Assembly (NCBI RefSeq): GCF_900109545.1
Contig: NZ_FOAP01000001.1
Span: 558,001 to 622,000 of the forward strand
Origin: Stigmatella aurantiaca
GTDB taxonomy: Bacteria > Myxococcota > Myxococcia > Myxococcales > Myxococcaceae
DNA length: 64,000 nt
Direction of reading: 5' to 3'
Shown here: piece after piece, positions 1 through 64,000 of the stretch
How the letters are laid out: each line of letters begins with the position of its first letter
Position numbering within the stretch: position 1 is the first letter of the stretch
The notes under the pieces: model-generated
Database searches by the model: none
What the model was told of the DNA's origin: nothing
The model's input: the letters and a program-made list of their open reading frames with translations, nothing else
Program-made: the position numbers and the translations under genes

Positions 1-438
1 CTTCCAGGCGCCCCCCTTCACGCCGGGGGGAAGCGCGGGCTTCTCCGTCTCCTGCGGGGGCATGAACTGGAAGAAGAGGGTGACGCCGCCCACCTCCACC
101 TTGCCGCGCGCGGTGTCCTCCAAGGGCAGCACGTAGACGCTGCCGCGCTCCTGCGCGAGCCCCTGCTGGCGCGCCCGGGCGAGGTCCAGGTCGTCCTTGC
201 CCTGGTGGACCCGGCCCTGCATCGTGTCGTCGAACACCAGTTGGTACTGGTTGTTGCGGTTCTCGAAGAGGGCGAACTTCGCGGGCAGGTCGTCGTGCGG
301 CGGCAGGATGAGGGTGTTCTTCCCATCGTGCCCGATGGTGATGTCCTCACGCTGGACGTGCCGCTCGTCGAGAATGCGGCCGCCCTGGATGAGGCCGACG
401 CGCAACACCTTGCTGTGCTGAGGCTGAGGAGACGCCAT
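1..438 (-). CDS. gltG: GltG-like gliding motility protein (FHA-like N-terminus), partial
   Basis: I read this frame directly on the minus strand; it starts at ATG 438 and runs off the window edge, so only about 146 N-terminal residues are visible. They begin MASPQPQHSKVLRVGLIQGG and continue with features of a forkhead-associated-like fold (a DITIGHDGKNTLILP stretch, then a short beta-rich segment ending VEVGGVTLFFQFMPP). In M. xanthus GltG combines an FHA-like cytoplasmic domain, one membrane segment and a TonB-type periplasmic C-terminus in the gliding complex; the last two parts lie outside this window. The gene follows gltE- and gltF-like genes in the M. xanthus order gltD-E-F-G. A paralogous Nfs-type (spore coat) protein is the main alternative. 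Confidence 0.7.
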   Translation of the reverse strand, partial: MASPQPQHSKVLRVGLIQGGRILDERHVQREDITIGHDGKNTLILPPHDDLPAKFALFENRNNQYQLVFDDTMQGRVHQGKDDLDLARARQQGLAQERGSVYVLPLEDTARGKVEVGGVTLFFQFMPPQETEKPALPPGVKGGAWK

Positions 439-459
439 GGAGTCCGTGAGAAGGCCGTC

Positions 460-714
460 CTAGAAGGGTTGCTTGTCCACGCTCTCGACGACCTGGGGCA
501 CGAAGCTCTCGGGACGGTTGAGGTCTTCGAAGTTCAGGTTCGAGCGTTGAAGAATGTAGAAGGCCTGGGGCTTCTGGATCTTGCCCTCGACCGTGAGGGC
601 ATCCAAACGGATGACCTTCTTCTTCTTGGCCCCCTCGTCGGCGGGCTTGTCCTTGTCCTGCGCGAGCGCGGGGACGGCGGCGGTCATCAGCAGGAGGGAG
701 AGAAGGGTTTTCAT
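460..714 (-). CDS. gltF: small exported protein in gltF position
   Basis: An 84-residue protein beginning MKTLLSLLLMTAAVPALAQ, a clear signal peptide with cleavage after ALA. The mature part is a Lys-rich segment followed by VIRLDALTVEGKIQKPQAF and a C-terminal region with no motif I can name. The ATG at 714 is preferred over the GTG two codons upstream. It sits 11 bases after the gltE-like gene and 21 bases before the gltG-like gene, so it is surely co-transcribed. The symbol is assigned from position between gltE and gltG, as in M. xanthus; the sequence alone does not prove it. Expected location is the periplasm. Confidence 0.6.
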   Translation of the reverse strand: MKTLLSLLLMTAAVPALAQDKDKPADEGAKKKKVIRLDALTVEGKIQKPQAFYILQRSNLNFEDLNRPESFVPQVVESVDKQPF

Positions 715-725
715 GGGCACAGGCG

Positions 726-2030
726 CTATTTCTGGCTGTCGGTGGCCAGCTTACCCGAATTGGGGGGAGATGTCAGGGAGTTACCCACAGGGGCGCGCTT
801 CTCGCGTTCCCGGCGGCGCTCCTCCCTGTCGATGCCCTTGCGGGCATCCTTGAGGTACTGGTCCACCCGTTCGTCCTTGCCACCCTGGGCGCGGTACTTC
901 TCGAAGAAGGCGATGGAGGTCTGGAAGCGCTCCAGGGTGTCCAGGCCCTCGGGCTCCAGATCCAAGTAGAGAATGGCCAGGTTGAACAGGGCATCGGTCA
1001 GGGTGGGCTGGAGCTTGAGTGCCTGCTCGTACTCGGACCGGGCCTGGGCGAACTGCCCCAGCCCCCGGTAGGCATTGCCCAGGTTGAGCCGCGCGGAGGC
1101 GAAGTCGGCGGCGGACTTCACGGCGGCCTCCAGCTCCTTCACCGCCGAGGCGTAGTCCTGGGTCTCGTTGAGCAGGGCGCCATGGTTGTTGCGGGCCTCG
1201 GCGAAGTCCGGGCGCAGCTGCACGGCGTGCTTGAAGCTCTCCAGGGCCTGGGCGCGCGCGTTGAGCGTGAGCTGCACCACGCCCAGGGCGTTGTGGGTGG
1301 CGGCATCCTGGGGCGCGATGGCCAGGGCGTTCTCCAGCACCATGTGGGCCAGCTCGTGCTTCTTCTCGAGCGAGTACACCTGGGCCAGCACCTGCATGGA
1401 CTTCACGTGGCGCTCGTCCACCTTGAGGGCGCGCTTGGCCTCGGCGGAGGCCGCGTCCAGCTTGCCCTGGTGGAGCAGCGTAAAGGCCAGTGCCGCGCGG
1501 AGGGTGATCGCGTCCGGGCGGGCCTCCAGCTTCTGGCGCAGCTCCGCCTCGATGGCCGGGGCCCGGCCGGTGCGGCAGAAGAGCCGGGCCAGGTAGTCCC
1601 AGGCGGCCTCCTGGTCCGGCTTCAGCTCCAGGGCCTTGCGGTAGGCGCGCTCGGCTTGCTCCAGCTTGCCCTTGCGCTCGCGCACCACGCCCAGGTTGGT
1701 CCAGGCGTAGTCGAGCGTGGGGTTCGTCTTCAGCAGCGCTTCCAGGCCGCGCTCGGCCGTCTCCCACTCGCCCCGCTGGGCGACCCCCACCGCCTGCTCG
1801 AAGTCCGCGCGGGACTGGGCATCCGGAGGGACGCTGGCGGGCGGGGCCGGGGCGGCGGCGGCCTCGGGCGCGGCCTCTGCCGGGGGCGTCTCCGGAGCTT
1901 GGGGGTCCTGGGCGGCCGGAGCGGCCGTGTCCTCCGTCTGAGGCGCGGGGGTGGGGCGCTGCGTGGGGGCCGAGGCGCAGGCGGCGCCCAGCAGCCACCC
2001 CAGACATGCGCAGAGCCGGAGCGGCCTCAC
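726..2030 (-). CDS. gltE: TPR lipoprotein, GltE (AglT)-like
   Basis: A 434-residue protein with a lipoprotein-type signal (hydrophobic start ending GAAC, Cys18), a Pro/Ala-rich linker to about residue 75, then consecutive tetratricopeptide repeats to about residue 380 (for example LKTNPTLDYAWTNLGVV and LKLQPTLTDALFNLAILYLD). M. xanthus GltE/AglT is an outer-membrane TPR lipoprotein required for adventurous gliding, and order and type match here. The start is GTG 2030, whose GTGA overlaps the stop of the upstream gltD-like gene, indicating translational coupling. The C-terminus is Arg/Glu-rich. A paralogous NfsE-type function cannot be excluded without alignment. Confidence 0.72.
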   Translation of the reverse strand: MRPLRLCACLGWLLGAACASAPTQRPTPAPQTEDTAAPAAQDPQAPETPPAEAAPEAAAAPAPPASVPPDAQSRADFEQAVGVAQRGEWETAERGLEALLKTNPTLDYAWTNLGVVRERKGKLEQAERAYRKALELKPDQEAAWDYLARLFCRTGRAPAIEAELRQKLEARPDAITLRAALAFTLLHQGKLDAASAEAKRALKVDERHVKSMQVLAQVYSLEKKHELAHMVLENALAIAPQDAATHNALGVVQLTLNARAQALESFKHAVQLRPDFAEARNNHGALLNETQDYASAVKELEAAVKSAADFASARLNLGNAYRGLGQFAQARSEYEQALKLQPTLTDALFNLAILYLDLEPEGLDTLERFQTSIAFFEKYRAQGGKDERVDQYLKDARKGIDREERRREREKRAPVGNSLTSPPNSGKLATDSQK

Positions 2031-5000
2031 TTGTCACCTCCCGTGCTCAGCTTCTGCGTGGGCTCGCTGGCGCCGGGCGCGGGGCCGGAGAGCTGGCCCA
2101 CGAGGCCCTCGGGGTAGGCCGTCGCGGAGGCGATGGACTGCTTGGGCTCCTTGAGCACGGGGTACTCTTTGGGGCGGAAGCGGTTGAGCGACTCCAGGGT
2201 GCGCCGGGACCACTCGTTGGACACGTGGCTCTTGCGCACCTCTTGCAGGGTAGCCGCGTACTTCTCCACGGCCTTGTCCTCCACCTCCGCGGTCTGCTGG
2301 GCGAGCAGATCCTGGTAGGCCACCACCGCCTCTTCGCCCAGGCGCTTCACGTCCGCGGGCACGGGCGTTTCGATGATGGTGTTGGCGAAGCGCTCCAGCA
2401 CGTAGCCCTTGCGGTACGAGGCCGCCAGGGACCACTCCAGGCGCTTGAAGGGGAAGACCTTGTCATAGGCGCTGTTCACGGCTTTGACGCCGTTGCGCTT
2501 GGCCTCGAAGCTCCGCTCCAGCGCCTTGCCCCGGCCGCCAATCTTCAGCGTGTCGAACTGTTTGAGTTCCAGCTCGGCGAGCTGGAAGCGGCTGAAGGCG
2601 GCGGCCTCGGCGGCGCGGGGGTGGGTGTCGGGCTTCATGCCGCGCCGGTTGAACTCGTCCGCCGCCCGGGTCCACGACCGCCGCGCATCGCGCTCCTTGT
2701 CCACCTTCAGGAACGCCTCCCCGAGGCGCTTGTGGGCTTCCACCACCAGCTCCGCCTGGGCCGGCTTGTTGGAGAATGTCCTCACGAAAGCGTTCAGCTC
2801 GCGCAGCGTGCGCCACCAGTCCTGGTGCTTCTCGAAGATGAGCGCGGCCCGGTACTGGTTGCGCGGCGCGTCCTCGGACTTGGGGAATAGCTCCACCAGG
2901 CGCATGAAGGCCCGCGCCGCCTCGGGGTAGCGCTGCTGGGCTTCCAGCAGGCGGGCGGCGTTGAAGAGCGCCGCCTCGCGGTCCTTCGAGTCGGGGTAGT
3001 CCTTCACCAGCTTCTGGTAGCTGACGACGGCCTTCTCGAAGTCGTAGGACTTCTCCGCGTTGACCGCCACGCGGAACAGCGCCGCGTCCGCCAGCTTCGA
3101 GGTGGGGTACTCGCGGTAGATGCGCTCGTAGAGCTTGAGGGCCGAGTCGAACCGGCGCGTGTTCTCGTAGGCGATGGCGGCGTTGTTGAGGGCCTTGTCC
3201 GCGAACTCGTGGCGCGGAGCCTCCTCCACCAGCAGGAGGTACTTCCGGGCCGCCTCGTCATACTGGCCCGCGGCCAGGAGCTGGTCGGCCAGCTTGAAGC
3301 GGCCGGAGAGCTTGTACTTCACCAGCTCCTTGTAGAGGTTGCTCGACGGGTCGATGACGTCCTTGTTGGCGATGAGCCGGCCGCTCACCTCTTCGACGCT
3401 GCGCCAGTCCTTGTCGATGAGGAAGCTCTCGACGATGAGGTTGGTGGAGAAGCCCGCCACCTCGTGCTTGGGCCAGTTCTGGACGATGGCCTCCAGGCGC
3501 CGGCGCGCCTCGGGAAAGTCGTTGTGGGCGTAGAACAGCTCGGCGGCCTTGTAGGCGATGCCCGGGCTCTTCTCGTCCCGGGGCAGCTTCTCCACGTACA
3601 CGTCCGAGCCCGCCACCAGCCGCGTCTCCGCGTCCGACAGGGGCAGACGCTCGATCTGCTGGGCCTCGGCCAGCTCGCTGGCGCGCAGGGCCTTGTACTG
3701 CTTCGCCTTGCCCTCCTGGACATCCCGCGTGAGCTGCTGCTGCCAGGCGAGCACCGTGCTGAAGGCCGCGTCCTTGAGGAAGCGCGTGTCCTTGGGCCAG
3801 TCGCGCACCTGCTCGTAGTTCGCCGCCGCCTGGGAGAACTGGAGCGAGTGGTAGAGGCACTCGGCGTAGTAGAAGCGGATCTCGTACGCGTTCGGGCTGT
3901 GGGGATAGCGCTCCAGGTAGTTGCCGTAGGACGCCGCGGCCACCTGGTAGCCCGCCCGGACCTGCTCGGGCGAGCCCTCCTTCTTGAGCGCGAGCGCCTG
4001 CTGGTGGTGGTAGATGGCGGCGCTGTAGAGGCTCTTCTCCGCCATGGCGTTGGCGGTGGCCAGCGCCTCGGGCGAGTGCGCGTTCGCCTTGTACCAGTCG
4101 CTTCCCGGGCTGTAGAGCCGGGCCAGCACCTCTGCCTCGGCGAAGGACTCGGGCAGCTTCCGGTCCCGCTCGTACGCCTCGACGATCCGCTGCTGGAGCC
4201 TCGGCGCATCCGGCGCCAGAGGCTCCTTCTGGAGCGCCCGCCGGTAGGCGGTGATGGCATCGGGGTGGTTGGTCTGGTCGAACCAGACGTTGCCCAGGCG
4301 CCGGTAGAGATCGGCCTCGTAGGGGCGGGGGCCCCGCTGGGCGAGGATGGCCTCGGTCCTGGGCAGGCCGCCCCAGGTGTCATCCGCCAGGGAGACCGCG
4401 ACGTACTGGAGCGCCTCCTCGCGCAGGTCTCCGCCCCCGAAGCCCTTGCCCTGGGCCTGCTTCTGGGCCTCGTAGAAGTCCGCCAGGTCCAGGAAGCGCG
4501 CCACCGCATCGCCGAAGCGGTCCATGCGGTAGTACGTCCAGCCCAGCTTGTAGAGCGCCTTGTCGTAGAGCGGGTGGGTGGGGTCCTTCGTGGCGGCCTC
4601 GTAGGCCTGGGCCGCCTTGGCCAGCACTTCCGGGCCGCTGTACGCGTCGAAGTAGTGCTCGCCGATGCGCACCCAGGCCTCGATGGCGAAGCGGCTCTTC
4701 GGGTAGCGCGCGATGAGCTGCTGGTAGGTGGCGTGGCTCTCGTCGAACTGGTTCTGCTTCTCCTGGCAGTAGCCCAGCAGGTACCAGGCCCCGTCGTTGA
4801 GCCGGTAGTCCGGAAAGTCGTGGATGAGCCGCTGGTAGAGGGCGATGGAGAGCCCGAAGTTCACCGCGGGCTCCTCGGGCGGCTGCGCGTTGTCCGGCAG
4901 GCTCTGGAGCTTCTGCTCGTGGGCGCTCAGGGCCGTCAGGTGCTCGTCGCTGGAGCGCTCGTAGTACAGCTCCGCCAGGCGGAACATGACGTCCGGGGTG

Positions 5001-5356
5001 TGCCGGGGCTCGCGCGGATAGCGCTCCAGGAACGCCTCGAACTGGGCAATGGCCGCCAGCCGCTCCTGGCGCTCGACGGCCTCCAGGGTGCCCAGGTTCT
5101 TCTCATAGGAGGTGGTCAGCTCGCCGCGCCGCGCCTCGTACCGGCGCTCCATCAGCCGCCGCGCTTCGAGCCGGTACTCGCGGGCCTCGGCCTCGTAGGC
5201 CTGGAGGGCGCGGCTGAGCTCCTGGAGCAGCGCCTCGTCCTCCGGCGTGCGGCCCATGCCCTCCAGGTAACGGCCCTGCGCGGGGGCAGGGGAGGGCGGC
5301 TGGGAGGAGGCCACCCAGGGCACCAGCGCCAGCAGCATGGGGAGCAGGCGCCGCAT
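2027..5356 (-). CDS. gltD: large periplasmic TPR protein, GltD (AgmU)-like
   Basis: About 1109 residues: a signal peptide (MRRLLPMLLALVPWVASSQ), a helical Arg/Glu-rich segment to about residue 110, then TPR/Sel1-like repeats almost to the end, with many (F/L)xxxYP motifs typical of outer-membrane TPR scaffolds. M. xanthus GltD/AgmU is a TPR protein of similar size in the gliding machinery. I chose ATG 5356 because it forms a TGATG stop-start overlap with the preceding gene; GTG 5359 is the alternative. It overlaps the gltE-like gene downstream by four bases. The name rests on size, repeat type and gene order, and paralogy with Nfs-type complexes remains open. Confidence 0.68.
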   Translation of the reverse strand: MRRLLPMLLALVPWVASSQPPSPAPAQGRYLEGMGRTPEDEALLQELSRALQAYEAEAREYRLEARRLMERRYEARRGELTTSYEKNLGTLEAVERQERLAAIAQFEAFLERYPREPRHTPDVMFRLAELYYERSSDEHLTALSAHEQKLQSLPDNAQPPEEPAVNFGLSIALYQRLIHDFPDYRLNDGAWYLLGYCQEKQNQFDESHATYQQLIARYPKSRFAIEAWVRIGEHYFDAYSGPEVLAKAAQAYEAATKDPTHPLYDKALYKLGWTYYRMDRFGDAVARFLDLADFYEAQKQAQGKGFGGGDLREEALQYVAVSLADDTWGGLPRTEAILAQRGPRPYEADLYRRLGNVWFDQTNHPDAITAYRRALQKEPLAPDAPRLQQRIVEAYERDRKLPESFAEAEVLARLYSPGSDWYKANAHSPEALATANAMAEKSLYSAAIYHHQQALALKKEGSPEQVRAGYQVAAASYGNYLERYPHSPNAYEIRFYYAECLYHSLQFSQAAANYEQVRDWPKDTRFLKDAAFSTVLAWQQQLTRDVQEGKAKQYKALRASELAEAQQIERLPLSDAETRLVAGSDVYVEKLPRDEKSPGIAYKAAELFYAHNDFPEARRRLEAIVQNWPKHEVAGFSTNLIVESFLIDKDWRSVEEVSGRLIANKDVIDPSSNLYKELVKYKLSGRFKLADQLLAAGQYDEAARKYLLLVEEAPRHEFADKALNNAAIAYENTRRFDSALKLYERIYREYPTSKLADAALFRVAVNAEKSYDFEKAVVSYQKLVKDYPDSKDREAALFNAARLLEAQQRYPEAARAFMRLVELFPKSEDAPRNQYRAALIFEKHQDWWRTLRELNAFVRTFSNKPAQAELVVEAHKRLGEAFLKVDKERDARRSWTRAADEFNRRGMKPDTHPRAAEAAAFSRFQLAELELKQFDTLKIGGRGKALERSFEAKRNGVKAVNSAYDKVFPFKRLEWSLAASYRKGYVLERFANTIIETPVPADVKRLGEEAVVAYQDLLAQQTAEVEDKAVEKYAATLQEVRKSHVSNEWSRRTLESLNRFRPKEYPVLKEPKQSIASATAYPEGLVGQLSGPAPGASEPTQKLSTGGDK

Positions 5357-7698
5357 CACTCGCCGGTGTCCTGGAGGGAGTCCTGGAGGCTCTTGTCCAG
5401 CGCGCGCACCGCCTCGTCCTTCTGGACGGACAGCGCCTGGATCTGCTCCGTCTTGTCCTGCTTGCGCGTGAAGGCCACATCCACGAGGCCCAGGTCTCCC
5501 TTGAGCACCAGCTCGTAGAAGTGCTGGCGGACGCGGCGGAAGCTGTCGAAGGCGATGCGGCCCACGAGGTTGCGCGCGTCCGCCGAGGCGGTGGCCGTCT
5601 CCGCGTCATACCGCGTGAGCAGCGCCTCCTCGGCCCGGACCTTGTCCTGGATGATGCGCACGCGGCGCTCCCGCTGGGCGAGGAGCACGCCCTTGGAGGC
5701 GGCCACCCGGGCACGAAGCCCGTCCGCGCGCTCGCGAACCTCCTGCACGCGCGCCATCTGCCGGGCCACGTCCTCGGGCAGCCGGCTGGAGATGGAGGCC
5801 AGCAGCAGGTGCTCGCGCTGGAGCACCCCGTAGAACTGCTGGCGGATGGTCTCCTCGCCCGCCACGAAGGAGGCCACGCGGGTGCGCTCGTCGGAGAGCT
5901 GGGCGCGCGTCCGGGCCAGCTCCGCCTTCAGCTCCTCCTGGAGGTCCGTCTCGGTCTGGATCTTCCCGAGCACGTCGATCTCCGCCTCGGACGGCGGCTT
6001 CTTCGGATCGCGCGAGTCGGCCAGCCACTTGAGCACCGAGGCCGTCACGGCATTCTGGCTCTGCAGCTCGTAGATGAGCCGGAAGGCCTCGCGGTCCAGC
6101 GTGTCGATGCGGGCCTGCATCCGCTGGCGCCGGGTCTCCTTCTCCTCCAGCGTGGTGGGCAGCAGGGCGAAGCGCTCGGCCACGGGCTCGCGCTCCCGGC
6201 GGAGGGCCTCCAGTTGCTGGCGCTCCTCGGGCGTGAGGTGCTCCAGCACCATGGCCGCCTCGAGCTGCACCAGCACCTGCTCCATCCGGATGAGCCCGCT
6301 CTCCACGGCGTCCACCCGGTTGTACCCCTCGTGCAGCTCGGGGAAGGCCTCCCAGCCCTGCTTGGCCAGGGTGTCGAGGACGCGCGTGGCCAGCGCCCGG
6401 GCCTCGGTCACGCCCTGCTGGCCCTTGGCGAGGTCTCCCACCAGCCGCGAGGCGTCGGAGATTTCTTGCTGCGTGGTGGCGTAGCGCAGCGCCACCGGGG
6501 GCAGCAGCGTGCCCAGCTCCAGCGTGCGGCTGCTCTCGGACAGCAGGTTGTCGAAGTAGACGACCGGATCGCTCGTGCGGGTGAGCAGCTCATCGAGCTG
6601 GTCCTTCACCGGCCGGTAGGCGGTGATGACCTGGTGGTAGCTCTCGGTGGCCTCGTCGTAGCGCCGCATCTTGAGCAGCAGGTGCGCCTGGAGGAGCTGG
6701 GCATCGGGCACCCGCGTGGACTCCGGGGCCATCTGCAGCAGCAGGTCGACGGCGTCCTTGGCGGGCTCGAAGCGGCCCCGCTTCACCTGCGTCCAGGCGA
6801 TCTCGTAGAGCGTATCCACGAAGTAGTCGCTGTCCCGGGGAATCTCCTGGTAGCGGTCCAGCGCCTCGTCCAGCCGTCCACTCTCGTAGAGCAGCCGGCC
6901 CATGGAGAGGTTGGCGAGCTCGCGGATGCGCCGCTCTTCCCGGCTGCTGGCGGGCAGGGCCGTCACGGCGCGGAAGCGCTCGATGGCGTCCGCGAACTCC
7001 CCGGCCTGCACGGACAGCACGCCCAGGTGGTAGGCGCTCTGGCGGGGGATGAGCTCGCTGGTGGCCTGCGTCAGCGGCTCGAACGCGGCCCGGGCGCTGC
7101 GGATGCGCTCCGCGGGGGGCAGGTCCGTGCGCTTGAAGAGCCACTTGGCGTACACGTACGCCAGCTCGGGCGGGAGCTGGCCCCCGGACAGCTGCCGGGC
7201 CTGCTCGATGTACGAGTCGATGTCCTCGAACTGGTTGAGGCGGCTGGCGACGCTCAGGTACCGCGAGAGGCCGTCCTTGTAGCGCTCCGTGGGGGGCAGG
7301 GAGAGCTGCTGGCGCAGGTACAGCCGCGCGCCGATGAAGTTCTGCTGCTGGTAGAGCGCGTCGGACAGATAGAAGAGTGCATCGGCGTAGCGCGGATGGC
7401 GCTTGAAGGCCGGTTCGCTCACCAAGTCATAGAAGAGGACCGACGCCGAGGCCCAGTCGCCCAGCAGGTACTGAATCTCGCCATCGGAGAAGCGCCGCAG
7501 GTGGCTGCCGTCATCCGTGGGCTCGGGGCGCTGGGTGAACTGCGTCTCGACGAAGCGGACGTGGGAGTCCGCGTTCTGGAGCTGCTCCTCCACCTGCTTC
7601 AGCGGCAGGGCGTCTGACGCCTGCGCGTGGACACGGCCCGGCGCGGTGGTGAACACGAGGGCCGTTGCGGCGAAGGCCAGGACGCGGGAAGTGCTCAC
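5356..7698 (-). CDS. exported TPR/coiled-coil protein of the motility cluster
   Basis: A 780-residue protein with a signal peptide (MSTSRVLAFAATALVFTTAP..VHAQ), TPR-like helical repeats over residues 25-350, and a charged region from about 470 to 720 that reads as long coiled coil (repeated Glu/Arg/Leu heptads such as EEKETRRQRMQARIDTLDRE). It lies between the mglA-proximal small exported gene and the gltD-like gene, 10 bases after the former and overlapping the latter. The start codon is GTG. I do not recognise a named M. xanthus orthologue. A structural role in the envelope-spanning motility complex is inferred from context only. Confidence 0.8.
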   Translation of the reverse strand: MSTSRVLAFAATALVFTTAPGRVHAQASDALPLKQVEEQLQNADSHVRFVETQFTQRPEPTDDGSHLRRFSDGEIQYLLGDWASASVLFYDLVSEPAFKRHPRYADALFYLSDALYQQQNFIGARLYLRQQLSLPPTERYKDGLSRYLSVASRLNQFEDIDSYIEQARQLSGGQLPPELAYVYAKWLFKRTDLPPAERIRSARAAFEPLTQATSELIPRQSAYHLGVLSVQAGEFADAIERFRAVTALPASSREERRIRELANLSMGRLLYESGRLDEALDRYQEIPRDSDYFVDTLYEIAWTQVKRGRFEPAKDAVDLLLQMAPESTRVPDAQLLQAHLLLKMRRYDEATESYHQVITAYRPVKDQLDELLTRTSDPVVYFDNLLSESSRTLELGTLLPPVALRYATTQQEISDASRLVGDLAKGQQGVTEARALATRVLDTLAKQGWEAFPELHEGYNRVDAVESGLIRMEQVLVQLEAAMVLEHLTPEERQQLEALRREREPVAERFALLPTTLEEKETRRQRMQARIDTLDREAFRLIYELQSQNAVTASVLKWLADSRDPKKPPSEAEIDVLGKIQTETDLQEELKAELARTRAQLSDERTRVASFVAGEETIRQQFYGVLQREHLLLASISSRLPEDVARQMARVQEVRERADGLRARVAASKGVLLAQRERRVRIIQDKVRAEEALLTRYDAETATASADARNLVGRIAFDSFRRVRQHFYELVLKGDLGLVDVAFTRKQDKTEQIQALSVQKDEAVRALDKSLQDSLQDTGE

Positions 7699-7708
7699 CG
7701 GAGGGCCC

Positions 7709-8479
7709 TTACGGAGTGCCGGTGGCGGAAGTGGGGCCCGGGGGCGCTTCGGGGGCGGGGGCGGCCGCCTTGCCGGGCTCGCGCGACACCTCGATGTCGT
7801 AGCGCACCGCGGGCCGGTCCTTCAGATCCGTGGTGAAGCCCCCCTTCTCGAAGCCGACCACCGTCAACGCCGTCCGCTTGCCGGCATCGGCGCTGAACGT
7901 GTAGCTGGACTGCACCTTGAACTTGTAGCCGTCCAGGTAGCTGAACACGCCGTAGCCGTTGCCCCGGTACGTCAGCCGCACGGACACCTGGTGCTGGCCG
8001 GGGATGATGCGGCCGTTGAAGATCTCGAACCCCTCGGGCTTGTCGAGCTCGCCGTTCTCGTTCACGCGCGTGAAGATGGGCGCGCCGTCCAGCGAGTAGC
8101 TCACCGACTCCAGCACGAACGAGCTGCCCATGGTGTTCTTGTGGATGAGCACCGCGCGCGCGCCCGAGGCGATGTCCCCGGCGAGCACCGTCTCCTGCAA
8201 GAGCATCAGCCGCGCCTTGGAGCGGTAGATCTTCTCCTTCAAGTCCACGACCTGCTCTTCCAGCGTCTTGACGCGGGTGTTGAAGGACTCCTCGGCCGTC
8301 TGGGCGGAGACCGCGGGCTCAGGGCTCGCGGGAGCCGGGGCCGGAGGGGCCTCGGGAGCAGGCGCGGCGGCGGGGGCTTCGGGGGCAGGAGCCGCGAGGG
8401 CCTCCTGGGCGGACACCGGCAAGCTCAGGCCGATGCCCAGCAGCGCGAAGAGGCAGAGGGTGGAGGAAGCGCAACGCAC
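7709..8479 (-). CDS. exported Pro/Ala-rich coiled-coil protein downstream of mglA
   Basis: I set the start at GTG 8479 because a GAGG ribosome-binding site lies six bases upstream and the product then opens with a good signal peptide (MRCASSTLCLFALLGIGLS..VSAQ). An open frame from TTG 8494 exists but has no such site. The mature protein has a low-complexity APAPEAP linker, a short coiled coil (VKTLEEQVVDLKEKIYRSKA), then a roughly 150-residue beta-rich domain (RIIPGQHQVSVRLTYRGNG) and a second Ala/Pro-rich tail. No named family is evident. Position between mglA and the TPR genes suggests a periplasmic part of the same machine. Confidence 0.8.
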   Translation of the reverse strand: MRCASSTLCLFALLGIGLSLPVSAQEALAAPAPEAPAAAPAPEAPPAPAPASPEPAVSAQTAEESFNTRVKTLEEQVVDLKEKIYRSKARLMLLQETVLAGDIASGARAVLIHKNTMGSSFVLESVSYSLDGAPIFTRVNENGELDKPEGFEIFNGRIIPGQHQVSVRLTYRGNGYGVFSYLDGYKFKVQSSYTFSADAGKRTALTVVGFEKGGFTTDLKDRPAVRYDIEVSREPGKAAAPAPEAPPGPTSATGTP

Positions 8480-8533
8480 GAGCAACCTCGACAAAGAAGC
8501 AGGCCTGACCGGCGCCCGGTCATAACACCCTTT

Positions 8534-8554
8534 CCCCTCAAGGCATCAGAGGGG
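8534..8554 (-). other. short stem-loop between mglA and the next gene
   Basis: Perfect six-base arms CCCCTC and GAGGGG flank a nine-base loop in the roughly 100-base gap downstream of mglA. There is no T-run, so it is not a convincing terminator. It may be an attenuator or an mRNA-stability element separating mglBA from the TPR genes. Confidence 0.35.
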
Positions 8555-8583
8555 GGCGGATGAGCGGCTGCTTGCTCTGCGAG

Positions 8584-9171
8584 CTAGCCGCCCTTGCGCA
8601 ACTCCGTGAGCACCAGCTTCGCCACCGCCTTGAGCGTGTCGAACACGCCCACGCCGGTGGGCGCCACGGCCTGGTACTCGGGGATGTTGCGCGGGTTGAG
8701 CGCCTTGCGGATCTCTTCCACCGTCACCGCGTTGGGCAGGTCCCGCTTGTTGTACTGCATGACGTACGGGATCTTGTTCAGATCGTAGCCTTGCTCAGCC
8801 AGGTTGATGCGCAAGTTCTCGAGCGACTCCATGTTCGCTTCCATACGCTCGATCTGGCTGTCGGCGACGAACACCACGCCGTCCACGCCCTTGAGGATGA
8901 GCTTGCGGCTGGCGTCGTAGAACACCTGGCCGGGCACCGTATAGAGGTGGAAGCGCGTCTTGAAGCCGCGGATCTCGCCGAGCGACAGCGGAAGGAAGTC
9001 GAAGAAGAGCGTCCGGTCCGTCTCGGTGGAGAGCGAGATGAGCTTGCCCTTCGTGTCCGCGGCGGTCTTGTTGTAGATGTACTGAAGGTTGGTCGTCTTC
9101 CCGCAGAGCCCCGGCCCGTAATAGACGATCTTGCAGTTGATCTCGCGGGAGGAGTAGTTGATGAAGGACAT
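8584..9171 (-). CDS. mglA: MglA, Ras-like GTPase controlling cell polarity and motility
   Basis: A 195-residue protein, the exact M. xanthus MglA length. Visible GTPase motifs are the P-loop [10 protein letters not shown] (Gly19 to Asn28), the G3 region TVPGQ where Thr78 replaces the usual Asp, a diagnostic feature of MglA, with Gln82 following, and NKRD at 141-144 for guanine specificity. In M. xanthus GTP-bound MglA at the leading pole stimulates type IV pili and assembles and drives the gliding machinery; MglB is its activating protein. mglA follows mglB by 11 bases on the same strand. This is among the most secure assignments in the window. Confidence 0.97.
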
Positions 9172-9182
9172 GGCTTCCCGGC

Positions 9183-9662
9183 TTATTCGCTGAAGAGGTT
9201 ATCGATATCGTCGTCGGAGATCTCGGCGAACGGCGAACCGATCCCCGGAGTGTCGGTCTTCTTCACCAGGCTCTCGAAGATCTTCGCCAGCTCATCGCTG
9301 GCCTTCTTGATGCGCAGGCGGACGAGGCCGAGGCTGGTGCGGTTGTCAAAGATGACGACCAGCACCACCCGGCTGCCGACGATGGTCATGTAGAGGGAGT
9401 CCTTCGCCCCCTCGTGGAATTGGTTCGGGAACTCGTTCTCGCCAATCAGCTTGGCCAGACCGCCCATCGCCGCCACGTTGCCGGCCGTCAGTGAGGCCAG
9501 CGAGGTGGTGTCGATGTTCTGCGTCTGGCCCGCCGAGGAGATGAGCTGCCCGTTCTTGTCGACGAGGAACACCACCTTCGCGTTCGCGTCCTTGGTCAGC
9601 CGGTCGCAAACCGCGTTGATCTTGGTGAACTCCTCTTCGTACATCACCAATTGCGTGCCCAT
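9183..9662 (-). CDS. mglB: MglB, Roadblock/LC7-domain GTPase-activating protein of MglA
   Basis: A 159-residue protein made of one Roadblock/LC7 domain (roughly residues 5-130: [17 protein letters not shown], then [21 protein letters not shown]) plus an acidic C-terminal tail ending [12 protein letters not shown], as in M. xanthus MglB. It stimulates GTP hydrolysis by MglA and marks the lagging pole. The mglB-mglA order and the 11-base spacing are those of the classic mglBA operon. The region upstream carries a dyad (9719-9749) and GAGGAG repeats before the ATG. Confidence 0.96.
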
Positions 9663-9718
9663 GGGCGTATCCGCTCCTCTACGCTCCTCAGCGTTCGCTT
9701 CTCCCCGCGTGTTAGCGG

Positions 9719-9749
9719 CCTCCGGGGTTTCCGGAGTGAATCCCGGAGG
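9719..9749. promoter_or_regulatory. inverted repeat in the mglB upstream region
   Basis: Arms CCTCCGGG and CCCGGAGG are perfect complements separated by 15 bases, centred about 70 bases upstream of the mglB start in a 180-base intergenic gap. It could be an operator or a leader hairpin. No promoter consensus is obvious to me here. Confidence 0.35.
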
Positions 9750-9844
9750 TTAGATGCGTCGCTCCCGACCGGCGGATGCTTAGCAGACACCTCCCTGTCC
9801 AGCAAGCTACGTGACCGCTCTTTCTCGGAGATCAGCGGTTGGGT

Positions 9845-10807
9845 TCAAGGAACCCGCACTGCTACATCGCTGATCGTACAATGCGGCCCTCCGGAACGCG
9901 CGCCCGTCCGGTCTTCCAGGAACAGCTGGGGGTTGTCCTCGGGGGCCCGGAAAGTCAGCGCGTTGCGCTCCGGCTCCAGTCCTACTTTGAGGTGCAGGGG
10001 CTCCTGGGCGCCGATGCGCACCCGGAAGTCCTGGCCGAACAGGTCCACCGGGGGGGCCAGCTTGCTCTTGCGGCCCTGCCGGGCCGGGGGCGTGCAGGTG
10101 CCGGTGGCGTGGAGGATGTAGGTGAAGCCCGCCTGGATGTTCCGGGTGCGGAACGTCCGTTGGCCACCACTCTTGAGGGTGCCGCGCGTGCTCCAGGCCT
10201 CGCTGCCCGGACGCGGGGCGTGGGAGGGCGTCCGGGCGGCCTCTTCGGCCCGCTCGGCCAGGGCGCGCTCCTCGCGGGCCAGGGCCTCGCGCGCCTCGGC
10301 GTCCGACTGGAGGGCGCTCTGGTGGCGGGCCAGGAGGGCCCGGGCCTGCTCGCCGTACTCGGGGTGGTGGGCCAGGGAGGAGGCAAGCTGCACGGCCAGG
10401 GCGTTCTCGGACTCCTGGCCCGCGAGCTGGGCGCGCAGGAGCCGCGCCCGGGCGGCGTCCTTCGGATGCTCCCGCAGAATCGCGTCCAGCAACCGGGCCG
10501 CGTCTGTGCGCTCCTCCACACTCAGCAGGCTCTCCGCGTGGGCCGTGCGCACGCCCGCGTCTTCCGGGGCCAGCGCCAGCGCGCGCTCGGTGAGCGCGAA
10601 GGCCAGCACGGTGTCCTGCTTTCGACAGGCGGAGGCGCCTCGCACGAGCAGCCGCGCCGAGGGGACACGGCTGCCGGTGGCGGGGCTGTCCGGCGAGGCG
10701 AAGAGCGCCTGGAGCCCCTCGCAATCCCGGGCCGCCAGGAGCTTCTCTCCGGAGTCCAATCGTGGGTCGCTGACGGACAGCAGGGTCATCAGCAGCAGGG
10801 AGCGCAT
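9845..10807 (-). CDS. exported TPR-like protein upstream of mglB
   Basis: About 320 residues starting MRSLLLMTLLSVSDP; the start lacks a classical signal but has a hydrophobic N-terminus. Residues 20-170 form degenerate TPR-type helices (RALALAPEDAGVRTAHAESL, ILREHPKDAARARLL), followed by an Ala/Glu-rich helix and a C-terminal beta-rich domain of about 130 residues (RTFRTRNIQAGFTYILHATG). No named family is recognised. It is on the same strand as mglBA but separated from mglB by about 180 bases, so mglB probably has its own promoter. The open frame extends far upstream antisense to the next genes; that part is a shadow. Confidence 0.8.
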   Translation of the reverse strand: MRSLLLMTLLSVSDPRLDSGEKLLAARDCEGLQALFASPDSPATGSRVPSARLLVRGASACRKQDTVLAFALTERALALAPEDAGVRTAHAESLLSVEERTDAARLLDAILREHPKDAARARLLRAQLAGQESENALAVQLASSLAHHPEYGEQARALLARHQSALQSDAEAREALAREERALAERAEEAARTPSHAPRPGSEAWSTRGTLKSGGQRTFRTRNIQAGFTYILHATGTCTPPARQGRKSKLAPPVDLFGQDFRVRIGAQEPLHLKVGLEPERNALTFRAPEDNPQLFLEDRTGARSGGPHCTISDVAVRVP

Positions 10808-10909
10808 GGCCTGCCATTTACGGGATGAGACAGGGGGCTGACAATCCAGGGGATTCTTCATCCTGGGTTTGGGGGAAGCTCCGCTCTTTCCTATATACTC
10901 CTGGGGGCC

Positions 10910-12499
10910 TTGGCCTCCTCGTGCCGCTGCCCTTCGTTGCTTGCCCTCGCCGTGCTCGCCCTCGTGGGGTTGCCGCGTGGCGGCATGGCCCAGGGCCTGG
11001 GCGCGGATGGGGCCGTGCACGGCTGGGAGCGCGCCTCGCTGCGCCTGCGCTACGGGTTGGCCCTCCGGGATGGAGAGCAGGTGGCCCCCAGTCCCGGCTT
11101 CCGCTACTCGGGGATGACGCCCAACGACATGGCGGCCTGGGCCACCGTGTATGGGTGGCCGGGGCTCGGCGCCTGGGCGGGGTTCCAGCGCGAGGGCTTC
11201 TCCCTCCGGCGCGAGTCGGCGCTCCTGTCCGAGGGCAGCCTGCTGCGGGCCGCCGGAGGGCTCGTGGGGCGGGTGCGGCTCGGGCCCGTCCGGGCGGAGC
11301 TGAGCGCCGGGTACGGCTTTGCCCAGTTGCCGCTCTTTGGAGGTGCGATTCCGGGGGCGCCCGCGTTCCAGTTTGGAGACCGGCAGGCGGTGCTCGTGGG
11401 CGGGCGGCTGCGCTTTCCGCTGCTCTTCCAGCTCCAGGGCGAGGTGCGCGGAGAGTACCCCGTGGTCCTCTCCGCGAAGGACGCGGCGGGGGACGAGGCC
11501 AGCTCCCGGGGCTTCGAGCTGGGGGCCGCGCTGCGCGTTCCCCTGGTTCAGGCGCGCCGCTGGTCGGGCGCGCTCGCGCTCGACTACCAGTACCTTCATG
11601 ACCGGCTGTCGGCCTCCCGGGCCTCCTCGGAGCAGACGCTTCAGCGGATTGGGGCGGCGCTGGAGCTCTCCTGGTTCGATGCGGAGGCCTCGCGCGCGGC
11701 CGCCGCTTCCGAAGTGCCGCCGCCGCCCGCGCGGGGCACGCTGGCGCTGAAGGTGGCCGATGCGCAGACCGGAGCGCCCCTGGGGGGAGCCCCGGTGACG
11801 CTCGTGGTGGCGGGCGAGGCCCAGCCGCCCCAGGTGGCGGATCCCGAGGGGCTGCTCCTGGCGCCGGAGCTCGAGCCGGGCGAGGTGGTGGCCCAGGTCC
11901 GCGCCGAGGGCTACCAGCTCACCGAGGCGAGCGTCACGGTGGAGCCCGGCGAGCGCGCCACGCTGGAGGTCCGCGCCCAGAAGCTTCCGCCCCAGGTGGG
12001 CCGCTTGCAGATCTCCGTGGCCGACAAGCGTGATGGCTCGCCCGTGCTGGACGCCGTGCTCTCGGTGGGGGCGCGGGAGCTTCGGGTGGATGCCGCGGGG
12101 CAGGTGCGGCTGGACGATGTGGAGCCAGGCCCCGTCTCGGTCCGGGTCGCCGCGCCCGGCTTCCAGCCGCTGGAAGAGGCCGCGTTCGTCGTCGCGGGAC
12201 AGGAGGCCGTGCTCCCCGTGCAGCTCCTGCCGGTCCGGCGCGTGGGCCACGCCACCATCGCGGGGCGGGTGCGCAGCACCCAGGGGCGCGCCCTCGTGGC
12301 CCGGCTCGTCATTCCCACGACGAAGGTGCGCACCCGCACCAATGCCCAGGGAACCTTCTCCCTGAAATTGAAGCCTGGTACCTACCGCATCATTATTTCC
12401 GCCAAGGGCCACCTCCCGCAGACGAAGTCCGTCACCGTGCGCGATGGGGAGCAGGCCATCTTCAACGTTGACCTCTTCCCGAGGGCGAGGTCCCGGTGA
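10910..12499 (+). CDS. exported protein with carboxypeptidase-regulatory-like repeats
   Basis: About 529 residues. The start appears to be TTG 10910, giving the signal peptide MASSCRCPSLLALAVLALVG. Residues 30-250 contain alternating strands that look like a small outer-membrane barrel (AELSAGYGFAQLPLFGGAI; GALALDYQYLHDRL). Residues 255-529 hold three carboxypeptidase D regulatory/Cna-B-like beta sandwiches (GTLALKVADAQTGAPLGGAP, then RLQISVADKRDGSPVLDA, then HATIAGRVRSTQGRALVARL). Such proteins act in the envelope; no enzymatic residues are seen. The stop overlaps the GTG of the FecR lipoprotein gene by four bases, so the two are translated together. Barrel topology is my inference. Confidence 0.8.
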   Translation: MASSCRCPSLLALAVLALVGLPRGGMAQGLGADGAVHGWERASLRLRYGLALRDGEQVAPSPGFRYSGMTPNDMAAWATVYGWPGLGAWAGFQREGFSLRRESALLSEGSLLRAAGGLVGRVRLGPVRAELSAGYGFAQLPLFGGAIPGAPAFQFGDRQAVLVGGRLRFPLLFQLQGEVRGEYPVVLSAKDAAGDEASSRGFELGAALRVPLVQARRWSGALALDYQYLHDRLSASRASSEQTLQRIGAALELSWFDAEASRAAAASEVPPPPARGTLALKVADAQTGAPLGGAPVTLVVAGEAQPPQVADPEGLLLAPELEPGEVVAQVRAEGYQLTEASVTVEPGERATLEVRAQKLPPQVGRLQISVADKRDGSPVLDAVLSVGARELRVDAAGQVRLDDVEPGPVSVRVAAPGFQPLEEAAFVVAGQEAVLPVQLLPVRRVGHATIAGRVRSTQGRALVARLVIPTTKVRTRTNAQGTFSLKLKPGTYRIIISAKGHLPQTKSVTVRDGEQAIFNVDLFPRARSR

Positions 12500-14472
12500 G
12501 TCCGCTTCGCATGCGTCTGGCCGTGCTCCTGGGGGTCCTGCTGGCCGGGTGTGACCAGGAGGCCTCGCCGCCTCCGCAGGCCCCGTCCTCCACGGCCCCT
12601 GCGCCGGGCGCGCCCGCCGGGAACCCCGGCTCGCTCGCGCGCCTCGAAGCGATCCAGGGCGAGGTGCGGTGGGAACAGGACGGGAAGACCGGGCCCGCCC
12701 AAGAGGGGCCGCTCGCGCGCGGGGCGGCGCTGGAGACCGGGGCGAATGGCTCCGTCACGGTCCGCTTCGAGGATGGCCGGACGATCGATGTGGGGCCCAA
12801 CGCGCGCTTCGTGCTGGAGGAGGACGATGGCGGGGTGGTCCTGCGGGTGGCCCGCGGCATCGTGCTCAGCCGGGTGCCCGCGGCGTCCCCGGGGCGCCCT
12901 GCACCGAAGGTCGAGCTGCGCATCCTGACCCCCTACGGCCTCACGCGGGTGAGCGCCCAGGAGGCGAGTGAAGTCCGCGTGAGCGTGGGCGCCGGTGAGG
13001 GGGCCGGCGAGGGACGTGTCGAGGTGCGGCTGGGGACCATCGCCTTCGTGGGCAAGGATGGCGAGGCGCTCCAGGCCGGGGCGGGAGAGACGGTGTCGGT
13101 GACGGCGGGCCGCGCGGAGCTGGTGGCCCGTCCGGCCAAGGTCTTCGAGCTGGCCCCCATTCAAGTCACCGTCCGCGCCGACAGCGGCAAGGTGGAGGTC
13201 CGCGCCCAGGGCAGCGAGCGGTGGACGGTGAGCAAGGGCCCGCAGCCGCTCTCGCCGGGAGATGGGGTGCGGGTGAAGGGCGGCGTGGCCGTGCTGGGGC
13301 TGGAGGGCTCGGCCTCGACGCTCGCGCTCTCCTCGGGGGGCGAGCTGGTGATGCAGGGGGCCGGGCAGCAGGGCGCCACGGATGAGGCCCGGGTGGACCT
13401 GCGCCGGGGCCAGCTGTCGCTGCGGCTCGCGGAGGGGCGGGACAGCCGCGTGGTGATGCCCGGCCTCACGGTGGAGTCGAAGGACGCGGCCCACGTGGAT
13501 GTGCGCCGCACCTCCCAGGGGCTCGACGTGGCCTCGATCGCCGGAGACGTGGTGTTGTTGCAGGGGGAGAGCCGCCAGCCCCTGCGCGCGGGCGAGCACG
13601 CGTCCGTGGAGGGCGGCGGCCCGGCCAAGATTGTCCCCCTGGCGCGCGGCCCCCTCGTGCTGCCCGTCGAGCCGCGCTTGCAGGTGTTTCACCGGGGGCT
13701 CTCGGACGTCACCTTCGAATGGAAGGAGGCCGGTGACGCGGAGGTGGAGGTGGCCACCGATGCGGACCTCCAGCGCATCGTCCTCCGAGGCGCCGTCCAT
13801 CAGCCCTTCCTCCGGGTGCTCGTGCCCGCACGGGGCGCGCTGCACGTCCGGGTGCGGCGGCCGGACGGCACGGAGGTGGCCCGGGGCAGCGCGAGCTTCG
13901 CGCCGGAGCGGGCGACCAAGGCGCTGGCCCGCATCACCAACGAGGTGCCCGAGGGGCTGGAGAAGACGACCATCTACTACCAGGACAAGCCCCCGGCGGT
14001 GTCCTTCACCTATGCGGCCGAGGCCCAGGCGGCGAAGTACCGCGTCCAGGTGTACCGCAGCGGCGCGCTGGGCAAGCCCGTGGCGGAGCGGACCGTGTCC
14101 GGCACGCGCGCCTCCGTCGAGTCCGGCGTGCTGGGCGAAGGCAGCTTCCTCTGGTCGGTGACGCCCCTGTCCCAGGCGGGCAAGGCGCTCCGGGGCGGGC
14201 GCATGAACAAGCTGGAGTTGGTGTACGACAACTCGGTCCCCGTCCTGGTGATTAACACACCGCGTCATGGCCAGCAGGGGGGGGCGCGGGTCCGGGCGGC
14301 AGGGGTGGCCCCCGTGGGCACGCGGCTGTCCATCAACGGACGTCCCGTAACGCTCGATAGCAAGCACCGCTTCAACACGTGGGCCGAGCCGGTGGGCGCT
14401 CCCCCCCTTCTGCTGTTTAAGATGCAGCGGGCGGGCGGTCCGGACGTCTACGTGGTGCGTACCTTGAAGTGA
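12496..14472 (+). CDS. FecR-domain lipoprotein
   Basis: A 658-residue protein starting GTG 12496 within a GTGA overlap. It opens with a lipoprotein signal (LLAGC, Cys19), a Pro/Ala linker, then a FecR-type domain at about residues 50-140 (GAALETGANGSVTVRFEDGR and IDVGPNARFVLEEDDG). More FecR-like beta repeats follow, and the C-terminal third resembles fibronectin/omp-like strands (KYRVQVYRSGALGKPVAERT). FecR domains act as periplasmic sensors or scaffolds; large multi-FecR lipoproteins are common in myxobacteria with unknown roles. The next gene encodes a membrane kinase, suggesting an envelope-sensing unit. Confidence 0.85.
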   Translation: MSPLRMRLAVLLGVLLAGCDQEASPPPQAPSSTAPAPGAPAGNPGSLARLEAIQGEVRWEQDGKTGPAQEGPLARGAALETGANGSVTVRFEDGRTIDVGPNARFVLEEDDGGVVLRVARGIVLSRVPAASPGRPAPKVELRILTPYGLTRVSAQEASEVRVSVGAGEGAGEGRVEVRLGTIAFVGKDGEALQAGAGETVSVTAGRAELVARPAKVFELAPIQVTVRADSGKVEVRAQGSERWTVSKGPQPLSPGDGVRVKGGVAVLGLEGSASTLALSSGGELVMQGAGQQGATDEARVDLRRGQLSLRLAEGRDSRVVMPGLTVESKDAAHVDVRRTSQGLDVASIAGDVVLLQGESRQPLRAGEHASVEGGGPAKIVPLARGPLVLPVEPRLQVFHRGLSDVTFEWKEAGDAEVEVATDADLQRIVLRGAVHQPFLRVLVPARGALHVRVRRPDGTEVARGSASFAPERATKALARITNEVPEGLEKTTIYYQDKPPAVSFTYAAEAQAAKYRVQVYRSGALGKPVAERTVSGTRASVESGVLGEGSFLWSVTPLSQAGKALRGGRMNKLELVYDNSVPVLVINTPRHGQQGGARVRAAGVAPVGTRLSINGRPVTLDSKHRFNTWAEPVGAPPLLLFKMQRAGGPDVYVVRTLK

Positions 14473-14483
14473 GGTCCTTCGGA

Positions 14484-16220
14484 ATGAACGAGTCCCAGAC
14501 GGTCCATGAGCCCGCCATGCTGGCCCAGCCCCTGCGTCCGTACGGGAACTACGTGCTGGTGCGCAAGCTCGCCGAGGGCGGCATGGCGGAGATCTTCCTC
14601 GCCAAGCGGCTGGGCGCCGACGGCTTCGAGCGCAACGTCGTCATCAAGCGCATGCTCTCGCACCTGTCGAACATGCCCGACTTCGTGGACATGTTCCGGG
14701 ACGAGGCGCGGCTGGCGGCGCGGCTGTCCCACCCGAACATCATCCAGATCCACGAGCTGGGGTTCATCGAGGGCTGCTACTACATCTGCATGGAGTACCT
14801 GGCGGGGGAGGACTTCTCCACCACGCTCCGGCAGGCGGGGCGCAAGCGCCAGTACACGCCCATCCCCATCGTCCTGCGGGTGCTCGTGGATGCGGCCCGG
14901 GGGCTGCACTACGCCCACGAGTTCACCAACGAGCTGGGCCAGCCCCTGCACATCGTCCACCGGGACATCTCCCCATCGAACCTCTACCTGACCTACCAGG
15001 GGCAGGTGAAGGTGCTGGACTTCGGCATCGCCAAGGCCGAGTCGCGCCTGTCCCAGACGCGCACCGGCGTGGTGAAGGGCAAGTACATCTACATGGCCCC
15101 CGAGCAGGCCCGCGGGGATGAGGTGGACCGGCGCTCGGACGTCTTCTCCCTGGGGGTGAGCCTCTACGAGTCGCTCACCAACGTGCGCCCGTTCGCGCGG
15201 GAGAATGATCTCGCCATCCTCAACGCGCTCCTGAAGGGCGACTTCGCGCCGCCCACCACGCTGCGCCGGGAGATTCCCAAGGCGCTGGAAGCGGTGGTGC
15301 TCAAGGCGATGGCGCCGCGCCCCCAGGACCGCTACGCCACGGCGGGCGAGTTCGCGGACGCGCTGGAGCGGGAGCTGGCCGGGCAGGTGGCGCTGGCCAC
15401 GCACGCCCAGCTCGTGGAGTACCTGCGCGGCCAGTTCGGCGATGAGCGCTTCGCGGAGAAGACGCGCATCCCCCCCCTGGCCACCCTGAAGGCCCAGGCG
15501 GCGGCCACCCCGCCGCCCCCGCCCCGGAGCAGCGTCACCATCTCGGTGGTCTCCGCGCAAACCTTCGTCGAGGGGGCGGGCAATGCGCAGGTGACGCGCG
15601 AGGCCGGGGGTCGCAAAGCGGGCCACGGCAAGCGCGTGCTCGCGCTCGGCACGGCGGTGGGCCTGCTGCTGCTCGGGGCGGCGTTCACCACGTGGCGCCT
15701 GTCGGCGGCCCCGGTGGTGACGGCCCGCATCGAGGCGCCGCCTCCCGCCGCGAACGAACCGCCTCCCGCCGTGGCGGCCGAGCCGCCGGTGCAGGCCCCG
15801 GTGGCCGAAGCGCTCCCGGCCCCCGAAGCGTTCCCGGAGCCGCAGACGGCGGCGGCCGTGGTGGCGCCTGAGCCGGAGCCAGTGAAGGCGCCCCCGGCGA
15901 AGGCCTCGTCCAAGGGGACCAAGGCGCGCGCGGTGTCGCTGGGCCTGGAGGACGTGCAGCGGGTGGTGTCCCGGGCCAGCGCCCGCATCGCCACGTGCTT
16001 CGAGCGGTACAAGGCGGACCTCCCCGCGGACGCGGGCAAGGTGAGCGTGCGGCTCACCATCGCCTCCTCGGGCAAGGTGAAGGCGCAGACGCAGGGGCCG
16101 CTGGCCTCCCGGTCGGTGGGGCGGTGCCTGGAGACGCAGGCCGAGCGCCTGCGCTTTCCCGCCCACCGGGACCAGGAGGTCAACGTGGTGCTGCCGTTCG
16201 ATTACCGGGTGGCGCGGTAG
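14484..16220 (+). CDS. membrane Ser/Thr protein kinase with AgmX/TonB-like C-terminal domain
   Basis: About 578 residues. ATG 14484 is preferred because GAGG lies nine bases upstream; GTG 14469 overlaps the previous stop and is the alternative. The kinase domain (about 20-290) has a G-loop LAEGGMAEIF, VVIKRM with the ATP-binding Lys, HRDISPSN in place of HRDLKPxN, DFGIAK and a MAPEQ activation segment, so it looks active. A Pro-rich linker, one transmembrane helix near residue 390-410 and a Pro/Ala-rich periplasmic spacer follow. The last 95 residues form an AgmX/TonB-like module with two Cys (ATCFERYK, GRCLETQ). It closes the three-gene overlapping unit. Confidence 0.9.
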   Translation: MNESQTVHEPAMLAQPLRPYGNYVLVRKLAEGGMAEIFLAKRLGADGFERNVVIKRMLSHLSNMPDFVDMFRDEARLAARLSHPNIIQIHELGFIEGCYYICMEYLAGEDFSTTLRQAGRKRQYTPIPIVLRVLVDAARGLHYAHEFTNELGQPLHIVHRDISPSNLYLTYQGQVKVLDFGIAKAESRLSQTRTGVVKGKYIYMAPEQARGDEVDRRSDVFSLGVSLYESLTNVRPFARENDLAILNALLKGDFAPPTTLRREIPKALEAVVLKAMAPRPQDRYATAGEFADALERELAGQVALATHAQLVEYLRGQFGDERFAEKTRIPPLATLKAQAAATPPPPPRSSVTISVVSAQTFVEGAGNAQVTREAGGRKAGHGKRVLALGTAVGLLLLGAAFTTWRLSAAPVVTARIEAPPPAANEPPPAVAAEPPVQAPVAEALPAPEAFPEPQTAAAVVAPEPEPVKAPPAKASSKGTKARAVSLGLEDVQRVVSRASARIATCFERYKADLPADAGKVSVRLTIASSGKVKAQTQGPLASRSVGRCLETQAERLRFPAHRDQEVNVVLPFDYRVAR

Positions 16221-16226
16221 CGGGCG

Positions 16227-16820
16227 CTACAGCTCGCGCCGGGCGCTGAGCGCCTTGGCCAGCGTGGCCTGGTCCGCGTACTCGAGGTCGCCGCCCATGG
16301 GCAGGCCCTGGGCGATGCGGCTGACGCGCAGGCCCAGCGGCTTGAGCAGGCGCATGAGGTAGAGCGAGGTGGCCTCGCCCTCCACGTCCGGGTTGGTGGC
16401 GAGGATGATCTCCTCCACCTTGGAGTCGGACAGCCGCTCCAGCAGCTCGCGGATGCGCAGCTGGTCCGGGCCCACGCCCTCCAGCGGCGAGAGCACGCCG
16501 TGCAGCACGTGGTAGCGGCCCTTGAACTCGCGCGTGCGCTCCAGCGCCATCAGGTCCGCGAACGTCTCCACGACGCACAGCACGCGATCGTCCCGGCGGC
16601 CGTCCCGGCAGAAGCCGCACAGCTCGGTGTCCGTGAGCGAGAAGCAGCGGGTGCACAGGTGCACCTTCTCCTTCACCTCGCGGATGGCCTGGGACAAGTC
16701 CGTGGCGTACTCGCTGGGCGCCCGCAGGATGTGGAAGGCGAGGCGCTGCGCGGTCTTCTCACCGATGCCCGGGAGCTTCGCGAGCTGGGCGACCAGGCGA
16801 TTGAGGGGATCGGGCGTCAT
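16227..16820 (-). CDS. recR: recombination mediator RecR
   Basis: A 197-residue protein of usual RecR length. Visible parts are the N-terminal helix-hairpin-helix (LAKLPGIGEKTAQRLAFHIL), the four-Cys zinc motif (CTRCFSLTDTELCGFC) and the Toprim region (VLCVVETFADLMALERT, then EEIILATNPDVEGEATSLYL). RecR with RecF/RecO loads RecA on gapped DNA. It lies seven bases after ybaB and downstream of dnaX, the classic dnaX-ybaB-recR order. Confidence 0.97.
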   Translation of the reverse strand: MTPDPLNRLVAQLAKLPGIGEKTAQRLAFHILRAPSEYATDLSQAIREVKEKVHLCTRCFSLTDTELCGFCRDGRRDDRVLCVVETFADLMALERTREFKGRYHVLHGVLSPLEGVGPDQLRIRELLERLSDSKVEEIILATNPDVEGEATSLYLMRLLKPLGLRVSRIAQGLPMGGDLEYADQATLAKALSARREL

Positions 16821-16826
16821 CCGGGG

Positions 16827-17144
16827 TTAAGTAATCCCGGGGATCTTCACGCCGCCGGAGATTTTGGCCAGCTCCTTCTGCATGTGCTGACGGCTGCTTG
16901 CCAGGGCGGCGTTGACGGCGGCGGTGATGAGGTCCTCCAGCATCCCGGTGTCGTTCGGATCGATGGCGGACTTGTCGATCTTGATGCTCTGGATTTCCTG
17001 GATGCAGTTGGCGACGACCTTGACGCGGCCCTCGCCCGAGGCGGCTTCCACCTTCTCGTTGGCGAGCTCCTGCTTGCGCTGTTCGATCTTCTCCGTGAGC
17101 TTGTTGGCCTGCCGGATGAAGTAGTTCAGGTCGATGCCGGGCAT
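16827..17144 (-). CDS. ybaB: YbaB/EbfC nucleoid-associated protein
   Basis: A 105-residue protein of the YbaB/EbfC family: helical start (DLNYFIRQANKLTEKIEQRK), central strands (EGRVKVVANCIQEIQSIKID) and a C-terminal helix (LEDLITAAVNAALASSRQHM). Members are small dimeric DNA-binding proteins, almost always encoded between dnaX and recR, as here. It is seven bases upstream of recR and about 107 bases after the dnaX C-terminal frame. Confidence 0.95.
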   Translation of the reverse strand: MPGIDLNYFIRQANKLTEKIEQRKQELANEKVEAASGEGRVKVVANCIQEIQSIKIDKSAIDPNDTGMLEDLITAAVNAALASSRQHMQKELAKISGGVKIPGIT

Positions 17145-17251
17145 GGGACTTCCTCTTCGAGCGTGGGAGCGGCCGCTTGGCAGGGGCCGCGGGACCGGAA
17201 GAACGCGAGGCGCACCCTAGCGTTGCGCGAGGGCATTGTCAGGCTCTGTCC

Positions 17252-18167
17252 TCAGGCACTGTCCTCGGGAACCTCGGGGGCCGGGCTGGCGGCAGGGCGC
17301 TCGGGCTCCAGGACCTGGATGTGCTCGATTTCGCCTCCCAGGAGCTTCAGCACCGAGCGCACCGCGGGGTGGGAGCGGACCTTGCCCTCGGTGCTCTGGG
17401 TGTGGGCGGCGCGGGCCTGGGAGTCCTGCTCGGCGAGGCTGACCGTGGAGGCAGCGATCTCGGCGGTGGCCTCCTCCACGGTGAGCTTCATGGGCCGGCC
17501 GAAGTGCTCCGCGAGGGCCTTCTCCACGACGGCTTTGCCACCGGACGCCGAGAGGGTGGTGCGGTGGAACGCGGCCTTGGGGACATAGGCCACGCCGACC
17601 TCTCCCGGGCGCAGCCACAGGAGCCGCCCGTTGGCGAGCGCGGTGCCATGGCGGATGCTCGCGGTGCGGACGGTCTCCACCGCCGCGCGCCAGCGCTCGA
17701 TCAGGGGCTGGGTGGGGTTGTCCCGCCCCCGGGCCACGGGCGGCGGGGCCACCTCGGGCTCCGGTTCGCGCTCGGGCTCTGGCTCCGGCAGGCACTCGCC
17801 GGAGGCACAGCCCTCGGCGGAGCCCTCCTCGGGAAAGAGGCGCTCGTCGACGCTGTCGTCTGCCACCTCCGGCTTGCGCACGTTGGTGACCCGCACCACG
17901 GGGGCCGGGGTGGTGACGCGCGACAGCGGCGTGGCCCCGGCGGGAGCAGGGGAGGGCGGCGCCCCAGGCCCCGGGGGGGCGCGGGGGGGAAGGGATTCGT
18001 TGGGGGGCGGACCCCAGGGCCGGGCAGGCGGCACGGGGGGGCCATGACCGTTCTGGGATGCCGGAGCGGCCTGAACGGGAGCAGCCTGGACGGGGGCGGC
18101 CTGAACCGGCGGGGCCGGGACAGGCGCCGCCGGAGCGGGGGCGGGGCGGGGCGGCTCGGGGGCGCGC
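17252..18167 (-). CDS. dnaX: DnaX tau C-terminal region, in +1 frame relative to the dnaX N-terminal frame
   Basis: This frame continues the DnaX protein after the stop at 18168. It reads a Pro/Ala-rich linker with three VQAAP repeats, an acidic stretch (EPEREPEPEV), then a folded domain of about 150 residues (LIERWRAAVETVRTASIRHG, KAVVEKALAEHFGRPMKLTV) that resembles the C-terminal domain of full-length gamma/tau subunits. The frame is +1 (or -2) relative to the N-terminal frame, and its coding character begins around 18210, before the upstream stop. It has no convincing start of its own (GTG 18034 is internal to the linker). A programmed frameshift, a real split gene, or a base-call error would all produce this. 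Confidence 0.75.
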
Positions 18168-19394
18168 TCAGACGCGAAAGTTCGTGGGACCGGAGCGACC
18201 TCCTGGCGCTCCGGTCTGGGACTTCGCGGTGCCGTCGCCGGCGGTGAGGCCCTGGGCCAGCCGGTCCACCTTGGCCAGGAGGTCCGGGATGCTGCTGGCG
18301 GGGGAGAGCTGGATGGCCTTGAGCAGCGCCATCTCCAGCGCGAGCCGGGGCTGGGCGGCGCGGGAGACGTCCCACACGCAGCCGTGCACCACGTCGAACA
18401 GGCGCGCGAGCTGGGCCGAGTCCGCCTCCTGCGCCAGGGCGAGGAGCGCCTTCTGCTCGGACTCCGCGAGCTCCGCGGGGGCCTCGCCCACGGCCTTGGT
18501 GACGAAGAGGTGGCGCAGCTGGAGCGCCAGCTCCTCCGCGAGCCGCTTCAGGTCCAGGCCGCGGTTGAAAATCTCCTCCACGCGCTCCAGCACCTTGCGG
18601 GCGTCCTTGCGCACGAGCGCCTCGGCGAACTCCTGCACCACCGTGCGGTCGATGGCGCCCAGGGCCTCGGCCACGGACTCATCGGTGGGGCTGGCGCCGC
18701 ACGAGGCGAGCACCTGGTCCAGGAGGCTCAGGGCATCGCGCATGCCGCCCTCGGACTGACGGACGACGAGCGACAGGGAGCGGTCGGAGATGCCCGCGCC
18801 CTCGGCGTCGGAGATCTGCTTGAGCCGCTGGAGCATGCGCGCGGCGGGGATGCGGCGGAAGTTGTGGCGCTGGCAGCGCGAGAGGATGGTGTCCGGGAGC
18901 TTGTGCGCCTCGGTGGTGGCGAAGATGAACTTCACGTGCCCGGGCGGCTCCTCCAGCGTCTTCAGGAGCGCGTTGAACGCCGCCCCCGAGAGCATGTGGA
19001 CCTCGTCGATGATGTAGATCTTGTGCCGGTCGCGCTGCGGCAGGTACTTGGCGTTCTCGCGAATCTCCCGGACGTTCTCGACGCCGTTGTTGGACGCACC
19101 GTCGATCTCCGCCACGTCCACGGAGGTGCCGGAGGTGATCTCGGTGCAGGCCCGGCAGGTGCCACAGGGGCTGGCGGTGGGACCCTGCTCACAGTTGAGG
19201 GCCTTGGCGAGCAGGCGGGCGGCGGTCGTCTTGCCCACCCCGCGAGGACCGCAGAACAGGTAGGCGTGGGCCACGCGGTCCATCTTGATGGCGTTCGCGA
19301 TGGTCCGGACGATGTGCTCCTGTCCGGTCATGTCGTCGAAGGTTTGAGGCCGCCACTTCCGCGCGAGGACGAGGTAACTCATGGGGAGGATCAT
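18168..19394 (-). CDS. dnaX: DNA polymerase III clamp-loader subunit DnaX (gamma-like product)
   Basis: A 408-residue protein: AAA+ Walker A (GPRGVGKTTAARLLAKAL), the zinc-binding Cys cluster (PCGTCRACTEI), Walker B with DEVHML, the NALLKTLEEPP sensor region, and the helical lid and collar domains to about residue 360. It loads the sliding clamp at the replication fork. The product ends TNFRV at a TGA shortly after the collar, close to the size of E. coli gamma (431 aa). The remaining tau domains are encoded in the next frame downstream, so either a short gamma form is made naturally or a frameshift joins the two. ybaB and recR follow. Confidence 0.93.
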   Translation of the reverse strand: MILPMSYLVLARKWRPQTFDDMTGQEHIVRTIANAIKMDRVAHAYLFCGPRGVGKTTAARLLAKALNCEQGPTASPCGTCRACTEITSGTSVDVAEIDGASNNGVENVREIRENAKYLPQRDRHKIYIIDEVHMLSGAAFNALLKTLEEPPGHVKFIFATTEAHKLPDTILSRCQRHNFRRIPAARMLQRLKQISDAEGAGISDRSLSLVVRQSEGGMRDALSLLDQVLASCGASPTDESVAEALGAIDRTVVQEFAEALVRKDARKVLERVEEIFNRGLDLKRLAEELALQLRHLFVTKAVGEAPAELAESEQKALLALAQEADSAQLARLFDVVHGCVWDVSRAAQPRLALEMALLKAIQLSPASSIPDLLAKVDRLAQGLTAGDGTAKSQTGAPGGRSGPTNFRV

Positions 19395-19513
19395 CTAAAC
19401 ACGGGGGCGCGAAGGATCCATGTGCCCGCCGTGAAAGTCCGCCGCTTCGCTCCCCCGGAGGCCCCAAGGCGTCCACATTCTGGACTCCGGAGCAGGAAAA
19501 TTCCGGGATTCGC

Positions 19514-21052
19514 TCAGTGTTCCAGGGCTTTGAGCACCACGCCCGCGGCGTTGTGGCCCGCGGCGCCGATGACGCTGCCGGCCGGGTGGCAGCCCGCGCC
19601 GCAGAAGTAGAGCCCGGCAATGGGCGTCTCGTAGGGGAGCCGGTCGGTGAAGCCGCGCTTGTTGTCCACGTGGTGGATGTGGCCGTGGGTGATGCCGAAG
19701 TGGGACTCGATGCGCGGCGGGGTGAGGGCGAAGGTCTCCACCACCAGGTCGCTCGTGCCGGGGGCGAAGCGGTCGCAGATGGACAGGAGGTGCTGGACGT
19801 AGCGCGCCTCCTCCTTCTCCCAGGTGGAGCCCGCGGGCTGCGAGGGGACCCACTGCACGAAGAGGGCGGAGTTGTGGTGGCCCTGGTCATCGCGGAGCGT
19901 CGGGTCGATGGGGGTGTGGAAGTACCACTCGATGGAGGGGAACTCCGACAGCCGCCCGGCCTTCGTGTCGGCGTAGGCGCGCGCTAGGGCGCCGAGCACG
20001 TCCTTCTCCTGCGGCAGCAGGTGGATGGTGGGGCCGAACTGGCCCCGGTCCTCGGGCAGGCAGGTGAAGGTGGGCAGGCCCTTGAGGCACAGGTTGACCT
20101 TGAGGGTGGTGCCCGGGGCGGCCATGGCCTCGATGCGCTGGCGGAAGTCCCGGGGGACGGCGGAGGACTCCAGGAGGCCGAGCGTGCGGAAGGGATCCGC
20201 GTTGGAGACCACCACGGAGGCGGAGAGCTCCTCTCCACTCTTGAGCACCACGCCCTTCACCACGCCCCCGTCCGTGCGGATGGATGCCACGGGCGCCCGG
20301 GTGCGGATCTCCGCGCCGTGCTTGCGGGCCACGCGCTCCAGGGCCTGGGTGACGGTGCCCATGCCGCCGCTGACGATCATCCACGTGCCGCCCGCGCCGG
20401 GCAGCCGGCACATGTTGTGGACGAGCAGGTTCATGCCCGCGCCCGGCGTGTCGTACCCGGCATCCAGGCCGGAGAAGGCATCGGTCACCGCGTACATGGC
20501 CTTCACCAGGTCCGATTCGAAGCCGAAGCGGTCCAGGTACTCGTGGGCGGAGCCCCGGCACAGCCGGATGAAGGCCTCGCGCAGGGCGGGGCGGATGTAG
20601 CGCTCGGCGGTCTCCTCCAGGGACAGCGGCGGCAGGAGCCAGGCGGGGGCCAGGTCATCGCGCATGGCAGCCAGCTCGGCGTTCATGGCCTGGTTGGCCT
20701 TCCAGTCCGCCTCGGAGAAGAACTCGAGGAACTGGCGCTGCATCTCGCGCTCGTTGGAGCCGAACAGGAGGTAGCGCGTGTCGGTGGTGGGCAGGAAGTA
20801 GTGCGGGTTCCTCCGCTTCAGGGGCAGCTCCAGCTCCAGCTCGCGCAGAATCTCCGGGGGCATGAGTCCCAGCAGGTAGGCCCCCGTGGAGACGCCCAGC
20901 TTGGGGGCGGAGCGGAACGGGTACTCCGTCTTGCACGCCCCGCCCACGGTGTCCTTGTCCTCCAGGACGGTGACCTTCAGCCCCCGGCGCGCGAGCAGCG
21001 CCGCGGTGACGAGTCCGTTGTGGCCCGCCCCGACGATGATGACATCCGGCAT
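19514..21052 (-). CDS. FAD-dependent NAD(P)/FAD oxidoreductase, PYROXD2/phytoene-desaturase-like
   Basis: A 512-residue protein starting at ATG 21052, directly before the Rossmann motif MPDVIIVGAGHNGLVTAALL (GxGxxG), followed by LEDKDTVGGACKTEYPF. The C-terminus carries the second FAD-contact motif (GLYFCGAGCHPAGSVIGAAG). This pattern is that of the phytoene-desaturase-like superfamily, subgroup PYROXD2, whose substrate is unknown; no carotenoid genes are nearby. A longer frame to 21205 is open but adds no protein-like sequence. It is divergent from the GT22 gene across 110 bases. Confidence 0.88.
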   Translation of the reverse strand: MPDVIIVGAGHNGLVTAALLARRGLKVTVLEDKDTVGGACKTEYPFRSAPKLGVSTGAYLLGLMPPEILRELELELPLKRRNPHYFLPTTDTRYLLFGSNEREMQRQFLEFFSEADWKANQAMNAELAAMRDDLAPAWLLPPLSLEETAERYIRPALREAFIRLCRGSAHEYLDRFGFESDLVKAMYAVTDAFSGLDAGYDTPGAGMNLLVHNMCRLPGAGGTWMIVSGGMGTVTQALERVARKHGAEIRTRAPVASIRTDGGVVKGVVLKSGEELSASVVVSNADPFRTLGLLESSAVPRDFRQRIEAMAAPGTTLKVNLCLKGLPTFTCLPEDRGQFGPTIHLLPQEKDVLGALARAYADTKAGRLSEFPSIEWYFHTPIDPTLRDDQGHHNSALFVQWVPSQPAGSTWEKEEARYVQHLLSICDRFAPGTSDLVVETFALTPPRIESHFGITHGHIHHVDNKRGFTDRLPYETPIAGLYFCGAGCHPAGSVIGAAGHNAAGVVLKALEH

Positions 21053-21162
21053 GTTGCCTCCCCAGGCCCCTGCTCTTAGCCGAGCCCGGGGTGGGGGGAC
21101 AAACCTCCCTTGGCTTGCGTGTTGAAGCCGGGACGGTGAGAGTCGGGCCGCCACCGCCCGTG

Positions 21163-22605
21163 ATGACCCCCTCCCCGACCCCATCGAGCGAACCTGCCGC
21201 GCCACCGCCCGCCAACGTGACGGAGGCCCCGGTGCCCGCCGAGGGCTGGGGGTGGCGGCTGCTGCTGGGGGCGGTGGCGGTGGCCCCGGCGGTCATCGCC
21301 GTGGCGCAGCTGGGCCGCATCCACCCGGACGAGGTGTACCAGCTGCTCGAACCGGCGTGGTTCCGCGCGCATGGGTACGGGGTGCTGGCCTGGGAGTGGC
21401 GGGATGGCCTGCGCAACTGGGCGGTGCCGATGCTGGCCTCCTGGCTGCTGCGCCTGGCGGACCTGCTGGGCATCAACCACCCCCGGGCGTACCGGGCCGT
21501 GCTGGCGCTTCCCCAGGTGGCGCTGCATGCGTGGATGCTGTGGGCCACGTACCGCTTCGCCCTGCGCCGGGGGGGGCAGGGGGCCGCGCGGCTCACCACG
21601 TTGCTGGTGGGCCTGTACGGGCCGGTGCTCGTCTTCGCGGGCCGGACCCTGGGCGAGTCCCTGTCGGCCGCCTTTCTGGTGGTGGGCCTGGAGGCGCTCG
21701 ACCGGAAGGAGCGCCTGCGCCAGGCGGGGTTGCTGGGCGGACTGGCGCTGGGGCTGGCGGTGGTGACGCGCTATGGCTCGGCCGTCTTCGTCGCCGCGGC
21801 GCTCGTGGGGCTGGTGCTGGCCGCCCGGTGGCGGACGCTGGCCTTCACCTGCGCCGGGGGCGCCCTCGTGGCTGCGGCATTGGGCGCCCTCGATGCGGTG
21901 ACCTGGGGCACCCCCTTTCACTCGTTCCTCGCCTACGTGCGCTTCAATGTCCTGTCCGGAGGGGCGGCCCAGCAATTCGGCGCGCACCCTCCCGGCTTCT
22001 ATGTGCCGGTGCTCCTCGGGGCGATTCCCCTGTGGGTGTGGGGCGCGGGGGGGCTGGCGCTCCTGACGCGCCGCCGGGGGCTCTCTCTGCCACTGCTCTG
22101 CGCGGGGGTGTACGTGGGGGCCATCACCGTGACCGCGCACAAGGAGGAGCGCTTCCTGTACCCGGCGCTCGTGCTGCTCCTGCTGGCCGCGGGCCCGCCG
22201 CTGGCCGCATGGCTGCTGGAGGAGGCGCGGCCGGCCTGGCTCCGGAAGGGGGGCGTGGCCCTGGTGCTCGCGGCGAGCCTGCTCCCCGCGGCCTTCTACC
22301 CGCCGAATGACCTCCGGGGAGACCAGTTCCGCGCCATCGTCGCCGCCACCCGGGACAAGGAGGTCCGGGGGCTGGTCATCGTCAACGAGGGGCTGTGGGG
22401 CGCGGGGGGCTTCTTCTACATCGGCAAGAACATCCCCTGGCTCACCTGCGACTGGCCCCGGGACCGGAACTTCCAGACCGCCATGCGCCACCGGGACATC
22501 AACCGGGCGGTGACCTTTCAGGGCCGGGCCCTGAAGGAGCTGCAGGCGGCCGGCTTCCGGGTGGTGGGGCAGGTGGGGCGGGAGACGATCCTCGCCCGCG
22601 ACTGA
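21163..22605 (+). CDS. GT22-family (ALG9/PIG-B-like) membrane mannosyltransferase
   Basis: About 480 residues with roughly ten hydrophobic segments. Two motifs match the eukaryotic-type GT22 family: an acidic loop HPDEVYQLLEPAWFRAHGYG near the N-terminus and HKEERFLYPALVLLLL after the central membrane part. Such enzymes transfer mannose from dolichyl/polyprenyl-phosphate-mannose to a lipid-linked acceptor on the non-cytoplasmic side. ATG 21163 is chosen; GTG 21136 is possible. A strong hairpin (22638-22673) follows the stop. Substrate is unknown, and specificity may not be mannose in bacteria. Confidence 0.82.
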   Translation: MTPSPTPSSEPAAPPPANVTEAPVPAEGWGWRLLLGAVAVAPAVIAVAQLGRIHPDEVYQLLEPAWFRAHGYGVLAWEWRDGLRNWAVPMLASWLLRLADLLGINHPRAYRAVLALPQVALHAWMLWATYRFALRRGGQGAARLTTLLVGLYGPVLVFAGRTLGESLSAAFLVVGLEALDRKERLRQAGLLGGLALGLAVVTRYGSAVFVAAALVGLVLAARWRTLAFTCAGGALVAAALGALDAVTWGTPFHSFLAYVRFNVLSGGAAQQFGAHPPGFYVPVLLGAIPLWVWGAGGLALLTRRRGLSLPLLCAGVYVGAITVTAHKEERFLYPALVLLLLAAGPPLAAWLLEEARPAWLRKGGVALVLAASLLPAAFYPPNDLRGDQFRAIVAATRDKEVRGLVIVNEGLWGAGGFFYIGKNIPWLTCDWPRDRNFQTAMRHRDINRAVTFQGRALKELQAAGFRVVGQVGRETILARD

Positions 22606-22637
22606 GCCCGAGGCAGGGAGCCCAGGGCCCGCAAAGA

Positions 22638-22673
22638 GAAAGAGCCGATACCCGGGAGGGTATCGGCTCTTTC
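22638..22673. terminator. bidirectional intrinsic terminator
   Basis: Perfect 16-base-pair stem with a four-base loop, between the end of the GT22 gene (plus strand) and the 3' end of the SRP RNA (minus strand). On the minus strand the stem is followed by TCTTTGC and on both strands it ends in CTCTTTC, so it can serve both converging transcripts. Confidence 0.85.
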
Positions 22674-22681
22674 ATAAGAAC

Positions 22682-22761
22682 GGCCGGGACACACGCGAAG
22701 GTGCGCTACCGTTGCTTCCTTCCGGACCTGGCGGGGTTCACGTCCCCACGTTGTCCCGACC
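22682..22761 (-). ncRNA. ffs: signal recognition particle RNA (4.5S type)
   Basis: On the minus strand the sequence contains the hallmark apical motif CAGGTCCGGAAGGAAGCA, and its ends GGTCGGGACA and TGTCCCGGCC pair into the closing helix (one G-U). The length of about 80 bases suits the small bacterial SRP RNA, which binds Ffh and targets nascent membrane proteins. The exact ends are inferred from the helix. It lies downstream of the tRNA-Ser genes and upstream of a strong terminator, so it may share their transcript. Confidence 0.92.
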
Positions 22762-22777
22762 ACAACACCAACAACTA

Positions 22778-22864
22778 CGGAGGGGGTGGGATTCGAACCC
22801 ACGATACCCGTTAAGATATACACGCGTTCCAGGCGTGCGCCTTCAACCGCTCGGCCACCCCTCC
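22778..22864 (-). tRNA. tRNA-Ser(GGA)
   Basis: An 87-base class II tRNA on the minus strand: acceptor GGAGGGG pairing with CCCCTCC, D-arm GGCCGAGCGG, anticodon loop CTGGAAC giving anticodon GGA (reads UCC/UCU), a long variable arm and T-arm GTGGGTTCGAATCCCAC. The 3' CCA is not encoded. One of four serine tRNAs in this island. Confidence 0.95.
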
Positions 22865-22877
22865 AAGACACAGAGAG

Positions 22878-22964
22878 CGGAGAGCGTAGGATTCGAACCT
22901 ACGGTACCGTTGCCGGTACGCCTGATTTCGAGTCAGGTGCCTTCGACCACTCGGCCAGCTCTCC
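22878..22964 (-). tRNA. tRNA-Ser(CGA)
   Basis: An 87-base class II tRNA: acceptor GGAGAGC, anticodon loop CTCGAAA giving CGA (reads UCG), a long variable arm around GTACCGGCAACGGTAC, T-arm GTAGGTTCGAATCCTAC. CCA is not encoded. It starts five bases after the tadA stop. Confidence 0.95.
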
Positions 22965-22969
22965 AATAT

Positions 22970-23434
22970 TCACTTGTCGCGCTTCTTCTCTCGCAACCGC
23001 CCGAAGAAGCCCTTGAGAAGCTGACGGCTTTCGTCCGCCAGAATGCCACTTGTTACCTGAAGCCGGTGGTTGTGCCGGGGCTCCTCGGCCAGGTTGTAGA
23101 GCGAGCCGGCCGCGCCCGCCTTCGGATCCAGCGTCCCGAACACCAACCGGGTGACCCGTCCCTGAACCATCGCGCCCGCGCACATCGCACAGGGCTCCAA
23201 GGTGACGTACAGGGTGACACCGGTGAGCCGCCAGACTCCCAGCGTCCGGGCCGCGGCATCCAGTGCCAGCAGCTCTGCGTGTGCGAAGGGGTGGCGGTCG
23301 ATTTCCCGGCGGTTGAAGCCCGTGCCGATGACCTGGCCCTGGTGTACCGCGACCGCGCCCACGGGGACCTCTCCCAAGGCTTCGGCTTCCCGCGCCAGCG
23401 CAAGCGCCTGCTGCATGAAAGCCTCGTCACTCAT
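22970..23434 (-). CDS. tadA: tRNA adenosine(34) deaminase TadA
   Basis: A 154-residue cytidine-deaminase-fold protein with the zinc and catalytic motifs HAELLALDAA (His and catalytic Glu) and PCAMCAGAMV (two Cys ligands). TadA converts A34 to inosine in tRNA-Arg(ACG), its essential bacterial substrate. That very tRNA lies 27 bases upstream on the same strand, and serine tRNA genes flank both. The ATG at 23434 precedes MSDEAFMQQALALAREAEAL, typical of the family. Likely part of one transcript with serS and the tRNAs. Confidence 0.96.
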   Translation of the reverse strand: MSDEAFMQQALALAREAEALGEVPVGAVAVHQGQVIGTGFNRREIDRHPFAHAELLALDAAARTLGVWRLTGVTLYVTLEPCAMCAGAMVQGRVTRLVFGTLDPKAGAAGSLYNLAEEPRHNHRLQVTSGILADESRQLLKGFFGRLREKKRDK

Positions 23435-23461
23435 GGTGGTGAGGTGCCGCGAGAAAGAGTG

Positions 23462-23535
23462 CGCTCCCTGGAGGATTCGAACCTCCGGCCTTCGGATTCG
23501 TAGTCCGACGCTCTATCCAGCTGAGCTAAGGGAGC
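23462..23535 (-). tRNA. tRNA-Arg(ACG)
   Basis: A 74-base tRNA: acceptor GCTCCCT pairing with AGGGAGC, D-arm AGCTCAGCTGGATAGAGC, anticodon loop CTACGAA giving ACG, T-arm GGAGGTTCGAATCCTCC. A34 is the substrate of TadA, encoded immediately downstream. CCA is not encoded. Confidence 0.95.
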
Positions 23536-23567
23536 ATGTCTTTCGACGCCGCTACAACGATAAGTGG

Positions 23568-23654
23568 CGGAGAGAGAGGGATTCGAACCCTCGATACCCT
23601 TTCGAGTATGCAGGTTTAGCAAACCTGTGCCTTCAGCCTCTCGGCCATCTCTCC
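23568..23654 (-). tRNA. tRNA-Ser(GCT)
   Basis: An 87-base class II tRNA: acceptor GGAGAGA, anticodon loop TTGCTAA giving GCT (reads AGC/AGU), a long variable arm, T-arm GAGGGTTCGAATCCCTC. Unlike the other tRNAs here, G73 is followed by CCA in the DNA (23565-23567). Confidence 0.95.
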
Positions 23655-23705
23655 AACTTTTCTCTGTCAAAGAACCGCGTAAGGCAAGAACAAAATCAAC
23701 AGCTT

Positions 23706-23792
23706 CGGAGGAAGTAGGATTCGAACCTACGGAGGGCTTTCACCCTCTGCGGTTTTCAAGACCGCTGCCTTCAGCCGCTCGGCCATTCCTCC
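23706..23792 (-). tRNA. tRNA-Ser(TGA)
   Basis: An 87-base class II tRNA: acceptor GGAGGAA, anticodon loop CTTGAAA giving TGA (reads UCA and by wobble other UCN), a long variable arm, T-arm GTAGGTTCGAATCCTAC. It is the first RNA gene after serS, 82 bases from its stop. Confidence 0.95.
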
Positions 23793-23874
23793 ACTTCAAG
23801 GACCGCACGGCCCGCCCAACTGCGCGGGGCCGCCCTTCTACCTCATTCTTCGCCCATTGCAATGGGGATGTGGC

Positions 23875-25155
23875 CTAGAGCGGACGGATCTCCTTGAGAC
23901 CCCCCATGTAGGGCACCAACGCGTCCGGGATGGCCACGCTTCCGTCCTCGCGCTGGTAGTTCTCCAGGATGGCAATGCTCGTCCGGCCCACGGCCAGGCC
24001 GCTGCCATTGAGGGTGTGCAGCAGCTGGGGCTTGTCGCCCTTCTGGGCGCGGTAGCGAATCTTGGCCCGGCGCGCCTGGAAGTCGCCGCAGTCCGAGCAC
24101 GAGGAGATCTCCCGGTAGGCCCCCTGGCCCGGCAGCCACACCTCGATGTCGAACGTCTTCCGGGCCGCGAAGCCCATGTCCCCGGTGCACAGCAGCATCA
24201 CCCGGTGGTGCAGCCCCAGGCGCCGGAGGATGTCGCACGCGTCATCCGTCATGGCGTCCAGCTCGCTCAGGCTGGTGTCCGGCGTGGCGAACTTCACCAG
24301 CTCCACCTTGTGGAACTGGTGCTGGCGAATCAGGCCGCGCGTGTCCCGGCCCGCGGCGCCCGCCTCGGCCCGGAAGCAGGGGCTGAAGGCGCAGTACTTC
24401 AGGGGCAGCTGGGCGCCCTCCAGGATTTCGTCCGAGTGGTAGTTGGTGACGGGCACCTCGGCGGTGGGGATGAGGAAGCGCTCGGGCTCGCCGGACGTCT
24501 TGAAGGCGTCGTCCTCGAACTTGGGCAGCTGGCCCGTGCCCATCATCGTCTCGCGCAGCACCAGGTAGGGCGGCAGCAGCTCCGTGTAGCCCTTCTGGGT
24601 GTGCACATCGATCATGAAGGTGACGAGCGCCCGCTCCAGCCGGGCCAGCGCCGCCTTGTAGAAGGTGAACCGGCTGCCGGACACCTTTGCCGCCCGCTCG
24701 AAGTCCAGCATCCCCAGCTTCTCGCCAATCTCGAAGTGCTGCCGGGGCGTGAAGGGGAGGTTGGGTTTCTCGCCCCAGGTGCGGGCCACCACGTTGTCCT
24801 GCTCGCTGGTGCCGGTGGGCACCGACTCGTGGGGGATGTTGGGGATGAGCAGCAGGATGCGGCTGATCTCCTCCTCCACCTCCTTGAGGCGCCCCTCCTT
24901 CTCCTTGATTTCCTGGGACACGGCGCGCAGGTCCCCGCGCAGCGCCTCCAGCGCCGAAGGGTCCTCCTTCGCCTTGCGCTTCATCTCGTCGTTGGCCGCG
25001 TTGCGGCGCGCCGACAGCCCCTCCATGGAGACGTAGAGCTCCCGCCGCTCGGTGAAGAGCTTCTGGAAGGGACCGAGGTCCAGGCTGCCGCCGCGGGCCT
25101 TCAGCCGGGCAACAACCGCATCGAAGTTCTGCGCGACGTTTCGGAGATCCAGCAT
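23875..25155 (-). CDS. serS: seryl-tRNA synthetase
   Basis: A 426-residue class II synthetase of standard length. The N-terminal long helical arm (about 25-110, a coiled coil that grips the tRNA-Ser variable arm) is followed by the catalytic core with motif 2 ([20 protein letters not shown]) and motif 3 ([20 protein letters not shown]). It charges tRNA-Ser; four tRNA-Ser genes for all serine codon boxes lie immediately downstream on the same strand. ATG 25155 opens [18 protein letters not shown], as in other SerRS. Confidence 0.97.
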
Positions 25156-25245
25156 GGAGGGCGACTTCTAGTCACCCTGGCCCCAGCGGGCAAGCCAGTC
25201 CTGGCCCGCGGCGTCCGCTACCGGGCGCCGCGGGGGGGGCTCCGG

Positions 25246-28200
25246 CTACTCGAGGGCGGCGATCTCGTCCTCGATGTCCCGCTTGTCCTCGGCGTTCGGC
25301 TTGAGGCTCAGGTACTGCTGGAAGGCGGCGGTGGCCTCCTTGCGGCGGCCCTTCGCCTTGTAGGCGAAGCCCAGGTAGTACTGGGCCATGGCGTTGTTGG
25401 GCTCGGCCGTGACGGCCTTCTTGTACCAGTCGATGGCGCGGCCGGGCTGCTCGCGCTCGGACCAGGCACGGCCAATCTTGTAATAGATGTAGGTGAGGTC
25501 CGGGGCCTCCTTGAGCGCCTTCTCGTAGCGCCGGATGGCCTCGTCCCAGCGGCCTTCGGAGAAGTACACGTCCCCGATGGCGCCCAGCACGCGCTTGCGC
25601 TTCGGGTCCGCGGCGAGCGCGGACTCGAAGGCGGGGATGGCCTCGCCGGTGTTGTTGGTCTCCAGGTAGGCCTTGCCCAGCTGCTCGTAGGTGTCCGCGT
25701 GGTTCGGGTCCCGCTTGATGGTCTCCTTCCACTCCACGATGGCCTCGGGCAGCCGGTCCGCGTCCCGGTAGATGTTGCCCAGGGCGTAGTGGTAGTCGGG
25801 CCGGTGCGGCGCCTTCTCCACGGCGCTCTTCATCTGGTCGATGGCGCCCGTGTACTCGGCGCGCTTGGCCTTCACCAGGGCGACGTAATAGAGCGCCTCA
25901 TGGTTGGAGGGCTCCCGGTTGAGCGCGAGCATGAGGTTCTTCTCCGCCCCCGCCAGGTCACCCTTCTCGAAGAGCACCGCCCCCAGAGTGATGGGGATGG
26001 TGATGGACCGCGGGTCCTCTTCCTTGGCCTTCTCCAGCTCGGCGCTCGCCTCGTCCAGCTGGCCCAGCCGCCACAGCACCGTGCCGCGCTGCAGCCGCCC
26101 GTCCTTGAGCAGGAACGGGTCCAGCTCCAGGGCCCGCGTGGACTTGGCCCGCGCCGTCTCCAGGTCCCCGGTGAGCAGCGCCACGCGCGACAGGCCCAGC
26201 TGCGCGTCGGCGAGGCTGGGGTTGAGCTCGGCGGCCCGCAGGAACTCCTCCTCGGCCAGCCGCACGTTGTTCTCCGCCAGGGCCAGCTCGCCCAGGCCCG
26301 CGCGCACGCCGGCATCGTTGGGGGACTTCTTCGCGGCCTCCTCGAGCTGGGTCCGGGCCTCGCCCGTGCGGCGCAGGCGCAGGTAGAAGCGGCCCAGGTA
26401 GAGGTTCGCCTCGAAGAGGGCCGGGTCCTCCTTGATGGCGCGCAGGTAGTGCCCCTCGGCGGAGGCGATCTGGTCGCGCGAGTCGTCGATGCGGCCAAAG
26501 AGCAGCGCGATGCGCGCGTCGTTGGTGAAGCGGGCATTGGCCGCCTCCACCGCCTTGAGCGCATCGCTCATCTTCCCGAGCATCACCAGCGAGGTGATGT
26601 AGCCCTCCGCGTACTCGATGACGCCGTTCTCCTCCTTGGTGGCCTCCTCGTACAGGGGCAGGGCGCTCGCGAAGTCCCGGTTGGCGCGCAGCACGCGGGC
26701 CAGCTGGGCCTTGATGAAGATGGAGTTCGGGTCCTTCTGCAGGGAGTCCTTCAGCTCCGCCTCGGCCTCCTTGAAGCGGAACAGCCCGGCGAGCGCCACG
26801 CCCTTGAGGCTGCGGGCGCGGGCGATCTCCGCGGGCCCCAGCCCCGCGAGCGCCTTCTCGTCGAGCGCCTGCTCCACGGCCTGAAGGCCCTTGGCGGCGT
26901 CCCCCTTGCGCAGCAGCAGCTCCACCGCGGCCAGCTCCACCGCGGAGATGGCGTGGGTGGGGTCCGCCTGGAGCGCCTGCTCATAGGCCTTGACCGCCTC
27001 GTCCGGGCGGTTCGCGTCCCGGTGGAGGTTGCCCAGCATGTGGTACGCCTTGGCGGAGTCCTTGTGGCCCTTGAGGACCTGCTCCAGGGTGGCGATGGCC
27101 TCCTTCTCCTGGCGCTTGAGGCCCTGGGCCTCGGCCAGCAAGAAGGACAGCTCCAGGTCCTTGGCGTTGGAGTCGCGGCTGCGCGCGTCCTTCAGCGCCG
27201 GAAGCACTTCATCCGGCAGGCGCCGGGCCAGGGCCGAGCCCGCGAAGGCCTTGATGACCTCCAGGTTCTTCTCCCCCAGCAGCTCCAGATCCTCCTTCGC
27301 CGCCTGGCAGCGGGTGGTGTCCTTCGCCTCCGCGGCGGCATAGCGGCGCTGCAGGTAGAAGATGGACTGGCACCAGAGCGCGCGCACCTCCGGGTACTCC
27401 TTGGTGGCGAGCACCTTGGCGCTCAAGTCCCGCGCCTGCTGGTAGCTGGCGAAGGTGTCCTTGAGCAGCTCCTGGCGCGCCTTCTCCACGTCCGCCGCGG
27501 CGGTGGAGCCCGAGGAGACGGTGGGCGGGAACAGCTTGCGGTGGCCAAAGGCCCCGTAGCGCGAGAAGTGGAAGCTGAAGCCGATGGAGAGCACGACGGC
27601 GGCCACGCCTCCGGCGACGAGGAAGGGCACGCGCTTGCGCCACTTCTCGTACGTGCCGCTGCGGTCCACGACGGACACCGCGGCCATGCGGCCCTCGTAC
27701 AGCTGGTTCATCCGGTCCAGCGTGACGGAGGGGCTCGAGGCTGGGGCCGCGTCCGTCCGGGACACCTCCACCACGGCGCCCGAGGGGGCCACGGGGCCCT
27801 TCACCGCGGGGCCCTCCATCAGCTTCTGGATGGCCGCGGCGAACGCCGCCACCGTGCCGATGGGCGCCCAGTTCTCCGAGTCCTCCGAGACGTCCTCGTT
27901 GCCCAGGAGCTGGCCGTCCTCGAGCATCTTGACGATGACGCCTTCCTCGAACGGGCCGAAGACCTTGCCCGAGCGGCGCCGGACGTGGAAGCGCTTCACC
28001 TTGCCCGCGGGCTTGGCCCCGTTCTCCTTGGCCGCGGTGTCGATGAAGCTGAGCATCTCCAGCCCGTCCGCGCTGCCGGTGGAGGGCGGGGGCGGCAGGG
28101 GCGCGGAGAGGTCCACCTCGAGGTCATCCGAGGCGGGGCTCGGCGCCGTCGGGTCGAACTCGAGCGAGTCGGCCGAGCCCCCCGCGGACGGCGGGCCCGC

Positions 28201-29277
28201 CGGGGGGAGATCATCGAAGCTGACGTCTCCGAAGTCCGTGCCCACGTCGGGCGCCATGTTCATGGCCGGGGCCGGGGCGGCCGGGGGCGGCTGGCTGGAG
28301 AAGTCGAGGCTGAAGTCCGTCGAGGCCACGGGCGCTGGGGTCGAGAGATCCACCGCGAACGGGTCCGGCTCGCCGCCGGCCTCCGCGGGCGGGGGCTCGG
28401 TGAACTCGAACCCCGTGGCGCTCTGCGGCTCGGACACATCCATGGCGGGGAAGTCCATGCCCGCGTCCGGAGGCGGAGGCAGGGCGAACGGATCTTCCGG
28501 AGGGGGCAGGGCGAACGGGTCCTCTTCGGGCGCCGCGGGCGGGGGCGGCAGGGCGAACGGATCCTCTTCGGGCAGGACCGTCTGCTGCGCGTAGCCCTGC
28601 TCCTCGTCGGAGGGCGGCGGCAGGGAGAACGGATCATTCGGATCCACGGCCTCCGCTCCCGGCAGGGGGATGGCCGCATCGAAGGACATCGGCTCCGGGG
28701 GCAGCGCGAACGCCTGGGGCGCGGGGGTGCCCGGCAGGGGAATGGCCGCCTGCGTGTTCAGGCCCGGATCGCTGTAGGCGCCGAAGGGATCGTCCTGCAC
28801 CGCGCCCGCGTCGAAGCTGTACGCGGGGGCGGCCGCGGGGGGCGGAGGCTCGTTCGAGAAGTCGAAGGCATTGTTGTCCGGCTCCGGCACCTCGCCGTAG
28901 GCGGGCGCGGCCGGAGTGGTGTCCCGGAAGGCCGCGCTGGGCAGCGACGACAGGGACATGACGCGGGTGGACTCCTCCTGCTCGGGAGGCTTGAAGTCCT
29001 CGCTGTTATAGCCCGCGAAGGGATCCGGGGCGGCGCCGGGCAGCGGAATGGCCGTGGGCACCGGCATGGCGACGGCGCCGGGCAGCGGAATGGCCGTGGG
29101 CACCGGCATGGCGACGGCGCCGGGCAGCGGAATGGCCACTGGGGTCTGCAACGCGTCCGCGGGCTTGATGGGGAAGGTGGCCTGGCACTTGGCGCACTTC
29201 AGCTTGGCTCCGCCGGCGGGGATCCGCTTGTCATCGATGTTGTAGTTCGTCTGGCAAGACGGGCACGAGACTTTCAT
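25246..29277 (-). CDS. zinc-ribbon/GYF/TPR membrane protein (GltJ/AgmX-type N-terminus)
   Basis: A 1343-residue protein. Residues 1-40 form a zinc ribbon with Cys5, Cys8, Cys28 and Cys31 (CPSCQTNYNI; LKCAKCQATF). Residues 45-420 are Pro/Ala/Asp-rich low complexity with a 14-residue tandem repeat. A GYF-like domain lies near 430-480 (FGPFEEGVIVKMLEDGQLLG), a transmembrane helix near 550-573, then about 700 residues of TPR repeats placed in the periplasm. M. xanthus GltJ has zinc ribbon, GYF, membrane segment and TonB domain; here TPRs replace the TonB part. As the GltJ ribbon interacts with MglA, a link to the mglA of this window is possible but inferred. Confidence 0.85.
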   Translation of the reverse strand: MKVSCPSCQTNYNIDDKRIPAGGAKLKCAKCQATFPIKPADALQTPVAIPLPGAVAMPVPTAIPLPGAVAMPVPTAIPLPGAAPDPFAGYNSEDFKPPEQEESTRVMSLSSLPSAAFRDTTPAAPAYGEVPEPDNNAFDFSNEPPPPAAAPAYSFDAGAVQDDPFGAYSDPGLNTQAAIPLPGTPAPQAFALPPEPMSFDAAIPLPGAEAVDPNDPFSLPPPSDEEQGYAQQTVLPEEDPFALPPPPAAPEEDPFALPPPEDPFALPPPPDAGMDFPAMDVSEPQSATGFEFTEPPPAEAGGEPDPFAVDLSTPAPVASTDFSLDFSSQPPPAAPAPAMNMAPDVGTDFGDVSFDDLPPAGPPSAGGSADSLEFDPTAPSPASDDLEVDLSAPLPPPPSTGSADGLEMLSFIDTAAKENGAKPAGKVKRFHVRRRSGKVFGPFEEGVIVKMLEDGQLLGNEDVSEDSENWAPIGTVAAFAAAIQKLMEGPAVKGPVAPSGAVVEVSRTDAAPASSPSVTLDRMNQLYEGRMAAVSVVDRSGTYEKWRKRVPFLVAGGVAAVVLSIGFSFHFSRYGAFGHRKLFPPTVSSGSTAAADVEKARQELLKDTFASYQQARDLSAKVLATKEYPEVRALWCQSIFYLQRRYAAAEAKDTTRCQAAKEDLELLGEKNLEVIKAFAGSALARRLPDEVLPALKDARSRDSNAKDLELSFLLAEAQGLKRQEKEAIATLEQVLKGHKDSAKAYHMLGNLHRDANRPDEAVKAYEQALQADPTHAISAVELAAVELLLRKGDAAKGLQAVEQALDEKALAGLGPAEIARARSLKGVALAGLFRFKEAEAELKDSLQKDPNSIFIKAQLARVLRANRDFASALPLYEEATKEENGVIEYAEGYITSLVMLGKMSDALKAVEAANARFTNDARIALLFGRIDDSRDQIASAEGHYLRAIKEDPALFEANLYLGRFYLRLRRTGEARTQLEEAAKKSPNDAGVRAGLGELALAENNVRLAEEEFLRAAELNPSLADAQLGLSRVALLTGDLETARAKSTRALELDPFLLKDGRLQRGTVLWRLGQLDEASAELEKAKEEDPRSITIPITLGAVLFEKGDLAGAEKNLMLALNREPSNHEALYYVALVKAKRAEYTGAIDQMKSAVEKAPHRPDYHYALGNIYRDADRLPEAIVEWKETIKRDPNHADTYEQLGKAYLETNNTGEAIPAFESALAADPKRKRVLGAIGDVYFSEGRWDEAIRRYEKALKEAPDLTYIYYKIGRAWSEREQPGRAIDWYKKAVTAEPNNAMAQYYLGFAYKAKGRRKEATAAFQQYLSLKPNAEDKRDIEDEIAALE
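29032..29137 (-). repeat. in-frame 42-base tandem repeat inside the zinc-ribbon/GYF/TPR gene
   Basis: Two identical 42-base units (29032-29073 and 29074-29115) followed by 22 bases of a third. Each encodes a 14-residue Pro-rich unit containing AIPLPGA and VAMPVPT. It lies in the low-complexity linker after the zinc ribbon and is a likely site of length variation between strains. Confidence 0.95.
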
Positions 29278-29505
29278 GGATTTCCTTCGAGAACCTTTTG
29301 GCGCGAGCGCCCGCGGGCGGGTCCGGATCCATCCCGCGACGCGCGCACGCTATCAGAGGGCTTTCCACGGCGGAAAGAAGGCGAACGTGTGGGCGGCCGA
29401 ACGCCCTTGGCCTCCCGGAGAGGGGGCAGGGAGCCGGGTGCCCGGTCCAAGCAGGGCGAACGGGTTTTGCCCACCTTGCCGCGAGAGGTGGTAGACCCAC
29501 CAACC

Positions 29506-30822
29506 ATGGATCCCACCGTCATTCTCGGCGCGGGCCTTGCGGGCCTGTCCGCCGCCCACTTTCTCAAGCGCCCCTGGCGCCTCATCGAGAAGAGCGATCG
29601 CGTGGGAGGCCTCATCAAGACCGAGGTCATCGACGGCTGCTACTTCGATCCCACCGGGCACTGGCTGCACCTGAGGGACCCGGAGATTCGCGAGCTGGTG
29701 AACACGCGCTGGCTGCCTGGCCAGATGGTGAGCATCCAGCGCAAGGCGGCCGTCTTCTCCCGGGGCGTCTTCACGCGCTTCCCCTACCAGGTGAACACCC
29801 ACGGGCTGCCGCCCGAGGTCGTCGCGGAGAACCTGGTGGGCTACGTGGACGCCATCTACGGCGACAAGGGCCGCGCGCTGCGCGAGCGGGATCCGCGCAA
29901 CTTCGAGGAGTTCATCCTCCGCTACATGGGCGAGGGCTTCGCGAAGAACTTCATGGTGCCGTACAACCAGAAGCTCTGGACGGTGCACCCGCGCGAGCTG
30001 TCCGCGGCCTGGGTGGGCCGCTTCGTGCCCCGGCCCAGCCTCAAGGAGGTGGTGGACGGGGCGCTCGGCGTGGGCAGCGATGCGCTGGGCTACAACGCCT
30101 CCTTCCTGTACCCCCGCGAGGGCGGCATCGAGAGCCTCGCCCGGGCCATGCGGCACGGCCTGGAGGGGGGCGAGGTGAGCGTCCACACCGAGCCCACCGC
30201 GATTGACTGGCAGGCCCGGAAGCTCACGCTCTCCGATGGGCGCACGCTCGGCTATTCGGAGCTGCTGTCCACGCTGCCCTTGCCCTACCTGGTACGTCTG
30301 CTGGGGCAGGGCGCCTCGGGGGTGCCGGACGAGGTGCGCGCCGCTGCGGGCCGCCTGCGCGCCACCACGGTCACCTACGTGTGCGTGGGGGCCCGGGGCG
30401 CGAACCGGCAGCCCTGGCATTGGATCTACCTGCCCGAGCCGGAGTTCGCGACCTACCGCATCGGGTCGCCCTCGGCGGTCTACGCGCCCCTGGCGCCGCC
30501 CGGGACGGCCACCTTCTACGTGGAGTACAGCCACCACGGGGAGCTGTCCCCCGCCCGCTGCGAGCAGTTGGCGGTGGAGGACCTGGTGCGCTCCGAGATG
30601 GTCCACGCGGCCGGGGACATCCTCTTCACCCGGGCGGTGGAGATTCCCCATGCGTACGTGCTCTACGACGAGGCCTACGGCGCCGCGAAGGCGGAGATTC
30701 TCCGCTTCCTGGAGCACGCCCGCATCCTGACGGCTGGGCGCTATGGCCAGTGGGAGTACTCCTCCATGGAGGATGCCATCCTGGGCGGCCGGGCCTGTGC
30801 CCAGGCCATCAACGCACGGTGA
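29506..30822 (+). CDS. NAD(P)-binding flavin oxidoreductase, UDP-galactopyranose-mutase/amine-oxidase-like
   Basis: A 438-residue protein starting ATG 29506 just before the FAD Rossmann motif ILGAGLAGLSAAHFLKR, then KSDRVGGLIKTEVIDGCYFD. Mid-protein features such as FVPRPSLKEVVDGALG and the C-terminal RYGQWEYSSMEDAILGGRAC (second flavin contact) match myxobacterial proteins of the protoporphyrinogen-oxidase/UGM-like family. Substrate is unclear; neighbours (GT2, polysaccharide deacetylase) suggest an envelope sugar or polyprenyl-linked substrate. The very long open frame that reads into this gene from 23857 is antisense to upstream genes and is not coding there. Confidence 0.85.
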   Translation: MDPTVILGAGLAGLSAAHFLKRPWRLIEKSDRVGGLIKTEVIDGCYFDPTGHWLHLRDPEIRELVNTRWLPGQMVSIQRKAAVFSRGVFTRFPYQVNTHGLPPEVVAENLVGYVDAIYGDKGRALRERDPRNFEEFILRYMGEGFAKNFMVPYNQKLWTVHPRELSAAWVGRFVPRPSLKEVVDGALGVGSDALGYNASFLYPREGGIESLARAMRHGLEGGEVSVHTEPTAIDWQARKLTLSDGRTLGYSELLSTLPLPYLVRLLGQGASGVPDEVRAAAGRLRATTVTYVCVGARGANRQPWHWIYLPEPEFATYRIGSPSAVYAPLAPPGTATFYVEYSHHGELSPARCEQLAVEDLVRSEMVHAAGDILFTRAVEIPHAYVLYDEAYGAAKAEILRFLEHARILTAGRYGQWEYSSMEDAILGGRACAQAINAR

Positions 30823-30914
30823 ACGCTGGAGGGCAGGGGGCGCATCTCGGCTGTCGACGGGTCGCCGGGAGCATGCTAGGCCCCGCCCTCTGACCCTCTG
30901 GCATCCGTTCGACC

Positions 30915-31625
30915 ATGGCCCCGTACCTGTCCGTCGTCATTCCCGTCTACAACGAGGCCTCCATCCTCGCCTCCGCCGCGGCGGAGCTGTGCCAGGGGCT
31001 GGATGCGCGCGGGTGGGACTACGAGGTCATCTTCGCGGAGAACGGCTCGCGGGACGCGACGCCGGAGCTGCTGGAGAAGCTGTGCGCCCAGAACCCGCGC
31101 CTGCACTGGTTCCACTCGGAGCGGCCCAACTACGGCGCGGCGCTCAAGGCGGGCATCATCCGGGCGCGGGGCACCTACGTGGTCTGCGATGAGATCGACC
31201 TGTGCGATCTCACCTTCTACGACGCGGCGCTGCCCCGGCTGGAGCGGGGCGATGCGGACATGGTGGTCGGCTCCAAAGCGGCCAAGGGCGCCAGTGACCA
31301 CCGGCCCCTGGTGCGGCGCGTGGCCACGCGCGTCCACAACAAGCTGCTGAAGGTGATGCTGGACTTCCGGGGCACCGACACGCACGGCCTCAAGGCCTTC
31401 CGGCGCGAGGCCCTGCTGCCCGTCATCGCCCGGTGCGTGGTGGACATGGACGTGTTCGCCAGCGAGTTCGTCATCCGCGCGTGGCGCGAGGGGCGCAAGG
31501 TGATGGAGATTCCCATCCAGCTCCACGAGAAGCGCCAGCCCTCCATCCACCTCTTCCGGCGCGTGCCCAACGTGCTGAGGAACGTGGGGAAGCTCGTCTA
31601 CGTCATCCGCATTCGCGGCACCTGA
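30915..31625 (+). CDS. family 2 glycosyltransferase (DPM1/DPG-synthase-like)
   Basis: A 236-residue GT-A enzyme: LSVVIPVYNEASILASAAAE at the N-terminus, FAENGSRDATPELLEKL, ERPNYGAALKAGIIRARGTY, and the metal-binding acidic motif CDEIDLCDLTFYD. No membrane helices are present, so it acts at the cytoplasmic face. Relatives make polyprenyl-phosphate sugars or transfer sugars to lipid carriers. It lies 92 bases after the flavin oxidoreductase and 14 bases before the deacetylase, forming an apparent operon. A donor for the GT22 enzyme at 21-22 kb is a speculative possibility. Confidence 0.9.
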   Translation: MAPYLSVVIPVYNEASILASAAAELCQGLDARGWDYEVIFAENGSRDATPELLEKLCAQNPRLHWFHSERPNYGAALKAGIIRARGTYVVCDEIDLCDLTFYDAALPRLERGDADMVVGSKAAKGASDHRPLVRRVATRVHNKLLKVMLDFRGTDTHGLKAFRREALLPVIARCVVDMDVFASEFVIRAWREGRKVMEIPIQLHEKRQPSIHLFRRVPNVLRNVGKLVYVIRIRGT

Positions 31626-31639
31626 GGGAGGGGACGCGG

Positions 31640-32581
31640 ATGGCCTCCCGGCTCGCCTCCATCTCCGTCGACCTCGATTCGCTGCACCACTACTGCCGCA
31701 TCCACGGCCTGCCCGAGACGGTGCTCGACGCGCGCGCCCGGAAGCTGGTGTACGCGAAGGCCGTGCCGCGCTTCCGGGAGCTCTGGGCCACGGTGGGGGT
31801 ATCCGGGACATTCTTCGCCATCGGCGAGGACCTGGCGGACGCGGACGCCTCGGCGGCGCTGAGGCAGGCCCATGCGGCGGGCATCGAGATCGCCAACCAC
31901 AGCTTCTCGCATGACTACGCCCTGAGTCGGCGCGCCCCCGAGTCCATTCACGAGGACCTGGTCCGCGGCGAGGAGGCCATCCGGGCCGCCACGGGCACGC
32001 GGCCAGTGGGCTTCCGGGCCCCCGGCTACACCCTGAACGCGGCCCTCTACGCGGCCACGGAGGCGCGGGGCTACCGGTATGGCTCCTCGGCCTTCCCGGC
32101 CGCCCCGTACTACGCGGCCAAGGCCACGGTCATGGGGGCGCTTGCCCTGGCCCAGCGCCCCTCGCGCTCGGTGCTGGACAGCCCGGCGGTCCTCCTGGCC
32201 CCGTGCGAGCCCTACCGGCCCGACCCGGCGCAGCCCTACCGGCGCGGCACAGGGGCGGTGCTGGAGCTGCCCATGACGGTGACGCCGGGCGTGCGCTTTC
32301 CCTTCATCGGGACGTTCGCCGCCACGCTGCCGCTGCCCCTCATCCGCGCGGCGTACAAGGCCTGCATGGGCCGGGCGTTCTTCAACTTCGAGCTGCACGC
32401 GGTGGACGTCCTGGACGCCACGGACGGCATCCCCGAGGCGCTGGTGCGCCAGCAGCGGGACTTGCAGGTGCCCGCGGCCCGGAAGCTGGAGCGGCTCGCC
32501 ACGCTGTTCCGGTGGCTGAAGGCCGATGCGGACCCCGTGCCCCTGCGGGTGGCCGCGGAGCGGCTGGCGCCCGGCCTGTAG
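31640..32581 (+). CDS. polysaccharide deacetylase (NodB-homology/CE4-type)
   Basis: A 313-residue protein with NodB-homology motifs: SVDLDSLHHY containing the catalytic/metal Asp pair, NHSFSHDYAL with the HxxxH-type metal ligands, and FRAPGYTLNAALY for motif 3. No signal peptide is seen, so a cytoplasmic or lipid-linked-sugar substrate is likely. Such enzymes remove N-acetyl or N-formyl groups from sugars. Start ATG 31640 follows GGGAGGGGACGC, a strong ribosome-binding site. It sits between GT2 and acyltransferase genes. Confidence 0.9.
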   Translation: MASRLASISVDLDSLHHYCRIHGLPETVLDARARKLVYAKAVPRFRELWATVGVSGTFFAIGEDLADADASAALRQAHAAGIEIANHSFSHDYALSRRAPESIHEDLVRGEEAIRAATGTRPVGFRAPGYTLNAALYAATEARGYRYGSSAFPAAPYYAAKATVMGALALAQRPSRSVLDSPAVLLAPCEPYRPDPAQPYRRGTGAVLELPMTVTPGVRFPFIGTFAATLPLPLIRAAYKACMGRAFFNFELHAVDVLDATDGIPEALVRQQRDLQVPAARKLERLATLFRWLKADADPVPLRVAAERLAPGL

Positions 32582-32664
32582 CGGAGGTTCTGTGGAAAAC
32601 GCCTGGGCGGCGGCACGCCCACGAACCCTCCCGGCCCGGGGAGGGGAGTGTTAAAGAATGGGCC

Positions 32665-33519
32665 ATGTTCGAGCAGCTCGGTGACAAGGTCCGGCAGCAG
32701 CTGAAGGGGTGGACGGAACAGATGGCGGGCCCGGAGCGCAAGGAGCGCCTCCAGGATCTCGCGCGGACGGAGAACGAGTACGGGGTGGACCCGTTCGGCT
32801 TCAACCTGGACTTCAGCCTCGCCGCCGTGGCGCCCCTGGTCTGGCTCTACCGCCACTACCACCGCGTGGAGACCTTCGGCATCGAGAACGTGCCCGCGGG
32901 CCGCGTGCTCCTCGTCTCCAACCACTCCGGCCAGCTGCCCATGGACGGCGCCATGATTGGCGTGGCCCTGATGATGGAGGCCTCGCCCCCGCGCGCCATC
33001 CGCAGCATGGTGGAGAAGTGGGTTCCCACCCTGCCGTACATCTCGGCGTTCTTCGCCCGGGTGGGGCAGATTGTCGGCACGCCGGAGAACTGCCGCCGCC
33101 TGCTGAACGCGGGCGAGGCCATCCTCGTCTTCCCCGAGGGCATGCGCGGCATCTCCAAGCTGTGGCCCCAGCGCTACCAGCTCCAGGACTTCGGCCTGGG
33201 CTTCATGCGGCTGGCGCTGGAGACGGACACCCCCATCGTGCCGGTGGCCGTGATTGGCGCCGAGGAGCAGGCCCCCGCGCTGATGGACCTGAAGCCCCTG
33301 GCGAAGCTGCTGGGCTTCCCCGCGTTTCCCATCACCGCCACCGGGCTGCCCATTCCCCTGCCCACCAAGTACCGGCTCTATTTCGGCGAGCCTCTGCACT
33401 TCACCGGCCGCGCCGATGACGAGGACAGCGAGCTGGACAAGAAGGTGCGCACGGTGCGGGCCGCCATCCAGGCGATGATTCACCAGGGCCTCAAGGAGCG
33501 CCGGAGCATCTTCTGGTGA
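32665..33519 (+). CDS. PlsC-like lysophospholipid acyltransferase
   Basis: A 284-residue protein of the lysophospholipid acyltransferase fold: LLVSNHSGQLPMDGAMIGVA carries the catalytic His followed by Asp at +7 (the common motif is HX4D, so this is a spaced variant), and VFPEGMRGISKLW matches the EGxR motif. An N-terminal amphipathic/hydrophobic helix probably anchors it to the inner membrane. It probably acylates a glycerophospholipid or glycolipid. ATG 32665 is taken as start; GTG 32650 is possible. Confidence 0.87.
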   Translation: MFEQLGDKVRQQLKGWTEQMAGPERKERLQDLARTENEYGVDPFGFNLDFSLAAVAPLVWLYRHYHRVETFGIENVPAGRVLLVSNHSGQLPMDGAMIGVALMMEASPPRAIRSMVEKWVPTLPYISAFFARVGQIVGTPENCRRLLNAGEAILVFPEGMRGISKLWPQRYQLQDFGLGFMRLALETDTPIVPVAVIGAEEQAPALMDLKPLAKLLGFPAFPITATGLPIPLPTKYRLYFGEPLHFTGRADDEDSELDKKVRTVRAAIQAMIHQGLKERRSIFW

Positions 33520-33550
33520 GCCCCGGGGCGCATGCTAAGAGGCGGGCTCC

Positions 33551-34474
33551 ATGAGACCGGCGATCGTCGTCACGGGCATCAGTGGCAACCTGGGCCGTAC
33601 CCTCGCCAAGCTCTTGCACAAGAGCGAGCGCATCATTGGCATCGACCGGCGCCCCTTCCTGGGCAAGCCGAAGGATGTCGAGATGTACCAGCTGGACTTG
33701 CGCAAGAAGAAGGCCGAGGACGTCTTCCGCAAGAACGAGATCCGGGCCGTCATCCACATGGGCATCATGCACGACCCGCGCATGAGCGAGGAGGAGCACC
33801 ACTCCTTCAACGTGGTGGGCACCACGCGCCTGCTGGAGTACTGCGCCAAGTACGGGGTGAAGAAGGTCGTCGTCCTCTCCTCGGCCAACGTCTACGGGCC
33901 CAGCCCCGACAACTCCAACTTCCTCACCGAGGATGCGCCCCTGATGGCGGCCAGCCGCTTCTCGGGGGTCCGGGACTTGATCGAAGTGGACATGCTCGCG
34001 CATGGCTTCTTCTGGCGGCACCCGGACATCAACACCGTCATCCTCCGGCCCGTCCACATCGTGGGCCCCACCATCAAGAACGCGCCCTCCAACTACCTGC
34101 GGCTGCGCCACCCGTGGACGCTGGCCGGGTTCGACCCCATGGTGCAGCTCATCCACGTGGAGGACGCGGCGCGCGCCATGGTGGAGGCGCTGCGCCCCGA
34201 GCCCAAGGGCGTCTACAACGTCGTCGGCCCGGGCGAGGTGCCCCTGTCCTCGGTGCTGCGCGAGCTGGGCCACACGCCCATCCCCGTGCCGCACCCCATC
34301 GCCCGCCCCGTGCTGGGCATGCTCTTCAAGTACCGCCTGGCGAACTTCCCCCCGCCCGAGCTGGACCACATCCAGTTCCTCTGCAACGTGGATGGCAACC
34401 GCTGGCGGAACGAGCTGGCCTGGAAGCCGCGCCACTCCATGCGCGAGACCATTCGCTCCGTCCTCGGCGAGTAG
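33551..34474 (+). CDS. extended SDR (epimerase/dehydratase-like) lacking YxxxK
   Basis: A 307-residue NAD(P)-binding protein of the extended short-chain dehydrogenase family: Rossmann GISGNLGRTLAK, strands to VVVLSSANVYGPSPDN and ILRPVHIVGPTIKNA. At the position where YxxxK is expected the protein reads AASRFSGVRDLIEVD, so the catalytic Tyr and Lys seem absent. It may therefore bind nucleotide without classic epimerase chemistry. It is the last gene of the envelope cluster and precedes the sigma-54/sRNA region. Confidence 0.85.
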   Translation: MRPAIVVTGISGNLGRTLAKLLHKSERIIGIDRRPFLGKPKDVEMYQLDLRKKKAEDVFRKNEIRAVIHMGIMHDPRMSEEEHHSFNVVGTTRLLEYCAKYGVKKVVVLSSANVYGPSPDNSNFLTEDAPLMAASRFSGVRDLIEVDMLAHGFFWRHPDINTVILRPVHIVGPTIKNAPSNYLRLRHPWTLAGFDPMVQLIHVEDAARAMVEALRPEPKGVYNVVGPGEVPLSSVLRELGHTPIPVPHPIARPVLGMLFKYRLANFPPPELDHIQFLCNVDGNRWRNELAWKPRHSMRETIRSVLGE

Positions 34475-34485
34475 TCTGAGGGGGC

Positions 34486-34546
34486 CTGACACCCATGTCA
34501 GAGGCCCTGGTGCCGTCTCCCCGAGGGGCCCTGACAGGGCTGTCGT
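34486..34546 (+). promoter_or_regulatory. tandem dyads upstream of the sigma-54 promoter (candidate enhancer-binding sites)
   Basis: CTGACA-N4-TGTCAG at 34486-34501 is a perfect dyad. A second copy, CTGACA-N4-TGTCGT, lies at 34531-34546 with centre-to-centre distance of 45 bases. Both lie roughly 90-150 bases upstream of the sigma-54 element at 34633, the usual place for a bacterial enhancer-binding activator. They could alternatively be terminator hairpins of the preceding gene. Confidence 0.55.
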
Positions 34547-34632
34547 GTCCCGCCCGGGCCCGGAGGGACTGGTGGGTCCCCTCGTCCCCGTAAGATGTTG
34601 ATTTTTGGGGCGTGCCCGCGTGGGCAGCGGCG

Positions 34633-34648
34633 TGGCACCCGCCTTGCT
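34633..34648 (+). promoter_or_regulatory. sigma-54 (-24/-12) promoter
   Basis: TGGCAC at 34633-34638, five bases, then TTGCT at 34644-34648. The invariant GG and GC are separated by exactly ten bases, as required by RpoN. Predicted start of transcription is about 34659, 84 bases before a strong terminator, with no protein frame between. Confidence 0.85.
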
Positions 34649-34658
34649 TTGTAAGCGT

Positions 34659-34744
34659 GGCAAGTACAACTGGTAGGGGGTTCCATTGGGGAACCCTCGA
34701 CGCCCGTCGCCTCGGCCGGCCCCGAGTCGACGGGCGATTTTTTT
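34659..34744 (+). ncRNA. candidate sigma-54-dependent small RNA
   Basis: An approximately 86-base transcript predicted from the sigma-54 promoter to the T-run. It contains a first stem-loop (34678-34696, GGGTTCC pairing with GGAACCC, extendable by two pairs) and the terminator hairpin. No open frame of note lies inside. In M. xanthus the developmental regulator Pxr is a small RNA of comparable architecture in an intergenic region; whether this is Pxr, a paralogue or something new cannot be decided from sequence memory. Confidence 0.7.
34701..34744 (+). terminator. intrinsic terminator of the small RNA
   Basis: Arms CGCCCGTCG and CGACGGGCG (34701-34709 and 34728-34736) with an inner CTCGG/CCGAG stem and a run of seven T at 34738-34744. 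The T-run overlaps the stop codon of the convergent lipoprotein gene, so the element probably also insulates that gene. Confidence 0.92.
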
Positions 34745-35162
34745 ACGGCAGCTCGCCCGCGAAGGGCCCTTCGAGCTGACGCTCCAGCAGCCACACGCCC
34801 CCCTGGTAGACGAACTCCGAGGTGGTGGTGGCCGTCTGCTCCGAGGGCGAGGGCAGGCGCATCCACTGAATGCGGCTCGTCACCGTGGCGCGCATGCCGT
34901 CGGGCGCCAGGCCCACCTCGAGAACCTCGTAGTCGGTGATGGAGAGGTCCCTCTCGTCGTGGAGCTCACGCCGGGCGTTCAGGAAGGCTTCGCGGTGCTC
35001 GGGGACGAGGTGCCGGGCGGCTCCCCGGAAGTCCTTCCAGCGCAGCCGCTTGTAGAAGTCGTCCACCACGGGCTGAAGCCCCTCCAGACCGGTGCTCTTT
35101 TGCGTGTGGGCACACGCCCCACAAAACAGGGCCAGCAGAACGAGGGGGACAAGCAGGCGCAT
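34743..35162 (-). CDS. small lipoprotein, NTF2-like fold
   Basis: About 139 residues starting ATG 35162 with a hydrophobic signal ending in CGAC (Cys17). The mature part (LQPVVDDFYKRLRWKDFRGA, then SDYEVLEVGL-like strands, TTTSEFVYQGGVWLLERQLEG) has the helix plus curved-sheet pattern of NTF2/DUF4440-like lipoproteins. Function unknown. The stop codon lies in the T-run of the sRNA terminator on the other strand. It is divergent from the TPR protein gene. Confidence 0.8.
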   Translation of the reverse strand: MRLLVPLVLLALFCGACAHTQKSTGLEGLQPVVDDFYKRLRWKDFRGAARHLVPEHREAFLNARRELHDERDLSITDYEVLEVGLAPDGMRATVTSRIQWMRLPSPSEQTATTTSEFVYQGGVWLLERQLEGPFAGELP

Positions 35163-35257
35163 GGTGGTGGGTGACGGTAACACCTGGAAGTGGACCTACA
35201 AGAAGATCCCAGTGCTATCGTCTCGGCTCCGCCTGAGCACCGGAGTACCGAAAGTCC

Positions 35258-38200
35258 ATGGCCAAGTCGATGGTGGAGCGCTACGAGCAACTGTTGGCGC
35301 AAGACCCCAGTTCCGCGGTTTTCGTCGAGCTCGCCAAAGCCCTCCTCGAAAAGGGAGACGTCACGCGCGCCATCACCACGTGTGAGCAAGGCGTGGTGCA
35401 TCACCCCCAGTCCATCATCGGACGCGTGCTGTGGGGCAAGGCCCTGCTGCAGCAGGGCAGGCCCGCGCAGGCGATGGAGCAGTTCGATCAGGCTGTCGCC
35501 ATCGACAAGGAAAACCCCCACGCCTACAACCTCATCGGCGAGGTGCTGGTGCAGCGGGGGCTGTTCCGCTCGGCGCTGCCCATCCTGCGCAAGGCCGCCG
35601 CGCTCCAGCCCAACGATGCGCGGGTGCGCCTGTGGCTGGAGCAGACCCAGCAGTCGCTGTCCGGGGGCCCGCCGCCGGTGGTCGCCGACCTGCCGGGCAT
35701 CACCGCCAATGCGCTCACGGCCCAGGAGCCTCTGGACGAGCCCTCGGAGTCCACGCCCTCCGAGTCCTCCGAGCCCGGGGCCCCCGTTGCCGGGGCGCCA
35801 CAGGACGAGGAGCAGCCCGAAGTCACGGGCGTGATGCGGCTGCCCATCGTCCCGCTGGTGGACGACAGGGACCTGGATGGGCTTCCGCTCCCGCCCTCCG
35901 AGTCCGGGGAGTCGCTGGCCGCGCGTTCCGGCGGCTCGCCGCAGTCGAAGAAAGTGGAAGTCGTGATGTTTCCTCCCAAGCGGCCCTCGGGCACCATGGC
36001 GTCCGTGGCGCCGCCGCCGCCCCCGGGGTTTGGCCTGGAGCCGCCGCCCGAGGACGACCTGGAGGACACCCCGCCGTATTCGAACCGGGTCACTTCCGAG
36101 TTCGATCCGAACCCGGCGCAGGAAGAGGACCTTCCCCCCCACGAGGCGTCCGCGCCGGCGGAGGACGAGGAGGCGCAGGCCGCCGCCGGGGCCCCGCCGC
36201 CCGCTGGGGCTTTCGAGCCCGAGCCGCCCGCTGCCCCGTCCTCCGGAGGCGGGCTGCTGGGAGACCTGCCGCCTCCCGATGAGCTCCCCGCGGTGCCCTC
36301 CTCGGCGCGCGTCTCCGAGCAGGCCCGGAGCGCGTCCGCATCCCGGAAGCGCACGGCCGCCGCCCCCAAGCGCGCGCTGCTGGATGACATTCCGGATGCC
36401 GCGGAGCCCCGGGCCGCCGCGGCCCCCCGGGCCGCCCGCGCCAACGGCGTGGATGCCGCGGCCAGCGCCGCCGCGTACGAGAAGGAACTGCGCGAGAAGC
36501 TCGCCAAGACGGCCACGGACGCCTCGTTCCTCTCCCGCCATGGGGTGAAGCTCATCGCGGGCGCGGTCTCCGTGGTGGTGCTGGCCGTGTTCGCGTGGGT
36601 GTACCTCTCCCACCGCGCGGAGCAGGGCGGCCGGACGCTCGTGGAGGTGCTGGCGCGCACCGAGCGCGTCATCGCCCTCGACACGAGTACCTCCCTGGAC
36701 GAGGCGCTCACGCTGCTCGACCGGGCGCGCGAGATGGACGAGGGCAGCAGCAAGGTCTGGGCGCTGACGGCCTACACCCATGCCCTCCTCTTCGCCGACC
36801 ACGGCAGCACGCCCGAGGACCGGCAGCAGGCGCTCGCGGCCCTGGAACGCCCGGGCGTGCGCGCCGAGCACCCGGGGCTCAGCCTCGCCACGGATGTGCT
36901 GGTGGCCGACGAGAAGGGGAAGGAGGCGGCCCGCCGCGCCCTGCTCAACGCCAGCGTGCAGAACTCCGTGGAGCTGGAGGCGCTGGCGGGCAGCCTGCTG
37001 CTGGAGATGAAGCAGCCCGAGAAGGCCCTGGAGCGCTTCAAGCGGGCCGTGGAGAACGTCCGCGCGCTGGTGGCGCTGGGCCGCTACTACCAGGACTTCG
37101 GCGACGCGGCGAAGGCCCACCAGATGTACGCGAACGCCCGGAAGCTCTCGCCGGAGCACCCCCTGGCGCGCATCGGCATGGCGGAGAGCCAGCTGGTGCT
37201 CGAGCAGGACCTGGGCCTGGCGCTCGCGGACATGGAGTCGCTCGGCAAGAACAAGGACCTGGTGGACCCCTTGCGCGCGCGGCTGCTGCTCGTCCAGGGC
37301 CGGCTGCTCACGGAGCTGGGGCGGTACGGCGAAGCGCTCGCGCTGCTGGCCCAGGGCACCCAGGGCCCGCTCGCGTTTGACTTCCACCTGGCCCTCGGGG
37401 ACGCAAGCCGCGCCGCCGGGAAGCTGGAGGAGGCCCAGCAGTCCTACGAGGCCGCCCTCAAGGCCGACCCGAAGAGCGAGGATGCCCGCGAGGGGCTGGG
37501 GCGGACGCTGCTGGACAGGGACCGGGTGAAGGAAGTGCTCACGCGGCTGGACGGCGAGAGCCGCAAGGTGGCCCTGGTGCGCGCGGCGGCCCACGTCCGG
37601 CAGGAGGACTGGAAGCGCGCCCGCGCCGAGCTGGAGAAGACGCGGGTGAACAACCGCTACCCGCCGGAGGCCGTGGGCTACCTGGCCCTGGCGGACACCA
37701 TGGAGGGCAACGGCGAGCAGGCGCGGGAGATTCTCGAGAAGGCCGTCAACGCCGTGAAGAAGCCGCGGACGGACCTCCGCGTGGCGCTGGGGCGGGTGTA
37801 CTGGCGTCAGCGCGCGCTCGACAAGGCGCAGGCCCAGTTCCAGGAGGCCATGAAGGACCCGCGCGACTACGAGGCCGCCTGCTCCGAGGGCCGGCTGCTG
37901 CTGGCCCGCGGGCTGCCCGACATGGCCCTCAAGCCCCTCACGCAGGCGGTGGAGCGCAACGGCTTCCATGGGGAGGCCCGGGATGCGCTGGGCCGGGTGC
38001 TGCTCGCGCTGGGCCGCACGGACGAGGGCCTCAAGCAGTTCGAGCGCTGGCGCAACGACAACCCCGACAGCGCCAAGGCGCAGAAGGGCTTTGCCCTGGC
38101 GATGCTCCACTTGGGCAAGTCAGCGGAGGCGGTGGAGTCCTCGAGCCGCGCGGTGAAGCTCGACGCCAATGACGCCGAGGCGCACCGCCTGCGCGCCGTC

Positions 38201-38851
38201 AGCCTCTTCGCCACCGGCGATGGCAAGGGCGCCTTCACGGCCCTGTCCCGCGCCAACAGCCTGGACCCGAGAGACCCCGAGACCTTCTGCGAGATTGGCC
38301 AGGCGTTCCTGCGCCAGGGCGACGCGGAGAACGCGGTGGCGGCCTTCGCGGCGGCGCGGCGCGAGGGGCCGGAGGTGCCCTGTGGCCAGGCCGGTGAGCA
38401 CTACGTCCACCCCTCCGAGGGCGGGCGCGCGGCGGCCAAGGCGCTGCAGGGCATTGCCGACCGGGCCGCCTCCGTCTGGGACAAGTCCTTCGCGCAGACG
38501 GCGCTGGCCCGGGTGCTGCTGAGCGCTGGGGACGTGAAGGGGGCCCAGGCCGCCGCGGCAGAGGCCGTGCGGCTGGCGCCGTTCAACGGCCGGGCCCAGC
38601 TCGCCCTGGGGCTCGTGGCCCAGCGCCAGCGGCAGGAGGAGCCCGCCCGGGCGGCGCTCACCAAGGCCGTGGCGCTGGATCCGGCCAATGGCATGGCGCA
38701 CCTGGCGCTGGCGGACCTGCTCGTGCGCAAGTCCGAGGATCTGCCGCAGGCCATCAAGGAGTATGAGGCCTTCCTCAAGCTGGCCGGTGGAGCCGAAGAG
38801 GCGAAGCGGGTGAAGAAGGCCCTGCCTCCCCTCAAGAAACGAGTGAAGTAG
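35258..38851 (+). CDS. large TPR protein with one transmembrane helix
   Basis: A 1197-residue protein. Residues 1-150 contain cytoplasmic TPRs (VERYEQLLAQDPSSAVFVEL, AVAIDKENPHAYNLIGEVLV), residues 160-390 are Pro/Ser/Glu-rich, a transmembrane helix lies near 427-451 (LIAGAVSVVVLAVFAWVYLS), and residues 470-1190 are periplasmic TPRs ending with a basic tail. The architecture (cytoplasmic domain, disordered linker, one helix, long periplasmic TPR) parallels the zinc-ribbon/GYF/TPR protein at 25-29 kb. No specific name can be given; a scaffolding role in the envelope is inferred. Confidence 0.85.
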   Translation: MAKSMVERYEQLLAQDPSSAVFVELAKALLEKGDVTRAITTCEQGVVHHPQSIIGRVLWGKALLQQGRPAQAMEQFDQAVAIDKENPHAYNLIGEVLVQRGLFRSALPILRKAAALQPNDARVRLWLEQTQQSLSGGPPPVVADLPGITANALTAQEPLDEPSESTPSESSEPGAPVAGAPQDEEQPEVTGVMRLPIVPLVDDRDLDGLPLPPSESGESLAARSGGSPQSKKVEVVMFPPKRPSGTMASVAPPPPPGFGLEPPPEDDLEDTPPYSNRVTSEFDPNPAQEEDLPPHEASAPAEDEEAQAAAGAPPPAGAFEPEPPAAPSSGGGLLGDLPPPDELPAVPSSARVSEQARSASASRKRTAAAPKRALLDDIPDAAEPRAAAAPRAARANGVDAAASAAAYEKELREKLAKTATDASFLSRHGVKLIAGAVSVVVLAVFAWVYLSHRAEQGGRTLVEVLARTERVIALDTSTSLDEALTLLDRAREMDEGSSKVWALTAYTHALLFADHGSTPEDRQQALAALERPGVRAEHPGLSLATDVLVADEKGKEAARRALLNASVQNSVELEALAGSLLLEMKQPEKALERFKRAVENVRALVALGRYYQDFGDAAKAHQMYANARKLSPEHPLARIGMAESQLVLEQDLGLALADMESLGKNKDLVDPLRARLLLVQGRLLTELGRYGEALALLAQGTQGPLAFDFHLALGDASRAAGKLEEAQQSYEAALKADPKSEDAREGLGRTLLDRDRVKEVLTRLDGESRKVALVRAAAHVRQEDWKRARAELEKTRVNNRYPPEAVGYLALADTMEGNGEQAREILEKAVNAVKKPRTDLRVALGRVYWRQRALDKAQAQFQEAMKDPRDYEAACSEGRLLLARGLPDMALKPLTQAVERNGFHGEARDALGRVLLALGRTDEGLKQFERWRNDNPDSAKAQKGFALAMLHLGKSAEAVESSSRAVKLDANDAEAHRLRAVSLFATGDGKGAFTALSRANSLDPRDPETFCEIGQAFLRQGDAENAVAAFAAARREGPEVPCGQAGEHYVHPSEGGRAAAKALQGIADRAASVWDKSFAQTALARVLLSAGDVKGAQAAAAEAVRLAPFNGRAQLALGLVAQRQRQEEPARAALTKAVALDPANGMAHLALADLLVRKSEDLPQAIKEYEAFLKLAGGAEEAKRVKKALPPLKKRVK

Positions 38852-38852
38852 C

Positions 38853-39242
38853 GTGGACAGCCCTCCTCAAAGACAGGCCCCCTATCCACTGCTGCGCATC
38901 ATGGGGAGCAATGCCTTTCTGCTCTCCATCATCTATCTGCTGACGGGCATCGGCGTGGAGCTGGCGCGGCGCTTCTACCCCACGCGCCTCGTGCAGCAGC
39001 TCTCCCTGTCCCTGGACTCGCTGCCCGCCCGGGCGCTGGAACTCGTGGGCGCCCTGGAGCCCCTGCGCTCCGCCTACCTGGATGGCCGCATCTCGGATGC
39101 ACAGGTGCGCCTCGTCTTCGGCGTCACCACCATCGCCGTCATCTTCCTCCTGGCCTTCGTGGTGGGCCTGCTCGTGGGAGGCCTGCGCAGCTACGTCGAG
39201 CGCCGGGCCCTCCGGAAGACCCGCCAGCGCGGGCCGGGGTAA
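38853..39242 (+). CDS. small membrane protein with two transmembrane helices
   Basis: A 129-residue protein beginning GTG 38853, one base after the stop of the TPR gene, so the two are probably coupled. Hydrophobic helices lie at about 20-37 (NAFLLSIIYLLTGIGVELA) and 90-112 (GVTTIAVIFLLAFVVGLLVG), with a basic C-terminus. No family is recognised. Confidence 0.78.
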   Translation: MDSPPQRQAPYPLLRIMGSNAFLLSIIYLLTGIGVELARRFYPTRLVQQLSLSLDSLPARALELVGALEPLRSAYLDGRISDAQVRLVFGVTTIAVIFLLAFVVGLLVGGLRSYVERRALRKTRQRGPG

Positions 39243-39248
39243 CACGGC

Positions 39249-41288
39249 CTACTCCCGGCGCCGGCGCACCCGGGGAGGCACCGCCGCGGCCACGGGCTCA
39301 TGGCCGGCCGCGCGCGCCATCAGGCAGATCTCCACCACCTTCGGGCCGAAGCGCTCCCAGCGGCTCTCGCCCGTGCCCTTCACCGCGAGGAAGGAGTCGC
39401 GGTCGGTGGGCAGGGCCGCCGCCAGGCCCAGCAGCGTCGCGTCGTTGAAGATGATGAAGGGCGGCACCTCCAGGTCCTTGGCCAGCGCCTTGCGCCAGCG
39501 CCGCAGCTCCGTGGCGGCCAGCTCGCTGTAGTTCGCGGCCCCCCCCGCGGGGGCCTCCGGCCGGGACAGCGGGGCGGTCCGGGACATGCGGGCGCCCGTG
39601 CACACGTCGCAGTTGCCGCAGCTCGTCTCCAGGTCCGTCTGCCCGAAGTAGCCCAGGATGAAGGCGCGCCGGCACCGCTTCGTGTACGCGTAGTCCGTCA
39701 TCCGCTTGAGGAGCAGCAGGGACAGGCGCTCCTGCTCCCGCATCCGGCTCAGGTCCACCCCCAGCTCCAGGAAGGGCACCTGCTCCAGGGCGCGGATGGT
39801 GCGCCCGGAGAAGGGGCGGCGCACCTTCACCGCGCCGGCCTTCTCCAGCAGCCCCAGGGCGTGCCGCACCTGCTCCAGGGACAGGCCGGTGCGCCGCGAG
39901 AGCACCATCAGCTCCGTCGTCACCGAGCGCCCGGCGGGGAAGGAGGCCAGGAGCGACTGGAGCAGTTGCTGGGACTCCGCCGCGTGGGGTTGGGCGGTGG
40001 CGGCCTTGTCCGTGAGCGTCAGCCCGTACTCGCCCTCGCCCCGGCTGCCGCGCTCCACCTTGCCCGCGCGCTCGAAGATGCGCAGCGCCGCGGAGACCTC
40101 GAACTCGCTGGTGCCCACCATGCCCGCGAGCACCCCCACGCCCTTGTCGAACTCGGGCACGTTGCGCAGCACGTTCCAGATGTCCGCCAGCACCACGTCC
40201 GAGGGGTGATTGCCCTCGATGAGCCGCTCCTGGGTGTAGACGTCCGCGTGGTTGAACATCAGCACGGCCGTGGCGGGCTGCCCATCCCGGCCCGCGCGGC
40301 CGATCTCCTGGTAGTACGCCTCCACCGCCCGGGGGATGTTCGCGTGGGCCACGAAGCGGATGTCCGGCTTGTCGATGCCCATGCCGAAGGCATTGGTGGC
40401 CACCGCCACCCCCTCCTGGGCCGACATGAAGTCCTCCTGCGCGCGCTGCCGGGCCTCGTCCTCCATGCCCGCGTGGTACAGCACGGCCTTCACGCCCCGG
40501 CCCTTCAGCGAGGCGTGCATGCCCTCGGCGGCCTTGCGCGTGGCGCAATAGATGATGCCGCTGCCCCCCCGGGCCGCGAGCTGGGCGCACCCCTGCCGCT
40601 TCTCCTCGTCCCCGCCGACGCTCATCACCTCCAGGAAGAGGTTGGGCCGGTCGAAGCCCTGCGCGAACACCTGCGGCTCCTTCATCAGCAGGACGCGGAT
40701 GATGTCGTCGCGCACCTCCGGGGTGGCCGTGGCGGTGAGCGCCATCGTGCGGGGCGGACGCAGGCGCTTGCGCACCTGGCCGAGCTGCGCGTAGTCCGGC
40801 CGGAAGTCATGGCCCCACTGCGAGATGCAGTGCGCCTCGTCCACGGCGAGCAGGTCCACCCCAATGCCGGCCAGCGTGTCCAGGAAGCCCGTGCTGCGCA
40901 GCCGCTCCGGGGCCACGTAGAGCAGCCGGTACTCCCGGGCGCGCAGCTTCCGCATCCGCTCCGCTCGCTCCAGGTCCGACAGGGAGGAGTTGAGGAAGGT
41001 GGCGGCAATGCCCTTGGCGGTGAGCTGCTCCACCTGGTCCTTCATCAGCGCGATGAGCGGGGAGATGACGAGCGTCAGGCCGGGCAACAGCAGGGCCGGC
41101 AGCTGGTAGCAGAGGCTCTTGCCTGCCCCCGTGGGCATCACCACCACGGTGTTGCGCTTGCTGAGCACGGAGTTGATGACCTCCGCCTGCCCCGGCCGGA
41201 ACTCGGACAGTCCGAAATGGCGGACCAGTCCTTCCTGGGCTTCCACGAAATGGGGCAGATCCTCCGGCAGCATCCGCCGCATATTCAC
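39249..41288 (-). CDS. recQ: ATP-dependent DNA helicase RecQ
   Basis: A 679-residue SF2 helicase: Walker A (MPTGAGKSLCYQLPAL), DEAHCISQWGHDFRPDY, motif III TATATP, motif VI QEIGRAGRDG, the zinc-binding C-terminal domain (CRRAFILGYFG then CGNCDVC), a winged-helix region and a C-terminal HRDC-like domain (LRRWRKALAKDLEVPPFIIF). It unwinds DNA 3'-5' in recombination and repair. GTG 41288 overlaps the stop of the DUF3006-like gene; ATG 41282 is an alternative start. radC and the DUF3006-like gene precede it in the same unit. Confidence 0.96.
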   Translation of the reverse strand: MNMRRMLPEDLPHFVEAQEGLVRHFGLSEFRPGQAEVINSVLSKRNTVVVMPTGAGKSLCYQLPALLLPGLTLVISPLIALMKDQVEQLTAKGIAATFLNSSLSDLERAERMRKLRAREYRLLYVAPERLRSTGFLDTLAGIGVDLLAVDEAHCISQWGHDFRPDYAQLGQVRKRLRPPRTMALTATATPEVRDDIIRVLLMKEPQVFAQGFDRPNLFLEVMSVGGDEEKRQGCAQLAARGGSGIIYCATRKAAEGMHASLKGRGVKAVLYHAGMEDEARQRAQEDFMSAQEGVAVATNAFGMGIDKPDIRFVAHANIPRAVEAYYQEIGRAGRDGQPATAVLMFNHADVYTQERLIEGNHPSDVVLADIWNVLRNVPEFDKGVGVLAGMVGTSEFEVSAALRIFERAGKVERGSRGEGEYGLTLTDKAATAQPHAAESQQLLQSLLASFPAGRSVTTELMVLSRRTGLSLEQVRHALGLLEKAGAVKVRRPFSGRTIRALEQVPFLELGVDLSRMREQERLSLLLLKRMTDYAYTKRCRRAFILGYFGQTDLETSCGNCDVCTGARMSRTAPLSRPEAPAGGAANYSELAATELRRWRKALAKDLEVPPFIIFNDATLLGLAAALPTDRDSFLAVKGTGESRWERFGPKVVEICLMARAAGHEPVAAAVPPRVRRRRE

Positions 41289-41575
41289 TGTTCCCTTCGA
41301 GCCGTCAACGGAGGAGCGGGGCTACCCTCCAGGTTGAGCCCGGGGGGAGCAGGAACAGCCCGGCGAGCCCGGACTTCAGCGACCTCCCGCGCCATGCGGG
41401 CCCTCAGCTCGGGGTCCAGCCGGCCATCCACCACCACGTCCCCCTCCCGCGCTTCGCGGGGCAGGGTGGCGCGGTCCACGCTCCGGGCCCGCCCCGTGTC
41501 CAGCTCCACCACTTGGGCCCGCGTCTCCTCCAGCACCTCCACCTGCCAGCCGCCGCTTCCGATGATCGCCGCCAT
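41285..41575 (-). CDS. DUF3006-like small protein
   Basis: A 96-residue protein read from ATG 41575, which forms a TGATG overlap with the radC stop. The central segment (VEVLEETRAQVVELDTGRAR, then DRATLPREAREGDVVVDGRL) matches the DUF3006 pattern of a small beta barrel with a conserved EGD. The family's function is unknown. It also overlaps recQ by four bases, so radC, this gene and recQ are translationally coupled. Confidence 0.75.
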   Translation of the reverse strand: MAAIIGSGGWQVEVLEETRAQVVELDTGRARSVDRATLPREAREGDVVVDGRLDPELRARMAREVAEVRARRAVPAPPGLNLEGSPAPPLTARREQ

Positions 41576-42342
41576 CAGCCATGCTCTCCCACCACGTTCC
41601 ATCGAGTCCTGCCCTCCAGGTCCGGCAGCAGCCCGCGCTCCAGCAGCGACACGTACGCGCCGTCGCCCAGCACCAGGTGGTCCAGGACCTTGATGCCCAG
41701 GAGCTGTCCCGCCTCGGCCAACTGCACGGTGAGGCTCACGTCCTGCGCCGAGGGCTCCGGGTCTCCCGAGGGGTGGTTGTGCGCGAACACGAGCGCGCTG
41801 GCCTTCAGGTGGAGCGCGGCGGCGTACACCTCGCGCGGATCCACCAGGCACGTGTCCAGGGTCCCCTCGGCCACGCGCACGTCCGCCAGCAGCACGTTGC
41901 GCGGGTTGAAGCACAGGACGTGGAAAACCTCCCGCCGCAGCGCGCTCAGGGACGGGGCCAGGTACGTGTGAATCTCCCGCGGCGTCCGCAGCCGGGGGCG
42001 CCGCTCCGTGGCCCGCTGGGCACGCCGGCCGAACTCCAGCGCCGCGAGCACCTGCGCCGCCCGCACGGGCCCCAGCCCGGACCGTGCACACAGGTGCAGC
42101 GGATCCATGTGGAGCAGGGCCTTGAGGCCCCCGCGCCCGGAGACCAGCGCCTCGGCGAGGTGCTTCGCCCGCGTGCCCGGCACCAGGAGCACCGAGAGAA
42201 GCTCTGGATCGGTGAGGGCCGAGGCCCCCAGCCGGAAGAGGCGCTCCCGCACCTCCTCCAGCCCTGAACGCCGTGCCCTCACCGACCCTTCGCCCGCGGA
42301 TGCCTCCACCGCCACACTCCCCATCGCCGCCACCCGTTCCAT
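41575..42342 (-). CDS. radC: RadC/JAMM-domain DNA-repair-associated protein
   Basis: About 255 residues. The N-terminal helix-hairpin-helix (LHLCARSGLGPVRAAQVLAA) is followed by the RadC JAMM/MPN+ domain with the metal signature HNHPSGDPEPSAQD and the strand LLADVRVAEGTLD. ATG 42342 is selected; the frame stays open to 42438 but the added residues look non-coding, and ATG 42324 is also possible. Biological role of RadC is unsettled. Its stop overlaps the start of the DUF3006-like gene. Confidence 0.93.
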   Translation of the reverse strand: MERVAAMGSVAVEASAGEGSVRARRSGLEEVRERLFRLGASALTDPELLSVLLVPGTRAKHLAEALVSGRGGLKALLHMDPLHLCARSGLGPVRAAQVLAALEFGRRAQRATERRPRLRTPREIHTYLAPSLSALRREVFHVLCFNPRNVLLADVRVAEGTLDTCLVDPREVYAAALHLKASALVFAHNHPSGDPEPSAQDVSLTVQLAEAGQLLGIKVLDHLVLGDGAYVSLLERGLLPDLEGRTRWNVVGEHG

Positions 42343-42460
42343 CCCGCCCGCCCTCCGCGCCAGAAGGGCATAGCAACCCACGTGCCAGGCCCTATCCCCT
42401 CGGTAGAGCGGCGCGCACCCATCCCATGGGGTGGGCAAACCGTCCCGTTTCGAGACGGTC

Positions 42461-43324
42461 TCAGTCCGGGTTCAGACGCTCCGCGAGCAGGGGCAGCACT
42501 TCGCCCGCGCGGGCCTCCAGCACCACGTTCGCCAGCTCAGCCCCCCGGCACTCGCCGATGTTGATGAGCGCGATGGGCATGCGCCGCTCGGAGGCCCGGG
42601 TCACGAAGCGGTAGCCGGAGAAGATGGCCAGGGAGGAGCCCACCACCAGCAACACGTCCGCCTCCTCCAGGAGCGCGAACGCGGCCTCCACCGTGGGGCG
42701 GGGGACGTTGTCCCCGAAGAACACCACATCGGGCTTCAGGGGCCCGTCACAGTGCAGGCAGTCCGCCACCTGGAACGTGTGCAGGGCCTCGGAGGACAGG
42801 TCGGCGTCGCCATCGGGCCGGAACTCCACCACGTGCTCCAGGAAGCCTGGGTTGAGCGCGAGCAGCCGCTGCTGCAGGGACGCCCGGGCCTCCAGCGCGC
42901 GGCAGCTCAGACACCGCACGTCCGCCAGCGCCCCATGCAGCTCGATGACGCGCGTGCTCCCGGCGGCATGGTGCAGCCGGTCCACGTTCTGGGTGATGAG
43001 GCCCTGCACGTGCCCGCTCCGCTCCAGCGAGGCCAGCGCCTGGTGCGCGGCATTGGGCTGGGCCGAGGAGAACCGGGGCCAGCCCAGCAGGCTCCGGGCC
43101 CAGTACCGCGCCCGGATCTCGGCCCGATCCAGGAACTCCCGGTGCTGGATGGGGTTGCGCGCCCGGGCCCGGGTTCCGGGGCCCCGGTAGTCTGGAATTC
43201 CCGACTCGGTGCTGCACCCGGCGCCGGTGAGCACGGCGGTGCGGCGGCCTCGCATCAGGTGAACCAGGGCCTCCACCTCGGAGGGCGCGGAAGCGGGACA
43301 TGGGGGCACGGGGAGTGCGGACAT
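42461..43324 (-). CDS. NAD-dependent protein deacylase, sirtuin (SIRT4-like)
   Basis: A 287-residue Sir2-family protein: LTGAGCSTESGIPDYRGPG for NAD binding, TQNVDRLHHAAGS with catalytic region, VIELHG with the active His, two Cys pairs (CLSC and CLHC) for zinc, VVFFGDNVP, and VVGSSLAIFSGYR. Sequence style is class II (SIRT4-like), whose activities include deacylation and ADP-ribosylation. It uses NAD; the adjacent kynurenine genes divert a precursor of NAD synthesis, though a functional tie is only inferred. Confidence 0.95.
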   Translation of the reverse strand: MSALPVPPCPASAPSEVEALVHLMRGRRTAVLTGAGCSTESGIPDYRGPGTRARARNPIQHREFLDRAEIRARYWARSLLGWPRFSSAQPNAAHQALASLERSGHVQGLITQNVDRLHHAAGSTRVIELHGALADVRCLSCRALEARASLQQRLLALNPGFLEHVVEFRPDGDADLSSEALHTFQVADCLHCDGPLKPDVVFFGDNVPRPTVEAAFALLEEADVLLVVGSSLAIFSGYRFVTRASERRMPIALINIGECRGAELANVVLEARAGEVLPLLAERLNPD

Positions 43325-43431
43325 GGCCAGAACCTAATAGCGCCCCGGTTCCTCTCTCGCAGGATCGGCTGGCGCCGGCGGGAGGCCGCCTCGGCGGGCC
43401 CCCAGGCAGCCAAGAGGGGACTCCCCGTGGC

Positions 43432-44217
43432 TCAGCGCGTCACCGAGACCGAGACGCTCCCCAGCCCCTCGACGGTGAGGCGGACCTCGTCCCCGGGCTG
43501 GAGCATGTGGGCAGCGGTGGCCGCGCCCGCGAGCACGATGCTGCCGGCGGGCAGCGCCTCCCCCGTCTCCGCGAGCAGCTCACAGAGCTGGACGACGGAC
43601 AGGAGCGGGTCGCCCGAGATGGCGCTGGAGAGCGCCGACTGCACGGTGGCGCCGTTCACCTCCATGGACATCCCGAGCTGGGCCAGCGCCAGCTCCCGGG
43701 GAGGCCGCTCGAGCGTGCCCAGCACGAACATCGAGGACGAGGAGTTGTCCGCCACCACGTCCGGCAGGGAGAAGTATTTGAAGTCGAGGTAGCGCGAATC
43801 GAGGATCTCCATCGCCGCGAACACGCTCGCGCACGCCTCGAGCGCCTCCTCCCGGGAGATGCGCCCGCGCAGCTCGCGCGAGGTGCGGAAGGCGACCTCC
43901 GGCTCAATCTTGGGATGGATGAAGCCCTGCAGCCGGAAGACGCCGCCGGCGGGCACCTGCATCGGCTCGGTGAGCACCCCGTAGACCGGCGAGTCCAGGT
44001 TCATCTGCTTGCGCTTGGCCTCGGAGGTCAGCCCCATCTTGAGGCCGATGACGCGCTCGCCGCGCGCGAGGCGCAGGCGGATGCCCTCGGCCTGAACGGC
44101 ATAGGCGTCCTTCAGCGTCAGGTCCGGCTGGGACCGGGTGAGGGGCGGGATGGGCTGGGCCTCGAGCCGGGCGCGGTCCAGCACGCGGGCCAGCTCCGGG
44201 TGATTCGTCATGGGCAT
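43432..44217 (-). CDS. 4-oxalocrotonate decarboxylase (DmpH/NbaG-like)
   Basis: A 261-residue member of the hydratase/decarboxylase family, close to the usual 264. Motifs GLKMGLTSEAK and IHPKIEPEVAF, with VEILDSRYLDFK-like AMEILDSRYLDFKYFSLPD, match DmpH/NbaG decarboxylase rather than the DmpE/MhpD hydratase. It would convert 4-oxalocrotonate to 2-oxopent-4-enoate with Mg2+. ATG 44217 has GGGAG seven bases upstream; ATG 44211 is possible. It is transcribed divergently from the six-enzyme kynurenine set and completes the lower pathway there. Confidence 0.85.
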   Translation of the reverse strand: MPMTNHPELARVLDRARLEAQPIPPLTRSQPDLTLKDAYAVQAEGIRLRLARGERVIGLKMGLTSEAKRKQMNLDSPVYGVLTEPMQVPAGGVFRLQGFIHPKIEPEVAFRTSRELRGRISREEALEACASVFAAMEILDSRYLDFKYFSLPDVVADNSSSSMFVLGTLERPPRELALAQLGMSMEVNGATVQSALSSAISGDPLLSVVQLCELLAETGEALPAGSIVLAGAATAAHMLQPGDEVRLTVEGLGSVSVSVTR

Positions 44218-44371
44218 GGGTGGGCTCCCTCGGACGCCCGGCAGCTTCGAGGCCGTACGCGGGCGAGGCAAGGGGCATCTGCTTGCTATGTGAAACCCTG
44301 GGCGGACGGCGGTGGGCCGGGGCATTTCACCGTGTTATTCGAGGCACAAGGTCTCCCAGGAGGGTGCCAGC

Positions 44372-45814
44372 GTGCAGAAGGTCCTCAACTACATCGGTGG
44401 GGAGCTGGTCCCTCCCACCTCCAACCAGTGGCTCGACAAGCCCGAGCCGGCCACGGCCGAGCTGTACGCCCACGTGCCGGACTCGGACGAGACGGACGTG
44501 CAGCGCGCCGTCGAGGCCGCCACGAATGCCTTCCCCGCCTGGTCCGCCATGCCCGCGGTGGAGCGGGCCCGGCTGCTGCGCCGCATGGCGGGCACGATCC
44601 AAGCCCGCATGGAGGCCTTCGCCCGCGCCGAGTCCATCGACACGGGCAAGCCGCTCTCGGTGGCCACCAGCGTGGACATCCCGCGCAGCATCCTCAACCT
44701 GGAGTTCTTCGCCGACGCGGTGACGCAGTTCTCCAGCGAGGCCCACGCCACGGACTCGGTGGCGCTCAACTACACCCTGCGCGCGCCGCTGGGGGTGGTG
44801 GGGTGCATCTCGCCCTGGAACCTGCCGCTCTACCTCTTCACCTGGAAGATTGCCCCCGCGCTGGCCATCGGCAACTGCGTGGTGGCCAAGCCCTCCGAGG
44901 TGACGCCCATGACGGCCTTCCTCCTGGCGCAGGTGTGCCGGGAGGTGGGGCTGCCGCCAGGGGTGCTCAACATCGTGCACGGGCTGGGGGCCAAGGTGGG
45001 CGCGGCCCTGAGCCGCCACCCGGACATCGCGGCCCTCTCCTTCACGGGCAGCACGCGCACGGGGGCGGAGATCGCCCGGACCGCGGCGCCCCTCTTCAAG
45101 AAGCTCTCGCTGGAGATGGGGGGCAAGAACCCCAACGTCATCTTCGCGGACTGCGACTTCGACGAGGCGCTGGCCACCACCGTCCGCTCCTCCTTCTCCA
45201 ACCAGGGGCAGATCTGCCTCTGCGGCCCCCGCATCTTCGTGCAGGCCCCGATCTACGAGCGCTTCAAGGAGGCGCTGGTGGCGCGCACGCGGGCCCTGAA
45301 GGTGGGAGACCCGCTGGAGCCGGGGACGGAGCAGGGGGCGCTCGTCTCCCAGCAGCACTTCGAGAAGGTGATGGGCTACATCGACCTGGCCGTCCAGGAG
45401 GGCGGCCGGCTCCTCACCGGAGGCCGGCACGCGAAGCTGGACGGGCGGTGCCGCAACGGGTGGTTCGTGGAGCCCACGCTCGTGGAGGGGCTGGGGCCGG
45501 AGTGCCGCACCAACCAGGAGGAGATTTTTGGCCCGGTGGCCAGCCTCATCCCGTTCGAGCGCGAGGAGGAGGTGCTCGCCTGGGCCAACTCCACCCGCTA
45601 CGGGCTGGCGGCGAGCGTGTGGACGAAGGACCTGAGCCGGGCGCACCGCTTCGCCGCGAAGCTGCACAGCGGCATCGTCTGGGTGAACTGCTGGATGCTG
45701 AGGGACTTGCGGACGCCCTTCGGCGGGGTGAAGGACTCCGGGGTGGGGCGGGAGGGAGGCCACGAGGTGCTGCGCTTCTTCACCGAGCCCAAGAACGTGT
45801 GCGTGAAACTATGA
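44372..45814 (+). CDS. 2-aminomuconate 6-semialdehyde dehydrogenase
   Basis: A 480-residue aldehyde dehydrogenase. GTG 44372 is chosen because AGGAGG lies eight bases upstream. The NAD-binding signature FTGSTRTGAEIA, catalytic Glu in LEMGGKNPNVIF and nucleophile Cys in NQGQICLCGPRIFV are present; the GQIC-L-C variant is seen in the ALDH8/AmnC-type group. It oxidises aminomuconate semialdehyde to 2-aminomuconate in tryptophan catabolism. Its stop overlaps the next start (ATGA). Substrate assignment rests on the operon and family style. Confidence 0.9.
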   Translation: MQKVLNYIGGELVPPTSNQWLDKPEPATAELYAHVPDSDETDVQRAVEAATNAFPAWSAMPAVERARLLRRMAGTIQARMEAFARAESIDTGKPLSVATSVDIPRSILNLEFFADAVTQFSSEAHATDSVALNYTLRAPLGVVGCISPWNLPLYLFTWKIAPALAIGNCVVAKPSEVTPMTAFLLAQVCREVGLPPGVLNIVHGLGAKVGAALSRHPDIAALSFTGSTRTGAEIARTAAPLFKKLSLEMGGKNPNVIFADCDFDEALATTVRSSFSNQGQICLCGPRIFVQAPIYERFKEALVARTRALKVGDPLEPGTEQGALVSQQHFEKVMGYIDLAVQEGGRLLTGGRHAKLDGRCRNGWFVEPTLVEGLGPECRTNQEEIFGPVASLIPFEREEEVLAWANSTRYGLAASVWTKDLSRAHRFAAKLHSGIVWVNCWMLRDLRTPFGGVKDSGVGREGGHEVLRFFTEPKNVCVKL

Positions 45815-46236
45815 GCCAGGACGAGAGAATCGAGTCGAAGCGGGCCCCGGAGCCGGTGGGCCTCTATCCGCACGCGCGGCGGGTGGGCAACCTCCTGTTC
45901 CTGTCGGGGGTGGGCCCCCGCGAGCGCGGCACGAAGAAGATCCCCGGCGTCGAGCTGGACGGGGAGGGCAACATCGTCTCCTACGACATCGAGGCGCAGT
46001 GCCACTCGGTGTTCCGCAACGTGCGCTACATCCTGGAGGAGGCGGGCTCCTCGTGGGACCGGCTGGTGGACGTCACGGTGTACCTGACGAACATGAAGGC
46101 GGACTTTCCCACCTACAACCGGCTGTGGGCCGAGTACTTCCAGGGCAACCCGCCCTGCCGCACCACGCTGGAGATCAACCGGCTGCCCACGCCGATCGCC
46201 ATCGAACTCAAGTGCATTGCCACCCTGGGGGACTGA
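45811..46236 (+). CDS. 2-aminomuconate deaminase, RidA-like
   Basis: A 141-residue RidA/YjgF-family protein: GVELDGEGNIVSYDIEAQCH, YILEEAGSSWDRLVDVTVYL, TTLEINRLPTPIAIELKCIA. In the kynurenine meta-cleavage route, members such as NbaF hydrolyse 2-aminomuconate to 4-oxalocrotonate plus ammonia. It starts at ATG 45811 inside the aldehyde dehydrogenase stop and is followed three bases later by the dioxygenase gene. Context makes this function much more likely than generic imine deaminase. Confidence 0.9.
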   Translation: MSQDERIESKRAPEPVGLYPHARRVGNLLFLSGVGPRERGTKKIPGVELDGEGNIVSYDIEAQCHSVFRNVRYILEEAGSSWDRLVDVTVYLTNMKADFPTYNRLWAEYFQGNPPCRTTLEINRLPTPIAIELKCIATLGD

Positions 46237-46239
46237 GCC

Positions 46240-46761
46240 ATGGGACGCCTGCAACCCATCAACTTCAAGAAGTGGATCGACGAGCACCGCCACCTGCTCA
46301 AGCCGCCCGTGGGCAACCAACTGGTCTGGGAGGACCGGGAGTTCATCGTGATGGTGGTGGGCGGGCCGAACGCGCGCACGGACTTCCACATCAACGAGGG
46401 CGAGGAGTTCTTCTACCAGGTGGAGGGGGACATCACCCTGCGCATCATGGAGGACGGCAAGCCCCAGGACATCCCCATCCGCGAGGGGGACATCTTCCTG
46501 CTGCCCCCGAAGGTGCCGCACTCGCCGCAGCGGCCCGCGGGGACGGTGGGGCTCGTCATGGAGCGCAGGCGGCGGCCCGAGGAGCAGGATGGCTTCGCGT
46601 GGTTCTGCCCCCGGTGTGACGCCAAGCTGTACGAGGAGACGCTGCACGTCACCCACCTCGTCACGCAGCTTCCCCCCGTGTTCGACCGCTTCTTCGGCAC
46701 GCCGGAGAACTGCACCTGCAAGCAGTGCGGTTTCCAGGCCACCCGGGGCGGGGGCAAGTGA
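46240..46761 (+). CDS. 3-hydroxyanthranilate 3,4-dioxygenase
   Basis: A 173-residue cupin. Iron ligands inferred from the family are His50, Glu56 and His94 (DFHINEGEEFFYQ; PPKVPHSP). As in other bacterial enzymes a C-terminal rubredoxin-like site is present: Cys123/Cys126 (CPRC) and Cys160/Cys163 (CKQC). It opens 3-hydroxyanthranilate to 2-amino-3-carboxymuconate semialdehyde. Its stop overlaps the GTG start of the decarboxylase. Confidence 0.96.
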   Translation: MGRLQPINFKKWIDEHRHLLKPPVGNQLVWEDREFIVMVVGGPNARTDFHINEGEEFFYQVEGDITLRIMEDGKPQDIPIREGDIFLLPPKVPHSPQRPAGTVGLVMERRRRPEEQDGFAWFCPRCDAKLYEETLHVTHLVTQLPPVFDRFFGTPENCTCKQCGFQATRGGGK

Positions 46762-47774
46762 AGATCGACATCCACACCCACCTGCTGCCGGCCGAGCTGC
46801 CGCGCTTCGCCGAACGCTATGGCTATGGCGGGTTCATCACCCTGGAGCACCACCAGCCGTGCCGGGCGCGGATGATGCGGGATGACGGGAAGTTCTTCCG
46901 CGAAATCGAGAGCAACTGCTGGGACCCGGCGCGCCGCCTGGCCGAGTGCGATGCCGCGGGCGTCAGCGTCCAGGTGCTCTCCACGGTGCCGGTGATGTTC
47001 AGCTACTGGGCGAAGCCGGAGCACGGGCTGGACCTGTCCCGCTTCCTGAATGACCACCTGGCCTCGGTGGTGCGGACGAACCCGCGCCGTTTCGCGGGGC
47101 TGGGAACGGTGCCCTTGCAGGATGTGCCCAGGGCCATCGGGGAGCTGGAGCGCTGCGTGCGCGAACTGGGGCTCGCGGGGGTGCAGATCGGCTCCCACGT
47201 GAACGGCACCAACCTGGGGGATGCCTCGCTCTTTCCCTTCTTCGAGGCGGCGGCGGCGCTGGGGGCGGCGGTGTTCGTCCACCCGTGGGACATGCTGGGC
47301 GGGGCGCGGCTGGAGAAGTACTGGCTGCCGTGGCTCGTGGGCATGCCCGCCGAGGTGGCCATCGCGCTCTCCACGCTCATCTTCTCGGGGACGCTGGAGC
47401 GGCTGCCTACGCTGCGGCTCGCCTTCGCCCACGGAGGCGGCTCCTTCCCGGGGACGATTGGCCGGCTCCAGCATGGCTTCGAGGCGCGGCCGGACCTGGT
47501 GGCCGTGGACAACCCGGTGCCGCCGCGGGACTACCTGGGGCGCTTCTGGGTGGACTCGCTGGTACACGACGCGGACGTGCTGCGCCTCATCCTCCGGCTG
47601 CTGGGTCCGGAGAAGGTGGCGCTGGGCAGTGACTACCCGTTCCCGCTGGGGGAGGAGCGTCCGGGCACGCTGCTCGAATCCCTGACGGAGCTGGATGCCG
47701 CCACGCGCGAGCGGCTGCTGTGGCGCAACGCCCTCGAATGGCTCGGGCGCACCCGGGAGGACTTTGGCTCATGA
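46758..47774 (+). CDS. 2-amino-3-carboxymuconate-6-semialdehyde decarboxylase (ACMSD)
   Basis: A 338-residue amidohydrolase-fold protein: MKIDIHTHLLP carries the zinc His6 and His8; later His residues occur in FVHPWDMLGG and AFAHGGGSF, and the metal Asp in LGSDYPFPLG. It decarboxylates ACMS to aminomuconate semialdehyde, directing flux away from quinolinate and NAD. GTG 46758 overlaps the dioxygenase stop; the ATGA at its end overlaps kynU. Confidence 0.95.
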   Translation: MKIDIHTHLLPAELPRFAERYGYGGFITLEHHQPCRARMMRDDGKFFREIESNCWDPARRLAECDAAGVSVQVLSTVPVMFSYWAKPEHGLDLSRFLNDHLASVVRTNPRRFAGLGTVPLQDVPRAIGELERCVRELGLAGVQIGSHVNGTNLGDASLFPFFEAAAALGAAVFVHPWDMLGGARLEKYWLPWLVGMPAEVAIALSTLIFSGTLERLPTLRLAFAHGGGSFPGTIGRLQHGFEARPDLVAVDNPVPPRDYLGRFWVDSLVHDADVLRLILRLLGPEKVALGSDYPFPLGEERPGTLLESLTELDAATRERLLWRNALEWLGRTREDFGS

Positions 47775-49054
47775 CGGAGGCTTCGATGCGTTTCGAGGAA
47801 GGGGAGGCGTTCGCGAGGAGGATGGACGCCGAGGACCCCCTGCGCGCGTTCCGGGAGGAGTTCCTCTTTCCTCAGAGCCCCCAGGGAGGGCCCCTGGTCT
47901 ACCTGGCGGGAAACTCGCTGGGGCTTCAGCCGCGCCGGACAAAGCAGTACGTCCAGGAGGAGCTGGAGGACTGGGCGCGGCTGGGCGTGGAGGGCCACTT
48001 CCATGCGCGCCACCCCTGGCTGCCGTACCACGAGAACCTGACCGGACAGACGGCGCGGCTCGTGGGAGCGCTGCCCTCCGAAGTGGTGGTGATGAACACC
48101 CTCTCGGTGAACCTCCACCTGATGATGGTGTCGTTCTACCGGCCCACGCGCGAGCGATTCAAAATCCTCATCGAAGGAGGGGCGTTCCCCTCGGACCAGT
48201 ACGCAGTGGCCTCCCAGGCACGCTTTCACGGGTTCGACCCCAAGGACGCGGTGCTGAAGCTGGAGCCGCGCGCGGGCGAGGACACGCTGCGCACGGAGGA
48301 CATCCTGGAGACGCTGGAGCGGCACGGCGCCAGCATCGCCCTGGTGCTGCTGGGCAACGTGAACTACCTCACCGGGCAGGCGTTCGACATGAAGGCCCTC
48401 ACCCAGGCCGCGCACGCGCGGGGCTGCCGGGTGGGGTTCGATCTGGCGCACGGGGCGGGCAACCTGCATCTGTCGCTGCACGACGATGGGCCCGACTTCG
48501 CCGTCTGGTGCTCGTACAAGTACCTCAACGGCGGCCCGGGAGCGCTGGGAGGCGTCTTCGTCCATGAGCGGCACGCCCGGGCGGAGGGCCTGCCGCGCTT
48601 CGAGGGCTGGTGGGGCAACGACAAGGCCACCCGGTTTCAGATGGGGCCGGACTTCGTCCCGCTGCCGGGGGCGGAAGGGTGGCAGCTCTCCAACCCGCCC
48701 ATTCTCCAGCTCGCGGCCCTGAGGGCCTCGATGGAGCTGTTCGACCAGGCCACCATGCCCCGCCTGAGGGCCAAGGGGGACCTGCTCACGGGCTACCTGG
48801 AGTTCCTGCTCGACCGGCTGCCGCCGGGGTTCGTGCGCGTCACCACCCCGAGGGACGTGAAGGCGCGGGGCTCGCAGCTCTCGCTGCGCTTCTCGCGGGA
48901 CCCGAGGCGCTTGCTGACCCGGCTCTCCGAGGCGGACGTCTGCTGTGACTTCCGTGCGCCGGACATCATCCGGGCGGCCCCCGCGCCGCTGTACAACTCC
49001 TTTCAGGACGTCTACCGCTTCGTGAAGGTGCTGGAGAGCCATGCCCGCGATTGA
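47771..49054 (+). CDS. kynU: kynureninase
   Basis: A 427-residue PLP enzyme: YLAGNSLGLQPRRTKQYVQE, HENLTGQTARLVGA, GFDLAHGAGNLHLSLHDDG, and the Schiff-base lysine in CSYKYLNGGPG (about residue 249). It cleaves 3-hydroxykynurenine (or kynurenine) to 3-hydroxyanthranilate (or anthranilate) and alanine. ATG 47771 overlaps the ACMSD stop. Its own 3' end overlaps the KMO gene by 14 bases. Confidence 0.97.
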   Translation: MTEASMRFEEGEAFARRMDAEDPLRAFREEFLFPQSPQGGPLVYLAGNSLGLQPRRTKQYVQEELEDWARLGVEGHFHARHPWLPYHENLTGQTARLVGALPSEVVVMNTLSVNLHLMMVSFYRPTRERFKILIEGGAFPSDQYAVASQARFHGFDPKDAVLKLEPRAGEDTLRTEDILETLERHGASIALVLLGNVNYLTGQAFDMKALTQAAHARGCRVGFDLAHGAGNLHLSLHDDGPDFAVWCSYKYLNGGPGALGGVFVHERHARAEGLPRFEGWWGNDKATRFQMGPDFVPLPGAEGWQLSNPPILQLAALRASMELFDQATMPRLRAKGDLLTGYLEFLLDRLPPGFVRVTTPRDVKARGSQLSLRFSRDPRRLLTRLSEADVCCDFRAPDIIRAAPAPLYNSFQDVYRFVKVLESHARD

Positions 49055-50438
49055 CCAGACGCAGACCGTGACGCTGGCTGGAGCGGGGCTGGTGGGCTCG
49101 CTGCTGGCCATGTTCCTGGCCCGGCGCGGCTTCCAGGTGGAGGTGCTGGAGCGGCGTGCGGACATGCGGAAGGAGCAGGGCTCGGCGGGACGCTCCATCA
49201 ACCTCGCCATCTCCGCGCGAGGGCTGCATGCGCTGCGGCAGGTGGGGCTGGAGCAGGAGGCGCTGCGGCACGCCATCCCCATGCGGGGCCGGATGATCCA
49301 CCCGCTGTCGGGGGAGCTGAGCCTGCAACCCTATGGGAAGGATGACTCCCAGCACATCAACAGCATCTCCCGGGCGTGGCTCAACAAGAGCCTGATGACG
49401 CACGCGGAAGAGACCAACCGGGTCTCCATTCGCTTCAAGCAGCGCATCCAGCACGTGGACTTCGACACGGGCGCGCTCACGGTGCTGGACGAGCCGAGCG
49501 GCACCACCCGAGAGGAGCGGGCCGCCGTGCTGCTGGGCACGGATGGCTCGGGCTCGGCGGTGCGGCAGGAGATGATGCGGCTGCCGGGATACCACTCGAC
49601 CCAGGAGCCGCTGGGCCACGGCTACAAGGAGCTGACCATTCCGGCGGGGCAGGGGAGCACGTTCCAGATGGAGAAGAACGCGCTGCACATCTGGCCTCGG
49701 GGCGCCTTCATGCTCATCGCGCTGCCGAACGAGGACGGCAGCTTCACCTGCACGCTCTTCCTGCCGTTCGAAGGGCCGGTGAGCTTCGCGTCCCTGGACT
49801 CCCCCGAGAAGGTGCAGGCCTTCTTCGAGGAGCAGTTTCCGGACGCCGTTCCGCTCCTGCCGGAGCTGACGCACGACTTCTTCCACAACCCCACGGGGAC
49901 GATGGTCACCGTGAAGAGCGCGCCCTGGCACGTGGGAGGGCGCGCGCTGGTGCTGGGAGACGCGGCGCACGCCATCGTGCCGTTCTTCGGCCAGGGGATG
50001 AACTGCGGCTTCGAGGACTGCGTGGTGCTCGATGGGTGCCTGGCGCGCCACCAGACGTGGGAGGACGCCTTCGGGGAGTTCTTCGGGCTGCGCAAGACGA
50101 ACGCGGATGCCATCGCGGACATGGCGGTGGAGAACTTCACGGAGATGAGCAGCAGCACCGCCAGCGCGCGCTTCCTGCTGGAGAAGCAGGTGGAGAAGGC
50201 GCTGCTCAACGCGTTTCCGGGCCAGTTCCTGAGCCGCTATTCGCTGGTGAGCTTCAGCCGGGCTCCCTACCGCCTGGCCTACGAGGCCGGTACGCGGGCG
50301 GGAGGCATCGTGTCGGAGCTGGCCGAGGGCCTGTCGCGCGTGGAAGACGTGGACATGGAGCGGGCCGCCCGGCTCATCCAGGAACGGCTGGTGCCATTCA
50401 TGAAGGAGCACGCGGATGGATTTCGGACTGAAGGATAA
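49041..50438 (+). CDS. kynurenine 3-monooxygenase
   Basis: A 465-residue FAD monooxygenase: Rossmann VTLAGAGLVGSLLAMFLARR, SINLAISARGLHALRQVG (KMO-typical), and the second flavin motif LVLGDAAHAIVPFFGQGMNC. The C-terminal region (SRAPYRLAYEAGTRAGGIVS) differs from the eukaryotic membrane anchor, as in bacterial KMO. It hydroxylates kynurenine to 3-hydroxykynurenine. It is the upstream step of the pathway but a downstream gene in the operon; tryptophan dioxygenase and formamidase are not in the window. Confidence 0.95.
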   Translation: MPAIDQTQTVTLAGAGLVGSLLAMFLARRGFQVEVLERRADMRKEQGSAGRSINLAISARGLHALRQVGLEQEALRHAIPMRGRMIHPLSGELSLQPYGKDDSQHINSISRAWLNKSLMTHAEETNRVSIRFKQRIQHVDFDTGALTVLDEPSGTTREERAAVLLGTDGSGSAVRQEMMRLPGYHSTQEPLGHGYKELTIPAGQGSTFQMEKNALHIWPRGAFMLIALPNEDGSFTCTLFLPFEGPVSFASLDSPEKVQAFFEEQFPDAVPLLPELTHDFFHNPTGTMVTVKSAPWHVGGRALVLGDAAHAIVPFFGQGMNCGFEDCVVLDGCLARHQTWEDAFGEFFGLRKTNADAIADMAVENFTEMSSSTASARFLLEKQVEKALLNAFPGQFLSRYSLVSFSRAPYRLAYEAGTRAGGIVSELAEGLSRVEDVDMERAARLIQERLVPFMKEHADGFRTEG

Positions 50439-51153
50439 GCGGGCGCTGGTGCTGGGGGCCTCCGGTGGCCTGGGATTCGCCATCGCCTCGACACTGGTGA
50501 AGGAGGGGGCGAAGGTAGCCATCTGCTCGCGCAGCGAGGAGCGGATTCGTGCCGCGGCATCGAGCATGGGGGCGGTGCAGGGCATCGCCGCGGACCTCAC
50601 CGCGCCGGGGAGTACCCGTTCGGTCGTGGAGAAAGCCATCACGGCGCTGGGCGGCGTGGACATCTTGGTCATCAACACCGGAGGCCCCCCGAAAGGCGGC
50701 ATCCTGGATGTGACAGACGCTCAGTGGCAGGAAGGCTTTCAGAGTCTGTGGATGGGCGCGGTGGAAGGGATTCGCGCGGCAGTGCCAGGAATGAAGGAAC
50801 GGAACTGGGGCCGCATCGTGATGGTGACCTCCTCTTCGGCCCGCGAGCCCATGCCAGGGCTCACCATCTCCAGTGGCCTGAGGGCAGGCCTGATGGGGCT
50901 CACCAAGATTGTCAGCGACGAAGTAGCGGGCCACGGCATCACCCTGAACGCCGTACTCCCGGGCTACCACGCCACGGATCGCCTGAAACAACTGGGCATC
51001 GCCGAGGAGCGGCTCTCTTCACAAATTCCCGCGCGGCGGCTGGGGCGTCCGGAAGAGCTGGGCGCCTTGGTGGCATTCCTGGCTTCGGAGCAAGCGGCGT
51101 ACATCACCGGTCAATCCATCGTAGCCGACGGTGGCGCGTCTCGCAGCTTTTAA
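50416..51153 (+). CDS. SDR-family protein without the usual Tyr/Lys catalytic pair
   Basis: A 245-residue FabG-like SDR overlapping the KMO gene by 23 bases, so clearly part of the operon. It has ALVLGASGGLGFAIASTL, NTGGPPKGGILD and the C-terminal ITGQSIVADGGASRSF. Where YxxxK is expected it reads TISSGLRAGLMGLTK, so Tyr is Ser and Lys is Arg. I recall a conserved-domain subgroup of beta-ketoacyl-reductase-like SDRs that lacks the catalytic tetrad. A role in kynurenine metabolism is inferred only from position; a redox step seems unlikely. Confidence 0.88.
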   Translation: MDFGLKDKRALVLGASGGLGFAIASTLVKEGAKVAICSRSEERIRAAASSMGAVQGIAADLTAPGSTRSVVEKAITALGGVDILVINTGGPPKGGILDVTDAQWQEGFQSLWMGAVEGIRAAVPGMKERNWGRIVMVTSSSAREPMPGLTISSGLRAGLMGLTKIVSDEVAGHGITLNAVLPGYHATDRLKQLGIAEERLSSQIPARRLGRPEELGALVAFLASEQAAYITGQSIVADGGASRSF

Positions 51154-51292
51154 AATAAGAATAGCCCGACGCCTATGCATATGGCGCGGAATTCGAGATG
51201 CCGAGAGAATAATCTCGTGCACGAACGGCACGCAGCTCAACGTGATGTTCTGCCCCGCAGGCTGATTCTCTCCTCCTCTGGAGTTTCCCGGC

Positions 51293-51318
51293 GCCCAGTC
51301 CTCCCCCGAGGGCTGGGC
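51293..51318 (+). terminator. terminator-like hairpin after the kynurenine operon
   Basis: Arms GCCCAGTCCTC and GAGGGCTGGGC (11 pairs, one T-G) enclose a CCCC loop, followed by ATTGTTCT. The T-tract is weak, but the stem is strong and it lies 140 bases after the last gene of the operon. Confidence 0.6.
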
Positions 51319-51357
51319 ATTGTTCTATCTGCTCACGGTCAAGCCAACCTCCCGCTT

Positions 51358-51411
51358 CTTGTAACGTGTTAGGTTACAAGGGGGGCGGGGGCGTATCAGT
51401 TCATGTTACAA
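51358..51411. promoter_or_regulatory. dyad CTTGTAAC-N7-GTTACAAG plus extra half-site
   Basis: Perfect eight-base arms at 51358-51365 and 51373-51380, with another GTTACAA half-site at 51405-51411, 32 bases beyond the second arm (about three helical turns). The element is AT-rich for this genome and lies about 170 bases before the Cys-rich peptide gene. An operator for that gene is the simplest reading. The remainder of 51154-51552 shows no gene. Confidence 0.5.
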
Positions 51412-51552
51412 ATCTGGACTTGAGCGCCTTGGCGCACGGGCGGGGCAGCGGTGGAAGGGGCCGGTGGAATGAAATGTGCATCTCGCATTGCCCTCGAAGT
51501 ATTCAGTTGCGCGATACCCTAACGTTTCACTCTTCCCCCGCCGAGGTGTCCC

Positions 51553-51702
51553 ATGAAGACCCATGCAAAGAAGACCCGCTCGAAGAAGGCCAATCAATTC
51601 ATCGCCTCGCTGCTGAAGGACAGCACGAAGGGCCCCATTGATATCTGTAAGATCTGTAACTTCTGCATGCTCTGCAACATTTGCCGGATTGGCAGCAAGT
51701 AG
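51553..51702 (+). CDS. 49-residue peptide with a (Cys-X-X)x5 core
   Basis: Read directly: ATG 51553, GAGG six bases upstream, stop TAG at 51700. The first ~15 residues are Lys/Arg-rich (MKTHAKKTRSKKANQF), followed by a hydrophobic/polar segment (IASLLKDSTKGPID). The core at residues 31-45 repeats hydrophobic-Cys-X exactly: Cys32, Cys35, Cys38, Cys41 and Cys44 (ICKICNFCMLCNICR), then IGSK. It looks like a precursor peptide (leader plus core) or a thiolate metal binder. Cys codons include TGT and the gene is less GC-rich than neighbours, suggesting unusual origin. A GRDP-like protein gene follows after a hairpin. I know no named family. Confidence 0.72.
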   Translation: MKTHAKKTRSKKANQFIASLLKDSTKGPIDICKICNFCMLCNICRIGSK

Positions 51703-51718
51703 GGCATTTGGGCTGCGG

Positions 51719-51749
51719 GTGCCATCGCCCGCCAGAAGAGCGATGGCAC
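51719..51749 (+). other. hairpin between the Cys-rich peptide gene and the GRDP-like gene
   Basis: Perfect ten-base arms GTGCCATCGC and GCGATGGCAC with an 11-base loop, 16 bases after the peptide stop, then TTGCGTTCTTCC. It may protect or partly terminate the peptide transcript so the peptide is made in excess over the downstream protein. Confidence 0.6.
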
Positions 51750-51783
51750 TTGCGTTCTTCCGGGCGACGCGAGCGAGGGCATG

Positions 51784-52416
51784 ATGAAAAAGGCAGCGAA
51801 GAGGCGGACTGTGCGCGGGCAGCAGAACCTTCGGCCTTCGAGAAGGAAGAAGGTATGCTCGCTGGCAGAGGCCCTGTCCTACCGCAACGAGAAGGTTCTG
51901 CGGCGTTTCCTGGATGTCTATGCCGTGCCCGAAGCGGAGGCACGTGAGCTCTTCCACGAGACGAAGAAGTGGTTGTGGCTTTGTGCGCGCAGCATCGAGT
52001 CAAAGGGACCCCGGTTGGCCGTGCAGGCCCCGCTGCTGATGATCGATGAGATGTGGCACACCTTCATGCAGTACACGATGGATTACCAGCGCTACTGCCT
52101 GGACCGGTTGGGCATCTTCGTCCACCACCTGCCGGCGAACTCGAGCGACAAGCTGCGAGAGCGCAAGCGCTACGAAGCCAACCCCGAGCGTTTCATGAAG
52201 CGGTACCAGGCTGCGTTGAAGCGGCAGTACGGCTTCATCTATGACGAGCTGGGGGAAGAGCGGGGGGAGGCGACCCTGCTCAAGTGGTATCAGGAATATC
52301 CCAAGCGTTATTCCCTCGAGTTTCTTGAGCTGCACCGTATCCCCTACACCCAGGAGGAGCACGCCTCGCAGTCCCCAGCGCTCCCCGCCTCGGGCGCTCC
52401 CGCCGTAGCGGCCTGA
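51784..52416 (+). CDS. GRDP/DUF1399-like protein next to the Cys-rich peptide
   Basis: About 210 residues (ATG 51784; ATG 51781 is directly adjacent and possible). The N-terminus is Lys/Arg-rich, then a helical domain with MIDEMWHTFMQYTMDYQRYC (Asp88 to His92) and GIFVHHLP (His114, His115), followed by basic helices and an Ala/Pro tail. The D-E-x-W-H ... Y-x-x-C ... H-H-x-P pattern resembles bacterial glycine-rich-domain-containing-protein-like sequences, whose function is unknown. His/Asp spacing could bind metal. It is encoded 81 bases after the Cys-triplet peptide, so it is a candidate partner or modifier. Confidence 0.75.
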   Translation: MKKAAKRRTVRGQQNLRPSRRKKVCSLAEALSYRNEKVLRRFLDVYAVPEAEARELFHETKKWLWLCARSIESKGPRLAVQAPLLMIDEMWHTFMQYTMDYQRYCLDRLGIFVHHLPANSSDKLRERKRYEANPERFMKRYQAALKRQYGFIYDELGEERGEATLLKWYQEYPKRYSLEFLELHRIPYTQEEHASQSPALPASGAPAVAA

Positions 52417-52650
52417 CACTGACGCGGGCCCGGCAACTCGCTCGAAGCCGCCGGACCCCCGAACGCAGCCGGAAGCCTGGGTAAGCCCCCGGTTCACCCA
52501 GCCGGGCGAGCAGCCGAGCTCCCTGAAACCAGCCCGCTGCCTGACAAGATCCTCGTACAGCCCTGGGCCCGGTTCGCCTCGGCCCACGCCCGCTCATGGC
52601 GAAAGGGCTCTTGGAACCGGCATCCCTGTCTCATTAGAATCGCAAACCCG

Positions 52651-54276
52651 ATGGAAATCGCCCGACTCGCGAGTACGCCTGAGCTGAACAATGTGCTGCT
52701 CATCAGCGCCACCTTGGCGGTTTCGTTGTTGGCCCTCTGGACTGTGCTGGTCACCTCGAGCTTCCTGATCCAGCAGGGAGTCCGTGCGAGCGGGATTCAG
52801 GTGCTCGCCGCCTTTGGAGAAGGACTCTACCGGCGGGCACGGCTGCTGGCCGCGCTCCTGTCCTGCCTGCTGGCTTTGGCGGGCATCGCCCTGCTGGGCC
52901 GGGCCCTGTGGTTGGGCGTGGACCTGCAGCCGCAGTTCAACATGCTGGTGGGGGAGGCGACCCCGGAGGTCCTCCAGTCCCTGGGAAGGGGCATGGGGCT
53001 GCTGGTGCTGCTGTTCGTGGGCTTCTATGCCCTGCAGCGCAGTGGCCAGCGGCTGCTGAGTGCGGCCGAACGCAGGTTGCGCGAGCGCCAGCTCCACGAG
53101 ACGCAGCGCGTCCATGCCGAGAAAGCCCTGGCGCACCTGCCCTCCATCATCAACCTCGCGCTCGCCAACGCCGTGGTGCATCTGTCGGTCGCGGCTATCG
53201 AGATGCCCGCCCCGGCGGAGTGGCTTCTCACAACCACCCTTTACATCCTGCTGGCCGTCTCGGGCGGACGCGGCTTCGTGAGCTTTCTCTACTTCCTGAC
53301 CGAGCGGCTGGTCGCGTCGTGGGAGGAAAAGGGGAAGGGCTCACATCTCGAGGAGTACTACGCCGTCCTGCGCCGGTTGCTCCCGGTGGGGCAGAAGTGC
53401 ATCGAGGCCATCACCTACATCTCGGTGGCAACGCTGGTGGTCCGCAGGTTCCAGACCCTGGAGTCCTTCGCGCCCTACGGTCCCGTGCTCATCCGGGTCG
53501 TCTCGATGTACTTCGCGGCCAGCGTGGTCGTCGAGTTCAGCCGCGTGATGATTTCGCGGCTGCTCTTCACGGCCGCGAGCGTGGCGGATGATGTGCAGAG
53601 GCGGCGCAGCACGTTCATCCACCTGCTCCAGAGCATCTTCAAGTACGTCATCTACTTCTGCGTCTCCATGATGGTCCTCAGCGACTTCGGGGTTGATCCG
53701 ACGCCCATCCTCGCGGGCGCGGGAATCGTGGGCCTCACGGTCGGCCTGGGAGCTCAGACCATCGTCCAGGATCTGCTCAACGGCATCTTCCTCCTGTTCG
53801 AAGATCAGATTCTCAACGGGGACTACATCCGCATCGGCGAGACCGAGGGCGTGGTGGAGGAGATCACCCCGCGCGTCACGCGCATCCGCGACCGCTATGG
53901 GCGGCTGCACATCATGCGCAATGGGGAGATCAAGAACGTGATCAACTACAGCCGGGGTTGGACCCTGGCCGTGGTGGAGATGAACGTCGCGTACGAGGCG
54001 AACCTGAAGCAGGTGCTCCAGGTCATCGCCGAGGTCAGCTCCCGGCTGCCCGAGCAACTCCCGGGCAAGGCCATCGAGGTGCCGAGGGTCATGGGCATCG
54101 AAACCATCGACGAGAGCTGTCTCCGGGTCCGCATCGAGACGAAGGTGGCCCCCGGCTGCCACTACGAGGTCAAACGGGCGCTGCACTTGCTTTTGGTTGA
54201 AGGATTCCAGGCTCACCACATCGAGATTCCGTATCCCAAGTCCGTGGAGGCCACGCCGTACGCACCGCCCGCCTGA
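52651..54276 (+). CDS. MscS-family mechanosensitive channel
   Basis: A 541-residue membrane protein. The N-terminal half has about five hydrophobic segments; the MscS core lies at about residues 330-520, with the pore-lining helix GVDPTPILAGAGIVGLTVGL followed by GAQTIVQDLLNGIFLLFEDQ, then the beta domain (GDYIRIGETEGVVEEITPRV and RNGEIKNVINYSRGW). Such channels open on membrane tension and release osmolytes. ATG 52651 is preceded by about 230 bases without a gene. Relation to the upstream peptide genes is unclear. Confidence 0.93.
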   Translation: MEIARLASTPELNNVLLISATLAVSLLALWTVLVTSSFLIQQGVRASGIQVLAAFGEGLYRRARLLAALLSCLLALAGIALLGRALWLGVDLQPQFNMLVGEATPEVLQSLGRGMGLLVLLFVGFYALQRSGQRLLSAAERRLRERQLHETQRVHAEKALAHLPSIINLALANAVVHLSVAAIEMPAPAEWLLTTTLYILLAVSGGRGFVSFLYFLTERLVASWEEKGKGSHLEEYYAVLRRLLPVGQKCIEAITYISVATLVVRRFQTLESFAPYGPVLIRVVSMYFAASVVVEFSRVMISRLLFTAASVADDVQRRRSTFIHLLQSIFKYVIYFCVSMMVLSDFGVDPTPILAGAGIVGLTVGLGAQTIVQDLLNGIFLLFEDQILNGDYIRIGETEGVVEEITPRVTRIRDRYGRLHIMRNGEIKNVINYSRGWTLAVVEMNVAYEANLKQVLQVIAEVSSRLPEQLPGKAIEVPRVMGIETIDESCLRVRIETKVAPGCHYEVKRALHLLLVEGFQAHHIEIPYPKSVEATPYAPPA

Positions 54277-54681
54277 CAGTGACACGTCAACGGAGGCCTG
54301 GCGTAACGCGTTCGCATCTGCGGGATCTCCAGAGGGAAGCCCCCCCTTGCACGAGCATTACCCCTGGGTGAGCAAGCCCTCAAGGCCACGTCCCATGCTT
54401 GCCTCCCATGAAGCCGTCCAAAAGGTGCGAAACTCGAACTTAGAGCCGAAGCCGCAAGAGGCGAGCCGCGCGCCAGAGGAAGCAGAGAAGGGGGAAGCAA
54501 AGAAGGAGCGAACGCCGTGACTGGATGGGGCCGGGCTGCTGCGCAGGAGGTTCGCGCATCATGTGGTCCGCCCTCGTCCTCCTAACTTTGCATCATTTCT
54601 CACGCTCACGGCTCACACCCGCAGGTTGTGAAAAACCTCGGCGCACACTTCGTGCATCGCAGAGAAATACTGGATTTTTCC
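54277..54681. other. intergenic region without a supported gene
   Basis: About 400 bases between the MscS gene and the secreted GEVED-type protein. It is somewhat AT-richer than average toward its 3' end. A short plus-strand frame ending at 54520 is Lys/Glu-rich and has no start or homology that I can support. I see no tRNA, repeat or clear promoter here. Confidence 0.5.
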
Positions 54682-55986
54682 ATGATGAACAAACTTGCGG
54701 CAGCTGTCCTGGGATTGAGCTTCCTCTGGAGCGGGGGCACGGCCCACGCCTACATCTACAACGAGCGGATGTGCAGCTACGGCGCCACCAGTCCCCTCTG
54801 GAATGTCGGCAGCACCATGGTCGTCGACTTCACGGCGGGCGCGACGCTGTCGGCCCCCGGCACCAGCGCCATCCCCGTGGACTTCTACCTGTCCCCTACG
54901 AGCACGGTGACGTCCTCCAGCATCTTTCTCAAGACCAGCCTGAAGGCCACCATCACCTCTCCCGGCCCCAGCTGCTCGGCCATGGCCCATGACACCCTGA
55001 GCCTGCCCGCGACGACGAACGGCTCCTGCTTCGCGCTGGGCAACTATTACCTCATCGCCAAGACGGGGACGTCCCAGCTCGCCTCCTTGCAGGGCATTCA
55101 GGCCGTGGGCCACCCGACGATCACCGGCTTCTCGCCCCTGACGGCGCCCGTGGGGGGCCTCGTCACCCTCACGGGGACGAGCTTCGATAGCCAGACCGCC
55201 GTCTATTTCAACGGTGTGGCCGCCGCGCGCTCCATCGTGAACGCGACGACGCTCGTGGCCCAGGTGCCCTCGGGCGCCACGACCGGCAAGATCCGGGTCA
55301 GCCGGGCCGGCTCGACCACCACCTTCTGCAACCTGCCGCAGACCTCCAGTGCGACCTTCACCGTCGACCCGTATTGCCTGTCGACCGCCAGCTACAACAG
55401 CTACGGCGCCATCGACTACGTGGCCTCGTCCGAGTTCACGAACAACACGATCGGGCTTGGCACCTGCCCCAATTACACCAACAACACCCCGTACGTCGTG
55501 TCCGCCACGGCGGGCCAGGTGGGCAAGGAGATCGACATCCAGTTCGGCTCCTGTGGCCAGCCCAACTACGAGAAGCTGTTCAAGATGTACGTGGACTGGA
55601 ATGGCGACAATGACTTCACGGATCCGGGCGAGTTCCTCATCGACGCGCCGTCCGTCTCCAGTGATGTCCTGTACACCATCACCCTCAACATCCCGACGAT
55701 GGTGCTGCCGGGCACCAAGCGCATGCGCTTCATCGTCGCCGTCCACGATGACGCCGGGACGAACCCGGAGAGCGTCTTCTCGTGCGGCGCGTACAACTTC
55801 GGCGAGACCGAGGACTACCTGCTCACCATTGCCCCTGCCCCCGCCTTCGCACCCACCGCTCGCGGCTCGGAGCAGCCCCACGCGGAGCTGACGGTTTCGC
55901 GTGGAGAGGAGTCACCCTCGGTGCGGCTCGGAACGGACGCCACCGCCCTCCCGGCCCTGCGCTTCACCCTGCCTGGACAGCCGTAG
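54682..55986 (+). CDS. secreted protein with IPT/TIG and GEVED-like domains
   Basis: About 434 residues. ATG 54682 gives the signal peptide MMNKLAAAVLGLSFLWSGGT ending AHA. Residues 25-155 are Ser/Thr-rich beta structure with several Cys. An IPT/TIG domain is near 160-240 (GFSPLTAPVGGLVTLTGTSF), and a GEVED-type domain follows (MYVDWNGDNDFTDPGEFLID, then AYNFGETEDYLLTI), a repeat found in secreted proteins, often those with C-terminal targeting tails. No enzymatic residues are seen. It converges with the lipoprotein gene, the stops being 25 bases apart. Confidence 0.85.
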   Translation: MMNKLAAAVLGLSFLWSGGTAHAYIYNERMCSYGATSPLWNVGSTMVVDFTAGATLSAPGTSAIPVDFYLSPTSTVTSSSIFLKTSLKATITSPGPSCSAMAHDTLSLPATTNGSCFALGNYYLIAKTGTSQLASLQGIQAVGHPTITGFSPLTAPVGGLVTLTGTSFDSQTAVYFNGVAAARSIVNATTLVAQVPSGATTGKIRVSRAGSTTTFCNLPQTSSATFTVDPYCLSTASYNSYGAIDYVASSEFTNNTIGLGTCPNYTNNTPYVVSATAGQVGKEIDIQFGSCGQPNYEKLFKMYVDWNGDNDFTDPGEFLIDAPSVSSDVLYTITLNIPTMVLPGTKRMRFIVAVHDDAGTNPESVFSCGAYNFGETEDYLLTIAPAPAFAPTARGSEQPHAELTVSRGEESPSVRLGTDATALPALRFTLPGQP

Positions 55987-56011
55987 TCCGGCGGCCCGGC
56001 GCGTCCTGGGC

Positions 56012-57394
56012 TCACTCGGTGATGGTGAACCGGACCGGGACGGTGAAGGCCGCGGAGTTGCGGCCCGTGAGCGTCACGTCCGCCTCATAGCTCCCTGGGG
56101 GCAGCGCCCCCTGGACGATGATGTGGAAGCGCGAGACGGTCCCCGTCTCCATCCAGACGGGGAAGGCCTGAGGGCACGTGGAGAACACACACGAGAGCCA
56201 CTCGCCCAGGGCAATGAACGGAGTGGTAATGGCGAGGGGGACCGCCAGGAAGGGGGCAGCGATCCCCGCCTCGCCCACGGTGTCCCAGAGCTGCTCGACG
56301 GCCGTCTCCACTTCTCCGAGCGCGACGCGGACCGCCTCCTTGCCGCTGCCGGTGACCTGAAGATCCGAGAGCACCGCCTGACCGCTCAGCGTTTTCTCCC
56401 GGAAGATCACCGGGACCAGCCCGCGCTGGTTCTTCTTCAGCGTGAGGGGCGTCGCGTCATAGGACACCTCGAGCTCCGCCGGAATGAGCAACCCCGGCTC
56501 CGTCACGGCCTGGGTGAGCCGGAAGGTGTCCGCGCTCCGCACGGTACCGGGCTGGACGGTGATCTTCGCCTCGAGCCCCATCACCGCGCTGGGCAGCGGT
56601 GGGGCAGTGGCCAGCGCGGGCGAGGTGAGCGAGCCCGCGCTCACCTTGCCTCCGAGTGCGAACCCGCCGTACTCGAGCGTGCTCGACGTCACCTCGAGGT
56701 GGGAGGCGCTGTCCCAATACATCTGTCTCGCGGAGGTGATCGTCACGCTCCCGGGGAGGGCGGTGTTACCCGTGGCAGTGACCAGGACTCCGCGGGTGAA
56801 GCCTGAGAGGCTCAGGTTCCTCGGAGACACGCTCGCGGCGTCCGAGAAGAACAGGGCACTCTTCGCGTCACTCCAGTTCTCGGGGAAGGTGACTTGGGGC
56901 TTGGTGCCACCGGTGAAATAGGCGGTGCTCAGCTCGACGGCGGGCGAGGCGGTTCCGTCCTCCAGGTGGGTGCGCGTGGCGACGGCTCCAATCTCCACCT
57001 GCCCCAGCGTACCGCCGGCGATCTGGATCCGCTGGCCTTCCAGCACGAGGAGTCCCGTCTCGGCTCCGACCTGGGCGTCCGCGAAGAAGAGGTAGTGCTT
57101 GTTGTCCGGGAAGAGGGGCCCTGTGGCGAAAACGCCGGAGTCGACCTGCACCCGCCCCTTTCCGCTGATGTGGATGGGGTTGCCGGAGAGCTCGAAGGTG
57201 GCCGGCACGCCGCGGGGGCGCCCCACGTTCTCGGCCGTCCAGCGGGCGCGGCGTTGATCGAGCGTCTCGGGGGGCTGGTTCTCATCGTCCGGCCCGGCTC
57301 CCACAGCGGGGCCGGAGGAATCACCACACCCCAGTGAGCCCAGGAGGGTGAGCACGGCACATACCGACGCCAGGGATCTGCTCAGGTTTCGCAT
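56012..57394 (-). CDS. uncharacterised lipoprotein
   Basis: A 460-residue protein with a lipoprotein signal ending SLGC (Cys23), then beta-rich sequence without recognisable motifs. The middle (residues about 120-300) alternates short strands (GLLVLEGQRIQIAGGTLGQV, SVTITSARQMYWDSASHLEV), suggesting a beta-helix or repeated sandwich. The C-terminal 45 residues (LPPGSYEADVTLTGRNSAAF) look like an immunoglobulin-type strand set. Divergent from the kinase gene across about 145 bases. I cannot assign a function. Confidence 0.75.
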   Translation of the reverse strand: MRNLSRSLASVCAVLTLLGSLGCGDSSGPAVGAGPDDENQPPETLDQRRARWTAENVGRPRGVPATFELSGNPIHISGKGRVQVDSGVFATGPLFPDNKHYLFFADAQVGAETGLLVLEGQRIQIAGGTLGQVEIGAVATRTHLEDGTASPAVELSTAYFTGGTKPQVTFPENWSDAKSALFFSDAASVSPRNLSLSGFTRGVLVTATGNTALPGSVTITSARQMYWDSASHLEVTSSTLEYGGFALGGKVSAGSLTSPALATAPPLPSAVMGLEAKITVQPGTVRSADTFRLTQAVTEPGLLIPAELEVSYDATPLTLKKNQRGLVPVIFREKTLSGQAVLSDLQVTGSGKEAVRVALGEVETAVEQLWDTVGEAGIAAPFLAVPLAITTPFIALGEWLSCVFSTCPQAFPVWMETGTVSRFHIIVQGALPPGSYEADVTLTGRNSAAFTVPVRFTITE

Positions 57395-57539
57395 GAACGC
57401 TCCATCACGGCCGGCCCACGGTTGACCGGTGTATTGTCCGTGGGCTGACGTTCTGGATCATGCCGCGGTGCGCAGGCCCTCCGTCAGGCGCTCATGGTAC
57501 TGGCCAACAGTAAACTTCCGGGGCGTGAAGCCGGTCTTG

Positions 57540-58880
57540 ATGACTCCTGAAACGGAAGTGGGCCCATGGCGCGTGCTGGAGCAGCGCGGCCAGGGCTCCT
57601 ACGGCGCCGTCTATCGCGTCGAGAGGGCAGGGCACCCGGAGCAGGGGCCTTTCGCATTGAAGCTGGCGCTCCACTTGAACGATCCGCGTTTCGAACGCGA
57701 GGGGGAGCTGCTCTCCCGTCTCCAACACGCAGGCATTCCCCGGCTGGTGGAGCGGGGCACCTGGGAAGTGCAGGCAGGAGGGGGCTTCCCCTTCATCGTC
57801 ATGGAGTGGGTGGAGGGAGTCCCCCTCTACGAGTGGGCTGCGCAGCACCCGCTGACCTCGCGCCAGGCCCTGAGGCTCTTGGCCCAGGTGGCCTCCGCGT
57901 TGGCGGCCACACACGAAGCAGAAGGCGTTCACCGGGACGTCAAGGGGGACAATATTTGGGTGCGGACGCGGGATGCCGGGGCCGTGCTGATGGACTTCGG
58001 CTCGGCGTATTACCGAAGGGCCCGAGTGCTCACGCACCAGTTTCCGCCGCCAGGAACGCCCGAGTATCAGACCCCCGAATGCCAGCGCTACCAGTGGGAA
58101 GCCCGGCATCAGCCGTCGGCCCGCTACGAGGCCCAGCCCGCCGATGACCTGTATGCCCTGGGAGTGACGGCTTACCGGCTCGTCACGGGCAGGTATCCAC
58201 CAGCCTTGGACATGAGGGTGACAGAACAAGGGTTCGAGTTCTTTCGGCCACCGAGGCTCCCCCCCGAGGCCCTGGTCTCTGTGAGTCCGGAACTGGCGGA
58301 GATTATCCAGCAGTTGCTCTCCGATGATCCTTCAGGGAGGGGCACCACCCAGGAAGTAGCCGAGGTGCTGGAGCATCTCGCGATGACCGCCGGGCCTCAA
58401 GCGGACCACCGCATCACCCCGTTGCCGGCTCGATCAAACCCCGCTCAGCCACTCCAGCCGCGCTCGTCTCGGGCCGAGGCCCCATGGCTGGCGATGGCCG
58501 CGCTGGTCTACCTGTGGATCGGGGCTTGGTGGATGAAAGAGGGACACGTGCCTGTGCCAGAAAAGGTTCCGCAATCACAGGTCCATGAACAAAGGGACGG
58601 TGGAACGGTAGGCCTTGGAGCGCAGGTGCTCGCCAGTCCTCCAGAGGCGCGCCCAGATGAGCCGGGAATGAGTGGGATCGCTCTCGACATCCCCAAGAAG
58701 CCGCTGCCCGGGCAGCGGCTTCCTCCTTGTGAAAGGTACACGGTGGAGATCCATGGGGGATGCTGGGCACAGGTGAGCGGTGCGGTATCACCTTGCAGTG
58801 CCAGTATGTATGAATGGAAAAAGGCGTGTTACCTGCCCCTTATTGCTCCAAGCAGGCCGTCGACCTCAGACACTCCATAG
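57540..58880 (+). CDS. Ser/Thr protein kinase with transmembrane segment
   Basis: About 446 residues from ATG 57540; GTG 57525 is a possible start, and frame upstream is not protein-like. Kinase domain about 8-280: G-loop LEQRGQGSYGAVYRVE, FALKLAL with the Lys, HRDVKGDNIWV and DFGSAYYRRARVLTHQ, where the activation loop reads GTPEYQTPE. A membrane helix lies near 318-337 (LAMAALVYLWIGAWWM), and the extracytoplasmic tail contains several Cys (CERYTVEIHGGCW, CSASMYEWKKACYLP) as in a recurring myxobacterial kinase family. It is likely active. Substrate is unknown. Confidence 0.88.
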   Translation: MTPETEVGPWRVLEQRGQGSYGAVYRVERAGHPEQGPFALKLALHLNDPRFEREGELLSRLQHAGIPRLVERGTWEVQAGGGFPFIVMEWVEGVPLYEWAAQHPLTSRQALRLLAQVASALAATHEAEGVHRDVKGDNIWVRTRDAGAVLMDFGSAYYRRARVLTHQFPPPGTPEYQTPECQRYQWEARHQPSARYEAQPADDLYALGVTAYRLVTGRYPPALDMRVTEQGFEFFRPPRLPPEALVSVSPELAEIIQQLLSDDPSGRGTTQEVAEVLEHLAMTAGPQADHRITPLPARSNPAQPLQPRSSRAEAPWLAMAALVYLWIGAWWMKEGHVPVPEKVPQSQVHEQRDGGTVGLGAQVLASPPEARPDEPGMSGIALDIPKKPLPGQRLPPCERYTVEIHGGCWAQVSGAVSPCSASMYEWKKACYLPLIAPSRPSTSDTP

Positions 58881-58949
58881 GGAGTGCTTTCCACGTTGTT
58901 CCTACGGCATGGCGTTCCACATGCCCATCACTTTGGAACTGGTGTGGGC

Positions 58950-59717
58950 TCAAGGCGTTGTGCGCCCGCCGATTTCCGGAAAACGTCCGTACGTCCGTAA
59001 GAGCGCATCCAAGTGGGCAGGGTTGTCAAGATCGAGCGGAGTAGGGGTGAGCTGGATCAGCCAACCACCGGTCGCGGTGCGCCGCGACCGCGAGAGCAGG
59101 TCCACGTCTCGCGCCGGATCTGGAAATCCGATAGCCTCGCAGGCGGCCGCCGACCAGTAGTTTAACCACCCCAGCCGATGTGGAATCACTGGCGAAGGAA
59201 GAGTCCACGAGAGCCTGAGCGCCGGAAGTCCACGTGGCGGCGGCTGTGGATTTGCCGCCCAGTTTTTAGTTTGGCGCGCGATATCCACTCCTGCGCTGAA
59301 GGGCGTCGCGTGCCCCCAGAACGCTTGAGCGCCCTCCGCGATACCCTCCAGCACATTCATGGCCGCCGCGATGTTTCCGGGAGTCAGTGGCAGTGCTGCA
59401 TGGACATCGAATAGTGGCTTGCCTCCAGGAGACCTGCCTGCCGGTATTTCCAGTCCATAAGCCGTGATGAGGCCGTTCTCGCCGCCGCCATTGCAGACGA
59501 GCGGAAAGCCTGGTCCGTCTGCTCTGCCTTGGGAGATCCACGCATCGCGCTGCGGTAATGGGACGGGGGTCCCCTCTTTGGAAATCATCCACTCCAGGCG
59601 CAAGCCTGGCAACGCTCGCTCCATTTCCCGGACGACAGTCAGCGGGCGGCCGTCGTTACTCGCAAGGGCTGGAGCGTAGACAATGATGGACAGTTCATTC
59701 TGTTGCGTCGCCGTCAC
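58950..59717 (-). CDS. candidate immunity protein (DUF5953/Imm52-like)
   Basis: A 255-residue cytoplasmic protein (no signal or membrane segment) starting GTG 59717, one base after the stop of the toxin-like gene, so the two are tightly coupled. Sequence features (LEWMISKEGTPVPLPQRDAW, GENGLITAYGLEIPAGRSPG, GGWLIQLTPTPLDLDNPAHL) resemble DUF5953-type proteins that I recall next to DUF6310 proteins in myxobacteria; Imm52-like folds are the nearest named group. Its expected role is to neutralise the neighbouring toxin in self or kin cells. The family call is from memory; the pairing is seen in sequence. Confidence 0.72.
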   Translation of the reverse strand: MTATQQNELSIIVYAPALASNDGRPLTVVREMERALPGLRLEWMISKEGTPVPLPQRDAWISQGRADGPGFPLVCNGGGENGLITAYGLEIPAGRSPGGKPLFDVHAALPLTPGNIAAAMNVLEGIAEGAQAFWGHATPFSAGVDIARQTKNWAANPQPPPRGLPALRLSWTLPSPVIPHRLGWLNYWSAAACEAIGFPDPARDVDLLSRSRRTATGGWLIQLTPTPLDLDNPAHLDALLRTYGRFPEIGGRTTP

Positions 59718-59718
59718 C

Positions 59719-60627
59719 TTAGCACCAGTCCATCACGATGATGACTCCATCGAGATCCGGATCTGCGAGTTCCAGCGCTGCTTTGTGCGCGGCGCTCCGT
59801 ACGCCTACCCGGAAGTCGAATCCGCAGGCCCGCGCGAGGTCGCGCTCGCGCCGCAGTTCAGGCACCTGTTGTTCTGGTACCGTCCTTTGAAGATAGATCG
59901 AGTATGTGTCGAAGTTGTCAGTCTTGACCTCCCAAAGCACTCGCGCGCGCAGTTGCAGCGCATCGAAGTGCTTCCCGTTGACGAGCACATCCCAGCCCGG
60001 GAAGCTGTTCTGCGGAACCCTGTCGGCGCACGTATTGTGGAGTTCATCCCCGCCCAGGTGAGGCACGCGCTGAGGCGTACACTTTGGGCTGCGCTCCCGC
60101 TCGACGGGAGCTGGCGGCACGGGAGGCCAGTTCTGGCCTGAGGGCTTCGGCTTGGGGCTCCGTTTCGACAGGGCGGCCGCTGAGGTCTCTGTTGGGAGCA
60201 CAGGCCGTCCGTCTTCAGGACGAACCCCGCTCAACTCATGCGCATCCAGTGCTTCCTGGATGGCGACGGCAATCACCACCGCGCCCGTGAGAATCACGGC
60301 GCCCACAACGATCTCCGGCGCTGCCAGGATGCAGACGCCGATTCCTACGGCAGCAGCCCCCGCGGAAGCGACGGCGCATCTCCCGGTGGGGTCTCGAAAC
60401 CGGACCTTTTCGTGGTCGAGCGAATGGAAGCACCGGTCCACCAGCACGGGCCAGGGGTGGGACGCCTCCTGGACGACGCACCGTCCCTCGTCCTTCCACG
60501 GCAGGGCCGCCGCTCTCTGGAGGTTGGCGAGTCTCGGATTCCGGATCACTGGCGCCTTCGGACGCGGTGTCGGCGCAGCGCAGGCCGAGAGAAGGAGCAG
60601 AAGCGCGGCGTAGGCTCGGAGACCCAT
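59719..60627 (-). CDS. lipoprotein toxin candidate with DUF6310-type PD-(D/E)XK-like C-terminus
   Basis: A 302-residue protein with a lipobox (LSAC, Cys16), conserved N-terminal region, a long hydrophobic stretch near 84-123 (VVGAVILTGAVVIAVAI), a Lys/Pro-rich linker, and a C-terminal domain. In that domain Asp222, Glu233 and Lys235 (FDALQ..LWEVKTD) form a PD-(D/E)XK-like nuclease signature, followed by ELRRERDLARACGFDFRVGV. The domain is of the DUF6310 type. Lipoprotein toxins with adjacent immunity genes (SitA/SitI) are exchanged between myxobacteria through outer-membrane exchange; this pair fits that plan, but assignment is inferred. Confidence 0.75.
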   Translation of the reverse strand: MGLRAYAALLLLLSACAAPTPRPKAPVIRNPRLANLQRAAALPWKDEGRCVVQEASHPWPVLVDRCFHSLDHEKVRFRDPTGRCAVASAGAAAVGIGVCILAAPEIVVGAVILTGAVVIAVAIQEALDAHELSGVRPEDGRPVLPTETSAAALSKRSPKPKPSGQNWPPVPPAPVERERSPKCTPQRVPHLGGDELHNTCADRVPQNSFPGWDVLVNGKHFDALQLRARVLWEVKTDNFDTYSIYLQRTVPEQQVPELRRERDLARACGFDFRVGVRSAAHKAALELADPDLDGVIIVMDWC

Positions 60628-60663
60628 GGTTTCGTCCGTTCAATCAAGCCAGGACATGGTAGG

Positions 60664-60834
60664 TCAAGGACGGCCCGGGGCCCCAGATGACTTCCCGCCG
60701 CAGCTCATAGGGGTGACGCCCTCGGTCATGTGCACCTCGTCGAGCCCGGCGGTCCCGTCCGGGGCCGAGTACCCGCGGCCGAAGACATAGAGGGTCCCGC
60801 TGCCCGCAGCCTTCGCGGACTGGATGTCAGAACC
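60664..60834 (-). pseudogene. 3' remnant of a DUF2278 (YukJ)-like gene
   Basis: Only the C-terminal piece of a protein is left: TLYVFGRGYSAPDGTAGLDE followed by VHMTEG and a TGA at 60664. The YVFGxxY...LDEVHM pattern is the C-terminal signature of DUF2278 proteins. There is no N-terminal part; upstream the frame loses coding character where the histidine-kinase gene begins. It marks past rearrangement between the toxin gene and the two-component pair. Confidence 0.6.
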
Positions 60835-60895
60835 GCTCCGCGCCCTCCAGCGTTGGCGTCTCCTGATACCCGTCATGCGGTTCAAAGTGTCCACC

Positions 60896-62806
60896 ATGTC
60901 CTGGCGCATCGTCTTGGTCTTCTGCCTCCTATCGATGCTGCCCCCCCAGGGGGTGGCCCAGGAGGCGCGTCCGGCTGAAAAGTCCGCGCTCCTGCTCATT
61001 CCCGAGGATACGGCGCTGCCCGCCATGGCGACGCTTGTCGCCAGTCTCCGCTCCTCCTTGTGGGAGGCCCAGGGCGGCCCGATCACCCTGGATGTCGAGA
61101 GCCTGGATCTGGGTTGGGCCCGCGGGCCTGCCTACACACACGCCCTGCACACCTGGTATCTGGCCAAGTACCGGGAGCGCCGGCCGGATGCCCTCATCGC
61201 CTTCCGTTCCGACGCCATCCAGCTGGCCCTGCAGTTGCGCCGGGAACTGTGGCCGGATATCCCGATGATCGTCCTCTCCGAGAACGAACGGCTCTGGGCG
61301 CAGGAGCCTCGCCCGGAGCGGGTGGCGGGTCTCTGGCTGCATTATGACATGCGGGCTACCGCGGAGCTGGCCCTGCAGTTGCTGCCCAGCACACGGAGGC
61401 TGGCGCTCATCAACGGCTCCAGCCCCTGGGAGCGCGCTCAGCAGGAGCAGATGGTGCGAGAGCTGCAACCGCTGCTGGCGCAGCGGGGGCTGGAGCTCAT
61501 CGACCTGAGCAACCTGCCGTTGGCCGGGCAGCTCGAGCGAGCGAGGACCCTGCCGGACGACACCACGGTCCTCACCTTCAGCTTTATCAGCGATACCAGC
61601 GGGAGACCCTTCGTGGGGCGCGAGATCGCACGCATGTTGCTCTCCGCCAGCAACCGGCCCTGCTTCACCCTCCACGACACCGTCCTGGGGCTGGGGTTCG
61701 TCGGCGGAGCGCTCGTCAGCTACGAGGCCGTGGGCCAACAGCTGGGCATGCTTACCTCCCGCGTGTTGCGCGGAGCGCAGGAGGAATTCCTCGCACCCCT
61801 GGCGCCGGCCCCCGTGGACACGCTGACGGCCGATGCCCGCGCGCTGCGGCGCTGGGGCATCCCCCGCGATCGGGTGCCTCCCGGCGTACGGCTCGCCTTC
61901 GACGAGCCCACGCTCTGGGAGCGCTATCGCTGGTGGGTCCTGGGGGCCCTGATAATCAGTGGCCTGCAGGCGCTGGTGGCCGGGGGGCTCGTGGTGGAGC
62001 GGCGCCGCCGCATGCGTGCCCAGGCCGAGCTCCTCGAGCGCCAACGCCTGGAGAAGCTCGCGGAGATGGAGGCACGGCGAACCCTGGATCAACTGGCCCA
62101 CGTGAGCCGGGTGGCCGCCCTGGGCGAACTGGCCGCCTCACTGGCTCATGAGCTCAACCAGCCCCTGGCCGCCATTCTCAGCAACGCCCAGGCCGCACGC
62201 CGCCTGCTGAACGCCACCCCCGCAGCGCTGGACGAGGTGCGCGAGGCCCTCGGGGACATCATCTCCGACGACAAGCGCGCGGGCGAAGTCATTCAGCGCA
62301 TGCGCGCGCTGCTCAAGCGGGGGGAGCCTCGGCAGGAGCTCCACTCGCTCAATGACCTGGTGCGCGAGGTGGCGCGCCTGCTGGCCAACGACATGCACCT
62401 GCGCGGCGTGACCCTGCATCTGGCGCTGGACCCGTCGTTGCCCGCCGTCCAGGGGGATGGAATCCAACTCCAACAGGTGGTGCTCAACCTGCTCATCAAC
62501 GCCATGGATGCCATGGCCGATGTCCCCGTGGGCCAGCGCCAACTGCAGGTCCGCACCGCCTCGCCAGGCCAGGGGCAGGTGGAGCTGAGCGTGCAGGACT
62601 CGGGAGGAGGGATCGAGCCATCGCGGCTGGCCCTCATCTTCGAGCCCTTCTACTCCACCAAGGAGCACGGGCTGGGCATGGGGCTGTCCATCAGCCGCTC
62701 CATCGTCGAGGCGCACGGCGGCCACTTGCAGGCCGAGAGCCTTCCCGGGCAGGGGGCTTTGCTACGGTGTGGGCTTCCTGCGGCGAACACGGAGCCCTCG
62801 CCATGA
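60896..62806 (+). CDS. sensor histidine kinase with ABC-binding-protein-like periplasmic domain
   Basis: About 636 residues; ATG 60896 gives a signal-type N-terminus (MSWRIVLVFCLLSMLPPQ), while ATG 60875 and 60824 are upstream options; the region before 60850 carries a gene remnant, which argues against the earliest. Residues 25-330 form a periplasmic domain like ABC-type sugar-binding proteins (PDALIAFRSDAIQLALQLRR). A transmembrane helix lies near 350, then a coiled coil and the kinase core with H-box AHELNQPLAAI (His about 417), N-box NLLINAMDAM and DSGGGI, GLGMGLSIS. Its stop overlaps the regulator start. Confidence 0.92.
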   Translation: MSWRIVLVFCLLSMLPPQGVAQEARPAEKSALLLIPEDTALPAMATLVASLRSSLWEAQGGPITLDVESLDLGWARGPAYTHALHTWYLAKYRERRPDALIAFRSDAIQLALQLRRELWPDIPMIVLSENERLWAQEPRPERVAGLWLHYDMRATAELALQLLPSTRRLALINGSSPWERAQQEQMVRELQPLLAQRGLELIDLSNLPLAGQLERARTLPDDTTVLTFSFISDTSGRPFVGREIARMLLSASNRPCFTLHDTVLGLGFVGGALVSYEAVGQQLGMLTSRVLRGAQEEFLAPLAPAPVDTLTADARALRRWGIPRDRVPPGVRLAFDEPTLWERYRWWVLGALIISGLQALVAGGLVVERRRRMRAQAELLERQRLEKLAEMEARRTLDQLAHVSRVAALGELAASLAHELNQPLAAILSNAQAARRLLNATPAALDEVREALGDIISDDKRAGEVIQRMRALLKRGEPRQELHSLNDLVREVARLLANDMHLRGVTLHLALDPSLPAVQGDGIQLQQVVLNLLINAMDAMADVPVGQRQLQVRTASPGQGQVELSVQDSGGGIEPSRLALIFEPFYSTKEHGLGMGLSISRSIVEAHGGHLQAESLPGQGALLRCGLPAANTEPSP

Positions 62807-63417
62807 CAGAAGCACCCGCCACCATCTTCCTCGTGGACGACGACGAGTCCGTGCTGCGGGGGCTGGGGCGGCTGCTGCGGGCCTCCGGCTATGCCACGAA
62901 GCCCTTCGCCGCGCCCTCCGAGTTCCTCGCGCAGCTGTCCGGGGACACGCTGGGCTGCGCCGTGCTGGACCTGCGGATGCCGGGGCTGAACGGGCTGGAG
63001 CTGCAGCAGGTCATGGCGTCCAAGGGCTGCCACCTGCCTGTCATCTTCATCTCCGGCCACGGGGATGTGCCGGCCAGCGTCAGGGCCATGAGGGCCGGCG
63101 CCGTGGACTTCCTCCTGAAGCCCTTTGATGAGCAACAGCTGCTGGGAGCCATCTCCCAGGCCTTGCTCAAGGACGCGGCGGACCGCGCCTACCGCGCCGA
63201 GACAGCCGCGCTGCAGGCCCGTCATGCCGTCCTCACGCCCCGCGAGCGCGAGGTATGCGCGCTGGTGGCCCAGGGGCTGACCAACAAGGAGGTCGCCCAG
63301 CGGTTGGGCACCACCGAGAAGACCATCAAGGTGCACCGCGCCCGCGTCATCCAGAAGCTGGACGTGGACTCGGTGGCGGAGCTGGTGCGGTTCGTGGACC
63401 GGCTGGGCCAAGGCTGA
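62803..63417 (+). CDS. FixJ/NarL-type response regulator
   Basis: A 204-residue protein. Receiver domain 1-125 with the acidic patch VDDDES, phospho-acceptor Asp56 (VLDLRMPGLNG) and the conserved Lys in FLLKPFDEQ. A LuxR/FixJ helix-turn-helix lies at about 145-200 (LTPREREVCALVAQGLTNKE, TTEKTIKVHRARVIQKL). ATG 62803 overlaps the histidine-kinase stop (ATGA), so sensor and regulator are produced together. Its target genes are unknown; kelch-type lipoprotein gene downstream is a possibility. Confidence 0.95.
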   Translation: MTEAPATIFLVDDDESVLRGLGRLLRASGYATKPFAAPSEFLAQLSGDTLGCAVLDLRMPGLNGLELQQVMASKGCHLPVIFISGHGDVPASVRAMRAGAVDFLLKPFDEQQLLGAISQALLKDAADRAYRAETAALQARHAVLTPREREVCALVAQGLTNKEVAQRLGTTEKTIKVHRARVIQKLDVDSVAELVRFVDRLGQG

Positions 63418-63744
63418 GCCCGCGCTGTCGATGTGGCCGTGCTGGCATGACCGGGGACCTCCGCTGGCTGCTGGCCGTCTGGGCTTTTGCCCACCATGCC
63501 CGCAGGGCCACTTCATCCGTGTCGTCCTCGCGGAGCCCCGAATCTCCGCGGGTATGCAGACCACCGCGAAGGCCCAGCGTGTCTATGACGACGGCCGCGT
63601 CGTCGACCTCGACGCCTCCACTTCACCGCAATGGACCTCATCCGCTGGCCACCCATGAGCGGGCCCTCTCTTGAAATTCTACTGATTTCGTAGAATTGCA
63701 GCTACTCTGTTTGCGCGGGAGTCGATGGCAAAACGGAGAGGGAC
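63418..63744. other. intergenic region with a possible coding fragment
   Basis: About 330 bases. A plus-strand stretch at 63508-63620 reads FIRVVLAEPRISAG followed by MQTTAKAQRVYDDGRVVDLD with high GC at third positions, which looks protein-like but lacks a convincing start, so it may be a gene fragment or a very small gene. The rest shows no gene; the dyad near its end is listed separately. Confidence 0.4.
63675..63697. promoter_or_regulatory. dyad AATTCTAC-N7-GTAGAATT upstream of the kelch lipoprotein gene
   Basis: Perfect eight-base arms with a seven-base spacer, centred about 59 bases before the start of the partial gene. It has the same 8-7-8 geometry as the dyad at 51358-51380 but a different sequence. 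An operator is plausible. Confidence 0.5.
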
Positions 63745-64000
63745 ATGACTGAGCGGATGAGCGGCGCCGGACCGGCGGGCTCGCGGAGGCCTTTGGCCTG
63801 GGGCGTCCTGCCAGCCCTGCTGCTGGCACTTGGCACGGGTTGCTGGAGCGAGCTTGAGCAGGAGCCGGTGCTTCCGCTTGGGAGCGAACAAGACGCGCTG
63901 GTGGCGAGCACGAGCGGGATGATGAGCAGCCGCCGGTACCGGCACACGGCGACCAAGCTGCTCGATGGGCGGGTGCTGATTGCCGGCGGCACCTCGGGTG
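63745..64000 (+). CDS. kelch-like-repeat lipoprotein, partial
   Basis: Starts at ATG 63745 with GGAGAGGG just upstream and runs off the window edge (about 85 residues visible). It has a lipoprotein signal (LALGTGC), then a short linker and RYRHTATKLLDGRVLIAGGT, the first blade of kelch-type repeats very common in myxobacterial secreted lipoproteins. The C-terminal bulk is not seen. ATG 63757 is an alternative start. Confidence 0.85.
   Translation, partial: MTERMSGAGPAGSRRPLAWGVLPALLLALGTGCWSELEQEPVLPLGSEQDALVASTSGMMSSRRYRHTATKLLDGRVLIAGGTSG

Follow-up and report, generated by a model that had tools for sequence, protein, structure and literature searches.

A conserved gene pair encoding a cysteine-rich, precursor-like peptide and a WH-domain (GRDP-like) partner, with fused relatives in other bacteria

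The window, by which we mean the whole 64,000-nucleotide stretch of DNA that was analysed, holds on its forward strand a gene for a 49-aa cysteine peptide (51553..51702), recognised through its orthologues and paralogues, and behind it the gene for a 211-aa WH-domain (GRDP-like) partner protein (51781..52416). The five cysteines of the peptide stand at residues 32, 35, 38, 41, and 44 and are preceded by I, I, F, L, and I, respectively, and a GAGG ribosome-binding site (51543..51546, forward strand) lies six bases 5' of the ATG. The frame, its length, the cysteine positions, the residue before each cysteine, and the GAGG site are all as described in the first-pass annotation of this DNA. The leader would comprise approximately residues 1-29 and the core approximately residues 30-45. 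The Cys core CKICNFCMLCNIC, read from the sequence and compared across the family, occupies 51646..51684 on the forward strand, and the leader includes the segment ANQFIASLLK (51589..51618, forward strand), in which the motif [LIF][LI]xxL[LVA] precedes the first cysteine. A six-frame reading of the window shows the (hydrophobic-Cys-X)x5 pattern a single time, and 100 order-2 Markov sequences of equal length do not contain it at all.

Orthologues of the peptide were found in three of the six other genomes of the genus (Hyalangium), one each in G036, G037, and G038 (69-85% identical to the window peptide, E 2e-25 to 4e-16), and each of these genomes also encodes one shorter, four-Cys paralogue (58-63% identical, E 4e-9 to 2e-7). 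Across the 96 family genomes searched, credible homologues are confined to this genus, the other listed matches having E values of ~0.07 or worse; in two further members, G039 and G040, neither the partner nor a credible peptide was found, the one peptide match in G040 (E 0.79) lying within a 339-aa frame. Comparison of the three paralogues reveals that they are under strong purifying selection, as estimated from their substitutions (dN 0.02-0.04 vs dS 0.39-0.71, any two differing by 2 to 4 non-synonymous and 8 to 12 synonymous changes), and in a reading-frame test on these pairs the sense frame gave the strongest contrast, followed by one minus-strand frame. The contrast is weaker among the four orthologues (dN 0.07-0.23, dS 0.11-0.54; 0.07 and 0.11 for the window against G038). 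A chance open frame over a regulatory region would be compatible with the longer minus-strand frame that overlaps the gene and with the comparison of the window and G038 alone, where no frame could be distinguished from the others and the substitutions do not favour the sense frame. However, the sense-frame selection in the paralogues, the presence of GAGG at most 20 bases 5' of the start in 7/7 family peptides, and the existence of seven homologues speak against chance, to which we give almost no credence. Because the 49-aa frame at 51553-51702 is conserved, we conclude from these comparisons that it is a real gene.

All 32 cysteines in the seven family peptides are preceded by I, F, or L, and the spacing and number of the cysteines vary. 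Myxobacterial genomes thus hold homologues of the peptide, as the first-pass annotation had thought worth searching for, but the exact three-residue (Cys-X-X)5 spacing that it called perfect is a property of the 49-aa peptide and not of the family, being found in only three of the seven peptides; the G036 orthologue, for example, has C-x2-C-x2-C-x3-C-x2-C. Among the 145 genomes of the order that were searched, a peptide profile found six of the eight with a close partner relative, a recovery that is not independent, as the profile was built from those very peptides; outside these six it gave a single weak match (E 0.0016, within a 625-aa frame of G107). G056, with a peptide recognised by eye and described below, is a seventh of the eight. 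A search of PDB sequences gave no match for the peptide.

Two structures flank the peptide gene. Upstream, a perfect 8-bp inverted repeat, CTTGTAAC-N7-GTTACAAG, was read directly at 51358..51380, and a further GTTACAA stands near it at about 51405. The repeat is imperfect in G038 and was not seen in the G036/G037 alignment, which weakens the case for an operator, and we regard it as a possible, poorly conserved candidate. Between the two genes, a 14-pair RNA stem (51715..51753, forward strand, with 51715-51728 pairing with 51740-51753) is kept in 4/4 loci, with 96.4% of cells paired vs 32-46% in slid controls. Its covariation is modest, with two pairs altered on both sides and both alterations common to G036 and G037; among 500 shuffles, 16 reached the observed pairing and 346 reached two pairs changed on both sides. 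From its position, this hairpin may favour the precursor over the partner and yield more of the former.

The first-pass annotation had made its reading depend on a conserved homologue beside a similar neighbour gene and had suggested testing whether the downstream gene is conserved. Both were found: the same 211-aa gene lies directly downstream of the peptide gene in 4/4 orthologous loci, and the partner orthologues adjoining the peptide in G036-G038 are 79-91% identical. By blastn, the window and the G038 locus share homologous DNA that begins at 51473 and ends with the partner stop codon (51473..52416, forward strand), with a weaker 89-bp stretch at 51340-51428, and homology with G037 and G036 likewise stops at 52416. 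The pair is kept in four genomes with three different surroundings, those of G036 and G037 being the same. Its upstream neighbours in the window, an FAD mono-oxygenase and a short-chain dehydrogenase, are located elsewhere in G038 and G037, where homology extends as far as the dehydrogenase end and no farther. The MscS-type channel gene downstream has another location in G036 and G037, and a search at E 1e-60 did not recover it from the other four relatives. Since homology is confined to the pair with some DNA upstream of it and the neighbours lie elsewhere, the peptide and its partner behave, in these alignments, as a two-gene unit. Farther upstream, a gene run at 47720-51153, which resembles a kynurenine-pathway group, is conserved in G038 and G037, and the homology there ends before the peptide unit.

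Downstream of the four-Cys paralogue of G038, 107 bases (40 residues) of the partner gene remain, and hence this paralogue too seems once to have had a partner. No such remnant was found in the 13 kb around the paralogue in G036 or G037, where the partner gene is present at the other (orthologue) locus of each genome. In H. versicolor (G041; L019, 5936-6531, also L044), the partner occurs without the peptide and without its own first 24 residues, and the locus looks as if a deletion removed the peptide gene. The occurrence of a two-gene unit in different surroundings would also suit a toxin-antitoxin or immunity-like cassette, in which a small basic, hydrophobic peptide is neutralised by its larger neighbour. 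The G036/G037 paralogue, however, persists under purifying selection with no partner remnant nearby, even if a partner gene exists at the orthologue locus of each genome, and the Cys tails fused to relatives of the partner, described below, misfit a toxin with its antidote; such a cassette is in our estimation very unlikely.

The locus thus presents a short gene-encoded peptide with a conserved leader, a more variable core, and an adjoining partner gene, as in a RiPP precursor, and among the genes adjoining the four Hyalangium pairs none was recognised as belonging to a known class of RiPP enzyme (the window neighbours were domain-scanned, and the 13-kb loci of the other three were read by eye). 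No transporter gene was recognised next to the window or G038 pair; in G036 and G037 an ABC-transporter-like gene set, recognised by eye, lies more than 1 kb upstream of the pair on the other strand.

The partner displays the pattern D-x-x-W-H...Y...C...H-H-x-P. No Pfam profile matched it at E 1 or below, and its NCBIfam match was negligible (E 0.039, 13 of the 442 bits needed). Its relatives, found by profile and translated searches (three query proteins in the case of plasmids) and confirmed with a profile of 11 relatives, occur in myxobacteria and in the phylum of Uabimicrobium (Planctomycetota); plasmid-borne relatives come from Escherichia, Aureibacter, Rhizobium, Agrobacterium, Rhodococcus, Streptomyces, and others. 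A close relative (E below 1e-70) is present in 8/145 genomes of the order and any match at 1e-5 in 13/145, and the WH profile matches at E 1e-8 in 13/195 sampled genomes of the home phylum and in 11/343 of the Uabimicrobium phylum. In the family listing, the motif is present in 50 members and absent from two (L092 and L016); 41 of the 50 were aligned after nine had been dropped by hand, namely the near copies L002, L003, L035, L036, L040, L073, L091, and the second L093 gene, together with the weakest member, L101, which has a Cys tail. D89, H93, T99, Y102, H116, and P118 are invariant in this alignment, and W92, C106, G111, and H115 are nearly so.

The GRDP-like family, PF07173, matched 5/41 of these members at E up to 0.01 (best 4e-7), two partner relatives scoring 17.3 and 20.7 bits against the curated cut-off of 22.7, and a search of the window's genome gave no match, the control genomes being equally without one. 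Because these five relatives match, the partner would belong to the broad GRDP-like family by profile linkage through its relatives; the name given to the downstream gene in the first-pass annotation holds in this sense and fails by direct PF07173 score. AlphaFold2 gave no reliable fold for three sequences (the window protein, L019, and L020; mean pLDDT of 59.0 and 62.5 in two models), Foldseek against the PDB returned four matches with E values up to 10, of which none reached 0.001, and profile searches of PDB sequences with the partner yielded nothing better than E 0.3, so these searches connected the WH domain with no known catalytic family and no fold. No relatives were found in the viral contigs scanned, and PADLOC and PHROGs gave nothing credible. 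An "unverified bacteriophage" record, MT837770.1 (L106), carries tandem WH, glycosyltransferase, and transporter genes as on an Agrobacterium plasmid; since the gene set is the same, MT837770.1 is probably not a phage, and it was ruled out as viral evidence.

Relatives of the partner are accompanied by cysteine-rich sequence in two forms. At least three cysteines lie in the last 45 residues of 15/41 WH members vs 23/333 other frames of the same loci, which were chosen by length and GC, so that some of these controls may not be genes; at least two lie there in 21/41 members, and an earlier count over the last 40 residues and fewer loci gave 14/41 vs 11/205. A linked, separate short leader-Cys peptide was counted for 10/41 members, with the leader motif and a 1600-bp upstream limit fixed after the peptides had been seen, and also for 28/333 control frames, 27 of which flank the same peptide genes and one of which is unrelated. 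No member (0/41) combines a Cys tail with a separate peptide, and 10/41 have neither, that is, fewer than two tail cysteines and no peptide. Three members were read for this count from longer stretches of the same genes, and the 41 members are not independent, so that the p-values for tails and peptides are only a guide.

The fused tails include CGCSGKGCGAGCSC on the E. coli plasmid, CKGCNGCAAGC in Rhizobium gallicum, and repeats of ADCLREA in Azospirillum and AWCSLEA in Variovorax. Separate peptides adjoin the partner in Uabimicrobium (six Cys), Aureibacter (three Cys), G032, and G033; in G056 a 42-aa Cys peptide found by eye lies 27 bp downstream of the partner, and in more distant members the peptide, located ~1.6 kb upstream of the partner, is multi-core and repeats an AGCIS unit. 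The motif [LIF][LI]xxL[LVA] precedes the first cysteine in 8/8 peptides from six lineages (e.g., LIENLV, LLEQLL, and LIRQLA, with FIASLL in the window peptide) and occurs in 5/180 background short Cys frames, two of which are family members. Because the arrangement is either fused or split, it can be argued that the domain acts on the Cys stretch and vice versa, and the recurrence of the leader speaks for docking where the two are separate. The first-pass suggestion of a precursor-like peptide, with leader and Cys core, next to a GRDP-like gene is supported by the conservation of the pair across four genomes, by the comparable leader motif that stands before Cys cores of three distant groups, and by the conserved hairpin; its further proposals of cross-linked cysteines, metal binding, or signalling are hypotheses.

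The neighbouring genes of the relatives are diverse. In Uabimicrobium the pair is directly followed by an ABC gene that encodes membrane and ATPase domains, and one of the same kind follows the tailed WH gene on the E. coli plasmid and is succeeded by a JmjC/cupin gene. This Cys-tailed WH protein is encoded on a 7.9-kb mobilizable plasmid (L050, NZ_CP023830.1, 4339-7564), its gene being present in 36/5426 complete E. coli genomes and on plasmids in 40/40 places; for a plasmid of this type, the available part of PMC9598891 mentions mobilisation genes alone. Agrobacterium has two tandem tailed WH copies with a glycosyltransferase and an ABC transporter gene, and the WH gene of Streptomyces lies two genes from one for a radical SAM protein. 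In a distant myxobacterial group, a domain scan of L048 placed a flavin mono-oxygenase and an MFS transporter near the WH gene. The cluster concerned (L045-L049 and L131, in G032, G007, G004, G006, G034, and G036) appears to resemble a separate RiPP cluster, with a multi-core peptide, MK(N/H/S)LIRQ...(AGCIS)n, and a 423-aa protein whose AMP-binding match is negligible (E 0.24) beside the mono-oxygenase, WH, and transporter genes. At another locus (L130 in G212, 2519-7981), the WH gene adjoins a 380-aa frame with a GGSSCGSSCGSSCGGC tail; near it are a 198-aa bufferin-like frame (12 Cys) and a gene for a multinuclear non-haem iron (MNIO) enzyme, the latter alone having been domain-scanned, and a 290-aa frame near the MNIO gene is a candidate MNIO partner.

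Metal-related neighbours of some relatives would suit plain metal binding equally well. Under this explanation, the peptide would stay unmodified, its Cys core serving in the manner of a small metallothionein or as a shuttle for metal, which the WH domain would load or hold via its invariant Asp and His. Consistent with it are the CxxC-type cores; the invariant D, H, and H and near-invariant C and H of the domain; in Uabimicrobium, a P-type ATPase (copper-type by eye) upstream of the pair; in Aureibacter, CobN, ExbB-like, and TonB-receptor genes surrounding the pair; in R. gallicum, nif genes surrounding the WH gene; and in R. ruber, a cadmium transporter near a WH gene with one tail Cys only. 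However, core spacing and composition vary widely, multi-core repeats such as AGCIS and AWCSLEA would be unlike metallothioneins, and the recurring leader would exceed the needs of a chelator. We rank simple metal binding second, after action on the Cys core, and hold it to be rather unlikely.

The peptide could also be the substrate of an MNIO enzyme encoded elsewhere, as bufferins and methanobactins are; the WH protein would then serve as a partner or carrier. MNIO genes (PF05114) are present in 21/25 genomes or records tested, including the window's genome, where two MNIO matches lie on contigs C7 and C2 and the pair on C1. A Planktothrix WH protein also has a TIGR04222 domain, and in G212 the WH gene lies ~3.5 kb from the MNIO gene beside the bufferin-like frame. 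Cys-tailed TIGR04222 proteins are proposed MNIO substrates according to PMC12452194, the main text of which lacks the terms GRDP, glycine-rich, and DUF1399. The Planktothrix protein is encoded on a plasmid (L099, 2887-4416) and unites WH, TIGR04222 (E 2.2e-22), and a (CGGG)n tail. Against the MNIO explanation, an MNIO gene lies less than 5 kb from the WH gene in G212 only and none adjoins the window precursor, 0/4 plasmid records have MNIO genes, and G039 and G040 have them but lack the peptide; we therefore deem it unlikely.

Starting from the observed gene, conserved pairing, recurring leader motif, fused versions, and hairpin, we tentatively favour a RiPP-like precursor with a partner acting on its cysteines, a reading to which we assign more weight than to any other while holding it short of probable. 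The 49-aa product would be a ribosomally made precursor with a basic, partly hydrophobic leader and a functional Cys core. The leader would be held by the 211-aa WH-domain partner from the next gene, and the partner would act on the core to give a Cys-modified or Cys-cross-linked peptide that may be exported to its final role; the likeliest capacities for such a partner are those of a metal-dependent modifying enzyme and of a docking partner for an enzyme. In other bacteria, the same type of domain would have the Cys stretch as its own tail, and therefore no leader would be needed. Action on the Cys core is ranked first because of the leader, the multi-core repeats, the transporters, and the tailoring-type genes; counting against a modifying partner are the failure to recognise a RiPP enzyme gene next to the Hyalangium pairs or a transporter gene next to those of the window and G038, the domain's lack of a catalytic-family or fold match, the 10/41 members without tail or peptide, the truncated H. 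versicolor partner without a peptide, and the metal-related neighbours of some relatives.

More broadly, the pair and its fused relatives point to an unrecognised kind of ribosomally made Cys peptide, probably modified or metal-binding. A bolder proposal, which we consider speculative and rather unlikely, is that the WH (GRDP-like) domain represents a new enzyme family, spread across bacterial phyla, that modifies peptides at their cysteines, acting in trans on leader peptides and in cis on tails and giving a new class of ribosomal Cys product. Taken together, the fused and split forms hint at the function of a domain so far uncharacterised, and the pair offers a minimal two-gene system for probing it. 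Should the domain modify cysteines, genome mining in myxobacteria, Uabimicrobium relatives, Bacteroidota, rhizobia, and E. coli would gain access to a new class of RiPPs.

Among known systems, GRDP-like proteins (PF07173, named for glycine-rich domain-containing proteins) are connected to the window protein through the 5/41 wider-family members that match, whereas the window protein itself has neither a match nor a Gly- or Cys-rich tail. The titles and abstract openings of the literature, with few subscription papers among them, made no link between the WH/GRDP-like domain and Cys peptides. Cys-tailed TIGR04222 proteins and bufferins, which are MNIO-linked, differ from the window pair in that the latter has no nearby MNIO gene and a separate short precursor; they resemble the fused WH members in carrying a Cys-rich C-terminal stretch on a larger protein, and the Planktothrix member joins both domains. 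In RiPP systems with leader-core precursors, the substrate may be either separate from the enzyme or fused to it. Neither an enzyme family nor a recognition domain known from RiPP systems was identified with our pair, the RiPP status of which is put forward from sequence, but the likeness extends to the short leader-Cys peptide beside the partner gene, the multi-core versions, and the transporters near some relatives.
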